A stretch of 64,000 nucleotides of DNA, taken from the NCBI GenBank assembly GCA_018398585.1, contig JAGTTD010000019.1, positions 5,369,702-5,433,701 on the forward strand, given 5' to 3'. The first letter of the stretch is position 1, and every line of letters starts with the position of its first letter. This DNA comes from Simmondsia chinensis. Taxonomy: Eukaryota > Streptophyta > Magnoliopsida > Caryophyllales > Simmondsiaceae. The position numbers were made by a program, and so were the translations under genes. Below the pieces are notes generated by a model, which saw nothing but the letters and a program-made list of their open reading frames with translations, did no database searches and was not told the DNA's origin. This document shows, piece by piece, positions 1 to 64,000 of the stretch.

Positions 1-616
1 AAAAAGTCACAAAAAAAAAAAGGCATCACAAAAGATGGAGAAGAAAATTAAAGATTTGAGTTTTTAGCATCACTAAACAGGTTGGGCTTGAGTTTATTTT
101 GTTTCTAAGGCTCACTGGGCACGATAGCACACGACACGATACATTTACTAGCCTAGACAACAATACTGGATAAGGGCTCTAAGTAGGTATGACCTACAAA
201 GCCATGCTTTATATGGCCATCTTATCCATCAAACCCTAGGCATGCAAAGAAGCACAAGCATAGACCCCCCCTCAACTTTATATGTTGAAAATGATTGTAT
301 GCCAGTGAAAATGAAAGAACCCCATGAAGATTTTTACACACACAATTCACAATAAATACATACAAGCACGGGCCACCAAACAATTATTAGTACAAATTCA
401 CCAAACCCACGCGGCCTTATCATTCTCACAACTCCAAACCCACTTTTTCTTTTTCTTTTTTTTTTTTTTCTTTTTTCTTTAATTAATAGTTGCGAAATTC
501 CATGAGGATTTTCAATTTTTTTGCCTACATTCATCACACCCACCTTTCCCTCTCTTCTCCCAAATCTTCTTTAATCATTACCCATTTGGAATTTCTCTTG
601 TTTTTTCCCCCCTTTT
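1..616. other. 5' flank of the ACL5-type gene
   Basis: No gene is visible. The stretch is AT-rich and carries a long pyrimidine tract (about 437-480) just upstream of the promoter. The short open frames on both strands show no recognisable domain. Confidence 0.5.
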
Positions 617-628
617 CTTTATATATAC
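617..628 (+). promoter_or_regulatory. Putative TATA box of the ACL5-type gene
   Basis: CTTTATATATAC lies about 110 bases upstream of the start codon, which would place transcription start near 650. The implied leader (about 650-738) holds no ATG, so no upstream ORF is expected. Inferred from motif and spacing only. Confidence 0.5.
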
Positions 629-738
629 TAGTGGGTGTTTGCCTGTTTCTCTCACAACTCACAGCTTGGAAAGCATCATTTTCTTGTGTTAAAATTTGTG
701 GGTGTGGGTTAGAATTTGTGGGTTTTGAGTGAGGGGAA

Positions 739-3700
739 ATGGGTAGTCTTACAATTAGTAATGGGAATGGGATTAATGGGAACGGGATGACGAATGGGAA
801 AGGTCATAGTATGAATGGTGGAGGTGAAGGAGTACATAGGAGGAGTTGTTGGTATGAAGAAGAGATTGAGGAGAACTTGAGATGGTGCTTTGCTCTAAAT
901 AGGTATATTCATCGCTTTCATATCTTTTGGTTTGTTCCGTCTTTATACCCGTTCACTTCGAGTCTTCTCTGGAGGTGGTTGAGACACTTAATATATGTTA
1001 GTCTTCGTTTGTTTTTTGTCTTTTGTTTCCCTTTTTTTAAGGGTTAACAAGGAATAGTCTATACGGGTTTCCTATTTTATATTATGTCCTTGTCACTAAA
1101 TATTGAAAAAAAAGGTATATTTTCATCCCCTTATCCAGCAAAAAAAAATAAAATAAAATTATATGCCCTTTTGGAATTTGATTCAAGAAATTGTTGCGTT
1201 AGTTCTTTGTTGTCATTGAACTATAAGAATGCAAATAGTTTGATATTATCTGGCTTATAATAGAACAAGTTTTGACCATGTCATTATTTATTCATATATG
1301 TATGTAATTTTGTGTATTTGACATACCATCTCCTTTAATATATGGTCCGGGCCAATCCTGTTTTACTTGTATGAGTCTGATCTTAACAGCTTGTTTAGTG
1401 TCCGAAAATGCTAGGGCTAATTCTCATAACTTGATGGAATATAGTGATATATAAGACTGACAAAATCTGACATGATATATGATAACGTAATATACCAATT
1501 CCAAGATTGTAAGTTTGAGTTAGGGCTTTTGGTGTTGGGTTAAATTTAGATTTGGGTTCGCTAAGCCTACTTCCAAAATGTTTAACTTATTTGTGTAGTT
1601 ACGTTGAATTATATAAGTTGTCTTAACTATGTAATATTATTGTATTCTATATTGAGATGAGATGATTTGTACGACGCTTGCGTATATTAATTTGACAATA
1701 TATTTCGTATAGAAATAAAAATGTCATATGTTTATTATTATCGTCAATTATAAAGGCATATGATGGCATCTTTGCAAGTTGGCAAACAAAACCATGTAAT
1801 TAAATGCGTTACCTACAAGATACCCGTTTAATATCTAAGTTTGGTTAGGTTGAGGACCATTTAATAAATAAGCAGGATTTGTCTTGACCCCTTTACTAGA
1901 ATGCCTCATATGATAGAAATAAATATACAACATGACATAACACATTTGTGCCTCTGGTGAGAGTTGGATGATCAGTTAAAATTACTAAAATTATAAGTTG
2001 ATCATATAGCTTGCAAATTTTCCTTTTTTAAGACGGTAATAAGAGAGATAAGTAAGGAAAGAAGTTAGGCGAACTTCCTAACGATAACTCTACCAGCCAA
2101 AACCAAAACACAAAGGTCTGCACTCGGCAAAAAAAATCCACTACACTATGCAATAAATATGATGGCCAAACTTTGCAAACCAGTCAGCTATCATATGAGG
2201 TTCCTTGCAGTAATATGAGTATCTTTGGAGACATTTGATAAAATTGAAACGATACAGCTTGCAAACTAGGTCTTATGTCATCTATATTCTGGGTTTTGAT
2301 AGAAAAGATCCCAAACATTTGTCCATATATTTGGTTATTTGTTGGTGATAAATAGAATTTGTAAGAAAGTAAAGGGACAAAATCCTAGAAGAAGGTTCAT
2401 GAAAAGGCAAAAAGGAGCTGAACCTTTTTGTTGGGTGAGACAAAAAAGATTAAGCTTTGGGTTTTTTATGTTGTCTGCTTTATTCTTATCTCCACTATGC
2501 TTTTGCACATAGGGCCCTTTTGGCAAGCAACAAAAAAGGGTTTCTTTTGTTGACATACTATAATCTCTGTAATTGATCTTATAGGAAGAAGACTTAGGCT
2601 CACTTACCCAAAAAAAAAAATAAAAGGCTTAGGCTCTTGTTGATCTTATGGGAAAAAGGCTTATAAAAAACTGTTGTTTGTAAGTGCTTTTTTAAAAATA
2701 CTTTTGTAAAAAAGTTCAATAAGGAAAGAAAAAAAATTTAGTTTCTGATTTTATTCTCGCCTTGAAGAAGAGCATTATTCTTTTGTTTTTATTTAAAAAT
2801 AGAAAAATAACTTTTGTTTTAATCTAAAAGCATTTACCAAAAAATTCTATTTAAATGTAAGTTAATTTTTGGGGCAGAGGCCCTTAGATCCTGAAAAACT
2901 GCTTTATTAGAGCGTTCTTTTCCAAAAAAGAAGTTTAATGTCCTTAGATTGTTGTCATGATTGAGGATTATAGAAGCCAATCTTAATTGCCTTTGAGTTT
3001 GCAAGCCCAAGACCTTTATTACTGTTGTTTTGCAGTATTATTATCCATAAGTTCAACACCTTTGGAAGGTATAATTTGATAATTAAGGTCCCAATATTAA
3101 ATTCAAATCTCCTATCCTTCAATCCTGATTGCTTACCAATATTTTTATATTGATAATGCCTGGAGTGGGGGGATGCCGGATTCAAACTCGCATCTCGGGT
3201 TGGCCAACTACCATTTACCACGTAAAAGACAATTTTGATAGTGGGATTCTTTTGGTTGCAGCATATTGCATACAGGAGCAACTCAATACCAAGACATCCA
3301 ACTCCTGGACACAAAGCCCTTTGGCAAGGTCCTTAGCTAAAATTACTGAATTTAAAAACTAAAACTTCACTGTATTATAATTAATTAGTCAAGGTTACTG
3401 AATAAGATTGCACTTGTTTTTACCCTGACAGGCTTTAGTTATAGATGGAAAGCTTCAAAGTGCAGAGATTGATGAATTCATCTACCATGAATGTCTTGTC
3501 CACCCAGCATTGCTTCATCACTCAAAGTAATTCTGCGCTTAGTTTCTGCCATTTCTTTTTATCATTTTAAGGATTGTCCTGTAATTGGTCTCCAGTCCAG
3601 TCTAGTCCATGTAAAATTTTACCGAGTCTTATGTAAGAACTCCATATATGAGTTTAGCTGAATGCCACATTAAAGTTGTGGGATATAAGAAATCAATATA

Positions 3701-6700
3701 TAAGCTTAGTGGATTACTCCACCTACTTCCAATTGGTTTCAGGATGGAATCCTGCTTGGACTTATACGTGGATGTCATTTGTTCAAACTTTAAGAATCTC
3801 ATATGTGGGATTCTTACTAGACTCACATGTGGATTCTTTGACAGTTGAAGACTAGAGCATTGTTATGGTGCATATGGATTTATCTTGATCAATGGTTTTC
3901 GTTTTGTTTGGTGAATGATAGACCGGGAAAAATATTTATAATGGGAGGAGGAGAAGGTTCCACAGCTAGGGAGATTCTGAGGCATAAGACTGTTGATAAA
4001 GTTGTTATGTGCGATATCGATGAGGTTAGTTATTCTTCTCATATAATCAGTTTTTGTTATGGAAATGAAATAAAAGAAAAACGAAAAATCAACAAGAAAA
4101 TTAATACTTCACTGAGGATTTGCCACAAGTGAGGGGCAAATCAAATTTGAGTCGCACGTGATACATGACTAATAGCTAACAAAAGTTTTCCTGCAGGAGG
4201 TGGTGGATTTTTGCAAGTCCTACTTAGTTGTGAACGGAGAAGCATTTGGTGATCCTAGACTTGAACTCGTCATCAACGATGCCAGGTCCTGCTCCGTATC
4301 CATATTCCATTACTATATCTATTTGTCCGAGATACTTGCTGTTAAGGGTTTCACCTATCAGTTTAATAAAAAATTTCATATTAGACTCGTGAGAGAGAAA
4401 AGATCAGCGTGTAACTCTAATGAGCTATTGCACTTAAAGCCAAGTCTATTCAATTTGTCAAGTTTATCAATAAGGTCCCTACACGTTTAGTTATTTCGAT
4501 TTAATCTGTGTGTTATATTATCTCTTGCAATATTATCCAAGTACTATTATATTGACTTAAATATGTATGGCAAGTTACAAGAGCAGTCCATTTTGCGTTC
4601 TAGGAACTCAAGGGAATATTCAGTTTAGGCATTCATTGAAACAATTGAAATATATAACACAATGGCTAGACTGAAACAACGAAAAATATGAAAAACTAAT
4701 TGATGTACTTGACAAAGAATAAGGTAGTATAACATAACAAAATCCTACTTACATCGATATTGTGTTGTTTATGGTGATGTTGTAACAGGGCTGAGCTTCA
4801 AAGTAGAAGCGAGAAATACGACGCGATAATTGGAGACCTGGCTGACCCCATTGAAGGAGGTCCTTGTTATCAGCTCTACACCAAATCCTTCTACGAGCTT
4901 ATCGTTAAACCTAGACTTACTCATGATGGTATATTCGTTACTCAGGTACGAATTTTGAGCTAGTTGTTAGGTAATAGTATTTTTATAACGACCTTGGTAT
5001 TTCTATGATTGAAACTACTAAATGGTATAAAAATTAATGACTCGATCATTGTTTAATGTCCTTTGCAGGCAGGGCCTGCTGGCATTTTCAGTCATACAGA
5101 AGTTTTCTCTTGCATTTACAACACTTTGAAGCAAGTGTTCAAGTGTAAGTTGCCACCGAATTCGAGTTTCTTGTTAGTTTATAGGCTCTGTTTAGTCCAA
5201 CGGAAAACATTTTTCTTATAAAAGATTTTTCTTTATGAAGTATTTTCAATTATAAATAATATTTTCTCAATTTTTCTTTTTTGTTTTTCTAGATAAAGAA
5301 AATGGTTTCGTTTTATAAATTTGTATGAGGTTCGTGCTTGGCAAGTTGAGGTTGAAGCAGGATATATGACGTGAGATTACACTGAAAAACATTTTTTCCT
5401 CCTTGAAGGATTGTGTTTTCCTCTTTGTTGAGAGAATCAATTTATGATTCTTGCTATGAAGTTCTACAAATAAATAATGGAATTGAGACAGAAAAAAGTC
5501 CTTCCTCAAGACAAATGGAGAGGCTTAGTGTCACTTTGAACGATTAAGATCTCAAGAGAATAATCTTCGTTTGATATTGTATCCTGCAGATGTCGTGCCT
5601 TACTCGGCTCATATTCCATCTTATGCTGATACCTGGGGATGGGTTATGGTACGACAACTTATGCTCTTCTTTCATAACTTTTGTTTCATAGACAAGGCTT
5701 AATGTATTGATAATAATAAACAGAGATGTGTCCCACCTTGCTATATATATATACACATACATACATACATACAGACATACATACATATATACTTATATAT
5801 ATACGATCTATCTATTCTGTATCAATATTATCATCTACATCAGAAAGGGAATGAGCGTAAAAACTTACTTTTGTACGTGTTGGGATGACAGGCATCAGAT
5901 TCTCCCCTCGAGTTGAGTTTTGAGGAGTTTGATCTCCGGATAAAGCAGAGGATAAAAGGCGAAAACCGATACCTTGATGGCAGAACCTTCCTTTCTGCTT
6001 CTACTTTAAGCAAAGCCGTTCGCAAATCGTAATGCCTAATCTTTTATCCATCTTTACCCTTATCATTTCACATTGTCAATTAAGTACATGTTAATTTTGG
6101 AAAATTTTCCTAATTTCATATCTTTGTTTTTCCAAGTGTTTTTACGTGGAATTAAAACATTACCAAACCAAAAATACTACAAGTCACGAGAAAACAAGCA
6201 ACGGAAATGGCACGAGAAGAAGGGTGCTAGGAAGCAAGTTGTCGTGAACACAAACTCTTCCCTAGTCGTGCCATTTTCATGCGCCCAATTCTTCTGCAGT
6301 GTAGCATTACTCTTACCAAACACATGCAGAATCTAGGACATTTTAATATCGTTTTTTATTCACGATTTCTAACTTTTAGAAAACAATAAAGAGATTTTGA
6401 AAATATTGTTCTTGGTATATGTGTTCAAATTTCACTCAAACTGGATCAAACTAGTAAAAACTGCATTCAATCACAAAGAAAGCGGTGAGAATAAAAGAGA
6501 GATGTTTTCTAATTTTTGGTAAAAAGAAGAAAAAGCTAGAAAACCGGCTTTCCTAAATTGACTTGAAAGTGGGCTTTGAATACATTCTCTGTGAAAATAC
6601 GATTTAGCGAACTTTTTGAGTGCTGTTACTCTTAGAGAAAAATTATTATTGCCACAACGACGATGTAACTTATATTGAATAATAGCCACAAAATTTTACA

Positions 6701-7072
6701 TAGTTACTTAGACGCTAACATTTTTGTCGCTATTCTCGCTTGTTTGTTCGTTTGTTTCTTTTTGATGTTGCCTATCCATGCAGTGCCCTTTTTTTTTTAC
6801 CTGTTTATTTTTTGTTTTGTGCTATTTTGTCTTTATTTTCTGATTCTCGTTTTATGTGAGTTGACTGTGGCCTCGTTTATACGAGCTGCCCGTTTAATTC
6901 TACGACCGTGTAACTAATTATTGAAAAAAGACTTTCGTTGCGATTCTTGGTTATTATATATTGTTGACATGATTGTTTATTTTGGAATAACAGATTGGAA
7001 AATGAGACACATGTATATACAGAAGGAGCAGCAAGGTTCATATATGGCCATGGCATACACAATCAACCCTGA
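739..7072 (+). CDS. ACL5: Thermospermine synthase, ACAULIS5 type (complete, 10 exons)
   Basis: Exons: 739-902, 3262-3328, 3432-3526, 3922-4024, 4197-4285, 4789-4945, 5069-5144, 5590-5648, 5892-6028 and 6994-7072. All borders are GT-AG and phase is kept throughout, giving 341 aa, close to the family length of about 340. The enzyme moves an aminopropyl group from decarboxylated S-adenosylmethionine to spermidine, making thermospermine, which limits xylem differentiation in known plants. Visible signs are the conserved WYEE-type entry near residue 40, the ILHTG/YQDI stretch of exon 2, the nucleotide-binding GGGEGS at residues 117-122, and GDLADP at 188-193, where D189 is the expected catalytic base. 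GPCYQLY and the C-terminal RFIYGHG follow. The N-terminus is a Gly/Asn-rich extension. The small last exon is easily missed because intron 9 contains LINE debris. ACL5 rather than spermidine/spermine synthase is chosen from exon-by-exon similarity to the ACL5 family. Confidence 0.95.
903..3261 (+). other. Intron 1 of ACL5 with repeat debris
   Basis: A long AT-rich intron without coding signal. Around 2650-2890 there is a poly-T/poly-A, TTTTAAAAAGT-rich block resembling a short hAT-like MITE. Around 3100-3235 an inverted B-box-like motif (TTCAAACTC on +, GAGTTTGAATCC on -) suggests a decayed minus-strand tRNA-derived SINE. Both are tentative. Confidence 0.4.
5737..5810. repeat. TA/TACA microsatellite in ACL5 intron 8
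   Basis: Alternating TA, CATA and GACATA units form a mixed tetranucleotide/dinucleotide repeat. It produces spurious Tyr/Ile-rich open frames on both strands. Confidence 0.85.
6770..6936 (+). mobile_element. LINE 3' end fragment inside ACL5 intron 9
   Basis: The text (GTTGACTGTGGCCTCGTTTATACGAG, then CTACGACCGTGTAACTAATTATTG and an A run) matches the 3' UTR ends seen at about 54.9, 53.8 and 59.3 kb. It is a severely 5'-truncated LINE copy in sense orientation. No target duplication could be assigned. Confidence 0.6.
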
Positions 7073-7442
7073 ATCCCAAGCACAAAGCCCCACATCACAT
7101 AGAAAAAAAAAAAAAAAAACTGCAAGATCTAAACAAAATGAACTCTGTTTCCTCTTTTTTTTTTTTTTTTTTTTGTCTTTTGAAATTGTGGTATTAGATC
7201 TTTGAAGTTATCTACTAAAAATGAAAGGAATTATATGAGTAGTTGTTTGTTTTATAAAGGTTAATGGAATATTATCGTTTGCAGTTGATATCCCATATTG
7301 CTCTTGTTTGTAGTGAGTATTTGTGATTTGTGTTGTGATATTTTGCATTCTGATGTATAAATGTTCTTGCGGCCTTGTCATTGTAAATGATCGATTGTGC
7401 AAAAACAATTTAAAAGAGAACAGTTGTGATTGATTGCTCACC
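7073..7442 (+). other. 3' UTR and flank of ACL5
   Basis: It contains an A run (about 7102-7119), a T run (about 7157-7175) and no coding signal. The exact polyadenylation site cannot be placed. Confidence 0.4.
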
Positions 7443-7790
7443 TGATTTGCTAGGTGAATTACTCAAAGAATTGGGTTCGATTTAGATATTAAAAGAAAAT
7501 TTGGACTTCAAACGAGAAGGTATGAGAGAAAGGGAAATAAAAATATCGAGATTTATATGGATTATGGCAGAAACCCTTATAGGAGTATATGTAGAAATTT
7601 GATAAGGAATATAACTTGAACAATGAAGAACATTTGGAATGAAAGAATATTTTTGGATGATTGAATTAATAACAATACTAGCCTATTTATAATTTACATC
7701 AAGGTAAATAAAAAGATACAAGACGAAAAAAAATCCTAGGCTAATTACATCAATACAATTCTAGATTTAGAAAATTGAAAAATTGAAGAA
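7443..7790 (-). repeat. Degenerate copia LTR-like fragment
   Basis: The stretch resembles in layout and wording the LTR of the copia element at 23354-28503: a TTGGATGATT block, a short AT-rich leader, and AATCCTAGGCTAATTACAT near 7735. No TSD or coding remnant was found, so it may be a decayed solo LTR of a related family. Confidence 0.35.
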
Positions 7791-7924
7791 GGCATTTATG
7801 GGGTCATTTACCACCATGGCTGTTACAAGGAGAAGGAAATGGGAGAGTAATATCAAATAATTTACTACCCTAATTTAATTCTAGATTTAACTTACTTTAT
7901 TACATTAAAATAGATATAATTATG

Positions 7925-8108
7925 CTTTTTTGGTGATGAGGGATTGAGTTGCCTCAACCAACTCCGGCCCATGAGAATAGCCCACAAGCCCCCATGAGTA
8001 GGTGATTCATGAGTATATCCTCAGCGAGAATCAAACTCTTGACCCCTGGGCGATGACCGCATGGGTAGGAGATGCCACTAACTGAGACACCCTCATGATG
8101 GGCCAAAT
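7925..8108 (-). mobile_element. tRNA-derived SINE with poly-A tail (minus copy)
   Basis: Read on the minus strand it starts near 8108, has an A-box-like GTGTCTCAGTTAGTGG, a B-box-like GAGTTTGATTC, then a body ending in a short A run (T run at 7925-7931 on +). It is flanked by ATAATTATG (7916-7924) and ACAATTATG (8109-8117), an imperfect 9-bp duplication. The same family occurs in plus orientation at about 49803-49996. Confidence 0.7.
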
Positions 8109-8324
8109 ACAATTATGTACATGCTAGAATTCAACAGTATATATATAGTGGAGAAAAATAGTAATACCTGTTTGACATTTCATACTAAATAATTTGAGAG
8201 ACAGCACAACATAGATGAAAATGTGTAAATAATATTTCAAAGAATAAAACACTGCTTAGCATCCAAGACGTATTATTACTACATGCCTCGTAAACTTATG
8301 GATCTGAGTCATATGACTATTTTT

Positions 8325-8440
8325 TTTTTTTAAATTGATAAAATCATTACATGGATAAAAAAGAATATCTTGAACCTAGGATTTTATAAATAACCTAAAG
8401 TATCCTGACCACTAGGGTACAAAAATGTTGGTTCAGTTAC
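8325..8440 (-). mobile_element. Probable second type of tRNA-derived SINE (minus)
   Basis: On the minus strand CCCTAGTGGTCAGGATAC resembles an A box and TAGGTTCAAGAT a B box, followed by a body ending in a run of at least 11 A. No target duplication was resolved. Confidence 0.45.
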
Positions 8441-8489
8441 GTGACTATAATTTGAAATTAAGATTAAAAGTTTTTGAAACTTACGGATC

Positions 8490-9092
8490 GTAACATTACT
8501 GTGCTGGCTGTTGTTGCCCCAGGAGGCAAGTAGGTCCATGGTTATGAGATGGTGTGGCTTGACCTTTGCTTCCTTAGCTCTCGTGGCTGAGGCCAGTGCG
8601 ATTAGAGCTGCTTGTTTCCTAGCCCCTTTTTGGGTATGGGCTCGGGCTATCTTTGAATTAGACTATAAGGAGGTGATCTATATCATCAACAATTTTGATT
8701 CATCACCTTGACAAATTCAAGCCATACTTTTTGATATTAAATTATTTTGTTCAGATCTTGAGTATGTTCTTTTTGGTTGGATTCATAGATCAGCTAATTG
8801 GGTTACCTATGAAATTGCTAGGCATCATAGTTTTGGTGTGTTGCACCCCTCAGATTGGGGGTTCTCTGAAACAGCCTCCCTACCCTGAAGGGGGAAGGCT
8901 GCATATATCCACCCCCTAGACTCTGCTTAGGCGGGAGCCTTTGGGGTAGTGGGAATGTTGTTGCTTTTTATAGTTTCGGTTTTTGCGTACATGACTGGCT
9001 TGACTAGCCTGTTCTAAACGTAGTACAAGCTCTTTTAAATGATAGTAATAAATAGTTAGATTTCATGCCTTTTCAGTTAAAAAAAAAAAGCC
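8490..9092 (+). pseudogene. LINE 3' fragment with RNase H domain, split by a SINE
   Basis: Around 8560-8836 the frame encodes an RVT_3-type RNase H C-terminal region (AEASAIRAACF, then an ESD-like strand, DI, and ANWVTYEIARHHS), with a TGA at about 8708. It resumes after the inserted SINE at 8970 as a LINE 3' UTR ending in an A run at about 9079-9090. The missing upstream reverse transcriptase shows 5' truncation. Confidence 0.65.
8838..8969 (+). mobile_element. 5'-truncated copy of the 5S rRNA-headed (TTG)n SINE
   Basis: It is bounded by ATAGTTTTGGT (8827-8837) and ATAGTTTCGGT (8970-8980), an 11-bp duplication with one change. Its first bases, GTGTTGCACCCCT, equal the 3' end of plant 5S rRNA. 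The shared SINE body follows (GAAACAGCCTCCCTACCC, GGCTGCATA, CTGCTTAGGCGGGAGCC) and a GTTGTTG tail. It lies inside the LINE fragment above. Confidence 0.8.
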
Positions 9093-9229
9093 AAGCGAAA
9101 TCATTGGTGTCACACATACTAACATAAAAAAACACGACACAATATGTTTACCAGACATATATAGAACATGCCATGATAAGGAGAGGCAAACATTCGCGCC
9201 AATGCTCGTCACGGAAACAGGGTTTCCGA

Positions 9230-9790
9230 TGTGTCAGGCAAGGGCGACACAAGCTGTCACGTACCTAGGCTTAAGTTGTTAATTCCTTTAATTCTTAGTT
9301 CAAAAATACTTAGTTGAGCTAAAATTATTGGAACCAATGCCTTAACTTGTTTAATTTCTCTCAAAAAAATGGATTTGGAAATCGGAAACTTAACTAACTT
9401 TCGAATTCTATTTTTGGCGGGAAATCGGTTATAACCGTTGGTAGATTTTGGCGTGTTAAGGGGCTGCTGTAGTTAGTTCAGATTTTTGCTTGAATCCGTC
9501 CTGTTTTACCCTTTTTTCCCATCCCTTTGTCTATATAAAGGGGCTTTCAAGTCATTGTAATACATAACATTGATGAATGAAAATACAATTACAAATTACG
9601 GTTCTCTTTTCTCCCCGAACTCTCCCTATTCTCCCTCTCTTGGTTCTGCAACTCTGCATAATTCTTTCTTCTCTCCCTCTATTCTTTCCTTTTCTCCCTC
9701 TTTCCCTCAATCAAATTCAAGAAAACATTAGTTTATGACCTAGAAAACTTTCAGTCCTCTTCAATTCACTGCTAAAAACTGGTGAGCATC
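9230..9790 (+). repeat. Possible solo LTR of a gypsy-type element
   Basis: The stretch has LTR-like design: TATATAAAGGGG at about 9532, a CATTGTAATACATAACATTGATGAATG stretch typical of plant gypsy R/U5 regions, and a long CT-rich tail (9600-9715). Its ends are not clear and no target duplication was found. There is no coding region next to it. Confidence 0.4.
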
Positions 9791-10156
9791 TTCATGATTC
9801 TATGTTTACACTAACATGATATGGAATAGGAGTAATGATAATCACATGAACAAGTTGTCGTTGTTGTGAGTTTTCCTGCAGTTGTATCTCAATTTCAGCT
9901 CTTGTAAATTGAAAGATAGTTCGCGTTTAGTATAGTAATTTTATAGTATTGGTAAAAATCAAACTTTCGAGCACAAATGAAAGCGAAAAATATCAAAATT
10001 AACCCACAAGATATAGTGGAAACTGTATTTCAACTAGAAGAAAAAATCATAGAATCCGAACAAGTGCCTCATCCAATATGAAATTTAAGAATTATAATAT
10101 CTAATCATGACTACCTATCCCGTATTACAATTATGTAGAACGGTTTATTTCATTGG

Positions 10157-10404
10157 TAAGGATTCATTTATCAGGCATTAATGCACCGGATCCCATTAGA
10201 ACTCTGAAGTTAAACGTGCTTGGGCGAGAATAGTATTAGAATGGGTGACCTCTTGGGAAGTCCTCGTGTTGTCAATAAGGTTGGGAATCCTCGAAAACAA
10301 TCTCTTGGCAGGGTTATACCCTGAAGGGGTAAGGCTGCGTATATCCACCCCCCTCCCAACCCTGCTTAGGTGGGAGCCCTTGAGGCATTGGGTCTGTTGT
10401 TGTT
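10157..10404 (+). mobile_element. SINE with a 5S rRNA head and (TTG)n tail
   Basis: Bases about 10157-10270 align with plant 5S rRNA from its first nucleotides: ATGCACCGGATCCCAT, GAAGTTAAACGTGCTTGGGCGAGA and ATGGGTGACCTCTTGGGAAG are all present. Most differences from the usual 5S sequence are C-to-T or G-to-A. The internal 5S control region (A box, intermediate element, C box) is therefore retained. From about 10285 the body shared with the other SINE copies follows, ending in TTGTTGTTG. The whole unit is flanked by GGTTTATTTCATTGG (10142-10156) and GGTTTATTTCACTGG (10405-10419), a 15-bp duplication with one mismatch, so head and body moved together as one unit. Confidence 0.9.
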
Positions 10405-10504
10405 GGTTTATTTCACTGGGAACTAGGAGCCCGAGAAATGCCTCAGTTGTTGTAGTAGAGATCATAGTAGCAAGAAATGGGATTCTGTAGGCGATAAGTA
10501 TGGG

Positions 10505-10790
10505 ATTTAAAAGAATTCAACCGGAAGGTGATAATGGAATTGTGATAAGGCGCCAAAAGGAGAGATGAAGGCTCCTTGGAAGATTCAAAATATCATTTCT
10601 GATATTTTAATGTCTTCTAATAGAGGTGATATGGTCAGCTTTAATCATTGCTTCCGCAAATCTAATATGGCAGTGGACTGGATGGCCAAAGTAGGTCACT
10701 CTTTTTATTTTCCTGTTCTTTGGTTTTCTCTGCCTGTTGTTGATTTGTAGTCTATAATTTTGTGGATGTACTAGGTCGATCCTTTCTTAG
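10505..10790 (+). pseudogene. LINE RNase H C-terminal fragment
   Basis: The frame at 10565-10750 encodes PWKIQNIISDI, NHCFRKSN and DWMAKVGHS, the last strand and helix of the RNase H domain of plant LINEs (usual pattern: R-x-AN-x-x-ADWLAK). It ends at a TAG, with 3' UTR-like sequence after it. Reverse transcriptase is absent. Confidence 0.6.
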
Positions 10791-11628
10791 AAAGGTTCTT
10801 ATTGAAATTTCTTACCTTGTAAAAAGATGCTTCAAACCCCTTAGCAGTTATTCATGTGAGGATGGCTGTTGAAGTTTAAAATCATTCGTGGATCTATACC
10901 TAACAATTTATGTTTTTAGATAGTTGATTCTTTTCAATCAGAAACCTAGCATAATTCAATCCACTAGCAATGACATTTAGGTATTACTGTATGAGTAACC
11001 CATACAAGCTTACTTATACTTCTGAAGCGATATCATGTTCTGAATTAGTTATTATCTGAATAAATAACTGATAGAAAACAGGACCTTATTAGGGTAAGGT
11101 AGGGTGCATTTCATCCCCCAAATCTTGCACTAGTTTGGTGGTATTGCTATTGATAGAAGACCTTATTAGATCTACGAGCAGCTAGGGGAAACAAGCTGCA
11201 GAAAATTCACCTGATTGCAATACTTCTATCATATGTCATCCCTTCCTCTTTCCTTTTACACAAGGGAATGAAGGAGTATACAAAAGAAATCTCTAGCAAG
11301 AAGAAATTGTATTTACAGCACCATAATTATTTACATACATTAAGCCTATATTACAAGGTGGGGAGCCTGCACAATTACTAGTTCCTCAGAAAATTGCAGT
11401 TGATACGAAAACGGGGAGTTATTTTGGCTGATTAACAAATTTACTAATAGGTTTAGAATTGACTAGCAAACCTAATATATGAATGTAGTTTAGATTGGGG
11501 AGTTGTTATTGCTAATGCAATAGGTGTTGTCACCGGAGTAATGATGTAACCTGTAGTGAATAATAGAGATACTATTCCACTAAGTTGCACTGACAATAAT
11601 ATTTTTATCCTGGCAATAACATTACCCT
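10791..11628. other. 3' flank of the lipoxygenase gene
   Basis: No open frame with a recognisable domain. The right part (about 11300-11628) is the expected 3' UTR of the minus-strand lipoxygenase; no clear polyadenylation signal was assigned. Confidence 0.4.
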
Positions 11629-14600
11629 TTAGATTGAGATGCTATTTGGTATTCCCTTGCCTGTGAGACCCCCAGCTTTGGATTCATCTGATGTGTTTGG
11701 ATACAACAATGTGTAAGGCACATCAACTGGCCCCCTTCTGTTTTTCCGTTTCTTGTCATTGTTCCTTTCCATGATTCTCTTTTCAATTTCCAGGAGCCTC
11801 ATTCTAAATCTTTCAAATGAAGCTAACGGGTCTGCATCTGAGGTCCAATCTGCTGTATCTCGCTGTCCAAGATAGATCTCATCCGTTGAATGCCTGGACA
11901 GAATCTCTATTAAGGACACACCTAGCAGTGTTTGGAACTGAGCTGTTATTGTTCTCAGAAACGCGCGTTCTGGGTTTGTCTCGAGCTCAGCGTACTCTGG
12001 TGTGCCAGGCTGAGGCATGAAGTGGCGGCTTACAGTGGGCCGGTTCGGGAGGAAGCCAGCATATGGGTATTGGCCAAAATTGACAGCTGCGTGTAGTGCA
12101 GAAGCAACCCATATAATGATGGTGCAAACGTTGATTAGATCTTCTCTCTGGTTCATTTCAGGCCACCATTGCTCGTCTTTCTTATCGCCATGGCCAACAT
12201 TGCGAATCTCTGTCCACCATGATTGTAGCTCATAGTCATCTTGAACTGTAACATTAGCTGGATAGTAAAAGGAGCAATATTCATTGACCCATGTCTCTAT
12301 TGCTGACCAGATCTCAAGCCCATCAACAGCAAAGGGGTAATCGTCTATCAAAAGCCTAAGACCGCTGGGGGAGGAGGAGTCCTCAACTGCCATTCCTCTG
12401 AGAAGAAACAAAGTCGAATGGAATAAACTTTAAATGGCTGTCACGTATACAAGTTTATAATACAGTTTTTGTATTTGCCTTGAAAAGAATGTAAAAATTT
12501 TTAAAGATCAGCATCCTTAATTAATTTCTTAGGGGAAAAAGTAATCTTTTTGGGAGCTCTTTGAACAAAAAGCTTTGAGGACTTTGCTGACGTAGCCTTA
12601 GTTGATTTGCAAAGGGACTCAGAGAGCTTTATGCTACTAGTTTATGGTTTTCTGTTGTTGCATTTTATAATTTTGAAAATATTTTATCCTTAACTCTATG
12701 TACATTCTCTCCCTTATATAATTTCTCTTTCTGATAAAAGAACCATACCTTTTGAGAAGATCTCTTGGGAGTGCCTGATCAGTGAAGACCCAGCTCCTGT
12801 AGATAAAGGATGACATTTCCATAGCAAATTTGGCTGGGTAGACAGTTCTCTCAAACACTCCATTAGCATTGATCAGGAGCTGCCGAGCCAAAGCATTGAT
12901 ATTCATGGTGTCACGGAAGTGGGGTTGCAAGAGCTTGTGGATTGGGTGAATCACACTCAGCTGTCTATTTGTGGCAATGATGAATGGCTCTATCACTGCA
13001 TGGGTCTGTAACCTGCATTCACAATTAGAAAGTACCATAGATGTGATTCTATTCTGGAAACTTTTTGCTCTAACAACTAGATAAAGGAGGATAAAGAGAG
13101 GTAAAGAGGTTTAAACAGGGTGAGGATAAGGGGCTATCCTACCCTTGTTCGGATATGTTGTAAAAAGGGGTAAATGAGTTACCCTTATTTAGCAATTGGG
13201 CATGGGAGTAAGAGTAAAAGAGGAAAAATGAGTTACCCTTATTTAAAAATTGAGAAAAGGGTAAGGATAAAAAAAGTTAAAGTCAAAATAACAGCAAAAT
13301 TGTCCAACGTATTTTAAAAAATTTTACCCTGATCCCGCACTTTATCTTTCAAAAATACTTGCCAGGCAGTAAGGGTTTAGCCCCAGTACCCTTACCCTTC
13401 TTTACCTCTCTTTACTCTATTACCAAACAAGGGGTTCAGGTGACAAGCCAGTTGGTTCTTTACTTGATCACGAAATCATACCAATGACTTATGAGCTGGT
13501 GATAGCCAGAATCGTTCACTGCAGCATAGGCCTTGGCCAATTGCCATACAGAACCCTCAACGCCCTCATGTGCAGGAGTGTAGACTTGACTGACTGAGCC
13601 ATGATGGTCCCCTTGTGGGTGTGGTAAGCTCAATTCAATTGCCAGTGGCTTCAACGTGCTATCATCCTTCAGGAACAAGATGGTCCTTGTTGCATATGTC
13701 TGTGTGGCAGTCGAGTTTATCCGACTTAGGTATGGCATCAATGCATCATGATGATCTAGTATGAACAGCCTGTTGTCCTCAATTGCCTATGAAAGATCAT
13801 ACAATGGTTAGCTAACAGAATAATGGGAAACTTGCTTAGGAGATGCAGGTCTATTTGGCCAAGTTGTAAAAAAAACTGCCTTTTTTAAAAGTACTTTTTT
13901 GTCTGAAAAATTTTAGTTATTGCTTATAAAGAGAAACACTATTTTTCTATTTTGGCTTAAAAGCAGAAAACAACTTCTGTTTCTATTTAGAAACGCTTTT
14001 CTTTCCAAGCCAAACAAACTCAAAACACAGAAAGTGTTTTTTAAGCACTCTTTGCAGAAAAAAAGGTCCTGTAGTGAAATGAGGTAAGTACTTCATCAAC
14101 AGTGTAACCATCCATGTTCTTTTCTACGTGTGATCTGGTTATTGAACTATCTTGATTGCCATAAGCATTTGGGTCAAGCTTGCTGGCTGGGGGAAATTCC
14201 TGACAATGAGATTTTGTGTCATCAGTAATAGGTTAAGATGTAAAATTCTATAGATAACATGGGCTTGAAGTAGGTTTGACAAGCTCTTATCTTACTTCAA
14301 GACGTCGGATCACTACTGGGTTCACTCCAGCTAGCATTTCCCTAGCAAACTCTTCATCAGTCCTCCAAGCATTCTTGTCCTCTGCAAATATATGCAGACC
14401 AAAGCTTCAATTTTTATTAGATAATTTGCCAATACTCTACTTCACATATATTTCATACCAAGTTAGCAAAAAATCTGGAAGATACCTTTGATCACATCAG
14501 GCATTGGAAACTTGAGAAATCTCTCACCATCCGTACGAACGAGCTCCTTTAGCAACTCCCAGGGAATGCAGTCCTTGACTTTACTTAGAGTCTCATTTGG

Positions 14601-17600
14601 AATCTTGAATCCACCTTCATAGAGACTCATTACATCTCCAAATGTGTCAAACTCATTTGGGGTCTTGTCATAAATGGATTTTAGCTCTGGGACTAGTATC
14701 TGAACAAGCGATTTCAGAGCATAGGAAAGAAAATCAGACATTTTGATTTGACCGAACCGCTCATCTCTTGGGACATAGATATCCAGGCTCAGAAGATACA
14801 GTCTTCTCTCTGTGTTTGGATCTGGTAAAATCAAAAGTAGCATAATTTTCCAGTTAAAATGATCATTAGTATTTGTTGCTGAGAAATAGTTGTGAGCGAA
14901 TTGTGATGAATGTTAATTGCTACTTCCAACTTGTTTCTGGCAAACTTATGGGTTAGTGTAAGACCTGTAACACTCCGGACTGGGCACAGGTGTGCGCCTT
15001 AAGCCTGTGCCGTATCAGATGGGCTGTCAAAGATGGCATCATGTGGACAAGGTGCGCACTCAGGTAAGGGTGCATTAGGCCTCCACGGACCTAGGCCTAA
15101 GTGTGGAACTAAGTGGGAACCGAGACGGACGCAGCCCCAGATAGTGCCATGACAAGGGCCTGGCACGGCCCCAGACAGTGTCACGACAGGGACCAGGGCA
15201 CAGCACTGGGCCGGCCCAAGGCTGCGAACGGGTAAGCGATAGGCACGGGCCCAGTGCAGGGCACTGGCCTCGCCCAGGAACGCATAGGCCCAATAAGGCC
15301 CAACTAAGCCCGACCTTGAAAGAGGACAAAAGGAGCATGTGATACATGTGGAGGACGGTCACCAAAGGAAAAGAAGTGGGAATAACATTTGACCAGTTCA
15401 AACAAAGAAAAGAGCAGGAACAAGGAAGAGTGGGCTTGAACATGGAGGTAACCGCCGGTTCAAAAGTGGCGCCTAAATCAAAAGAGCATGTGCATTGACT
15501 AAGCTTGACCATAACCGCTCCTAGGCATTCAAGGAGAACATGAGGCACGGTTTGACCAATGAAGAGAGGAAATTGGCGGGAACGGTTACCCATGACCTTG
15601 GGGTTGTCAAGGTCTATAAATATGTGTATTTGTGTTCATTTGGCATGCTATGTAATCCTGGAAATGAATTAATAAAATAGTCCCTTATTCTCGTATATTT
15701 TCCCTTGCGTTTCCTTTGTATTCTTTTCGTGTATTTTAAGTGTGGGTTTCGGCTGGGTGAGTGAACCTCACCGCCATCACAGCTAGTCTAAAAATTAACT
15801 GTGACAATTGTGGTATCAAAGCCAGGTTCGCTTGAACCGTGCGTCCAGACCCTGCGTGTGCGCTGCCTAGAACTTGCGTGCTTGCTGTCCAGACCTTACG
15901 TGCTTGTTGTTGTCTTCGTGGCTGAGTCTAAAATCAGGTTTGCCCCTTGTTTTCGAATTTTAATTTCGAAATTCTAGTCAATATCTCATTTTTTGATTTA
16001 GGCCTTGGCTGATACTTGTGGGCTTGTCCTAGTGTTGGTTGTGGCATTGCTTGGTTGCGAACTTGTGGACCTTATCCCTATCACTTGTTCTGAGCCTTGT
16101 TGGATGGGTTGCGTGTGATTTTTCCTGGACCGTGTGAATTCTATCTTGTGCGTGCTTGTTATTGTGCGGGGTGGGATTAATTATAACCCCATTGGGCTGG
16201 AAATTAGTGTTGGCTGTGTGATTGGTGTCCTTGTGTGACTATTTTTGGTTGGTTGCTTGACTTGTGGTATTTGTTGTCATCATGGTCCAAAATCATCAAG
16301 AACTAGGAAAACGTCCTAAGACTAATGAACGTTTGAACCGAATTGAGGAAATCTTAGGTTCGAAGTATGATGTTGATGACCTTCCTCCGGGAACAGTTTT
16401 GGGTGCAATGAAATCTTTGTCTAATGATATCGGGTCCCTTAAAGAAATGATTAAGTCTTTAAATACTGCTCAAAGGACCCCGTCTCCAGTCCCTACTCCC
16501 CCTAATGTGTTCCGTAGGTTGGGCCCTCATAGGGTTGGTAGTAGTTCCCCTAATATACCTCATGTTGGTGAGACTTCCATCCCTACGGTGGAAAGTTTAC
16601 AAAAAGAAATCTTGGTGCTGCATAAGACAATTGATGCAGGTATGTTTGGACTTGACAAGAGTAACATTAAGGTTCCTACTCCGAAAGCCTTTTGGGGTGA
16701 ACGTTATGCCAAAACCTTGGAGAAATTCCTTTGGGACATGGAACAATACTTTACGGTTGCCCACGTCCGTGAGGAAGACAAGATTGTCATGGCATCCATG
16801 CACTTGATGGGTGACGCAAAGTTGTGGTGGAGAACCCATGTGTCAGAGGATCATGCTGCTGGTCGTGCTGGAACTGGTTCATGGGATGCCTTAAAGAAAG
16901 ACCTACATGAACAATTCTTCCCAACTAATGCTTCTTGGTTGGCCCGTGAGGCCTTGAATGACCTCAAACAAAATGGTTCGGTTCGTGAGTATGTTAATGC
17001 TTTTAGTTCTGTAATTTTAGAAATTAAAGATATGTCGGATGAGGACAAACTCTTTAACTTTATTTTGGGTCTTCAACCATGGGCTAAACTAGAGTTGAGG
17101 CGCCAAAAGGTCCATGACCTTGCCGCTGCCTTGGTTATGGCTGAGGCATTAATGGACTTTAATGTTGGACATGACTTTAATAGAAAGGATCATTTTAAGA
17201 AGGGAAAGAAACATGGCTTTAAGTCCCTTAAAAAGGAGAAGGGTCCTGCCATCGAACCCAACAACATTAAAGTCTCATTTAGAAATGATGGGAATGACAA
17301 AGAAAAGGGTCCTAAGTCTATTGCTTGTTTCATATGTGATGGTCCTCATTTTGCAAGAAATTGCCCTAACAAACAACCCTTAAGTGTTGTAGTTCAGCAG
17401 GATGATGATGAGGATGAGGATCATGAGCCATTCCATCTCATGTAAGGATGAGTTCACTAAAGTTAATGGACAAAACAGGTTCCGGATGATGCGCAAGTGG
17501 CTGGTCGTCCAGGCAGAATAGTGGGGCTGCTGTTTATGCCTAGGATTTATGCATGTTTTTATGGTTATGTTTTGTTTTGGGCTCCATTGTTTTGGAGGTT

Positions 17601-20600
17601 TTTGGATGTAATTTTTGTTTCGTTTCGATGGCTTTCATTTATGTTGTTTCGATGATCGCTTATCATGGTGTTATATGCCATACCTATATATGTTGATTAT
17701 GCATGCTTTGATGGATTATCGGATGTGTGGTTAGTGGTGCGTCTAATGGGACTTGAACGCACCCTAATAACAAGATTGAGCCTTGAAAAGAATGAATGAT
17801 GAATGGTACAACTAACGGAATGTAACCTACTATGTATGTGTTAAAGACTAAAAAGAATGAAAGAGACAATGTTCAAGCACCTAAAGGACTTGAGTGCATT
17901 AAGGACTTGTGGACATTAGTTTGGATAAAACTATGTCAAAGCACCTAAAGGACTTGTGTGCATAAGGGCTGGTGTTAGCCTAAGATGAATAAGGTTGTGT
18001 CAAAACACTAATGGACTTGTGTGCATAAGGAATTTTGCTAAGCCTAGTTGGTGTGTGTGAACCTTGGTCTATTGTGAAGCATGATGGGAACGAGATGTTG
18101 CTTGTACCCATGAACGACTAAAGGAAATGGGTGGCCTAAGTTAGTTCTTGGGGTACTTACTCTTTCTGCCGAGGATGTCAGTTCTTCTGGTGGGGGAAGT
18201 TTGTAAGACCCTTGACATTGGGATACCGTGCACAGGGTGATACCTGGCGTTAAGCACATCATGACCCAATCAGTGCTCCAACATAGGCACTTGGCGCACA
18301 AACCTCTAGTGCTTGATTGGATGTTAGCGCCTAGATTTTGGCTACGACACGGGACATAACGGACCTTGACCCAAGCATGACCCGGGGAGGGCATGCGCGC
18401 TTGAAGCAGCGCATTGACATAGTAAAGGATCACTAGTCAAGCACATGATTATGCTCAAGTGGGCACACGTTAGTTGTGCCGCACTAGTTAAGGACGGACC
18501 CATGACTAAGTGCAAACGCATGCGTCGTGTCAAAATGAGACGGACATCAATAGGGCACAAGTATATACGCAATGCACATCCTTTGTACGGATGAATCGGG
18601 CCTAACAGAGATGAACCTGAGCTTGGCATCAACGGACCGAGGGCCAAGCGCTTGTTGCACAGCACTGAACCAAGGCGCGCAAGTCAGGGGCATTAGGTGC
18701 ACAAGCAAGGGCAAGGCATGAAAAGCTGAGCCCAAGCGCACGAGTGGATGCGCTGTGCTAGCGTGACAATAGACCTTCACCTAGACGCCATGGCACCGCC
18801 CACCATTCAGAAGCAATTTTTCAAGGAAGTGGAAAAGGTCCTTGACCACCGGGTGTTTGGTCAAAATAAAAAGAACAGGAGACGAGACTTCCTGGTTCTT
18901 TGGAAAGGGACTCCTATATCGGAGGCTACGTGGGAACGTGATGTAACTTTGTGGCAATTTCAGGACAAAGTTACGGAGTACCTTAATACCCTTCCGAGGA
19001 CGTCAGGTCTTTCGGGTGGGGGAGGTTTGTAAGACCCGTGACACTTCGGACCGGGGCACAGATGGGCTGCCAAAGATGGCATCATGTGGACAAGGTGCGC
19101 ACTCAGGTAAGGGTGCATTAGGCCTTCATGGACCTAGGCCTAAGTGTGGAACTAAGTGGGAACCGACATGGACGCGGCCCCAGACAGTGCCATGACAAGG
19201 GCCTGGCACGGCCCCAGACAGTGTCATGACAAGGGCCTGGCACGGCCCCAGACAGTGTCATGACGTGGGCCTGGCACGGCCCAGACAGTGTCACGAGAAG
19301 GACCAGGGCACGGCACTGGACCGGCCCAAGGTTGCGAACGGGTAAGCGATAGGCACGGGCCCAGTGCAGGGCACTAGCTCGGCCCAAGAACGCGTAGGCC
19401 CAATAAGGCCCAACTAAGCCCAACCTTGAAAGAGGACAAAAGGAGCACGTGATACATGTGGAGGACGGTTACCAAAGGAAAAGAAGTGGGAATAACCTTT
19501 GACCAGTTCAAACAAAGAAAAGAGCGGGAAAAAGGAAGAGTGGGCTTGAACATGGAGGTAACCGCCGGTTCAAAAGTGGCGCCTAAATCAAAAGAGCATG
19601 TGCAATGACTAAGCTTGACCATAACCACTCCTAGGCATTCAAGGAGAACATGAGGCACGGTTTGAACAATGAAGAGAGGAAATTGGCGGGAACAGTTACC
19701 CATGACCTTGGGGTTGTCAAGGTTTATAAATATGTGTATTTGTGTTCATTTGGCATGCTATGTAATCCTGAAAATGAATTAATAAAATAGTCCCTTATTC
19801 TTGTATATTTTCCCTTGCGTTTCCTTTGTATTCTTTTTGTGCATTTTAAGTGTGGGTTTCAGCTGGGTGAGTGAACCTCACCGCCATCACAGCTAGTCTC
19901 AAAATTAACTGTGACAGTTAGTTACATGGAATCATAATATTTATGAATTTGTTCAAATTGGTTCCTCATCTTTTTGTTTACTCAACATATTCCACGTTTT
20001 GTTTCTTCACCAAATTGATCACGCATTCAATGACCAATACTAGTATAAAAATTAAAAGATGAAATACCAATTTTGTCGTAAATATAAAATGGAGTATTCT
20101 AAACGAAATAAGACGAGGGACTAATTTGAGCAAACTTATAAATATTAGGGACAACAGAATAACTATCTTGCAGTTTGTGCTCCTATAATGGTTGCAGTTG
20201 CAACATTGCAGAAGCAGGTGTCATGACACAAAGCAGCATATTTACTTTTAAGGCTTATATTTGCCAAAATCTGAGTCAATGATTAATCTTTATACCCCTT
20301 TGATGGTTTTCAACATAAACATTTGTTCAAAAATATTTTGTTCTAGTGAATAACATTCAACATAAATGAATTTTCTAAGCCGCTACAAAATTATTGTTAC
20401 GTAACAAACAATCACGTAAAGACTAGTTCAAAATCTTTGTGTGGTGGCTGACCTGTCTTTGTTGGTTTACGACCTGTTCGACCTCTTCGAGGGTAAGGAA
20501 ACTCCTTAGAACCCCCAAGAACAGGACGCTCGTAGTCTTTTCCTTTATCAGGCATTCCGAGGTCGTTGTAAAAGTCGTAGTCATATACTCTGTCCCATTC

Positions 20601-22236
20601 CTTGAGCATGCCTTTTCTATCTCCCCTAAGGTTCACAAGTTCTTCCTCTCTGTACTTGCGTAATGCATCTGGTGTATCCTGAGGAAGGTAGGCCTGTTGC
20701 ATAAAAACACCTGGTTGTTATCATCACTTTGATTCTGTTTGTGCTGTGAATGTACGGATATTGTTACATATATGAGTCTCTTTTGAACATAGGAAAAAGG
20801 GTTTGAGTGTACTGGCATATAAATTAATTGAAATATAAAATGTACGATTCTTTAGCAGAACCTTTTTCATCCCTGAATTTGAATTATGCTATTATCTCAC
20901 AGTTTATGGGGTGTAAAGATATCATCTTAATCCCCAAGTTAATGACTTGTCTTTGAAAAAGCTTAATAATAAGGTTTGGAAAGTAAAGCAATTATGGCTG
21001 ATTGGAAAAGGAGACCACACATAATGAAAAGCTGAATGGGTCCTAAAGAGCACAATTTTTGAAGGAATTCTATTTAATACATGATCAAATGTCAAAAACT
21101 ATAGGATATAACGTACTGTTGGATCATTAGACATCGATCATCATCTTGCTAGATCAGAAAGAATAAAGGCGGAAACTTTTTATCTCACCCTTACTCGCTG
21201 GATCCAGAATTACCTTGTTTGCAAAAAAGATGCGATCATATTTGTACCGGTGAATCGGATAAACCCATGAATTACATGTAAACTGTATCCGGCCATGCCC
21301 AGGAACATCTTCTAATGTCACAGTCCTGAGATAGAACTGGCTATGATGATGATTTTTTATGATGAAAGCGCCCGGGACACCCATGCTCTCATCCCAATCA
21401 AATGTTATGTTGAATGCAGTTTCCCCTGCTGTTAATGGAGTAAATGTTGTCACCCATTTTTCCAAGTATGCGGGCTTCCCTTGCTTTCCCTTCAGCCCAT
21501 TCACTGAACATGCATAGTGTGCAAGATTTCAGTTTCAGTAATTATTTCTAATTATCTGATGCAGGTTAGTGAATAAAATTACAGAAGTAATTTGAACTTC
21601 TTTTGGGTGCTTACTGTGACAATCAATGAAAGAGATGAGGACAGAAATTCTGGCAACTGAACATTCATGGGCACTAAGGTAGGTATTCGAGAGCCAACTT
21701 CAGTTAATTTTTTGATTTTGCTGCTGTGTTTGTCTTTAATAACTGCCAGTCTTGAATAACTTGCTCAACCCACAAGCCTAATCTCCTATTTCTCTCTGAA
21801 TATTAGATTATGAAATCATTCTTTGATCTCACCTAAGAACTTTACTCTTGGAATTCAATTGGGTTAGATAGTGTCAAGTAACCGAACATCTTAAACTCTT
21901 AAAATATCGAGTTCTGTGACACCGAAAAAAGAGGAATGGAGAGAGGGAGAGACCTGGATCAGAGTGAACAGCACTGATAAGCTGCAAGGAGACACCTTTG
22001 CCTCGGAGTTCATAAATCCGATCAAGTAAGGAAGCTGGGAAATCCTTGAAATCTAGAACACTCTTCTTCATCAAAACAACAGTTCCTATGATTTTTTTTC
22101 TACCATTTACCTCCGTCATATTATTATTTTTAATCCCATTACTGTGGGAGTTACCATGCTTTAACTTCATCTTCACCCCGCAAAGCATTTTTGCAGCTGT
22201 TTTCTGCATCATGTCAGTACCAGGACAGAACCCCAT
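11629..22236 (-). CDS. LOX5: 9-lipoxygenase (complete, 9 exons, LOX5-like)
   Basis: Exons in coding order on the minus strand: 22236-21954, 21503-21214, 20693-20453, 14821-14486, 14381-14296, 14199-14092, 13786-13482, 13012-12749 and 12397-11629. All are GT-AG and in phase, giving 893 aa. The enzyme adds O2 to linoleic/linolenic acid. The PLAT/LH2 beta-barrel spans about residues 45-205, followed by the catalytic domain. Expected iron ligands are present: H549 and H554 (SHW-LQTH, split by an intron inside the Trp codon), H740 and N744 (LHAAVN), and the terminal Ile of SISI. The pair T606-V607 (ERTVYP) is the T-V typical of 9-lipoxygenases; 13-lipoxygenases usually have S-F. No chloroplast transit peptide is seen, fitting a cytosolic type 1 enzyme. 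The N-terminal [18 protein letters not shown] stretch resembles LOX5 more than LOX1, but the exact orthologue is uncertain. Intron 3 (14822-20452) hosts a gypsy-type element in antisense; the frame is not damaged. Confidence 0.95.
13081..13434. mobile_element. MITE-like inverted-repeat element in lipoxygenase intron 7
   Basis: The left arm (ATAAAGAGAGGTAAAGAGG, then AGGGTGAGGATAAGGGGCTA) is an imperfect inverted copy of the right arm (TACCCTTACCCTTCTTTACC, then TCTCTTTACTCTATTACC). Inner blocks GAGTTACCCTTATTTA occur twice as direct repeats. The target duplication could not be set. Confidence 0.6.
13850..14075. mobile_element. MITE-like element in lipoxygenase intron 6
   Basis: It begins TCTATTTGGCCAAGTTGTAAAA and ends near CCAAGCCAAACAAACTCAAAAC, with an AT-rich AAAAGTACTTTTTT interior. 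This resembles the widespread plant MITE type with a GTTTGGCCAA end. Ends and duplication are approximate. Confidence 0.45.
14957..15806 (+). repeat. 5' LTR of the gag-only gypsy element
   Basis: 850 bp, TG...CA. It carries two copies of a roughly 34-bp GGCCCCAGACAGTG-containing unit (about 15130-15190) and retains a block of about 28 bp near its start that the 3' LTR lacks. AATGAATTAATAAAATAG near 15663 is a likely polyadenylation region. Confidence 0.92.
15811..15826 (+). other. Primer-binding site (initiator tRNA-Met)
   Basis: TGGTATCAAAGCCAGG starts four bases after the 5' LTR and matches the complement of the plant initiator tRNA-Met 3' end apart from one base (A for G). Confidence 0.85.
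16264..17445 (+). CDS. Gag protein of the gypsy element (intact frame)
   Basis: 393 codons with no internal stop. The more likely start is the ATG at 16282 in the same frame. The capsid-like Retrotrans_gag region lies around residues 135-295 ([23 protein letters not shown]). A basic segment follows, then one zinc knuckle near residue 355 with spacing C-x2-C-x3-H-x4-C ([13 protein letters not shown]), one residue shorter than the usual C-x2-C-x4-H-x4-C. An acidic D/E tail ends the protein. It would package element RNA in cytoplasmic particles. No pol frame follows, so movement would need enzymes from another element. Confidence 0.88.
   Translation: MVFVVIMVQNHQELGKRPKTNERLNRIEEILGSKYDVDDLPPGTVLGAMKSLSNDIGSLKEMIKSLNTAQRTPSPVPTPPNVFRRLGPHRVGSSSPNIPHVGETSIPTVESLQKEILVLHKTIDAGMFGLDKSNIKVPTPKAFWGERYAKTLEKFLWDMEQYFTVAHVREEDKIVMASMHLMGDAKLWWRTHVSEDHAAGRAGTGSWDALKKDLHEQFFPTNASWLAREALNDLKQNGSVREYVNAFSSVILEIKDMSDEDKLFNFILGLQPWAKLELRRQKVHDLAAALVMAEALMDFNVGHDFNRKDHFKKGKKHGFKSLKKEKGPAIEPNNIKVSFRNDGNDKEKGPKSIACFICDGPHFARNCPNKQPLSVVVQQDDDEDEDHEPFHLM
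17868..18048 (+). repeat. Three imperfect tandem units of about 60 bp
   Basis: Each unit contains a version of GTCAAAGCACCTAAAGGACTTGTGTGCATAAGG-like text. Units start near 17868, 17935 and 17997. They lie in the non-coding space between gag and the internal LTR-like block. Confidence 0.75.
18202..18768 (+). repeat. Internal LTR-like block in the gag-only element
   Basis: It starts TGTAAGACCCTTGACATTGGG right after a polypurine-like GGTGGGGGAAGT, closely matching the join between polypurine tract and 3' LTR at 19014-19060. It ends at GCGTGACA, like the LTR end GTGACA. The interior (567 bp) differs from the element's own LTRs, so it looks like the LTR of a relative trapped inside. This is an inference from the two borders. 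Confidence 0.5.
18790..19032 (+). pseudogene. Orphan chromodomain (integrase C-terminus remnant)
   Basis: The open frame encodes [26 protein letters not shown] and [12 protein letters not shown], the chromodomain pattern (YLVKWKG, E-x-TWE) found at the C-terminus of chromoviral integrases. The integrase catalytic core is absent. The frame continues through the polypurine tract and its stop codon TAA lies in the first bases of the 3' LTR (19030-19032). Whether it is translated is unknown. Confidence 0.75.
19014..19027 (+). other. Polypurine tract of the gypsy element
   Basis: CGGGTGGGGGAGGTT directly precedes the 3' LTR start TGTAAG, the usual second-strand primer position. Confidence 0.8.
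19028..19916 (+). repeat. 3' LTR of the gag-only gypsy element
   Basis: 889 bp. It holds four copies of the GGCCCCAGACAGTG unit (about 19170-19300) where the 5' LTR has two, and lacks the block of about 28 bp near the LTR start. Otherwise the two LTRs are very similar, with scattered transitions. Confidence 0.92.
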
Positions 22237-23348
22237 TTCAAAACACTTAGGAAGAGATCAGTTTAGTTTTTCGGGTATGAGGGAGAACAAGAGAAAATGA
22301 GAATGAGGGTGAAGAATTTTTTGTGACACTTTGAGTCTTTTTAAGGTTGAAGTTGATTTGTTTTTGACTGATGGAATACTTGCTGTTTGTCCAATAAATA
22401 AAGGGCACTTGGACTTGATAGATGGTGGGTTTGTCTCGGAAGCAGTTACTTTATCTCTTTATTCAAAGTAAAAAAAATTGAAGGACCTGATTCTACCTTG
22501 CCACACTAATATATCTGCCATGTGATTTTAATTTTTTAATTACTGGTGTAATTTGGAGCTGGAAAAAGCTAGTTTTTATGTCGTCTGGGTTCTGCAATAA
22601 GAATATTGGTTTGTTTCGAGGGTCGTTAGAGATGGTGTAATAGTTATGCTATTTAGTTTTTATTTAAAGGTTTCGAATTTGACAGTCATTCTTCCATCTT
22701 TTTAAAAGTTGGCATCTTTATCTAGAGAAAGCTTAGACCCTCTTTATAATTATAAAAAAATAATTATTAAGATTTGATTTTTGTCTCTTAATGACATAAT
22801 GTATTCAGGTGTCCGAAGGTTGGAACAAAGTGTTAAAAAATGTAGACGAGCTTTAATTTTAAAGACAGTTTAGCAAGTCCCATTTAATTAGCATCATATT
22901 TAGGATACTTATTGAATGTGAAATATTTATCCTGTAATGTCATGGTACTAAGAGGGAAAAAAAGTAAATTGTTTTTTTTAACAGTTTAGTCATTAATTAT
23001 ATTAGGTGGATTCTCTTTTTACAAGGAGTTTGTTTAACATGTTGTCTCTTAAGGGTATATTGATTGTACTTTGATTATCTATTTTTTAGTAGTATAAAAA
23101 AATATTATTATAATTTTATAGATTACATGTAATATTTTTCAATTAAAATATAATGTGTTAATTGTAGGTTCTATATCAAGCAATAATTAATTAATTACAT
23201 AAGAAAAATAATGAAATTAAAAGTAATAAATCTAGTGAAAGTAGGTTTAATAAATGTGCCTTAACATGCATCTTTTGCATACATGTTAGGAAGTAGTTAA
23301 TGAAATGTACGATTGTTGGCAACGATGAATATTTATTTGTTCATTCTT
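22237..23348. other. Upstream region of the lipoxygenase gene
   Basis: AT-rich promoter and intergenic DNA. On the minus strand CTTTATTTATTGG (about 22390-22403) is a weak TATA candidate about 155 bases from the start codon. No other gene or repeat is recognised. Confidence 0.4.
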
Positions 23349-23353
23349 AGTGG

Positions 23354-23703
23354 TGAAGAAAACGAGAAGATAAAACTACTAGGAATTATGTGATGAGAAT
23401 TGGATGATTTTCTCATTAACAAAAACTCCAATTTATACAAATCCTATGGGAAAAGGAAAAGTCTAACCTAACACTTACAAAAGAATCCTAGGCTAGTTAA
23501 TTACATGAGTAAAAGCAAATAATGAAAGAAATAAACACAAAAAATAAAAACTCCCCCTCTCCCTCTTCAAGATCTGGCCGATTACCCAAGGCCAATAAAT
23601 GGGCAAAATAAATTAATACCTACCCTAGTAAATGTGTAGAATACAAGTAAATACATCAATACAAGTATAGCAAAAAAGAAAAAAAACTATACTATTTTCA
23701 ACA
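23354..23703 (-). repeat. 3' LTR of the copia element
   Basis: On the minus strand it begins TGTTGAAAATAG and ends TTTTCTTCA. The adjoining polypurine tract on the minus strand is TTGAGGGGGAG (23704-23714). Confidence 0.93.
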
Positions 23704-23710
23704 CTCCCCC

Positions 23711-26700
23711 TCAAGTTGGAGCATGTAAATTTACAATGCCCAACTTGAAAAGGAGAGAAGAAAATGACGGTGAAGAAAGCCCTTTAGTAAATATATCAGC
23801 CACTTGTCCTGATGTACGCACGAAAGAGGTCGAGATTTCTTTGGCCAACAGCTTCTCTCGAATAAAATGACAGTCGATCTCTATATGCTTGGTTCTTTCG
23901 TGAAAAACCGGGTCCGAGGCTATGTGAAGTGCCGCTTGGTTGTCACAGAATAAAATAGCGGGCTTTTGAACATCAACTGCAAGATCCACTAATAAACGTC
24001 TCAACCAAACTAACTCGCTTGTCACAGTGGCCATTGCACGGTATTCTGCTTCAACAGAGGAACGAGAAACAACTGACTGCTTCTTAGAACGCCACGATAT
24101 GGGAGCTCCTCCCAAGAAAACAACGAATCCTGTAGTAGATCGTCTGCTAGTAGGACAACCTGTCCAATCAGCATCACAATATGCACGAATGTTAAAATCA
24201 GAATCATGTGGAAGGAAAATCCCTTGACCCGGTGTTCCCTTGATATATCGAAGTACTCGATAGGCGGCTTCAAGATGTGGAACTTTAGGATTGTGGACAA
24301 ACTGACTAAGTATGCTAACTGCATAACAAATGTCAGGACGAGTAATGGTGAGATATAGAAGTCTTCCTACAAGTCTCCTATATTGGCCTGGATCCTTAAC
24401 TAATTCCCCTTCTTCATCACTCAAATGGTGATTTTGAACAATCGGTGTGGCAACCGGTTTCCCACCTATAAGCCCGATTTCACTCAAGATATCAAGTGCA
24501 TACTTTCGTTAACTCAAAATTAACCCTTTTTGAGAGCGAGCCACCTCTACCCCGAGGAAATACTTGACAGCTCCTAAATTTTTAATGCCAAATTGAACAA
24601 TAAGCTTTGACTTTACTTCTTCAATATGACTCAGATTGTTCCCGGTAATAACAATATCGTCAACATACACTAGGATAGCAGTATACACAGCCCCCTTGTT
24701 ATAAGTGAAGAGTGAATAATCAAACTTAGGCTGGACAAAACCCATTTCAACAAGCGAATTTGTGAATTTCTGATTCCAATTACGTGAAGCCTGTTTTAAA
24801 CCATAAAGCGATTTTCGCAAACAACAAACTTTACCGGCATGTTGTTTTTCAAGACCCTGTGGTAATTTCATGTAGACCTCCTCATCGAGGTCACCATGAA
24901 GAAAGGCATTATTCACATCCAATTGATGCATTATCCAATTTCTGGCTGCCGCAACTGCAAGTACACAACGAACGGTAACCAATTTAGCAACGGGAGCAAA
25001 TGTATCATGATAATCAATGCCTTCTACCTGGGTATAACCTTTGGCAACAAGCCTTGCCTTATACCTCTCAATGCTCCCATCAGCCTTGTATTTGATTTTA
25101 TAGACCCATTTTGAGTCTATCGCTCGCTTTCCCAGGGGAAACTCTTCTAGTGTCCAAGTCTTGTTTTGTTCTAATGCCGAAATCTCTTTCTCCATTGCTT
25201 CCCTCCAATAAGGCGACTCGACTGCCTGTGCAAAATTCTTAGGCTCATCACAAGATGTGATGGCTTGTAGCAAATTAGAATGCGAGCTAGTAAATCGTGC
25301 ATTAGAAACATAATTTGATATAGGATAAATCATACATGAGTTAGCCGATGAAGGGGTATCACGAGGATGGGCTATCGAAGGAGGAACATCAACCACATAA
25401 TCTCGATATTTTGAAGGCATGGAACGGACACGAATCGGTCTCCCCGCTTGACCCGCAGCTTCCTCCCCCTCACTGTGCTGACCGAACATTGTTCGGTCAG
25501 TCACTGCAGCACCGTCATTTGACGGTGCTACGAGATCCCTTATGGCCCTTGTTTCTTGTGTTTGTATCAAACTCCCTTTGTTGACATAATGAATTAAATC
25601 AAAAACACCATTATTTGAGCTATTGTTCTTCCCTTCTTCAACATACGGAAATCTATCTTCGTGAAAAACTACATCACGTGAGATTACAATCCTTTTATTG
25701 TCTAAGTCATAGACCTTATACCCCTTTTTGCCATGAGGGTAATCAAGAAAAACACCACGAATTGCTCTACTTCCGAACTTATCTTTACTATGATCCCTAT
25801 TATGAACGTAGCATAACGAGCCAAAAACGCGTAAATGTGTATATGAAGGAATTTTACCAAGTAGTACTTCATATGGACTCTTGTTTTGTAGACGAGTTGT
25901 AGGCATGAGATTGATAAGATAGGCTGCCGTCAACACGCATTCTCCCCAAAATTGAATAGGAAGACCCGCTTCAAACCTAAGGGCTCGGGCCACTTCAAGG
26001 AGATGACGATGCTTTCTCTCCACTACCCCATTTTGTTGGGGTATATCATTGCAGGAATTCTACACTTGTATGCCCTTTCATGCATAAAAGTTAAGTAACG
26101 GCCCAAAAAGGAATTCCGCTCCATTATCACTACGAATTTGTTTAATCTGCGAATTGTATTGAGTTTGTACCATTTCACAAAAATCCACGAGGATTTTATG
26201 TGACTGAGACTTGTCACGCATCAAATACACCCAAGTACACCTACTAAGATCATCAACGATAGTGAGGAAAAAACGAGCTCCTGTCATTGACAACGTACGG
26301 TATGGACCCCAAATATCAACATGAAGCAAATCAAAACAAACAACAGATTTACTAACGGAAATAGGAAAAGGCAACCGAGTTTGTTTAGCTCGATGACACG
26401 AGTCACAAACATTATCCAAAACAACACCAATATCCAAACCCGAAAAATTAGACAATTTGTTAAACGGAACATGACCCAATCGACGATGCCACAAAATTCC
26501 CTTATTAGTACTACCAACGACTTGAGCGGACTTTGGAATGACAGCGCACTCCATCATGTATAGCCCATCTCGTTCTTGACCCGCTCCAATCAGCTTCCTC
26601 GATGGCAGATCCTGTATTACACAAAAATTTTTGAAAAATGTCAATGCACAATTTATATCTCTAGTTAATTTGCTTACTGACAACAAATTGCAATGAAAGC

Positions 26701-28021
26701 CCGGAATTTGTAACACATTTTCAAGTATGATGTCGTCTGTGATCTTGGCACGTCCAACGTGTGATACTGGCAAACAAGTGCCGTTAGGTAGTCGAACGGG
26801 ACGAATCTCGGTATTAACCCCTCTATCAAGTAAAGTAAAATCGGATGGCACCATATGGTCCGTTGCACCTGTATCAATAATCCAACAACTACTACCAAAC
26901 GAACCCTAATCTGTCAAGTTAACGCAAGGGGCACAATTTCCCGAGTTGAGAAGACCCAAAAGTTGTTGATATTGTGAAGCCGAAAGACCTACGATCGGGC
27001 TCACGTCCGGGGCTCCGGGCTGCTGGTCCGTGGGGACTGGCAGCAGCAGCTGCTGTCGACCAGCAGCCTCCCACGCCTGCTGCGCAGTAGCTGCAGCAGG
27101 CCTCCTATTACTGTTGCGTGGTTGCTTCCATCCCAGTGGGTATCCAATTAGCTCGAAGCACCTGTCTCTTATATGTCCCTGTTTCTTACAATATGAACAA
27201 ACTGGGCGATTATTGCGCTTGGGTTGTGGTCCATTCATTGACGACGAACCACCTCCCAAAAACATATTAGTCCCTTTAGCAACAAGGGCTGCAGCCTCTG
27301 GTACAACAATGCTACCGGATGCAACACTTTGTTGTTTTTCCTCTTGACAAAGTGTTGAATAGGCACTAGCTCCCGAGGGTAAGGGCTTGGAATTCATCAA
27401 TTATGATCTCACAGTAGAAAAACATGGGTCTAAGCCCATTAAAAAATCAAGTAGTCTCTCCATGTCCCGTATGGCCGCAAAAGCTTGACCCGATCCACAC
27501 ATACATGGAGGTATGGCTACTAGAGTATAAAGCTCATCCCATAGAGCCCTTAATTTCGTGAAATAGTCAAAAATTGACTTATTTTCTTGTTTTAAGAGTG
27601 AAATTTTGCGTTTGATTTCATAGATACGAGGAGTGTTCCCTTGAGAGAAACGCTCATTTAGATCTAACCAAATGTCGCGCGCAGTTTCAAAATATGCTAT
27701 ACTAGCATTGATTTCTTTGGAGACGGAATTAGTGAGCCATGAAGAAACCATGGAATTACAAGCGCTCCAATTTTCAAAATCCGGTGAAGACTCATCGGGT
27801 TTGACAATGGTTCCATCAAGAAACCCCAGCTTTCTTTTAGCTTTAAAAACTTTGAAGATAGAACGCCTCCAAGCTGGAAAATTAGGTCCCGTTAAAACGT
27901 CTTGCACAAAAACGAGACCTGGATTATCTGAGGGGTGTAAGTAAAAGGGTGAGTTCACATTAGGAACGCCCTTTGATTCAACACCAGGTGCAACAATTTG
28001 ATTAGTATTTTCTTCCGTCAT
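23711..28021 (-). pseudogene. Copia Gag-Pol frame with five nonsense codons
   Basis: One continuous frame from ATG 28021 to 23711 holds the whole polyprotein. Gag has the N-terminal FYLHPSDNPG motif of the copia Gag family and a zinc knuckle CSYCKKQGHIRDRC. Protease shows WIIDTGATDH. The integrase has the HxxC part (HRRLGHV, CDSCHRAK) and the core DIWGPY and SDNGAEF. The reverse transcriptase has intact YVDDIV, and RNase H has YCDADWTG and EAEYRAM. In-frame stops on the minus strand are at 27403-27401 (TAA), 26908-26906 (TAG), 26080-26078 (TGA), 26062-26060 (TAG) and 24511-24509 (TAA). No frameshift was seen. Each stop is one transition away from a sense codon. Confidence 0.9.
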
Positions 28022-28136
28022 TATGAATTAAACACGAAAAAACACAAGTAAAAACAAGAGATTAAGTAGAAGAATCACAAATTGAGTGCACAGCTGGAAG
28101 AAGGAAAAAAACACAAGCTTGATGATCCCGATTCAA

Positions 28137-28152
28137 GCCTGCTTTGATACCA
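28137..28152 (-). other. Primer-binding site of the copia element
   Basis: On the minus strand TGGTATCAAAGCAGGC directly follows the 5' LTR and matches initiator tRNA-Met with small changes. Confidence 0.8.
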
Positions 28153-28503
28153 TGAAGAAAACGAGAAGATAAAACTACTAGGAATAATGTGATGAGAATT
28201 GGATGATTTTCTCATTAACAAGAACTCCAATTTATACAAATCCTATGGGAAAAGGAAAAGTCTAACCTAACACTTGCAAAAGAATCCTAGGCTAGTTAAT
28301 TACATGAGTAAAAGCAAATAATGAAAGAAATAAACACAAAGAACAAAAACTCCCCCTTTCCCTCTTCAAGATCTGGCCGGTTACCCAAGGCCAATAAATG
28401 GGCAAAATAAATTAATACCTACCCTAGTAAATGTGTAGAATACAAGTAAATACATAAATACAAGTATAACAAAAAAGAAAAAAAAACTATACTATTTTCA
28501 ACA
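28153..28503 (-). repeat. 5' LTR of the copia element
   Basis: 351 bp, differing from the 3' LTR at only a few positions, mainly transitions and one A-run length change. Confidence 0.93.
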
Positions 28504-28508
28504 AGTGG

Positions 28509-30952
28509 CAAATCTATTTTAGGATAAGTTGAATTCGTGAATATTACAACTTTATATATAGTCACTTATAAACAATATATGGTACAAAAAGTGCCAGACA
28601 ACCATGTCTTAGTTGATGTAGTCTTTGCTCTGACAACAACAAAATTTTCCTATGAGCATTTTTTTGTTTATCTCACGATAATTTCAATATAATAAGACTC
28701 TAAAAGTCCTTATTATTATTTTGATATTAATAAAAATTACTCTAATAATAATATTGTCTGTTATTTTTTTTATTGTTAACACGAACTTTACAAGTTAAAT
28801 TCTTGGACTGTACTGTTGGTTCTCATGGGACCACGAGCGACACAAAGAGGATTTTATTTATTGTAGGGTCAAGTCATTGATTTCATACTGAGCTTCACTT
28901 CCACATAAGCGTGTATTGCATGTATGTTTAAATAATCAATGGCATTCATTCATGCATATCACTTTTGATTTTTATAGTAGAATGTAAACAAAACTTAAAT
29001 ATTTTTAAAAAAAAATTACATACCGAAAAACCCTAACTCATTTCAGTGTCATGGCATTGCCAAATTTCCATTTCGATCTAAGGACCGGAAAATAGATCAT
29101 TTGAAATGGCTTGATTGACTGAATGGACCTGGTTAGCTGAATCGATTTTCATAATCTGCTGTGGAGCAATAATAAAACACTGAAAAAAAGTACGTAGACT
29201 ATGTTCACAATATCAATTCTTGCCAATTTTTTTCCCTAATTTGTGATGCGGTCGTCCAATGGGCAAGGATGGAAGGAAGGATTCGCATGGCCTTCCTTTG
29301 ACCCAAATTGCTAAAGCAAAGATGAATAAGGGAATTTCTCGAATTTTCTTGGAGAGAACATAAGGGAGGAAATAAAAATATCGATCTTATACGAGGGAAA
29401 AACCAGCCAATTTTGGCTATTTACAAACTTATTTATAGGCGCTACTCCTAGTTAGAATACAACATGAGTTCCAATCTTAAAAAGAGGAAAAATTGAAAAT
29501 GCCTATTCCTACAAGGATTCTACCTTCTAAAAGGAAATAAGAAAAGTGTGTATAAATATAAACCATATCAGGACGAACTTGATTTCTGCTTCCAGAAGCC
29601 GCACTCTTCTTTCGATCTCCATTTCTATACTTGCCAAGTCACTTCCCGAGTTGGCCCTTTTGATCGTATCTTGTTCTGTAACAATTTGTTCATTTTACCA
29701 AGCCTTATGATCAATTGAATGTAGTTTTAACAGATCAACATATGCTCCAATTTAATTAGAACTGCTGAAATGTGTTGCGTCCTGTCGTCTTCATGTTTGC
29801 ATTATGTGAGGGGTCTTAGAAATAAAGTCAACCCCAACCTAACTCGATTACTAAACAGGTTAGGAACTCTCAACCCTTACCCAATTCAATTATTAAATAG
29901 GTAACATGTGGGTTACCCGTTTAATTATATTGGTATTTTTTCATTAAATGTTAATTTGTCAACTTACAAACATGCTAATAATGTACCTTAAGGTTGGTAC
30001 TAAAAATAAATGCATGGCTATTTACAGAACAATCAAATTAACGGTACAAAATCTAGTTCAAATGATCTTATATAGGATATACTACCAAAAATTTATACAT
30101 AGTAACAGTAATACCATTCAAATATCTAATATAACTATATAAATGGGTCAAGTATCGGATTAAATGGGTCAGATCAAATTCAATCCAATTACCTAAACAG
30201 GTTAAATAGGTCAACCTAAATTCAATCCAGCTTCAAAAACTCCGATTAAACCCATTATCTTTATGTCGTATTTATATTATATTCTCATATCGTGTCAAAT
30301 TTTGTGAGATATAATTTTTATTGGTGTTCAATTAGCCACCACCTCCTATCCGGATACTCTTATAATAGCAGCTACCAATCCTATTCTACTTCAGAAATCA
30401 GTATCCCAGGCATGACTTTCAGACTAAACCTTTTCCTTATTTATCTCAAAAAAGTAATCTATTCAAAAAAAATAAAAAAAAAAAGTTATGGGAAGGGAAT
30501 ATAGATGGATTTATGGCCCCTTTCTGCTGCTACCAAAATGAGAACTTCCCTATTACCTCTGCATTCCAGTTGTAGGTCCAAATAACTAACAGTGAGTCTA
30601 GTAACAAGTTCCTAAATCGTATTTGTGACAAAGCAGACATCGTCGTATAAGCCTAGTGGTCTGCTCCATGTAAAATCAATTGATTTTAGAGTAGAATATC
30701 AGTTGGTTTTATATCTTATCAAAGATCTAGATTGTTAAATTTCAATGAAGGCAGGACCTATGAAGTTAGAATATCAACATATAAGTTCAAACGAGGTTTC
30801 ATCTTGAAACGAAATTGGCATTAAGTGGAATAATTCATTAAGTTGATGTCTTCTCCTTCGCGAGAGTCAACTCGAGTATGAGATTTCTTAATAAATTTGC
30901 ATGCTTAATCCTTAATACAGGTCCTCCAAAAATTTTGGTTAATAGGTGAAGG
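28509..30952. other. Intergenic repeat debris
   Basis: No gene. About 29290-29620 resembles a decayed LTR on the minus strand (leader-like GAGAGAACATAAGGGAGG, then TTTACAAACTTATTTATAGGC). About 29820-30260 is rich in repeated AACAGGTTA, GGGTTACCCG and AATGGGTCA words of unknown origin. The remainder is AT-rich without signal. Confidence 0.35.
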
Positions 30953-30960
30953 TTTAGAGG

Positions 30961-31755
30961 CAGCGGCGGATCTACGTTGACTGAGGGTGGGCTCAACCCG
31001 CTCTTGAACCTTAAATATCTTGTATTAAGCGGAAAATGCAGTGCTCTAATCTTGGCTTGGTGGCTGGTTAGGCTTGCATAGTTACCTGTGAACACGGGTT
31101 CGAGGCCCCACTGAGGCTGTTATTATTATTTTTGGGTGATTTGTCCCTTTTTTTTTACCAAGATTTGTCCGTTTGTAAGGCGCTTTTTTTACATAATATT
31201 ATATATTTTAAGAAAAAAATAGAAAAAAATATTTTTGTTATATGTTAATAGATCTCACTAAGTATTTCAGATTTTCTTCTAACATTTTTAACTGTGTAAC
31301 TTTGATCATATAAGTTGTATATTTATACTTTTATATTAAATTGATTATTGTTCAAGTTTATCTGTAATATTTTACTTATAGAAATAATATGTAATATTTT
31401 ATATGTAATGGTTAAAAACTAAATATAAAATTTTATAAATAATTCTAAAATTAATTATTGAACTCTCATGAGTCGTAAATTTGGACTTGCCATTTAAAAT
31501 TATCTCCTTTCATTACATTGGAATAATATGGTCTTTGTTGCTTCATATTTGTTATTAGTATATAAATCGGTTGACAATTGTTCTTGTTTTATAATAGAGT
31601 TAACTTTTTTTGCTTGATTAGATGCGCTTTCTCTATTTTTTTGAGTTGTGAAACTATTAAAAAAATATCGATTGTGAATTTTTTAATAATTTTTAGCATG
31701 TAATTTATTATTCTTTATGCAAGTCCCCCACATTAAAATCTTGAATCCGCCGCTA
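30961..31755. mobile_element. hAT-type non-autonomous element
   Basis: Ends CAGCGGCGGATCTA and TTGAATCCGCCGCTA are inverted repeats, flanked by TTTAGAGG (30953-30960) and TTTAGAAG (31756-31763), an 8-bp duplication with one mismatch. The length is 795 bp with no transposase. Inside, CTTGGTGGCTGGTTAGG (about 31055) and CGGGTTCGAGGCCCC (about 31096) look like Pol III A and B boxes. Confidence 0.8.
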
Positions 31756-31859
31756 TTTAGAAGTAGTTTTATATTTAAAGTATGTAAACCTTGCATGAGA
31801 CAACTCCTTGTCCGAGTTTCATTTTCACACGTCTCCTTTACCTAGCTGGGAAAAAGAGT

Positions 31860-32490
31860 GTAGGTGGCCGGAAACAGCAGCCCCTTCATTGTGCTGCCTC
31901 TCTATGCATAGCCAACCATATATAGAAATGTATAGGAGAAAATTGATAGGTATCAATTATATCGAGGTTTGAAACCCAACTATGGCAATTAATAGGTTGT
32001 TGATCTTGGAGGTTACAAATCCCACCATAGGAAAGGCACCACCTTGGTAGGTTAGGCCGAGCATACAGAAAGGTTGCTAATCTTGGCGAGGTTAGAACCC
32101 TACTACAAAAAAGCCAATTTCCCCACTTTGGTTGGCTAAGCCAAAGACACAGAAGAACTCTCAATCATAAAGATAAATGTAAGAGAGAAAACTCTCAACC
32201 TTTATTTTAATCATTGAATCACTAAATTAAAAAGGTACAAGTGAGCCTCTATGTACAACGGGTTAGAGATATAACAAATAACATAAATAACCCTCGAGCA
32301 ATAGTAAAAGGATATATGAGTCATTTCATGGAAATCATATTATGCTTGACTAAAATGGAGAGACTTCAATATATGGTAACTCTAAAATAAAATATAAAAT
32401 TCTTCTATAAATTAATCTAATAAAGGCTACACTAATTAAATTCGAATCAATTAAAACTAACTAATTAAATTCTGATCAATCTTTATCACA
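31860..32490 (-). repeat. LTR-like sequence with internal imperfect tandem units
   Basis: Units of about 70-85 bp built on GGTTGnTnATCTTGG, AGGTTAnAA and CCCACCATAGG or CCTACTACAA wording repeat at about 31960-32160. An LTR-leader-like ACTCTCAACCTTTATTTTAATCATTGAATC follows. Similar to decayed copia LTRs but without defined ends. Confidence 0.3.
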
Positions 32491-32534
32491 CTCGTCCGTG
32501 TCACAACTTATTTTATGTGAACTAGTAATAAGTT

Positions 32535-32660
32535 GGTCTAGGGATGGCAATGGGGCGAAGCGGATACAGAGGATGTCTCCTCCAAATCCGTACCGGCCGT
32601 GCACCTGTGATGGTTATTGCAATTTATACCCGACTCGTATCCGCTATCTGCCTTGTACGT
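32535..32660. mobile_element. Truncated hAT-type fragment
   Basis: It begins CTAGGGATGGCAATGGGGCG, the same terminal text as the complete element at 52112-52644, and includes TATACCCGACTCGTATCCGC. The matching right end is missing. Confidence 0.6.
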
Positions 32661-33007
32661 CCAAAGAGGTAGAAAGCAGTAGCTGTCATATGTAAGCAGC
32701 TCATTAATGGCCTGTGATGTTGCCCCTCCCTCAGAAGAATAGGTATCCACAATAAATGTGAAAGTGATGCTGGCATGGTGGCCAGCTATAGCTATCTACT
32801 TTGTGATCCTGAACATGGGATGAGAGAATGATCGTTCAGAAGTTCAACTTCAAGTGCAGTAAAATATTGTGATCTCTACGCGGAGCCTGGGCTCATTCTG
32901 TAATAGGTCAATGTCCACAAAATCGAGGATCAAACCAATAGGCCCGAGTAAGGTTGTTTTTAGGTGTACTAGGTTTGTGTGTCTATATCTATTCTCGTAT
33001 AAGTTTG

Positions 33008-33469
33008 TGTTAGGAATATGTCTCAAAATTCCTTGGAAGTCTAAGTAGGGAAGCCGTGAGGAGGTCCATTGATCCGGAATGTTACGTAAGTTTGGGACGC
33101 CTGTAATGAGCTCACCGATCGATTGGTGAACTACCGATCGATCGGGAGCCGCGTTTCCACGCAGGTATAAATAAGGACGTAGGGTTGCGTCAGAATGCAA
33201 TCCAAATTCATACGAGTATTTCCCCCAGCGGCGCCGCACCAATAAAGAGAGAGAGAAAGAAATGAGTGATTGTAATTCTTCTTTTTCGATTCAATAATAA
33301 AAGCTCCAATCTTGGCCCGTGGTTTTCTCCTCTTTCGATTGTAGAGGGGTTTTCACGTAAATTACTGTGTTCTTGTGTTTGATTCTCTTGAGTCTATTTT
33401 ACATCTTGATTGTCGTGCACGTGGTATTTGATTCGAATTCAGTACTTGGGATTTCTGCATTTCCACACA
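33008..33469 (+). repeat. 5' LTR of the Tork-like element
   Basis: 462 bp from TGTTAGGAATATG to TTTCCACACA. It contains a palindromic CCGATCGATCGG-type motif near 33140, GTATAAATAAGG as a TATA region (about 33163), and a short (GA)n run near 33246. Confidence 0.88.
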
Positions 33470-33506
33470 AATTGGTATCAGAGCCCTTGTTGTTCGAGTT
33501 GGTACA

Positions 33507-36500
33507 ATGACGTCGGCAATCAAATCTGAGGTAGAGAAGTTCGGAGGTCAAGGAAGCTTCAGTTTGTGGCAAGTCCGTGTTAAAGGACTCCTGACCCAGA
33601 ATGGCTTGAACAAAGCACTGGAGTGAAAAGAGAAGAAACCGGAAAACATGATAGAGGCACAGTGGGAAGAATTGGATGATAAGGCTCTCACGGCGATACA
33701 GATGTGTTTAGCAGATGATGTACTGACAGAAGTCTTGGAGATGAAAACTGCCAAAGAGTTGTGGGAGAAGTTGCAAGAGATGTTTTGCCACAAATCGGTC
33801 TCCATTAAACTTGCAATAAAGCTCCGATTATTCATGTTTCATATGACGGAAAGTATATCACTTAAAAATCATCTTAGTGAATTTAATTCTATAATTCAAG
33901 AATTGAAAGAATTAGATGACACCCCTAAGGACGAAGATCAGACCATGATATTATTGTGTTCACTCTCTAATACTTATGAAGGCTTTGTAGAAAGCATGGT
34001 ATATGGTGGTTGGCCTACTATCACAGTTGATGAGGTTAAAAGAAACCTAGTAAGTAAAGAGAGAGTTGATAGGAAACTGTCCGACTTTGTGAATAACTCT
34101 GGTAATGGCTTGTTTGTGAGAGGTTGGATTGAATCTAGAGGGTCTAAAGGTGGAAAGAAGTCTACGTCTAAATCTAGATATAAGAACCTGTCATGTAACT
34201 TCTGTCACAAGAAGGGGCACATAAAGAAAAACTTTTATAGAGAGATGATAACAAGAACGACCATAAGTCCGCTGAGGCTAGTGTAGTTGAAGATGAGGGA
34301 GATGTTGATGTCCTATTAGTAACCGAGTCACAGGCCAGGTCCAGGGATAAGTGGATCATGGATTCGGGTTGTTCTTACCACGTTTGTCCTAATAGAGACT
34401 GGTTCACCACTTATAAGTCAATTCAGGGTGGAGTAATCATAATGGGCAATGATGCCACATGTAAGGTGATGGGTATTGGAACAGTTCGTGTGAAGATGTT
34501 TAACGGTACAGTTAGGACACTTAGCGACGTGCAACACGTCCCAGATTTGAAAAAGAACCTTATTTCTTTAGGTACCATTGAGTCCAATGGGTACAAGTAC
34601 ACAGCTGAAGGTGGAGTCATAAGGGTCAGTAAAGGTGCATTGATTGTGATGAAGGGTAGAAGGGTAGGAACCTTGTATGAGCTTGTAGGTTCTACCATGA
34701 CAGGGTCGGTGGCTGTTTCTACATCGTCTATGATAGATACAGAGATCACTAAGATGTGGCACATGAGATTGGGTCATGTGAGTGACAAGGGGCTGTCAGA
34801 GTTGAGTAAGAGGGGTCTATTATATGGTCAGTCAACTGGACTGATGGATTTCTGTGAGCACTGTGTATATGGGAAGCAGAAGAGAGTCAGCTTGAAGCAG
34901 GCAGTGCATCAGACTAAAGGAACGTTGGACTACATTCATTTTGATTTATGGGGACCGTCCAAAGTTGCTTCCAAAAGAGGTTCCAGGTATTTGCTAACGT
35001 TCATTGATGATTTTTCACGTAAAGTTTGGGTCTATTTTCTTAAGCAGAAGAATGAAGTTTATGAAGTCTTTAAGAAGTGGAAGACACTGCTTGAAAAACA
35101 GACAGGAAAGCAGTTAAAGAGGTTGAGGACAGATAATGGTCTTGAGTTTGTTGAGGGTGATTTCCTCAAATTCTGTGAGGACCAAGGCATTGTCAGACAC
35201 AGGACTTGTGCAGGTCGACCTCAACAGAATGGAGTGGCAGTAAGAATGAATAGGATGTTACTGGAGAAGGCTTGGTGTATGCATTCAAACGCAGGATTAG
35301 GGAGAGAATAGTGGGCAGAGGCAGTTAACTTGGCTTGTTATCTAGTGAATCGATCTCCTCATTCATCACTTCAGTTGAAGATTCCAGAAGAGGTATGGTC
35401 TGGTTCTCCTGCTGATTATTCTTATTTGAAGATATTTGGTTGTCCTGCTTATGCTTATGTTAACAATGGAAAGCTAGAGCCAAGGGCCAAGAAGTGTATC
35501 TTTCTTGGTTATACGTCAGGTGTGAAGAGATATCGTTTATGGGATCCAAAAGCCCATAAATTTCTGACCAGTAGAGATGTGACATTCGATGAGTCCGTTC
35601 TGGTACATCTGCCACACACGCCCTCCACAATTCAAGATTCAGTTCAGGCAGAGAAGCCTGATGCTAGTCAGATACAGTCTAAAAGTTTAGATCAGCAGCA
35701 GGTAGTTCAGTTTGAGAGTATGCAGGCACCTCCAGTACAGGTTTTTGATGAGATTGGTGAAACAGAAACAAGTCAGCAGGTCGAGCAGCATACAGTTGCA
35801 GGTGGTAGGCAGAAAAGGTAGATTAGGCCACCACATAGATACAGGTATGAGGAGATGATAGCCTATGCCCTTACTACAGCTGAAACAGTGGAAGACAATG
35901 AACCGTCTTCATATTCAGAGAGTGTATCGAGATCTGACTCAGATAAATGGCTTATGGCCATGCATGAAGAGATGGAGTCTTTGAAGAAGAACCAGACTTG
36001 GCAGCTAGTCAAGCCTCAAACAGGAAAAAGAGTAATCGGGTGCAAATGGGTCTTCAAACAAAAAGAAGGCATTCCTGGAGTGGAAGATGCAAGGTACAAG
36101 GCTCGCTTAGTAGCTAAAGGCTACAGTCAGGTACACGGTGTTGATTTTCATGATATTTTTTCACTTGTTGTTAGATATTGTTCCATACGAGCGATACTTG
36201 CTTTAGTAGCTATGCATGATTTAGAGCTTGAGCAGTTAGATGTGAAAACTGCATTTTGGCATGGTGAGCTAGAGGAGAGTATTTATATGCATCAGCCTGA
36301 GAGTTTCGTTGTAGAAGGAAAAGAAGACCATGTTTGTTTGTTGAAGAGATCTTTATATGGTTTGAAGCAGTCACCTAGGTAGTGGTATAAGAGATTTGAT
36401 CAGTTTATGACTAGCCATGGATTCTTCAGGAGCAAGTATGATAGCTGTGTGTATTTTAGAAAGATAGATTCAGGCTCATTTGTTTATCTTCTGTTATATT

Positions 36501-37434
36501 TTTATGACATGTTAATTGCAGCTAAAGACATGACATATGTTGATGATTTGAAAGCAATGTTGAAAAGCGTTCGAGATGAAGGACTTAGGAGCAGCTAAGA
36601 AGATTCTTGGCATGGAGATCAGTAGGGACCGAAAAACTGGAAAGTTGTACTCGTCTCAGGATCGATTTCACATGAAGGATGATAAGCTAGTTAGCACTCC
36701 CTTAGCAGCTCACTTCAGGCTTTCAACATTGGATTCATCTCAGATAGAGGAGAATGTCAGCTACATGTCTCAAGTACCTTATTCTAGTGCTATGGGTAGT
36801 ATCATGTATGATGTGGTATGTACTCGTCCAGATATTGCTTTTGTTGTGAGCAAAGTGAGTAGGTACATGGCGAATCCAGGAAAGGAACATTGGCAAGCTG
36901 TTAAATGGATTCTCAATACTTACAGGGCACTTCTGATGTTTGTTTGGAATTTGGGAAGAGTAAATGCTGCTTAGTAGGGTACGTTGACTCTGATTATGGT
37001 GGAGATCTTGATAAGAGGAACTCCACTTCTGATTATGTGTTCTGTTTGGGAGACAGCGCTATCAGTTGGAGAGCTTGTCTACAATCAGTTACTGCACAGT
37101 CGGCTGTTGAGGCTGAGTACATGGAAGTTACAGAAGCATTTAAGGAAGCTGTTTGGTTAAGGGGTTTGATTAGTGAGATTAGGGTACTGTTGGAGTTTAC
37201 TGTGATAGCCAGTCAGCAATTTACCTAACTAAAGATCAGATGATGCTTCATGACATAACGAAGCACATTAATGTCAAGTATCATTTTATTAGAGATCTGA
37301 TTGATAAGCAGAAGATGGAGTTGAAGAAGATTGGTATTGAAGATAATCTAGCAGATATGTTCACTAAAGTTTTATCCGGTAGGAAATTCGAGCATTGCTG
37401 GAATTTAGTTGGACTTACAGTTTCAGTTTGTTAA
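33507..37434 (+). pseudogene. Broken Gag-Pol of the Tork-like element
   Basis: Gag starts at 33507 and meets a TGA at about 33625. The zinc knuckle region (CNFCHKKGHIKKNF) has Phe where the last Cys is expected. A frameshift near 34240 precedes the protease (MDSGCSYHVC at 34358). The integrase shows HMRLGHV, CEHC, DLWGPS and TDNGLEF, with a TAG near 35309. Further stops are at about 35819 and 36380. The reverse transcriptase motif expected as YVDD reads YFYD (36497-36508), removing a catalytic Asp. Frameshifts occur near 36565, 36905 and 37190, and a short deletion lies near 36665. RNase H wording (SDYGGD, EAEYMEV, NLADMFTK) follows. Not functional. Confidence 0.88.
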
Positions 37435-37513
37435 CCCTGGTGTTGAGGTGTTATTAGAGAGAGTGGAGATGCTTTTTTATTATTGTGATAAATTTTGACC
37501 CAAGGTGGAGATT

Positions 37514-37749
37514 CGTTAGGAATATGCCTCAAAATTCCTTAGAAGTCTAAGTATGGAAGCCGTGAGGAGGCCGATCGATTAGGTAAAGCTCGATCAATCG
37601 GGAATGTTACGTAAGTTTGGGACACCTGCAGTGAGCTCAACAATAGATTGGGAGCCGCGTTTCCACACAGGTATAAATAAGGACGTAGGGTTACGTCAGA
37701 ACGCAATCGAAACTCATACGAGTGTTTCCCCTAGCGGCGCCGCACCAAT

Positions 37750-37793
<44 letters not shown>

Positions 37794-37880
37794 AGTGATT
37801 GTAATTCTTCTTTTCGATTCAATAATAAAAGCTCTAATCTTCGCCCGTGGTTTTCTCCCTTCTCGATTGTAGAGGGGTTT
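37514..37880 (+). repeat. 3' LTR of the Tork-like element, truncated
   Basis: It aligns with the 5' LTR from its first base to GATTGTAGAGGGGTTT and then stops. The text after it (GTTGTTGCTGTTGTTGTTGC) is unrelated to the LTR. Confidence 0.85.
37752..37790. repeat. (GA)n microsatellite within the 3' LTR
   Basis: About 19 GA units. The same place in the 5' LTR has about five units followed by AAAGAAAT, so the run expanded after insertion. Confidence 0.9.
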
Positions 37881-38235
37881 CCAAGGTTTTTTGTGTTGTT
37901 GCTGTTGTTGTTGCATGTGAAGTCCACTTATAAGCTTAGGTAAGGTTTTATTACAAAACTGACATTAAATGGTATAGCTTTCTAATCTTTCATACTAATC
38001 ACTTTTGTATAGTGATATTAATATGAAACTTTGATGTTAGACTCATACGTAGAGTTTTCAACTCTCTACCCACCATTCTACTTGACAAAGTAGACGCTAC
38101 ATCTGCCTTGAAATTTTTGCTACCCTTCGTATCTCTAACCTACTTCTTCCTTTGAGGATCTTTACATCATGTTTTATGCATAAACCACATTGTTTCATGA
38201 ATGCTTTCCAACAGGATGCTCAAAATTAAAAGAGT

Positions 38236-38375
38236 ACAATAACAACAACAATAGCAGTCCTAGCGCTTCAAGGGCTCCCGCTTGTGCAGGGTCTGAGAGG
38301 GATAGGATGTACACAGCGTTACCCCATTAGGGTGAGACCCTAATGAGAGACTGTTTCTAAGGACCCCCAACCTCA
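38236..38375 (-). mobile_element. (TTG)n-tailed SINE copy, minus strand
   Basis: On the minus strand: GGTCCTTAGAAACAGTCTCTC, AATGGGGTAACGCTGTGTACATCC, CAGACCCTGCACAAGCGGGAGCCC and a TTGTTGTTG tail (CAACAACAA at about 38238-38249 on +). It is the same body as the 10157-10404 SINE. No duplication was found. Confidence 0.65.
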
Positions 38376-38469
38376 TCGATGATAGTTATGAAGAGCATGT
38401 AAGGCATAGATATCGTGCAAAGCATATATGCGTGTAAGCATTTAGTGTTTCTAAAAATAGATTTATTGC

Positions 38470-38935
38470 CCTATTGTGCTAGATCTTGATTTAGTCGTGT
38501 GGGGTCCGAAACCGTTTACGTGCTTTGATTGTTGGTTTTCTCAGCCAGAATATAAGAAGATAGTAATCAATGAGTGGCGGTCATTAGAGGGTCTCTTGTT
38601 GAAAAAGAAGTTGAAGAAATTAAAGAACCTATTGAGAAGATGGAATAAAGAGGTGTTTGGCCACATTGACCTTAAGATTGCGTCCCTTGAGGAAGAGCTA
38701 GTCAAATTAAGTAGGAAAGCGGAGAGCAATGAATGCAGAACTAAGGCATGGGGCCGGTCCTTCTCTGGTCTGAATTGTTGAACAGTAGCTTTATGTATTT
38801 TATTTTTATATTTTTTTTTTGGCTAATCTGTATGGTGCTTTCCTGGCTATAATCGCTCGGTACCCTTCATATGGAAGGCCGCCTCTTATATTCCGAGCTC
38901 TACTCGTTATTTGTCGGGGAAAAACAAATTGATAG
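38470..38935 (+). pseudogene. LINE fragment with 3' end
   Basis: The frame 38476-38781 encodes WGPKPFTCFDCWFSQPEYKK and NKEVFGHID, the linker after the endonuclease domain of plant LINEs. It is joined directly to a 3' UTR ending CTCGTTATTTGTCGGGGAAAAA. Reverse transcriptase is missing, so the copy is internally deleted. Confidence 0.6.
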
Positions 38936-39449
38936 AAGTCACTATAAAAGCAGTGACATTAGTTAGGCTAAGCCACTATTTTATATAGCGACTTTTGCTA
39001 CGTTTTTATATTATTTGTATGAAATATATACAAAGTAGGAACAACTAACTTTGTAGATGGTTCACTTTCTAATAAGTTAGAGGTGTGGGGTTCGAGTTTA
39101 TGGCTGTACATTTATTTTGTTTTTGTTACTACTTCCTAATGCTATGCAACGAAAACCTTGAAGAATGGTGAGGTTGGGACTCAAACCATGTATTTTTTGC
39201 ATAAAAAACATATACCCGTTTATTTAAGCTACAAAAGATTAATCCTTTATTTTATGTGATTTGGTAAAAGACCATTATGGCCTTGTGTTACAGCGACTTT
39301 TACTGGTTGAAATTGCTATACTGTATTGGCGGTTGCACTTGGTAATATGGCCTTCATTATTAGGGTAAAGTTGCTGCGTCTTTTACCCTTTTTTTCTATT
39401 TATAAGGTCTTATTTTGAATGATGATTCTATTGACATGTATTAAAATAC
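38936..39449. other. Non-coding, possible MITE
   Basis: Short words such as AGCGACTTTTGCTACG and CAGCGACTTTTACTGG occur at both halves, and GTGGGGTTCGAGTTT near 39088 resembles a Pol III B box. Boundaries and class are not clear. Confidence 0.25.
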
Positions 39450-39745
39450 TGGAACTTGGCTAGTTGCAAAAAGTTTGAAAGTTTTAGCTCATTTTTAAGT
39501 TGAACTGGCTCGCCTATCTTATCAAGTCAAGCTTGACTGTAGTGAAATTTGAGCTGGTTAATGTATTTTATTAACTTAGCTAATGCCCAACTAAACCAAG
39601 CTTAAATGAGTCAAACCCGAGCTTTAGCAAGCCCAACCAAGCCTAGACTAAACTTAATTTAGAGTTTGAAGTTTCCGAGCTTGGCGAGTCGCAAGCCGAG
39701 CTTAATGCAAACGAAGTAAGCCTCAAGCCTTGACTGCTCAAATAC
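39450..39745. repeat. GAGCTC/AAGCTTGA-rich repeat fragment
   Basis: It shares wording such as GAAGTTTCCGAGCTTGGCGAGT with 49337-49360 (GAAGTTTCCAAGCTCAGCGAGC). It is a fragment of the family seen more fully at 48971-49760. Confidence 0.5.
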
Positions 39746-40143
39746 ACCCCTATATGGACCTGATATCCATCATGTTGGCACCAATTATTTTCTTCTACAC
39801 TAAGTGGAGCACTTTATTTCTTTATTGGCAATTTTATTTTTATTTTTTTCAAAATGGCCCTTATTTTGCAGGTAACCTTTCAGGCCACCCTAAAGTTCAT
39901 GCGACTGGTCCTCCATGTTCCAATAGAAAAAAGTGAAAAAAGATCCCTTTATCCATTCCCAGTTGATGCGTTCCTTTCACAAAGAGAGGAAAAAAATTCG
40001 CAAGGACCTACTAACGATCCGGATGCTGTTGTAGTTGATCAATATTAAAAAAAACGTAACGATCTTTTCATGCTTTTTTGTTCATCTAATATGTTTATTT
40101 TTATGGGGTGGGGTTGAGAACTCACATTCTTTACAAGTTTTGA

Positions 40144-41226
40144 AAACACTTGTCTGTCACATAGTTTTTAATGCAATTCCTAAATGACAATTTTGGTTAC
40201 ATTAGCGGGCAGTGGGGGTGTCTTTCATGGAGTTGGTGATGTCATAGGTCCACCCCTATTTTGGTTGGCTCGCTTGCTTTAGCGGATTTCCCTCAAAGCC
40301 CTTATAGTGTCTATTTGACCCGTGCCCTCAAAGCGACTGAGGATGTAGATCTAAATTTTGTTGCAAAGATGGAGAGCAATAATGGTGTTGATGAAATGGC
40401 TACTATTGAGGTATTAGGTGAAGATGTTGTGCCTGAGGATGCTACTGTTGATGATTTTCCGATTTACGTAGGTCAGGAGCATATTGAGTGATATGTGGAT
40501 CTAAACTACAATGGTTCTAATCTAGCGGTGGACTGCATTGCTGATTCTGAGAACCGCCAAACCCCTCCTCTGCCTCTTGGTGTAATTGGCCCTGCACCCT
40601 GTACTGATTTGTGATCTGCCAAGCCTTCCTCTGCCCTCAAATGGTCCAGTAGAGCATGGGACATGGGGAAAAGATTGGACCTTAACTATGATGGTCCTGA
40701 TTCTGTCATATACCGACTTTTTTGCTCCCATGAAGCCGAAGGCCGTGATGGGTTTACTCGGAAGAAGAAGAAACTTCGTAAGAAGAAGTTAGGCCATGCT
40801 TCGTCCCCCATCAGGTCTCGAATTCAGTGTCACTCTATGTGTGGATTACTTGGGCCTGGGGCAAGCTAAGTATCGTCAGGAGTTGTTGTGGCAAGTATGG
40901 AAAAGGTGAAGTCCTCTAAGTATCGACTTGAGTCTTGTAATGTTAGGGGGTGAGGAATGAGTTTGGTGTGTTGTCATTTTAGAGTGTTAGGTTATAATTC
41001 GGTCTTTATTTCTAGGTGTCTTAGGTCTTAGTGCCTTTGGACTTCATGCAGGCTTAGGAGTTTAGGATTTTTTGGGGTATTTTGCTTTTAGATCTAGGAT
41101 ATTTTCCTCCTTTTATTTTTATTTTTATTTGCCCCGCTTTTCTGGGCTTCCCCGGGCTCCACTTTCGTGGGTGCGCCGGTTTTGTATTAAAAGTTTTCTC
41201 TCTAATCATTGGGAGAAAAAAAAAAA
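40144..41226 (+). pseudogene. 5'-truncated LINE with poly-A tail
   Basis: Degenerate frames at 40261-40491 and about 40663-40869 (acidic, then lysine-rich) are followed by a roughly 350-bp T-rich 3' UTR ending TCTCTAATCATTGGGAG and 13 A. AAGTTTTGA at 40135-40143 and 41225-41233 may be a 9-bp duplication. The coding part has no clear domain; an ORF1 tail is possible. Confidence 0.5.
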
Positions 41227-41233
41227 GTTTTGA

Positions 41234-42057
41234 TGTGAAATCTAGGGCTACTTTATTGTAATGATATGAATGCTTTTTCTGCATGTGATACACATGCTTT
41301 GATAAACAACTAGAAAATTCATGATCATTTGATTGCATGAACAGGTACACTTTTTTTTTTTGGTCAAAAACATGAACAGGGACACAGTATACATCAACTC
41401 AAGCTTTTTGAATACAATGATGCAGTTATATGCTCTACACATCATGATAAGCTGACATCACTGAACATGATGCATGCTTGGTCATACTTTATGTTTTCTC
41501 CTTTTTTCGTTGTCTGTGAAATTAAGTAGAGTGAGATGAAGGTGCTTGCGATCTCGAATGAAAAGTGAGATCCTAATGTCAATCTAGGTGCACTTGTGCA
41601 TACGTTGACATTGTGTGGCAATTGAGTTCTTGGAGAACGATTCTCAAGAGGGTTTACTTCTTGAGCTCCAAAAACAAAAAGGGGAATTTATGACTTAGGT
41701 TTCTTGAAGTTGGGATATTTATAATATAGATATCTTGATATTTTAGTTTATCAAATTATGATAATTATATATTTAAAAACTTTATGATCTATTGGAATTC
41801 TGGTGTACTTTTATAGAAATCCTATGAATTTTCCCTAAAAAACACTGACGAATATGTTGCCAAAATCACGTGACTTGTTAGCCTTCTGTACCAAAAATAA
41901 GTGTAGTCGATATAGCAATTAGGAGAGAAGAGCACACCGATGCTAGTTTACAGTGCTTCTGGGCTTGTATGTTTGGTGTCTTTTTTTTTTTTTTTTTTTT
42001 TTTACATGTCTGTTATTACTTTATTTGACTTAGATTTCATAAATATCCTTCTTTTTA
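41234..42057. other. Intergenic, no gene seen
   Basis: AT-rich DNA with a T run at about 41352-41361 and a long T run at about 41971-42003. No coding signal is recognised. Confidence 0.4.
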
Positions 42058-42190
42058 GGGTTAAGAGCCCTTCAGGAACAACCTTTCTACAAAGTAACAC
42101 CCCGTAGAGGTAAGGATGTATACATCTTACCCTCTCTAAACCCTTTCCTAACCGGAGCCTCTTCAAGGTACTAGGTGGTTGTTGCAGAAT
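42058..42190 (+). mobile_element. (TTG)n-type SINE body, diverged
   Basis: GGAACAACCTTTCTACAAAG, CCCCGTAGAGGTAAGGATGTATACATC, CTAAACCCTTTCCTAACCGG and a final GGTTGTTGC follow the same order as the other copies, with many changes. No head or duplication is defined. Confidence 0.5.
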
Positions 42191-43529
42191 ATCGTGATAT
42201 TAGTGTTGAAACGTTAGAGAGTGATTGTTGTTGTGTGGTTTAGCATCAAAACTATTATCTCGAACTGTATTGTCCATCTTTTATCTCTTTTTTCTTGGAG
42301 CACGAGTCATTGTTATATATATATATATATATATTTTAAGGTGCTGATTTGACCTGTAATGTAAGTGGGTTGAAAGATGCCATATCATTTTGATTTGTTA
42401 GCATGTTCTGCTTATCTTCTAACGATAGTCCTCCTTTGATAAATTACTTTTTCAATACAATTAAGACTCTATATTCTTCGAAATTTTAATGTTTAAAGCC
42501 TAATATTCTTGATGTACTTGAGGATGTGTTAAGTATCTCATATAAACTACGTATGTAGGCATGTGTCAGCTTATATTGTGAGAGTATTATGTCCCTAAAA
42601 GGTCGGTTTTCTAAGTTGTGTTAAAGCTCAATATTATTGGAAAAGTGGCTGAAGTTTTTGTAACAGAGAGAGTTAGCATTAGATGATTGTTTTCATGGAT
42701 ATTATTTTTTTTTTCAAAATCAGATATTGATATGATTTGTATGAGATTTGGTAAAATTTGATTTGATTGTATCTGAGTGAGATTGGATGACATAAATAAG
42801 TTTAACTTTGAATTGATATTTTAAGTTAGATTAGATTTAATAAGTAACTCAATTGTAAATAAGGTTTATGGGATGAGAGTTAGTCATAGAGAGAAACATG
42901 TCAAAAAAATGTGAGGAGTTATGGGTTTTGTAAAGAGGTGTCGGGGGCACCCGTGTAGAGAAGAGAAGAGAGGAGAAAAAAATCTCAATGATTGTGTATT
43001 TGATTAAATACGAGTGTAAGTTTTCGGGGTGTACTGGGTTTTGTCTCAAATTAGAGATCGTATTCCAAAATTTTCAATAATGAGAGTTTGATAAGTGATT
43101 GGTCGTAGTTTTTCATCTAGTTGAGAGATGATTTCTATGTAAATCATTTTATTTGTTTACGATCATTCAGTTCTTTGTGATCTTTTTCCAACACGTCTTT
43201 GTATCCATGTATATAGTTTGTGCACCATTGCTATAATAGATGATGTAAAAAAGAGACTATCATGTCAATTTTGTTCCCTATAAAACATTGTCTTTTTATG
43301 GGAGCTGTGACTTGAACCTTTTAATACGGTATGATTTAGTGTGGGTATGCTTGTCAGTTTATATGACATGTTGCTATTACACTATGGCGGATCCCACATG
43401 AAATTTAATTAGGATAGTAAATTTTTATTTTGATAATTAAGGAGTAACAGCTCACAGTACATGACAGTAGCTGCACTAAACGTTCAATAAATTACTAGTA
43501 TTTTTTCCTGGTTGAATAAGTAAAGAGGC
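42191..43529. other. Intergenic, no gene seen
   Basis: AT-rich with a (TA)n run near 42315-42333. About 42700-43000 contains GATTTGATTTGAT-like words but no recognisable gene or bounded element. Confidence 0.4.
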
Positions 43530-43773
43530 AGAGTTTAAGAGGGCTTGATAAGTTTAATGAGCCAAGTTTAAGTAGGAAGTGCTCGATCGACCTGTTAGAG
43601 TTCATGCGTAGCTGTGAAGAGCTCATCCAAAGATTGTTAAGAGCTTGTTAATTGATTAGTATTAACTTCATTAGTAGTACAACATTCAAAAAAACTTCTT
43701 TAGTAGTACTAATATCTTGTTAACAACTTGTAAATAACTTGAAAAGTTGGATTGGATAATAAGTTCGAGTTGG

Positions 43774-46700
43774 TTTCCTTTGCCTTATGACATGCATCCT
43801 GGAGACTAAAGCTGCTGATGACAACCATAATGCTGCAAAAGACATCTGGCCTCACACTGAATTTTCTTCACAAAACATACAAGCATCGCCTAATGGATCA
43901 GGAGGAATGTTGGCTGTCTGGGATAAAGATTGGATAGCAATCAGGTCAATTCAAGCAACAAAGAACTGGTTATGCATCAAAGGAACCATTGCCCAAGAAG
44001 ACTTCTTATGTGCCATTGTTTTCATCTATGCTCCTTCAACCAAAGATGAAAGAATGCTCATATGAAGGGAGGTAAATCAGGTTGTTCAAGGCCTGAACTG
44101 TCCAACACTCATTTCTGGGGATATGAATGAAATACTCAACCTGAGTGACAGAAAAGGGATGAGGAGTGTCACGGCTGGTATGAAAGACTTCAGGAAGTTT
44201 ATAGCAGCAGGAGGCCTCTTGGAGCTCCCACTCATAGGGAGAAAATTCACATGGGGAAGAGGGAGATCCTTAAGCAGAATAGATAGAACATTAGTAACAT
44301 CTAAATGGTTGGGCAAATTTCCTGATATCAAGCAATGGGGAGTGCAAAAGAAGCTCTCAGATCATGCAGCACTGATAATTGAAACTGAGAAAATCAATTG
44401 GGGCCCGATCCCATTCAGAAACCTGAATTGTTGGCTCTCTAGGAATGATTTCTGGGCATTAATCAGAGAAGAAAAGGAGAGGAAGGGGTTGATGTTGACT
44501 TGTTGCTAAAATTTCTCAAGAACAGAATACATGCTTGGAACAAAGAGTGTTTTGGGGACATAAACATAAGAATCAAGCAACTTGAAGAAGCCTTAGATGA
44601 TGCTGATAAACATCTTGAAGAAGATGACATTGATGAGGTGTTGGTGGCTCGAAGAAAGGCAGCGTGGATTCAACTCAACAAATGGTATATGAAAAGAGAG
44701 CAATTATGGAAACAAAAGTCCAGGTGCAGATACATCAAAGAGGGAGACAGAAACACCAAATACTTCTTCACTTTGGCAAAAGCAAGGCTAAAGAAGAATC
44801 ATATTGGCTATCTCAAAGTCAAAAACCAGAGGATCAAGTAGCCAGCTGACATAAAACAAGCAATCATCAATCATTTCCATGCCTTGTATAATGAAGAAGG
44901 GAGTATAAGTGAGAGGCCTTCACTGCAGGGCTTGCCAATTCCAAGAATAACTGACCAACAAGCTGCTCTATTGGAAAGAAAAGTCATATATGAGGAAATT
45001 ACAGAGGCCGTTTGGGCTTGCAGTCTTTCCAAAGCACCAGGCTACGATGGCTTTAACTTCAAATTCATCAGGAAGGGTTCGGAGATAATTGGGCAGGATG
45101 TTTGTACATTTGTTAGAAGGTTCTTTGATGACAATGTACTTCCAAATAGAGCAAATGTCACTTGGGTCACACTTATACCAAAGAAAACAGGAGCTGCAGA
45201 ACTGCAGGACTATAGACCGATCAGCATGGTGGGTTGCTTGTACAAGATCATTGCAAAGATCCTAGCTAAGAGACTGATACCAGTGCTGCCACAACTAATT
45301 GGTGAGTCCCAAACAGCTTTTGTTAAGAGCTGACAAATCTTGGATAGAGCCTTGATAGCAAACGAAGTTGTTCTATGGACTAAAAGAACTAAGACCCAAG
45401 GTGTCATCTTGAAGCTCGACTTTAGGAAGGCATATGACACAATGCGATGGGATTTCATTGAGGAAGTAATGACAAGAATGGGATTTGGAATGATTTGGAG
45501 GTCATGGATAAAAACTTGCTTATCATCAGCCTCTATATCATTACTTGTTAATGGGTCTCCTACTGCACCTATCCCAATGAGTAGAGGCTTAAGGCAAGGT
45601 GACCCCATCTCTCCATTCCTATTTGTTTTGGAGGCTGAAATTGTGAACTGCCTGATGAGGAAAGCAATGCATCAAGGCTGCATAAGAGGCATGGAAATTG
45701 GCCACTACAAGGAGAGAATCACACACCTACAATTTGCAGATGATACAATCATCTTTTGCGCTGCCCGTGGTGAGGAAATCAGGAATTTCAGAGACATCAT
45801 GGGCTGCTTCCACCTCATGTCTGGTCTATCCCTTAACATGGAGAAATCGGTGTTGATTGCACTCAACAAAAGTGATCAACGGATTTCAAAGGCTGCGCAA
45901 ACATTCCAATGCTCAAAAGGTAACCTTCCAATCTTGTACCTTGGCTTACCACTAGATGCAAACAGCAAGAGAATCAAGACCTGGGACCCCATAGTTGAAA
46001 AAATACAGAAAAGGCTTGCTGGTTGGAAAGCTATGACACTCTCAAAAGCTGGTAGGCTGATGCTCATCAAGTCGGTGCTGCAAACCTTACCAACATATTA
46101 CCTTTCCTTATTTAAAATGCCAAGAATGGTGGCAAAGAAAATCAACAAATTGCAAAGAAACTTCTTCTGGCAAGGCAAAACAGATCAAAAATCAATGCCT
46201 CTCATTAAATGGGAAGTTATTCAAAGGCCAAAGAATTTAGGGGGCCTTGGTGTGGGGGAGATCACAATGAAGAATGCAGGATTGTTGTTCAAATTGTGTG
46301 GAGATTTTCTAATGATTCTCAAGCTTTTTGGAAAAGAATTGTGTCAAGCATCCATCGAACACCTACTAACTTTGTTGCAATTGGGAGCTATAAAGCTTCT
46401 ACTCCTTCACTTTGGTTTGATATCCTCAACTTTCATCATGGGTCCCAACAACTTGAAGAGTGAATCAGGGAAGGCTGGATATTCATAATAGGTAACGGCC
46501 TAAAAACAGGCTTTTGGGAGGATGTTTGGATTGACAAACTGCCGCTAAAGGATAGATTTCCAAGACTCTATAATGCATCAGATCAGAAAAGGAATTGCAT
46601 TGGTGAAATGGGATGCTGGGATGGGCTTTGTTGGCATTGGAACTTCACATGGAGGAGGCGTCTGTTTCTGTTTGAAATTACAATGAGAGATGAGCTTCTC

Positions 46701-48007
46701 CAACTGCTGGGACCTGTGTTCCTTTGCCTTGATAAATCTGATTCATGCTGCTGGAGATTTGATGCAAGAGGGAGGTTCACGGTTAAGTCTTTCTGCAGGT
46801 ATATGTGGCAAAGGCAAGTTATAGATCAAATTCATATAATCAAAGGCTTTTGGAAAGGGGTTGTCCCTCCAAAAATCGAGCTCTTTACATGGCTAGCTTT
46901 ATTAAACAAGATAAACACAAGATCTAGGCTAGTTAAGCTTGGGATCATCAATGAGCAGCAGAACATCTGTCCAATGTGCAACCAAGATGTAGAAACACCC
47001 GACCACCTCTTCATACATTGCCAAAATGCCTGGAATGTGTGGACTGCACTAGCTGACTGGTGGAAGCAAGAAATGGTGACTTCAGCTACAATCAAATTGT
47101 GGTATGAACAATGGCAAGGAGTGTACACAAGCTGTTTTAGAGGGAAATGCTGGTATATTACTTTCTTTGTTGCAATATGCTCAATTTGGCTTGCGAGAAA
47201 TGACATTATATTCAACGATAAGAGAACATCCACTGAGAACATCATTGATAGTGCTAAGTACAGAGTAGCTACATGGATCAAGGCAGTGAATGAAGATCTC
47301 CCCTACTCCATCCAACAAATCATATCAGATATTGATACAACATCAAAGTGGAATAAACTGAAAAGCTCAAGAGCAGAAATTCATTGGTCCCCTTCCGGAC
47401 TCGGAGCTCTGAAATGGAATGTAGATGGATCGTCTACAGGGAAGCCAGGTGATGCAGGAGTTGGTGGTGTCCTTAGAGACTGGCAAAGTAACATTCGGTG
47501 TGTGTTCTCAGTTTCTATTGGGACTAAAGATTCAAATTTTGCTGAGATTGAAGCCATAAGATTAGCACTGGAATACTCAAGGCAAGATGATAACATCAAG
47601 AGCAGCAGACTAATAATCGAGTCAGATTCAAGAAACGCAGTCTCATGGGCGAACAACTTAGACTCATATCCCTGGAAGATAAACTTCGTTATCAATAGAA
47701 TCCAATTACTTCGGAAAGAATTTTCTTGGGTCTCAATCATACACAAAAAGAGGGAAGCAAACCAATTAGCGGACTCCCTTGCTAAGAATGCGGTTCGAAG
47801 GAACTCCCCATTGATTGCTTGGTTACAATAGATTATCTATAATTAATTGAGGATTCTTTTATTTTGTTGATGGTCCTCCTTTTTGTTGTACATGTTTATC
47901 CACATTTTGTATAGGTTGGATAGTTTTGATGTTTTGTTTCCATCCATCAATTTGATTGGGCGGGTGTAAATTCGTTTTGATTAATGAATGTTCAATTATC
48001 AAAAAAA
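43774..48007 (+). mobile_element. L1-type plant LINE, 5' truncated
   Basis: 4234 bp, flanked by the 13-bp perfect duplication AAGTTCGAGTTGG at 43761-43773 and 48008-48020, with an A run at the 3' end. It begins inside the endonuclease domain and lacks ORF1. The order endonuclease, reverse transcriptase, zinc-binding domain, RNase H is that of plant L1 elements. Confidence 0.95.
43787..47831 (+). pseudogene. LINE ORF2 (endonuclease, RT, zf-RVT, RNase H), disrupted
   Basis: The endonuclease remainder starts at LETKA and shows GDMNE and SDHAALI. The reverse transcriptase (about 45050-46000) has YRPISMVGC, LDFRKAYD, GLRQGDPISPFLF and the catalytic FADDT. A WKAMTLSKAGRLMLIKSVL stretch follows. 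A zinc-binding region near 46850-47050 (IELFTWLAL, CPMCN, DHLFIHC) precedes an RNase H domain (about 47400-47800; NVDGSS, ESDS, ANQLADSLAK). Stops are at about 44063 (TGA), 44839 (TAG), 45331 (TGA) and 46461 (TGA). Frameshifts lie near 44480 and 46280. It is inactive but otherwise well kept. Confidence 0.92.
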
Positions 48008-48305
48008 AAGTTCGAGTTGGCTCAACTATCAAGCATAATATTTTATCAAACTGAATTTCAACAAAGATACATAAACTTGTTTAAGACTCCACTCATGCCC
48101 AATCAAGGTCAAGTACGGCAAGGAGGTGCAGAGCTCAACTGAGTTGGATTACACCATTGTGTCTATTTTCTGTCATGTTATTTTAATGCATTATTTTAGT
48201 TATTCCCCCTTCATTATTTTAATATAATGTTTGTGGATTGACAAATGAAGGAGCGAGGAGTGTACATCTAATTTGGATAACACAATATATATATATATGT
48301 TAGGT

Positions 48306-48624
48306 TATTTACGGTAAAGGTTCCTGTACTTTGTCAATTGTGTCAATTTAGTCCATTGGTCAAATTTTAATTAAGGTATTGACGCAATTTTTAATGGCAC
48401 AGTCACTTTAGATGCAAGTAACTCACTATAAATCTACTCATTGATTCAATTTAACCGAATCCAAGGCCGAATCATTAAAAATTTTACTGAAATTTTAACA
48501 TAAATTATACTATAAGGACCAAATTGACACGATATGAATAGTACATGGATTAAATTGACACAATTAAAAGTATGAAAACTAAATTAACACAATGAGTAAA
48601 GTATAAGGACCTTTGACATAAATA
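48306..48624. mobile_element. MITE with long terminal inverted repeats
   Basis: The left end TATTTACGGTAAAGGTTCCTG continues into GTCAATTGTGTCAATTTAGTCC. The right end, reverse complemented, reads TATTTATGTCAAAGGTCCTT and then a matching GTGTTAATTTAG block, giving imperfect arms of more than 60 bp. The 319-bp element has no coding region; no sure target duplication was found. Confidence 0.7.
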
Positions 48625-48970
48625 GTTGTTTTTATTATTTTGAGGGTTATGATGTGTAAATGCAAAAAGTATTGATTCTGCTATTTTGTTTGTATGTAAC
48701 TTTTCCTGTTCTTTCATGTCAGATTCTCTGCTTTACTTTTCTGCCATGCAAGGAATTTGGAGGGAGAAGTTGAGATGAAAAATTCTTTACCAGAAAGATC
48801 CCATTAAGGTATGTCATGGGCTTGGAAAGGTATAAAAGATGAGAATTTTAGGACACGACCATGATTACGATAATATATATTAATTGTGGATGTGCATTAG
48901 TCAAATCGGCTGAATATAAAGCTTGTATGGCTTCATTTGTTCACTTGCAAATCTAGATAAGCTTATGATT

Positions 48971-49760
48971 AGGGTTGTGAATGAGCTAAGCCAGCTCATG
49001 AGCCCTTGTGAGATGGCTTGGGTTGTTTCGAGCTCGAGCTGAACCAAGCAGGATTGTTTAGTTTATCAAGTCGAGCCCAAGCTTAATGAAGCTCACGTTA
49101 AGGACTGGCGAGTTTAAATAAGCGTAAGTGAGTCTGTCTTAATGTAAATTATTAACTTGAATATGTTTAACCGAGCCAATTTTGAGCCTAAATGAGCTGA
49201 GCCCAAGTTTAAATGAATCGGAATGAGCCTAGATTGAGTTTAAATGAGCCTAAAATCACAAGTTTAGTTTGGAGCTTGCCGAGCAAGTTTCAAGTTGATC
49301 CAAGCTGAGCTTGTGACAAGTTGAGCTCGAGCTTGAAGTTTCCAAGCTCAGCGAGCTCAAGTTGAGCTCGATTTGAGTTGATTGCAAATGAGTAAAATCT
49401 CGAGCCTGACAAGTTTGTGCTCGACTCAGCTCAAATTTATGGTTAATAATTAGAAGAATATATGCCCAAATTAGGCTTGTGAACTTGATGCTTACTCTTC
49501 GAAAGAAAATATGTCTAGAGCCCAGGTGAAGGCCCAAAACCCACTCCAAACCCATATAGTTATAGAAGTTGCCCGTTTGCAGTTTAAAATTGGGGTTCTA
49601 ATAGTGTTGATCTAGTTCAGACGAGCCAAGCTAGGCTAGATTAAGTGCTACAAAAGAGAAGGCTTGAACCCAAGACAAAGTAACCTTATGCCTATAATAA
49701 CTCGAGCCTCAAGCTTAGTGAGCTCAGGCTGAGGTCGGCTCATTTAAAACTAATATTAAT
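48971..49760. repeat. GAGCTC-rich degenerate repeat element
   Basis: It starts TAGGGTTGTGAATGAGCTAAGCC and ends near GGTCGGCTCATTTAAAAC, a loose inverted relation. The interior is full of GAGCTCGAGCT, AAGCTTGA and GAGCCTAAATGAGC words. It looks like a decayed non-autonomous DNA transposon; the class is uncertain. Confidence 0.45.
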
Positions 49761-49802
49761 CTTTGTTAGTATGAGTATTGTATTCCTTTATGTCCCTCAT
49801 GG

Positions 49803-49996
49803 GCAAGTTTTACCTCAGTTGGTGTCGTCTCCTACTCATGGGGTCATCACCCAGGGGTCAGGTGTTCGATTTTCTCTGAAGATATACTCATGACTTACCT
49901 GCTCATGGAGCTTGTGGGCTGTTCTCATGGGCCGGGGTTAGTTGGGGCAATCTAATTCCTCGTCACCCAAAAAGGAAAAAAAAAAAAAAAAGGTTT
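49803..49996 (+). mobile_element. tRNA-derived SINE with poly-A tail (plus copy)
   Basis: A-box-like TTACCTCAGTTGGTGTCG and B-box-like GGTGTTCGATTTTC about 45 bases apart, then a body with ACTCATGACTTACCTGCTCATGG and AATCTAATTCCTCGTCACCC before a run of about 16 A. It is the same family as 7925-8108. GTTTTACCT near both ends may be the duplication. Confidence 0.75.
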
Positions 49997-50366
49997 TACC
50001 TGTATCAAGTCATAATCACGAGGAACACAACAATTGCTAGTCAGTTAAAACAGATATCATATGTAATGTGCTTTGCTTTCTTGTGTGAATAAGATGATGG
50101 ACGATGATGTTTCGGGAGATAATGTGTACTTATCTGAAGAGGATACAAAGTAGTATTGAACGAATTGACATTATATAAAACCTAAACACTTGAGGTGATC
50201 ATATTACTATTAAAAATTATAGTATTTTTATATGCATTTTGTATTTATTATGGTACTAGTGGAGTTGTTAATGATAGTCATTAGTGGTAGTATTAATGAT
50301 AATTTATTTAGGTGCATTAGTGTGACCAAGCTCTTTGTTTTTCCTCACATGGTTGGCTAGAGAAGG
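49997..50366. other. Intergenic, no gene seen
   Basis: AT-rich spacer between two SINEs. No coding or structural signal is recognised. Confidence 0.4.
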
Positions 50367-50377
50367 AATCCTAATGT

Positions 50378-50500
50378 ACACCAACAATATACCCAATGTC
50401 TCAAAGGCTCCTGCATAAACGGAGTCTGGGAGGGGTGGGATGTACGTGGCCTTACCCCTTCAAGGTGTTACCCTAACAAGAGGCCGTTCCGAGGAGAAAG
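50378..50500 (-). mobile_element. (TTG)n-type SINE, minus strand
   Basis: On the minus strand: GGAACGGCCTCTTGTTAGGG, GGGGTAAGGCCACGTACATCCC, CCCAGACTCCGTTTATGCAGGAGCC, ending ATTGTTGG. It is flanked by AATCCTAATGT (50367-50377) and AGTCCTAATGT (50501-50511), an 11-bp duplication with one mismatch. Confidence 0.75.
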
Positions 50501-50599
50501 AGTCCTAATGTGTATAGGATTAATTGTATTATAGATTCATGCTTATGATATGGTAATGATCATCTTGATTTCTTAAATTTTCATGGTATTAGAGTAGGA

Positions 50600-51860
50600 G
50601 CTTATTATCTAAACACCTTTTTGTCTCCAATGATCCTCCTTATTTCCACCACTGCTGACGATCTCTTGAAGTCTTGGTCATAGGAGGAGCAATGGACATT
50701 GGTTCAGCTTGTTTTCTTCTTCCCTCGGATCACTCAAGGATGGGTTTGGTCACGAATGTTCTCATGGAGTCTAATTACTAATCCTAATCGTGGTCTGTAC
50801 AAAAGGCCATAACAATTTCAAAGGAGATTTATGAGAGTGTGGTCAATATTGAGACAACTTATAAGGTGTGCCTTATCATTTTTCTAAGGGAATATTCCTT
50901 AAATCTATGAGCTAAAGCGTTAAATTTCACAATTTCAACAGAAAAATTTACCTACTTCCTATTACACTAAGCTCAAATCCTTGTAGGACGAGTTTTATAC
51001 TCATACTAAAGTTCCAACACTGTATCTATGGAGCGAAAACAACTTTTGCAAACGTAGAGTTATATCTTTTAACGGGCCTCGATGGGACATTCTCTATGGT
51101 CTATTCATAACTTTAAAATATATGTAACCCCTTCCCACAATTGGAAAGGCATACTTGGTATTAGCTTAAGATGAAAAACAATAGAGCGTTGTTGCAAGAA
51201 GGGCGGCCATTCTTGAGGTAGCAACTTTAATGGTTCAGAAGGCAGCAAGTGCCGTTTGTAGAAACAATAAAGCAACAATGCAACACCTAGAGCTTTAAGG
51301 AGGCTGAGGTGCAAGCATTGCAATTGAGTGGGTCACACAGAGGATTGTTGTTATGTGTTGGTGGCATACCCCTAAATTGTTGGCAACAAATGTCGACTTC
51401 AAAGCCGCTACATATAATCAATAGTGGAGCTTCGGTTCATATGACTCGTTTATTTACTCGATGGAAAGAGTAACCATCTCGTACTCATTAAGGCATGTTG
51501 CCCAGTGGGGTAAGTCCCCCAATCTAGCATGTTCAGGAAGTTTTCTTTTCCCCATGTTCACTCTTAATAATGTCTTCAAAGTCATGGAGTTTTGTTGCAA
51601 CTTGATGTTAATGAGCAAAGTTACTCGTACAGAACTTAAGCACTAATAATTTTTCTTGACTATAGAAATTACACTTAAAGATACTGATTGAAGTGGATAA
51701 GTAATAAGATGGGCATATTATTTTGAACCCTAAACTCGTTTTCCTAGGACACTTGTATCAACGAGCATTAAAGAGGCAGTCTTTGGCATAAGCCGGTTGG
51801 GCCATGTTCCTTTTCAACATCTTTCGACGATTACTAATTTATCATTACATTGACCTTAAC
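50600..51860 (+). pseudogene. Degenerate copia gag/protease/pre-integrase remnant
   Basis: Read across frames it shows Gag-like wording (a K-x-LWDE-type segment, THTKVPTLYLWSE, about 50960-51050), a protease-like SGASVHMTRLFTRW (about 51425-51470), LNNVFKV-x-EFCCNLM (about 51563-51610) and RLGHVPFQHLSTI (about 51793-51835). No LTR, integrase core or reverse transcriptase is present. Many stops and frameshifts. Confidence 0.6.
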
Positions 51861-52111
51861 TTGTGGGTATGGTATATCTTGAGTTAATTTGAATACATAA
51901 TAGTAAATTATTAGAGCACGAGAATAATATTAAATAACATCTTTTAGTAATTTCGTATGTTTTGCGGAGTATATGATATCGGAGTTATTATTGTCATGAA
52001 AAAAATTGTTACTATGTGACTTACAAGCAATGCGAGCTATAAAATTGCCTCAAAAATAATAATCTTGCTCTGGTGTTAACAATTTTGCTCTAACAATAAC
52101 ATTATCCTATC

Positions 52112-52644
52112 TAGAGATGGCAATGGGGCGGGGCGGGTACGAGGGGGTGCATCCTTCATATTTGTACCCGCCACTCAAATCCATACATATAGCCACCCCT
52201 ACCTGCCATGGGTCTGAAATTGATACCCATACCCGCTCCAACGGGTACAAATCCATACCCCGCCCCATTGACGGCGGGAATCTAGCGGGCATCTATTATC
52301 CGCCCCATATCTTCCTTAATGTGGGTACGAAAGGATCATTCGTACCCGCCCCGTATTAATTATTTAATATTATTCTTACAAATTCAATTTTTTTATAACA
52401 TTTATAAATAATTTAGATAATTAAATTTAAACACGTATTTTTTAATTTAAAAGTTAATTAGATGCAAAATAGAGCGGGTAAGGCAGGTATAACATTGTAC
52501 CCGTACCCGCTTCATACCTCGTTACGAGTATGGGGCGGGTACACCCAACCCGTATCCATTACCCGCCTCACTTATATCCATATCCACTCCAAACAGGGTA
52601 AATACTCGTAGACATGGGTTTTATCCGCCCCATTGCCATCCCTA
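52112..52644. mobile_element. hAT-type non-autonomous element with 8-bp duplication
   Basis: Ends TAGAGATGGCAATGGGGCGG and CCGCCCCATTGCCATCCCTA are inverted repeats, flanked by perfect ATCCTATC at 52104-52111 and 52645-52652. The 533-bp interior is rich in GGGTACG, CGTACCCGC and GGGGCGGGT words in both senses. There is no transposase. A truncated relative lies at 32535-32660. Confidence 0.88.
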
Positions 52645-52652
52645 ATCCTATC

Positions 52653-53357
52653 ATATATTCAAAGGAACACTTATATGGGTCATTTTTATCAAGAATTTGG
52701 GTTCAACGTCAAGCCCACCAGAATCTGAGCATGGCCCAAACATTTCAATGGGCCTATTCAGTATAATTCTACAAAGCCAGCACGGACGTATATTTCTAAA
52801 GTCAAACTTGTTATTCTTCATGATCCAAAGAAAAAAAAAACAAAAACTTGTTATTCTCCAGCGTATTTATTATTTATTATATTTATTATTACTTATGAAG
52901 CCAAAGTTTGGCTTTATAATATATAGTTAGGTATAACAATTTCAAATATTTTACCACTTCATTATTGTTTTTAAGAATACAGTGAATCTTTGCTAGATAA
53001 TACTGATGGGCAACACGATTTCTACATCATATATAGATATATTATGCATCAGAATTTTGTGATCATGATTTTCTGTCCTAGAATTCTTATGATTATCATA
53101 ATATAAGTAACTTCCATTTCAATTTGTGATTTTTTTTCAAAAAATGTATGTATATTGCTATAAATCATGCTATATGTTATCATTTTTCAATAGAAATTCA
53201 CTAAATTTCGATAAAGAATACCTATATGACACAATTTCTAAAACTTGGAGTATCTCATCATATGTATTAAAAATGCTAAAATATTTAAATAATAAATGTT
53301 CAAATTTTAAGATATAAGTGACAAATTTTCCATTTTCTTTTGTCTTCTTTTTATTGC
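52653..53357. other. Very AT-rich intergenic DNA
   Basis: No gene or bounded element recognised. The short open frames are AT-driven and lack domains. Confidence 0.45.
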
Positions 53358-53376
53358 TTGCTTTTCTTCTTTTTAA

Positions 53377-53547
53377 CACCTACATGGTACATTTACCAGA
53401 ATTCTGTGCTTCCCTAATGACACACTCTTTAGGTCGGGAGTCCTCAGAAACAGCCTCCTTTAGGGTAGCACCCCGAAGGGAAAAGGCTGCGTACATCCAC
53501 TCCCCCCAGACCTCGCATATGCGGGAGCTCTTGTGGCACTGTTGTTG
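53377..53547 (+). mobile_element. (TTG)n-tailed SINE with 19-bp duplication
   Basis: It is flanked by TTGCTTTTCTTCTTTTTAA at 53358-53376 and 53548-53566, perfect. The body is GTCCTCAGAAACAGCCTCC, AAGGCTGCGTACATCCAC, CCAGACCTCGCATATGCGGGAGCTC, GTTG. The roughly 60-base head (53377-53440) is divergent. Its last part (CACACTCTTTAGGTCGGGAG) lines up with the 5S-end/body junction of the copy at 8838, so a worn 5S 3' part is possible. GGTCGGGAGTCC could alternatively be read as a B box. Confidence 0.8.
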
Positions 53548-53579
53548 TTGCTTTTCTTCTTTTTAAAAGAAGAGAGGTC

Positions 53580-53820
53580 CCATGGCTTTGGCATATTGGC
53601 CCTTTTCCCTATTCCTGGTCCATTCTCTCCGGTGATGGACATAGCCATTTAGCGTCTATTAGTTTTTGCCTGTAATTGTCCTGTAATGCTTTTTTTGTTT
53701 GTTTTATTTTTTTGTGTCATTATTTTGACCCTTGTCTTGATACGGGTTAAATCAAGTCTTGTTTTACGAGATATTTATTTTGTATTACGACTTTGTCGCT
53801 AATTATCGGGGGAAAAACAA
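53580..53820 (+). mobile_element. Short LINE 3' end with target duplication
   Basis: 241 bp flanked by AAGAGAGGTC at 53570-53579 and 53821-53830. It ends TACGACTTTGTCGCTAATTATCGGGGG and a short A run, the 3' end shared with other LINE copies in the window. It sits three bases after the duplication of the neighbouring SINE. Confidence 0.75.
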
Positions 53821-53830
53821 AAGAGAGGTC

Positions 53831-54329
53831 TCTATTTTGGGAATGGAATTTATGCTGTTTTATCCTGTGGGGGCATATTCTAAAATGAAACCAAGAAAGA
53901 AGAATTCTTTTGCGTAAAGTATCTGAGAAGAGAATTTCTGTTTCGGTTTCTCTTTGGCAAACTCTTTTTGTGTTTCTCAAAGTATGTATCATTTGCTTTA
54001 CCCTGAAGCATTGTAATGAGCAGAATCACTTTAGGCTGCATTTGGTTTAATTTTTTAAAATCTTAATGCTGTGAAAAAGTTTTGATTGATTGATAAAGAA
54101 CATATTTTTATATCTTTTTCATTGCTTGAATAAGAAGATAAAAAAGTTGATTTTATAACTAAGCAGAATAATATGTAAAACTGGATTTTTTTCACAGCTT
54201 ATTTCGAAGAGATACTCTAAATCTTCACTGTCATAATCCACTTTTTACTTTTATGACCATCACACTCATGATCACCGCTTCTACTGCCATGACTCATCAC
54301 TACCCTCGACTGGTGATTATTCTCATACT
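53831..54329. other. Intergenic, no gene seen
   Basis: Around 54030-54210 an AT-rich block (TGCATTTGGTTTAATT...) resembles a MITE but has no firm ends. Nothing else is recognised. Confidence 0.35.
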
Positions 54330-54996
54330 AACCTATGCTCCTTTAAGACTAGGTTGTCATTAGGGTTCTACCTTTGTTGGAATCTAGTAAAGGCGGGGAG
54401 AGAAGAGGGAAGACGGTAGCAGGTTTTCAGGATACTAGCTTTGTTTCTTCAAAGAAAGGTTGTAGAGAAAGTGAAGGATTAAAGAACAAGTAAAGCGAGA
54501 TCAGCAGGAAGTCCTAAAGGATATGGTTTCCGTGAATTGTGCAAAAAAACCGGTTAAACCATCTAGTAAACAAACAAAAGGGAGGTTGGTAAGGAGGGGC
54601 GACAGTGCTATAGAGGCTGCTAAGCTTATTGGTGCGAGGCAAACATGGGAGTATGGAAAAAAACTTGGTTTGACTTATTACGGTGATGAACCGGATATGG
54701 TGGAGTTGTTTACAAGGATGGAATAGGGTTTTAGATGTTTTGACCCCCTGTCAATCTCATCTCCAATTTTGTTACGGTTGGCCGTATCTCCCTATCCATG
54801 ACCCGTTTCAACTTGTGATGTTGTATACATATAGTGCCTGTTGGATAGTTTCTTGCTTGCTTGTTTTTGTTTTTTTAATTAGTCATGCTTTCCTATTTTG
54901 CCCTGGCTGCTTTTGTATTTGCAGGTTGACTATGGCCTCATTTGTATGAGTTGCCCGTTTTGTACTACGACCATGTCGCTGACTATCCAAAAAAAA
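54330..54996 (+). pseudogene. LINE with ORF1 C-terminus joined to 3' UTR (no ORF2)
   Basis: The frame 54523-54726 encodes KKPVKPSSKQTKGR, AIEAAKLIGARQTWEYGKKL and GLTYYGDEPDM, the ORF1 C-terminal region that normally lies just before ORF2 of plant LINEs. A 3' UTR follows at once, with GACTATGGCCTCATTTGTATG, TACGACCATGTCGCTGACTATCC and 12 A at 54985-54996. Endonuclease and reverse transcriptase are absent. Confidence 0.65.
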
Positions 54997-56689
54997 AAAA
55001 ATTAGATTGACTCTCTTGGCTATCAAGATTTTCAACAGTCCTAAGTAGCACACCATTGGCAAACCCATTCTTCAATTTGGTTGCGTATGGATGCCCATTT
55101 AGTGGCTCATTTCTAACTTTAGATAAAGTCGACTTCATCTATCTCATTTCCTCCCTTACCGATTCGATTAGACCATTTTGAACATTGGACATCCTGAAGA
55201 TAATGGGTCTCCTGGGTAATGTCCTTAGCCATAATGGACATGGTCGAGGCCGTAGTTGAGTTCATATCAACTAAGATTCTTCAGCCTCTTTTTATATCCT
55301 TTCTTTCATGGATGTCCCAACTCTATTCAAAACATCTCCCAAGATAGTTTATGCTTTCGTATTGGCCGTTTTATGAGATGCTTTAATAGTCACTACTATT
55401 AAAGTCATAGTTTTACCCTCTCCAGAGACTTGACAATCAAAACCTTAAACCAAGGACACAACTCAAATTCATTAAAGGAGTAATATAGGAAACTATGACA
55501 AAAAGTATAAAAGATACAATCTCTCGTACGGCATTTCCAGCCTATTTGTATTCATAAGGAATGTTGAACCGAGTACAAAGTAAATTGAAAAGAAAATAAA
55601 AGAAAAGGCACCAATGTGCTTGTCAACCAAAGGAAAATTTCTAATGAGATTGTGGAACGCTTTCTCAAGTCCACGGTTCTTTTATTTATAGTATTTAAGG
55701 ATAACCATCCTTCCCAAGTCTTCCGCTTGCCCCGCTATCGGTTTACAGGGTCTAAGCTATCCATTTTTAGTTTAAACTCCTTCAAAGTCGGGCAATTGTT
55801 GAGGAGTAGTGTCCCTTTCCTTCATGTATTCCTTCCATTGCAACTATCCCTTGAGGCCCATGTTCAGCTTTGATAATTCGAATAACTGATTCGAGCATGT
55901 GTTATCAATTCTCCCCTCAGTCCAAATGCACATGCATGCTTCACTTAATCAAAATGACGTCATTTTTAAGAGTGCATTTTTACCAGATTCGTAATCACTC
56001 TTCATTATAGAAATTATAGTCCTAGACTTTATTTTTGCATAAAATCAATAAATACATTTAATTCATTGGTGTTATTAAACATCAAATGGCGATATTTTGA
56101 CAAACATGAATGAGGAATTTTTGAGTGATAATTGATTTTGCTTAATGATTAATCAATTTAGGTGATAGAGTCCAATTACACTAGGAAAATGATGGTGACA
56201 CAGTAACGTTGTAAATTGCAATTTTATGGTTCAAATATTGATCTCAATGAACACTCGTAACACTTTGTATTACTTGATTTAGATTCCGACTAGGCAAATT
56301 GTGTTTTTGATCTTTGATTTGGATTGTTACTATAATAATATAGGCTAATATATTTAGGATATTCTATAACATCTTGTAATATTCGGTAAGTACTGTATTA
56401 TACTTTTCCTTGTGTAATTGTCTCTCTCTCTCTCACTCTCCCTATATATATATATATGGCATGTCATCTAAATTATTCTCGCAAAGTATATCATATACTA
56501 ATTCAGAAAAATTAATTTGATAACAAATTAATAGCAAACTGGTCACTAGGTCAACCAGGAGACTCAGTGATCTCACTTGCCTAGCGAAAAGCTCGACTAT
56601 ATTGTTTTATCTAATGTATTGGGTCGAGCTTTCCTTAGAAGAATCCCCTATTGCTCCTTCAGCTTAGTATGTTAAGAAAAGGGCTAAGG
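54997..56689. other. Intergenic, no gene recognised
   Basis: Low-coding DNA. An open frame at 55616-55873 (85 codons) has no recognisable domain. A CT run and a TA run lie at 56422-56457. About 55080-55330 may be old retroelement sequence but no motif could be named. Confidence 0.35.
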
Positions 56690-56869
56690 TGAAAAAAAAA
56701 CCCCCCAACGGTTACATCCCCCCACGCGCCACCTCTTTCGATGCGTGCGTGCGAGTGGCTGCCCGCCCAGGGGCTGGTGGTCCAGTGCCAAACTCGACCA
56801 GGTCCTACCATTCGGGCTGTGCGACTCCCGTGGCCGTTCGTTGAGATCTAGAGGGACCATCTCCTTCGC

Positions 56870-57165
56870 ATACCGGCTCCTGTCATCTCCACCACCCAAA
56901 TCGGCTCCCTTCATCTCCATACACCAAATTCCACCACCCACCATCTCCCATCATCTCCAAACACCAATTTCCACAACCAGTCACCGACCCCGCCATCTAC
57001 AACCACTAACACCGGTCATCCTCTTCCACCACCCACCACTTCCACCACCCATCACCGACTCCCATCATCTCCAAACACCAAATTCCACCACCCATCATCT
57101 CCAAACACCAATTTCCACAACCCGATCCAAATGCCAAATTCCACAACTCGTTCCAAACACCAATG
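56870..57165. repeat. CACCA/ATCTCCA minisatellite
   Basis: Irregular tandem units of CATCTCCAnACACCAAnTTCCACnACC in the presumed LINE 5' region. It produces proline/histidine/threonine-rich spurious frames. Confidence 0.8.
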
Positions 57166-57177
57166 CTAATACCTAGG

Positions 57178-58930
57178 GAAACGGTGTCCGTATTTGTTAA
57201 TGGCTTACCTGAGAGAACAACAAACTCCTGGCTCAAGTACGTCTTCCGTGGTTTCAAGTCAATTTACGATGCTTTTGTTCCTGCTAAGAGGACGCTGAGG
57301 TCTTGACGCTCGTATGGGTTTGTTCGGTTTCATAACCCGAGGGAAGCTGCTAGAGCAATTTCATCTATGAATGGTAAATGGGTGATAGATGCCAAGCTTA
57401 GGGTTGAATGGGCTAACCCACCGAGAAGATCAACTGAGTCATCAGCCAGGAGCCAGCATTGTTCAAGGGTCTTCCAACAGACCAGAGCTACTGTCGGCGC
57501 ACATGATCAGGATGACACCCTTCCTACTCAAATTAGAGATTATGCAGGTTCTGACATACCAACGATTGTGGTTTCCAACATCAACAAGAATGTGGAGGAT
57601 TGGTTACAACAGTCTATAATTGCGCACACATTGGGTGAGGCGAGTCTGGATAATATTCTCACCTTTATCACGGAGAACGATCTCCACGGTTTAACCCCTA
57701 AAGGGTTAAACACCATTACTTTTGTCCTGGTTTGTGATTCTGCTAAGACTTTGGAGTCCTACCTCGGCCCTCATTGTGAGATTCTTCTTAAGAAATTCAG
57801 CAATGTTTCTAAATACTCTGGCGAGATCCTTGGATCAATTAACAGAAGAGTATGGATAGAGGTTTTGGATTGCCTGTCCAATGCTGGACTATGGACTGCT
57901 TTTCTGACTTTCAATATGTCCTCATCGACGCATGTTCCCCATCACTTATTCATCGAATGGTACAAGTCCATTTTAATGGGTGACCCGATTGGTCCTGGTC
58001 AAAGAGGGTAGCACAGAGTTGATTCCAAATTACTATCCCAGTGTTGTTTCTTTGGCAGCATCGACTAGATTAGCAAGAGAACAAAACTCTTCGGCAATGA
58101 ATCCGTACCAGGAACAACAGTGCACCACCCTGACGCCCAATACCACACTGGTTCATCATTCCCCTGTTCATAGGATGACTGACGAGGGCACTATTAGACT
58201 AGTGTACGAGGAAGTACGTACAGTCGAGCTATCGCGGGGTCAGCTTGCTTTCCATATTGAAGGTCAATATATCGGTAGGTAGTCTGTGGAATGCAGCTGG
58301 CCACATGCTTCTCTTCCCCATCCATCTTCACAGTGTGATGATCATATTCTAGTTCAGGAAGTGCATGGTAACCAACATCTGCCTCCTTTGCTTCAGTGGA
58401 TGGAGAATGACATAGCTAGTTTAGTTTAGCCTCATGCTCAATCTCCGTAGCTTGAGAATGTAACTCAAGACCCCGCTAGTGAAGATGATTCTGGGTCCTC
58501 GGGGCCTCTGTTCCCTCCAGGTTTTGAGCCTTCTGCTTTGAGAAGGTCAGAGCCTTGTATCGAGAGACCTAGTGGAGTAGGGATGAAAAAAGGAAAAGGA
58601 ATGCTGATAAAAAGGGAGAGGAAAGCGTTGAAGCACAAGGAGAAAGAGAATGAAAAGCAGGAGCTTCAAGAATTTCTGAAAGATATGTCGCCTGCAAACA
58701 GCATGCTAAAAACAACCAAGACCTCAGCCAAGCGGAAAAAGGGGAATGAGGTGAAATGGGAAAATTCCTCAAAGACAGCTGGGAAGAAGAAAAAACGGAA
58801 TAGGAAAAATCGGTACAATAAGATCTCGGAAAGAGAATATAATATGATGATCTTGCAAGCGGAGCGGACAATAGAGATGGGGAAATTAGTACGTCTTAAC
58901 TTTGATGGTTTCGACAACCAACGATGGTAG
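57178..58930 (+). pseudogene. LINE ORF1 with RRM domain, disrupted
   Basis: The start region gives an RRM fold: RNP2-like VSVFVNGLPE (57185 on) and RNP1-like YGFVRF (about 57315), with a TGA just before RNP1. A middle part (SIIAHTLGEASLDNI, RRVWIEVLDCLSNA) fits the region that follows the RRM in plant L1 ORF1 proteins. A frameshift near 57990 and TAG stops near 58280, 58427 and 58449 follow. The C-terminus is very lysine-rich (58580-58850) and ends EMGKLVRLNFDGFD. It would be an RNA-binding chaperone if intact. Confidence 0.65.
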
Positions 58931-59184
58931 ATTTACTTGCTAATTGAGATGGATGGGTTGTTGGTTGAGGCTTCAGTCCTAATCCTATTTCCCATGTTGT
59001 TCTTCTAGTTTTTCTTCTTTAGGAATCCCCGTTTTTCTTTTGATACCTCTTTGTTGATTGTTTGTTCTGATCTCTTCTTGTACCCACTTCCGTTTTACGG
59101 GGTGGTTAAGGCATCATCTTCTCGAGTTGCCTGGTTGTACTTTAGCCTTGCCAATAACTATCCAAAAATAATAATAATAATAAT

Positions 59185-59325
59185 TTTTTTACCCTGTACT
59201 CTTGTTTCCTTAGTTTGTTTCTTGTCTTTGTTTTGTTTCCCATTTTGCCACGGGTTGAATCAACTCTCATTATACGAAGTGCTTCTTATATCACGGGTGT
59301 GTCGCCAATTATCGAAAAAATAAAT
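59185..59325 (+). mobile_element. Short LINE 3' end
   Basis: GCCACGGGTTGAATCAACTC, TTATATCACGGGTGTGTCGCCAATTATCG and an A run. It follows the tail of the half-LINE directly, so one copy probably inserted at the tail of another. Confidence 0.55.
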
Positions 59326-60020
59326 ATTTCTTTTTGATGGTTCAAGATCAAGCCTTTATTTATTTATTTATTTAATTTCATTTGCATCTTTTCTTACACG
59401 CAATGGTGTCATTTTCTTATTACTAATGATTAGCCAACTCCCATATTATTGTCACTCTATTTGTTCATGTAGAATTTTTATTTTTTTATTTTTGGGATAT
59501 GCTTTGACTTAAATATCCGCATGGCATATACCAAAAGCAATATATGTAATCATAAATCAAGTAGCCATCGAAGACTTAGGACAAACATATAAATTAATAA
59601 ACTAGCTATTTTTCTTGTATGATGCACGGTCGAATGTTGTTATTTGTCTAATATATTTACTAACGTATTATTATTGTGTGGAATTAATTTTTTCTACAAA
59701 AGTCCTAATGTAGTAGTTGCAACCAGATAACCATTACGATTTCTTTCGGCAACGGAAATAATATTAATAAATGAGAACAAATTTATGTTGTGGAAAGTTG
59801 TAGTTTAATATTTAGTTTCTAAAAAATATTCAAGCTAAATCTATCTATTATATTAATGGGAAGTTCTCCCTTTCTCTCAAAACCCTTGAAAATTTCATTC
59901 AAACATTCCTGAATAGATAATTGCAGATACAATTAATTTTTTTTTCTTTTTTATACATTTACAAATTTGTAAGTAAATCATAGGGGTGGAGTTGCTTCGA
60001 AAATTGTAATTTGATTTTAT
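59326..60020. other. AT-rich intergenic DNA
   Basis: Contains TTTA and T-run simple repeats. No gene or bounded element is recognised. Confidence 0.45.
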
Positions 60021-60038
60021 TAGATTTCTTCTTATGTA

Positions 60039-60137
60039 TCCCCGGAAACAGTAAGGGGTAAGGCTGCGTACATCACCCCCCCAGACCCTGCGTTCTGCGA
60101 GAGCCGCAAGGCACTGGGACTGTTGTTATTGTTGTTG
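60039..60137 (+). mobile_element. 5'-truncated (TTG)n SINE with perfect 18-bp duplication
   Basis: It is flanked by TAGATTTCTTCTTATGTA at 60021-60038 and 60138-60155. The content is CCCCGGAAACAGTAAGGGGTAAGGC, TGCGTACATC, CCAGACCCTGCGTTCTGCG, AGAGCCGCAAGGCACTGGG, and GTTGTTATTGTTGTTG. The perfect duplication argues for recent movement. Confidence 0.85.
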
Positions 60138-60216
60138 TAGATTTCTTCTTATGTAAAAAATATTTTTGACCATAAGGGATGTAAAAAATATTAGATTTTC
60201 TTGAAAACAGCTTTTC

Positions 60217-60325
60217 GTTAGGGTATTACCCTGTAAAGGTAAATGTTGCCTACATCCCACTCCTCCCACACCCTGCTTATGCAGGAGCTTTTGAAGCATT
60301 GGGATATGTTGTTGTATGTTGTTGA
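60217..60325 (+). mobile_element. Second (TTG)n SINE, adjacent copy
   Basis: TTAGGGTATTACCCTGTAAAGGTAA, TGTTGCCTACATCCCACTCC, CACACCCTGCTTATGCAGGAGC and ATGTTGTTGTATGTTGTTG. It is more diverged than its neighbour 80 bp to the left. No duplication was found. Confidence 0.65.
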
Positions 60326-61026
60326 ATGTACGCAATGGTTTTCTATTTTTTGTTTTTATTTTTTTGAACTTTGAAAATTAGATTTAAAAATAAAATTTTA
60401 TTTTCCTTGTTTATTTTTAATTTTACTTAAACTTAAAAAATGAAAACATAAAAGGTTTTCTAATATATGGCTTTTTTTACCATACAATATATGGCGTTAG
60501 ATTTTGGAGGAAAAAAAAACTATAAATAGAAATGGATATGAGACAGGTATTAAGGTTTCAGTGTTAAAATTTCAACCTTCTTTTGGTTAGAAACATAATA
60601 AAGAGATCGATCTAAATTATTTATTGAAAGTAAATTGATGGGGTGAAAGTGCTTTCAAAATTAAGCGTGATGTAATCTTACTAAATTTTATTCTTAAATG
60701 AATTGATAGAGATTTTTCATTTCTTATGAAAAAAAAATCTATAAAACATTTTTGCTCTCTCCAGTTATTCATAATAACATGAAACCCATACAATCTGACC
60801 TAAAATTAACCTGAACCTAAAATAATCCCAAATCACAGTAACCAAAACCTAAATTAATTTGACTAAAATCTAACTGAACCCATCCCAAATCCAGACAATA
60901 AACCAAAAATAACCTAACCTCAATCCAATTCAATCTTATTGTAAACCCAAATATCATACACTTGAACAAACAATCCCAAACCCGACACAAATCAGCCAAG
61001 GAACACCCTAAACAAAGTTAAATTTT
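60326..61026. other. AT-rich intergenic DNA
   Basis: About 60780-61000 is rich in AACCTAAA, AACCCA and CCAAAT words, resembling degenerate simple sequence. No gene seen. Confidence 0.4.
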
Positions 61027-61155
61027 TTTTTTAAAACAGTACAAACGCCTTAAAGATAGAAGAAGGGAGGATGCCGGGCCTCGAATACTGGATTCCGTAG
61101 GTGACAAACGCCTATCCAATCATTTGGACCAGGAGGGCTTTGGCCCTAAACAAAG
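61027..61155 (-). mobile_element. Probable tRNA-derived SINE, minus strand
   Basis: On the minus strand GGTCCAAATGATTGGATAGG resembles an A box and CCAGTATTCGAGGCCC a B box, then GGCATCCTCCCTTC and an A run (T run at about 61024-61032 on +). No duplication was resolved. It lies just upstream of the KMS1 leader. Confidence 0.5.
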
Positions 61156-61576
61156 TCACTTGTAACACCAATTATCAGCACCCCGACCACCAAAACTTGG
61201 CGTGTGGGGTTGGGAGAAAAACAAAAGAGAGAGAAAGCGAGCACGATAAATAAAAGCTAAAGAACAGGGAATAATTCTATCTCCAATAGAATTGGGTTTC
61301 ATTAAAGTGAGACCCAATTTGTTCTTTATTATAACTTCCCCAAATTTTTCGTTGAATTTCACTCTTTTTCAGTGTTATTCACTCATAGATCTGCAATTGA
61401 GATTTCATTCTTTACAGGACTCCTTTTTTGTCCTCTTCTTACTCTTTGTTTCGATTAGGGTTGAATTGATCTCAATTTCTCAGTTTTGATTCTGTTGATT
61501 TCGCTTCAAAGGCGGAAATTTTATCCGAAAGAGAGATTTTTTTGTGGATTATTCTTCTGTTTCTGTCTCGATTCGT

Positions 61577-61594
61577 ATGAAGATGATTGAGTAA
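61577..61594 (+). promoter_or_regulatory. Very short upstream ORF in the KMS1 leader
   Basis: ATGAAGATGATTGAGTAA encodes five residues and ends 14 bases before the main ATG. If it is in the mRNA it could lower translation start at the main ORF; this is inference. Confidence 0.4.
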
Positions 61595-61608
61595 AGGGTG
61601 GAATCCAA

Positions 61609-63402
61609 ATGGGGTCTAAAAAGAAGTCAACTTTCTCTTCTGCTGCTTCTTCTTCATCTACAGATGCTACTTTGTCGATCTCAGGTATTTGAGTGCTAGT
61701 TTAATGGAGTTTTCATTGATTTGTTTCTAGTTTTGATTTACTGTTGGATTGTGGGATATTGGGTTCAAATTTGGTTTGGGACTATGTAATCTAGTGGGTG
61801 TAAATCTTATTAGGAATTGGGGTTTAATTGGGTATTAATTGTGATTTAGTTCCTGATTTAAATCTGATTATGTATGCTAGTGGATGTAGTATGGAGTTTT
61901 TGGGAAAAATACTGGCACATTTGCTGCTTCGGTTTTGTTCCTATGCTCCTTCTATCGCTAGGGCATGTAACTATGTATATGTAAATATGTATGGCACTGT
62001 AATCAGAGGATAGAATCAAGAAGAAAGAATGTGATTAGTCAGTATAATAATAGATATTTGGACCGATTTCTATCGGAACATTGTTTAGTGATGTCTTGCT
62101 ATCATGACTTTCTGCATATGAATAGTTTTACATTCTTGTGACATTGGAATCGCTGATTGTAAAAGACTCAATATCAGCCGCAACCGTGGTATAGTTATGA
62201 TCATCCCCAACATTCGGTTAATTTTGCTTCATTAAAGAGATACGAAGGAGCTGTTATTCGGCTGCCCTTTATGGAAGGCTCATTGGGAAGGTTATGTCTT
62301 CAATGGTGTTTGGTTTAAAGGATAGAGAAACTTTCCTGGGCATCTTATCAAGAATGCTATAGTACCCTTAAGGATTCTTAACGTAAGAGGCTATATGACT
62401 GCAATTGTACAAATAATGTTTGGTTAGGAACAAAGTTATGTGTTGTTTCAATTGGATCAAAAGGCTGAAACAAAAATAGCATCGTTAATGCCGTGCCATA
62501 CATGCAGCATATCAGACTTCCATGTCCTGCTATTCTAAATGGTAACGCTAATAGGATTTTACATCATGTGAAAGACATCGGTAATACGTACGATTGCCAA
62601 AACCACAATGGTTACACCTGGTAAATTGGAAATAAAAATGGAGAATGCTGATACAAGAAATGAAAGAATTAATTTTACTGTGTCTTGCATATGATATTTT
62701 TTTCATAGAAATTGCTGAGTTTGACAATTTTAGCCTATTATTGATCTATTTTCAAGCAACAAGAATGTAATAAACGGTCCTTTGGACAAATATATCTACC
62801 AAAATAGGCTGAGCAGTTATATATTTACTTTCCAGTGAGTGTGCAGCTAAATAGCCTACGCATGCATTGAACAAAATGTAAGTGTGGTACAGCCAGGCTG
62901 GCCAGAGCTTTTTCTTATGTTTTCATAGAATTTTTGGAGAGAGTGATTTATCAGCGTTTTTATAAAAGGAAGTGCCCTTACATGTCTTGAAGGACAGATA
63001 ACTATGGTGCTTCCATTTGGAAAAGTAATAACTTCTATTCAGGTCTTGTAAGCAATGAAAATTTTTATGTTGAGTGTCTATTTTCTTTCTCTGGATGCTT
63101 CTTTCTGCGTCATTCTTGATTGATTTCTTTTTATTCTTTCTGATTATGAAGGTTTTTTGCATTTTCTAACATTAAGAATGCCTCATCCAGGGATTCAAGA
63201 GAAGCATCGACAGGAGCTAGAGAATTTGACACTAACTACACAACCTTTCAGAACATTAAAGTTTTTCATTTTGGCTATTAATGAATATGTCAAGCAATGT
63301 GTATCATATCTGTTGAAGAAAGGTGGTTGGCTTTTGCTTTTCAGCATTGTAATTGCTGCTGCAGGGTCTCTCACTGCAACCATTGAGGGTTCTCATGAAA
63401 AG
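61609..63402 (+). CDS. KMS1: KMS1/VMP1-type membrane protein, first two coding exons (gene leaves the window)
   Basis: Exon 1 61609-61684 and exon 2 63191-63402 join in phase with GT-AG borders, giving 96 residues so far; the gene continues beyond base 64000. Exon 1 gives MGSKKKST and a Ser-rich tail. Exon 2 gives EKHRQELENLTLTTQPFRTL, the N-terminal signature of plant KMS1/KMS2 (KILLING ME SLOWLY), homologues of animal VMP1. A first membrane helix follows (GGWLLLFSIVIAAAGSLTATI). Known relatives are polytopic ER/Golgi proteins of about 410-420 aa needed for endomembrane integrity and autophagy. The start is chosen because it is the first ATG in frame and has family-like length before the signature. 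Identification rests on the N-terminus only. Confidence 0.82.
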
Positions 63403-64000
63403 GTAGCGTTTGGTCTTCAACTACCTGACAATTTCTTCTATATAACAAGTTAGACTCAGAAATGCACTGCAATAAAACACATCTGTGCCTTGCTATTCTG
63501 GATGAATCATTGCCCGTTTGGAGAACAAACATCTTGGTTTGCCGTTGCATGTTTTAATCTCTCTCTCTCTCATCAAGTTCACGCGAACTTATGACCTTGC
63601 TTGATGAAATTTCCCAAGTGTTATCATCAATTAGGGCACAAGGTTCCCTTTCCAGCGTTAAATTGGACATGTTACTTGGGGCAAGTTTGGTTTGGGGTTG
63701 AAATAAGGGATAAACTTTTTATGGTCTTATATCATGATGCAATCTTTCGCGGTTAAAAATAATTTGATGAAGTAATCTATACTCTTATTTGGTATATAAA
63801 AGGTTAAAATTTTAAATGGGGCAATCCAGGTCAAAATCCATCCAACTCATTTGTATAGATGGGTTGACGCATGTTAGCTTGATTGTACATAAGTGTAAGG
63901 TACGGTCAGGTCAGAGGAAAAAATTCACTAGAACGATTGAACTCATTGAGGGTGTATTTTTATTTTTTTTTTTTCAAAAGAGGGTTGGAAAGGTTTTAGG
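63403..64000 (+). other. Intron 2 of KMS1 (open at the window edge)
   Basis: The donor GTAGCG follows exon 2. There is a short CT run near 63560, then AT-rich DNA without coding signal. No further KMS1 exon is seen before the edge. Confidence 0.6.

Follow-up and report, generated by a model that had tools for sequence, protein, structure and literature searches.

Within the window, by which we mean the whole 64-kb stretch of DNA analysed here, a full-length copy of a 5S-headed SINE (family A) lies at 10157-10404 on the plus strand, as delimited by alignment to the family consensus, to which it is identical in 223 of 253 alignment columns. The copy stands between 15-bp target-site duplications, GGTTTATTTCATTGG on the left (10142-10156) and GGTTTATTTCACTGG on the right (10405-10419, both on the plus strand), and comparison of the two repeats finds them identical at 14 of 15 positions, in agreement with the duplication recorded in the first-pass annotation of this DNA. 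Near full-length 5S rRNA sequence makes up the first ~115 nt of the element. The RF00001 match at 10152-10277 (+) scores 68.8 bits over model positions 1-120 (cmscan, gathering score 38) and is the only Rfam match at gathering score in the window. Taken together with an alignment against a 5S gene of the genome, it places the 5S-derived head at 10160-10274 (+). The 5S text had earlier been put at 10157-10270; its near full length stands, but pairwise alignment moves the start of the homology to near 10160.

The head of the window copy contains box A at 10208-10222, the intermediate element (IE) at 10225-10230 and box C at 10238-10255, all on the plus strand, with 14/15, 5/6 and 16/18 positions respectively as in the 5S gene, within limits that we take to be those of the three elements. 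From 10278 to 10404 (+) the copy consists of the 3′ tail of an RTE LINE, and the (TTG)n end noted earlier is indeed there, TTG repeats occupying about 10396-10404. Relative to most family A copies, 5 nt are missing at the join between 5S and tail. When folded as RNA, the window element was matched or bettered by 193 of 200 shuffles (z +1.64).

The surroundings of the element include a lipoxygenase C-terminal exon (PF00305) at 11629-12411 (-), beyond whose 3′ end the 5S-SINE lies at a distance of ~1.2 kb. Remnants of matK identify the DNA as plant nuclear; the best match stands at 75% for matK, at 63% for the RTE protein (60% in Malus) and at 80% for the lipoxygenase exon (76% in Hevea). Other transposon remains are found at 16264-17445 (+), 24509-26854 (-), 34358-35311 (+) and 45340-47831 (+), and their content comprises a Ty3-type gag, two copia-type pol regions and a LINE with RVT_1, zf-RVT and RNase H.

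Copy number and target-site duplications of family A

A search of its own genome (831 Mb in 35 contigs) with the element gave at least 41 matches, 40 being scored of 9,337 first-look candidates; besides the window copy and one fragment, the 39 listed matches are 84-88% identical and extend from close to the beginning of 5S as far as the end of the tail. A 44-bp sequence spanning the join between 5S and tail, used as a probe with up to 3 mismatches allowed, has 1,306 + 1,269 = 2,575 matches, 75 of them perfect, and the same probe reversed as a control has none in the 831-Mb genome. By rough extrapolation, a Poisson fit to the values of 75 and 2,575 corresponds to about 8,400 copies with 4.7 mismatches per 44 bp.

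Duplication scores of at least 9 were reached by 22 of 30 fetched copies, compared with 12 of 600 random placements, and a clear duplication was absent in the other 8. Among 25 perfect-join copies (20 fetched by place and 5 cut by search; L045 and L020 are one locus) there are 18 of full length, and 15 reach this score, a clear duplication being absent in 10. The duplications themselves vary between copies of the family. The first-pass annotation had taken the element for a member of a 5S-headed SINE-like lineage as opposed to a one-off chimera, and had looked to other loci for the same join and for distinct duplications; both are found, the join in thousands of copies, and the proposal needs refinement in two respects: the 3′ part is the tail of an RTE LINE, as set out below, and there are at least two 5S-headed families. 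The consensus and the insertion signature described below were derived from copies that either have a perfect join or most resemble the window copy, and these lean young.

Two loci deserve separate mention. At L028 (G000:C10:19787987-19788289) a full family A copy is immediately preceded, in the same orientation, by a fragment of a 5S head, possibly a dimer or a nested insertion. At L093 (G000:C29:25561000-25565600) an RTE LINE whose open frame measures 611 aa has a family A copy ~750 bp downstream of it.

The 5S-derived head

In the family A consensus, box A (15/15), the IE (6/6) and box C (16/18) are conserved relative to the 5S gene of the genome, and the three promoter elements attributed to the 5S part in the first-pass annotation can thus be recognised in both consensus and window copy. 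Judged by sequence, the parts of a type 1 Pol III promoter are present in the family A head.

Most of the genome's best-scoring 5S genes belong to two arrays on contig C8, at G000:C8:4685657-4702430 and C8:6396691-6414603, whose units are spaced by about 435 and 421 bp or more; in the copies read, the variants of the two arrays differ at 3 of 119 positions, and the 10 copies fetched from the first array show no difference over 119 nt. Setting the 5S part against the genome's own 5S genes, a comparison that had been proposed at the outset, gave 3-6 differences for family A and 2-5 for family B over a 90-nt core in 7 comparable gene copies, an eighth (L101) being left out as incomparable. Against a canonical angiosperm 5S sequence, the two heads have 3 and 4 differences over 90 nt and are overall no closer to it than to the gene copies. 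The first ~25 nt of the head are more diverged from the 5S gene than the core is. Both SINE families have ACC where the 7 comparable gene copies have ACT, and CTCCT where these have CTCTT; given these two differences, direct descent from the present-day 5S array sequences is unsupported.

No run of four T occurs in the family A consensus or in the window copy, whereas the array 5S genes have T-runs straight after CACCCC, and the 5S terminator is therefore absent from the join. Family A also has a two-sided change in 5S helix I, from GGGTG/CACCC to GGGTT/AACCC, which carries no weight because a local hairpin of the same bases is also possible.

The tail as the 3′ end of RTE LINEs

What had been described as a separate SINE body following the 5S part is in fact the last ~127 nt of RTE-clade LINEs, sequence that lies downstream of their reverse transcriptase, and the unit is accordingly a two-part one of 5S and LINE tail. 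A plant RTE reverse transcriptase stretch used as query in the same genome gave at least 150 scored matches from 6,639 candidates. In 11 of 12 RTE loci that were cut out, the 3′ part of the SINE follows the RT motif at a distance of 0.9-1.4 kb and in the same orientation, with 73-85% identity to the SINE tail, which rules out an independent SINE body. In the 251-nt consensus the shared part begins at about position 109-127 (at 145 for L077, where there is an additional tail match on the opposite strand), the match is cut by the end of the locus in L068 and L069, and L073 has no SINE tail in the stretch examined. In the RTE loci aligned, LINE sequence upstream of the tail start gave no alignment with 5S. 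Three further, longer RTE loci have open frames of 611, 594 and 546 aa, all with PF00078, and all three end in the SINE tail and TTG repeats.

The SINE and LINEs of the same genome thus have their 3′ end in common, as a LINE-dependent SINE does with its partner, and an RTE LINE is indicated as the mobilising partner by the presence of its tail as the 3′ part. With tails only 73-85% identical, the exact source RTE subfamily was not found among the loci examined. The alignment of the tails has a modest shared RNA fold of 16 pairs, 4 of them with two-sided changes.

Insertion signature

Insertions of plant RTE LINEs and their SINEs are described as having a duplication whose first base is T, typically with A next to it, and a T stretch ~10 nt before the duplication (PMC13295347). 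We looked at 33 copies, kept from 49 full-length matches in 48 loci for a duplication score of at least 10 near the element start. T stands at -10 in 24 of the 33 (P = 8e-7, background T being 0.306), the duplication begins with T in 23 (P = 4e-6), a count that T from the adjoining tail may inflate, and C is depleted at -13 to -8, with 5 occurrences in 198 (P = 5e-13). In 5,000 random sets of 33 sites, drawn from the L002-L030 flanks, the highest T count at any one of 25 positions was 22, and no set reached 24. The second base of the duplication is A in 12 of 33 copies, weaker than the published TA rule. Family A copies therefore carry the plant RTE insertion signature, with a weak second-base A.

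A second 5S-headed family

A 5′-truncated copy at 8838-8963 (+) in the window, which starts with GTGTTGCACCCC and is flanked by the duplication ATAGTTTYGGT as read by eye, led to family B. Here the mature 3′ end of 5S, GTGTTGCACCCC, is kept and the RTE tail follows directly, the join running straight from GTGTTGCACCCC to TCAGGTTGGGGGTTCTCGGAAACAGCC. A first probe for this join had 382 matches and a better one 1,572, of which 39 are perfect; the reversed form of the latter had none. Duplications score at least 10 in 6 of 7 measurable family B loci (a raw count; a further 3 of the 10 loci are without a measurable start or end).

Between the consensus of family A and that of family B, which was built from 10 copies, 2 of 89 columns differ in the 5S core, 11 of 25 in the first 25 nt and 22 of 131 in the tail; the low divergence of the core would fit selection for the promoter in source copies. 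The family A join is an altered version of the family B join, and both families have the core ACC for ACT, from which we think that a single fusion took place and later split into A and B; the alternative is two separate births. Outside the main 5S arrays, at L098 (G000:C29:34924600-34925000), a solitary near-intact 5S sequence lies upstream of a family B copy, at a distance of no more than ~10 nt.

Discussion

We hold with considerable confidence that the elements form a plant family of the SINE3 type, composed of a 5S head and the last ~127 nt of an RTE LINE, which is likely to be transcribed by Pol III and likely to be copied by RTE in trans. This reading is sequence-based, drawing on the two-part structure, the shared join, the duplications, the match to the RTE tail and the insertion signature. 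Dispersed copies of one structure, each with its own duplications and a 5S head containing box A, IE and box C, are also the marks by which the family would be placed in SINE3.

Under this model, Pol III transcription would start near 5S +1 from the internal 5S promoter and, because the T-run after the 5S gene has been replaced by the LINE tail, the transcript would continue through the tail as far as the flank. The tail would serve as the recognition signal for an RTE enzyme, which would copy the transcript by target-primed reverse transcription. As to origin, an RTE reverse transcriptase may, after copying a LINE tail, have jumped to the 3′ end of a 5S RNA, a template jump being how we interpret the join. 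In its full form the proposal is that this plant evolved 5S-headed SINEs independently, by a one-step RTE jump to the mature 5S 3′ end with loss of the terminator, which created a self-promoting passenger of RTE that now comprises at least two families and thousands of copies, the first non-tRNA SINE lineage reported in plants and a plant twin of Ped-1 of the springhare; we lean towards this fuller account, with a good deal more reserve than for the family assignment itself.

Modular exchange occurs among plant SINEs, and it lends some substance to a different origin, in which a SINE of the TS type, already provided with a tRNA head and an RTE tail, exchanged that head for 5S, in place of a direct fusion of 5S RNA and tail. 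RTE-tailed SINEs do exist in plants, TS being described as having a tRNA head and ~100 nt in common with RTE-1_STu (PMC3747384). Against such a swap, a tRNA B box with the tail start within 30 nt has no match in the genome (as an exact pattern, which misses decayed copies), the RTE homology starts right at the 5S end with no leftover body, and in family B the RTE tail is attached to the mature 3′ end of 5S. The head, moreover, is 5S and not the tRNA head with boxes A and B of a TS-type SINE. We consider a head swap improbable.

Two further readings would dispense with a 5S-headed family altogether. Cassandra, a TRIM that is common in plants and bears 5S sequence in its LTRs (PMC10853983), could in principle have supplied the 5S part as an LTR promoter caught beside a LINE fragment; however, the unit between the duplications is 5S and LINE tail with neither a second 5S nor an LTR, duplications of 10-20 nt and an RTE signature are a misfit for LTR integration, and no Cassandra LTR flanks were seen in the aligned copies. 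Paired LTRs being absent, we reject a Cassandra origin on structure and give it almost no credence. Scarcely any weight attaches to the other reading either, a one-off chimera of a 5S pseudogene beside a truncated LINE. Mammalian LINE enzymes are reported to join non-coding RNAs into chimeras (PMC13174262) and the family B copy at L098 does have a solitary 5S beside it, but a single event is ruled out by a join common to 2,575 matches, and the duplications differ from copy to copy.

The preferred reading, a fusion of 5S RNA and RTE tail, has its closest architectural counterpart in Ped-1, which has a 5S-derived head and the tail of an RTE-clade LINE (PMC3747384). Ped-1 belongs to a mammal and its tail is that of BovB, in contrast to the plant RTE tail found here; the likeness is one of described architecture, and the two probably arose independently. 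The tobacco TS SINE resembles our families in being a plant element whose 3′ end, with TTG repeats, is common to RTE-1_STu (PMC3747384), and differs in its tRNA head. SINE3 elements have been described from fish, birds, mammals, moths and Aspergillus (PMC8010984, PMC5063351, PMC10886601, PMC3747384). Those of zebrafish, Lepidoptera and Aspergillus, together with the DeuSINEs, likewise have a 5S head with A, IE and C boxes (PMC8010984, PMC5063351, PMC10886601), but they are animal or fungal and their heads are often less like 5S, at about 63% for PxSE4/5; mammalian DeuSINEs are described as pairing with CR1-type or related LINEs (PMC3747384), as opposed to RTE here. Cassandra is also a non-autonomous plant element with a 5S-derived promoter (PMC10853983), but it is an LTR element with 5S inside its LTRs, whereas the plant 5S SINE is of the non-LTR kind and ends in the tail of a LINE.

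Plant SINEs are described as deriving from tRNAs (PMC9033089), or nearly all of them as doing so (PMC10741241), and the Angio-SINE superfamily is defined by a 37-bp 3′ Angio-domain (PMC9033089). A paper on Asteraceae rDNA mentions 5S-homologous sequences in SINE3 “including plants”, citing the paper on the Cassandra LTR element (PMC3095306). We found no plant 5S SINE among the open papers searched, and the families reported here are likely to be the first 5S SINEs in plants. If this is true, plants too can recruit the type 1 Pol III promoter for SINEs, and do so with the same LINE clade as Ped-1. The family B join at the mature 5S end shows plainly, in its sequence, how a SINE may arise.

On a practical level, a 5S-headed family would escape any search in which tRNA boxes A and B are required, and its copies can be annotated as 5S rRNA, the window copy itself passing the Rfam cut-off.

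Other RTE-tailed insertions in the window

Tail-only copies are also present in the window. One, 5′-truncated, lies at 50382-50482 (-) with the duplication ACATTAGGAYTC, another at 60053-60130 (+) with an 18-bp duplication, TAGATTTCTTCTTATGTA (both duplications by eye), and a second tail-only copy at 60220-60315 (+) is about 90 bp from the latter. The tail-only copies of the window fit incomplete reverse transcription and could also be truncated LINEs. At 53431-53549 (+), together with ~55 nt upstream, there is an RTE-tailed insertion with a non-5S head of ~55 nt and the duplications TTGCTTTTCTTCTTTTTAA (by eye), possibly a member of another short RTE-dependent family or a 5′-truncated LINE.
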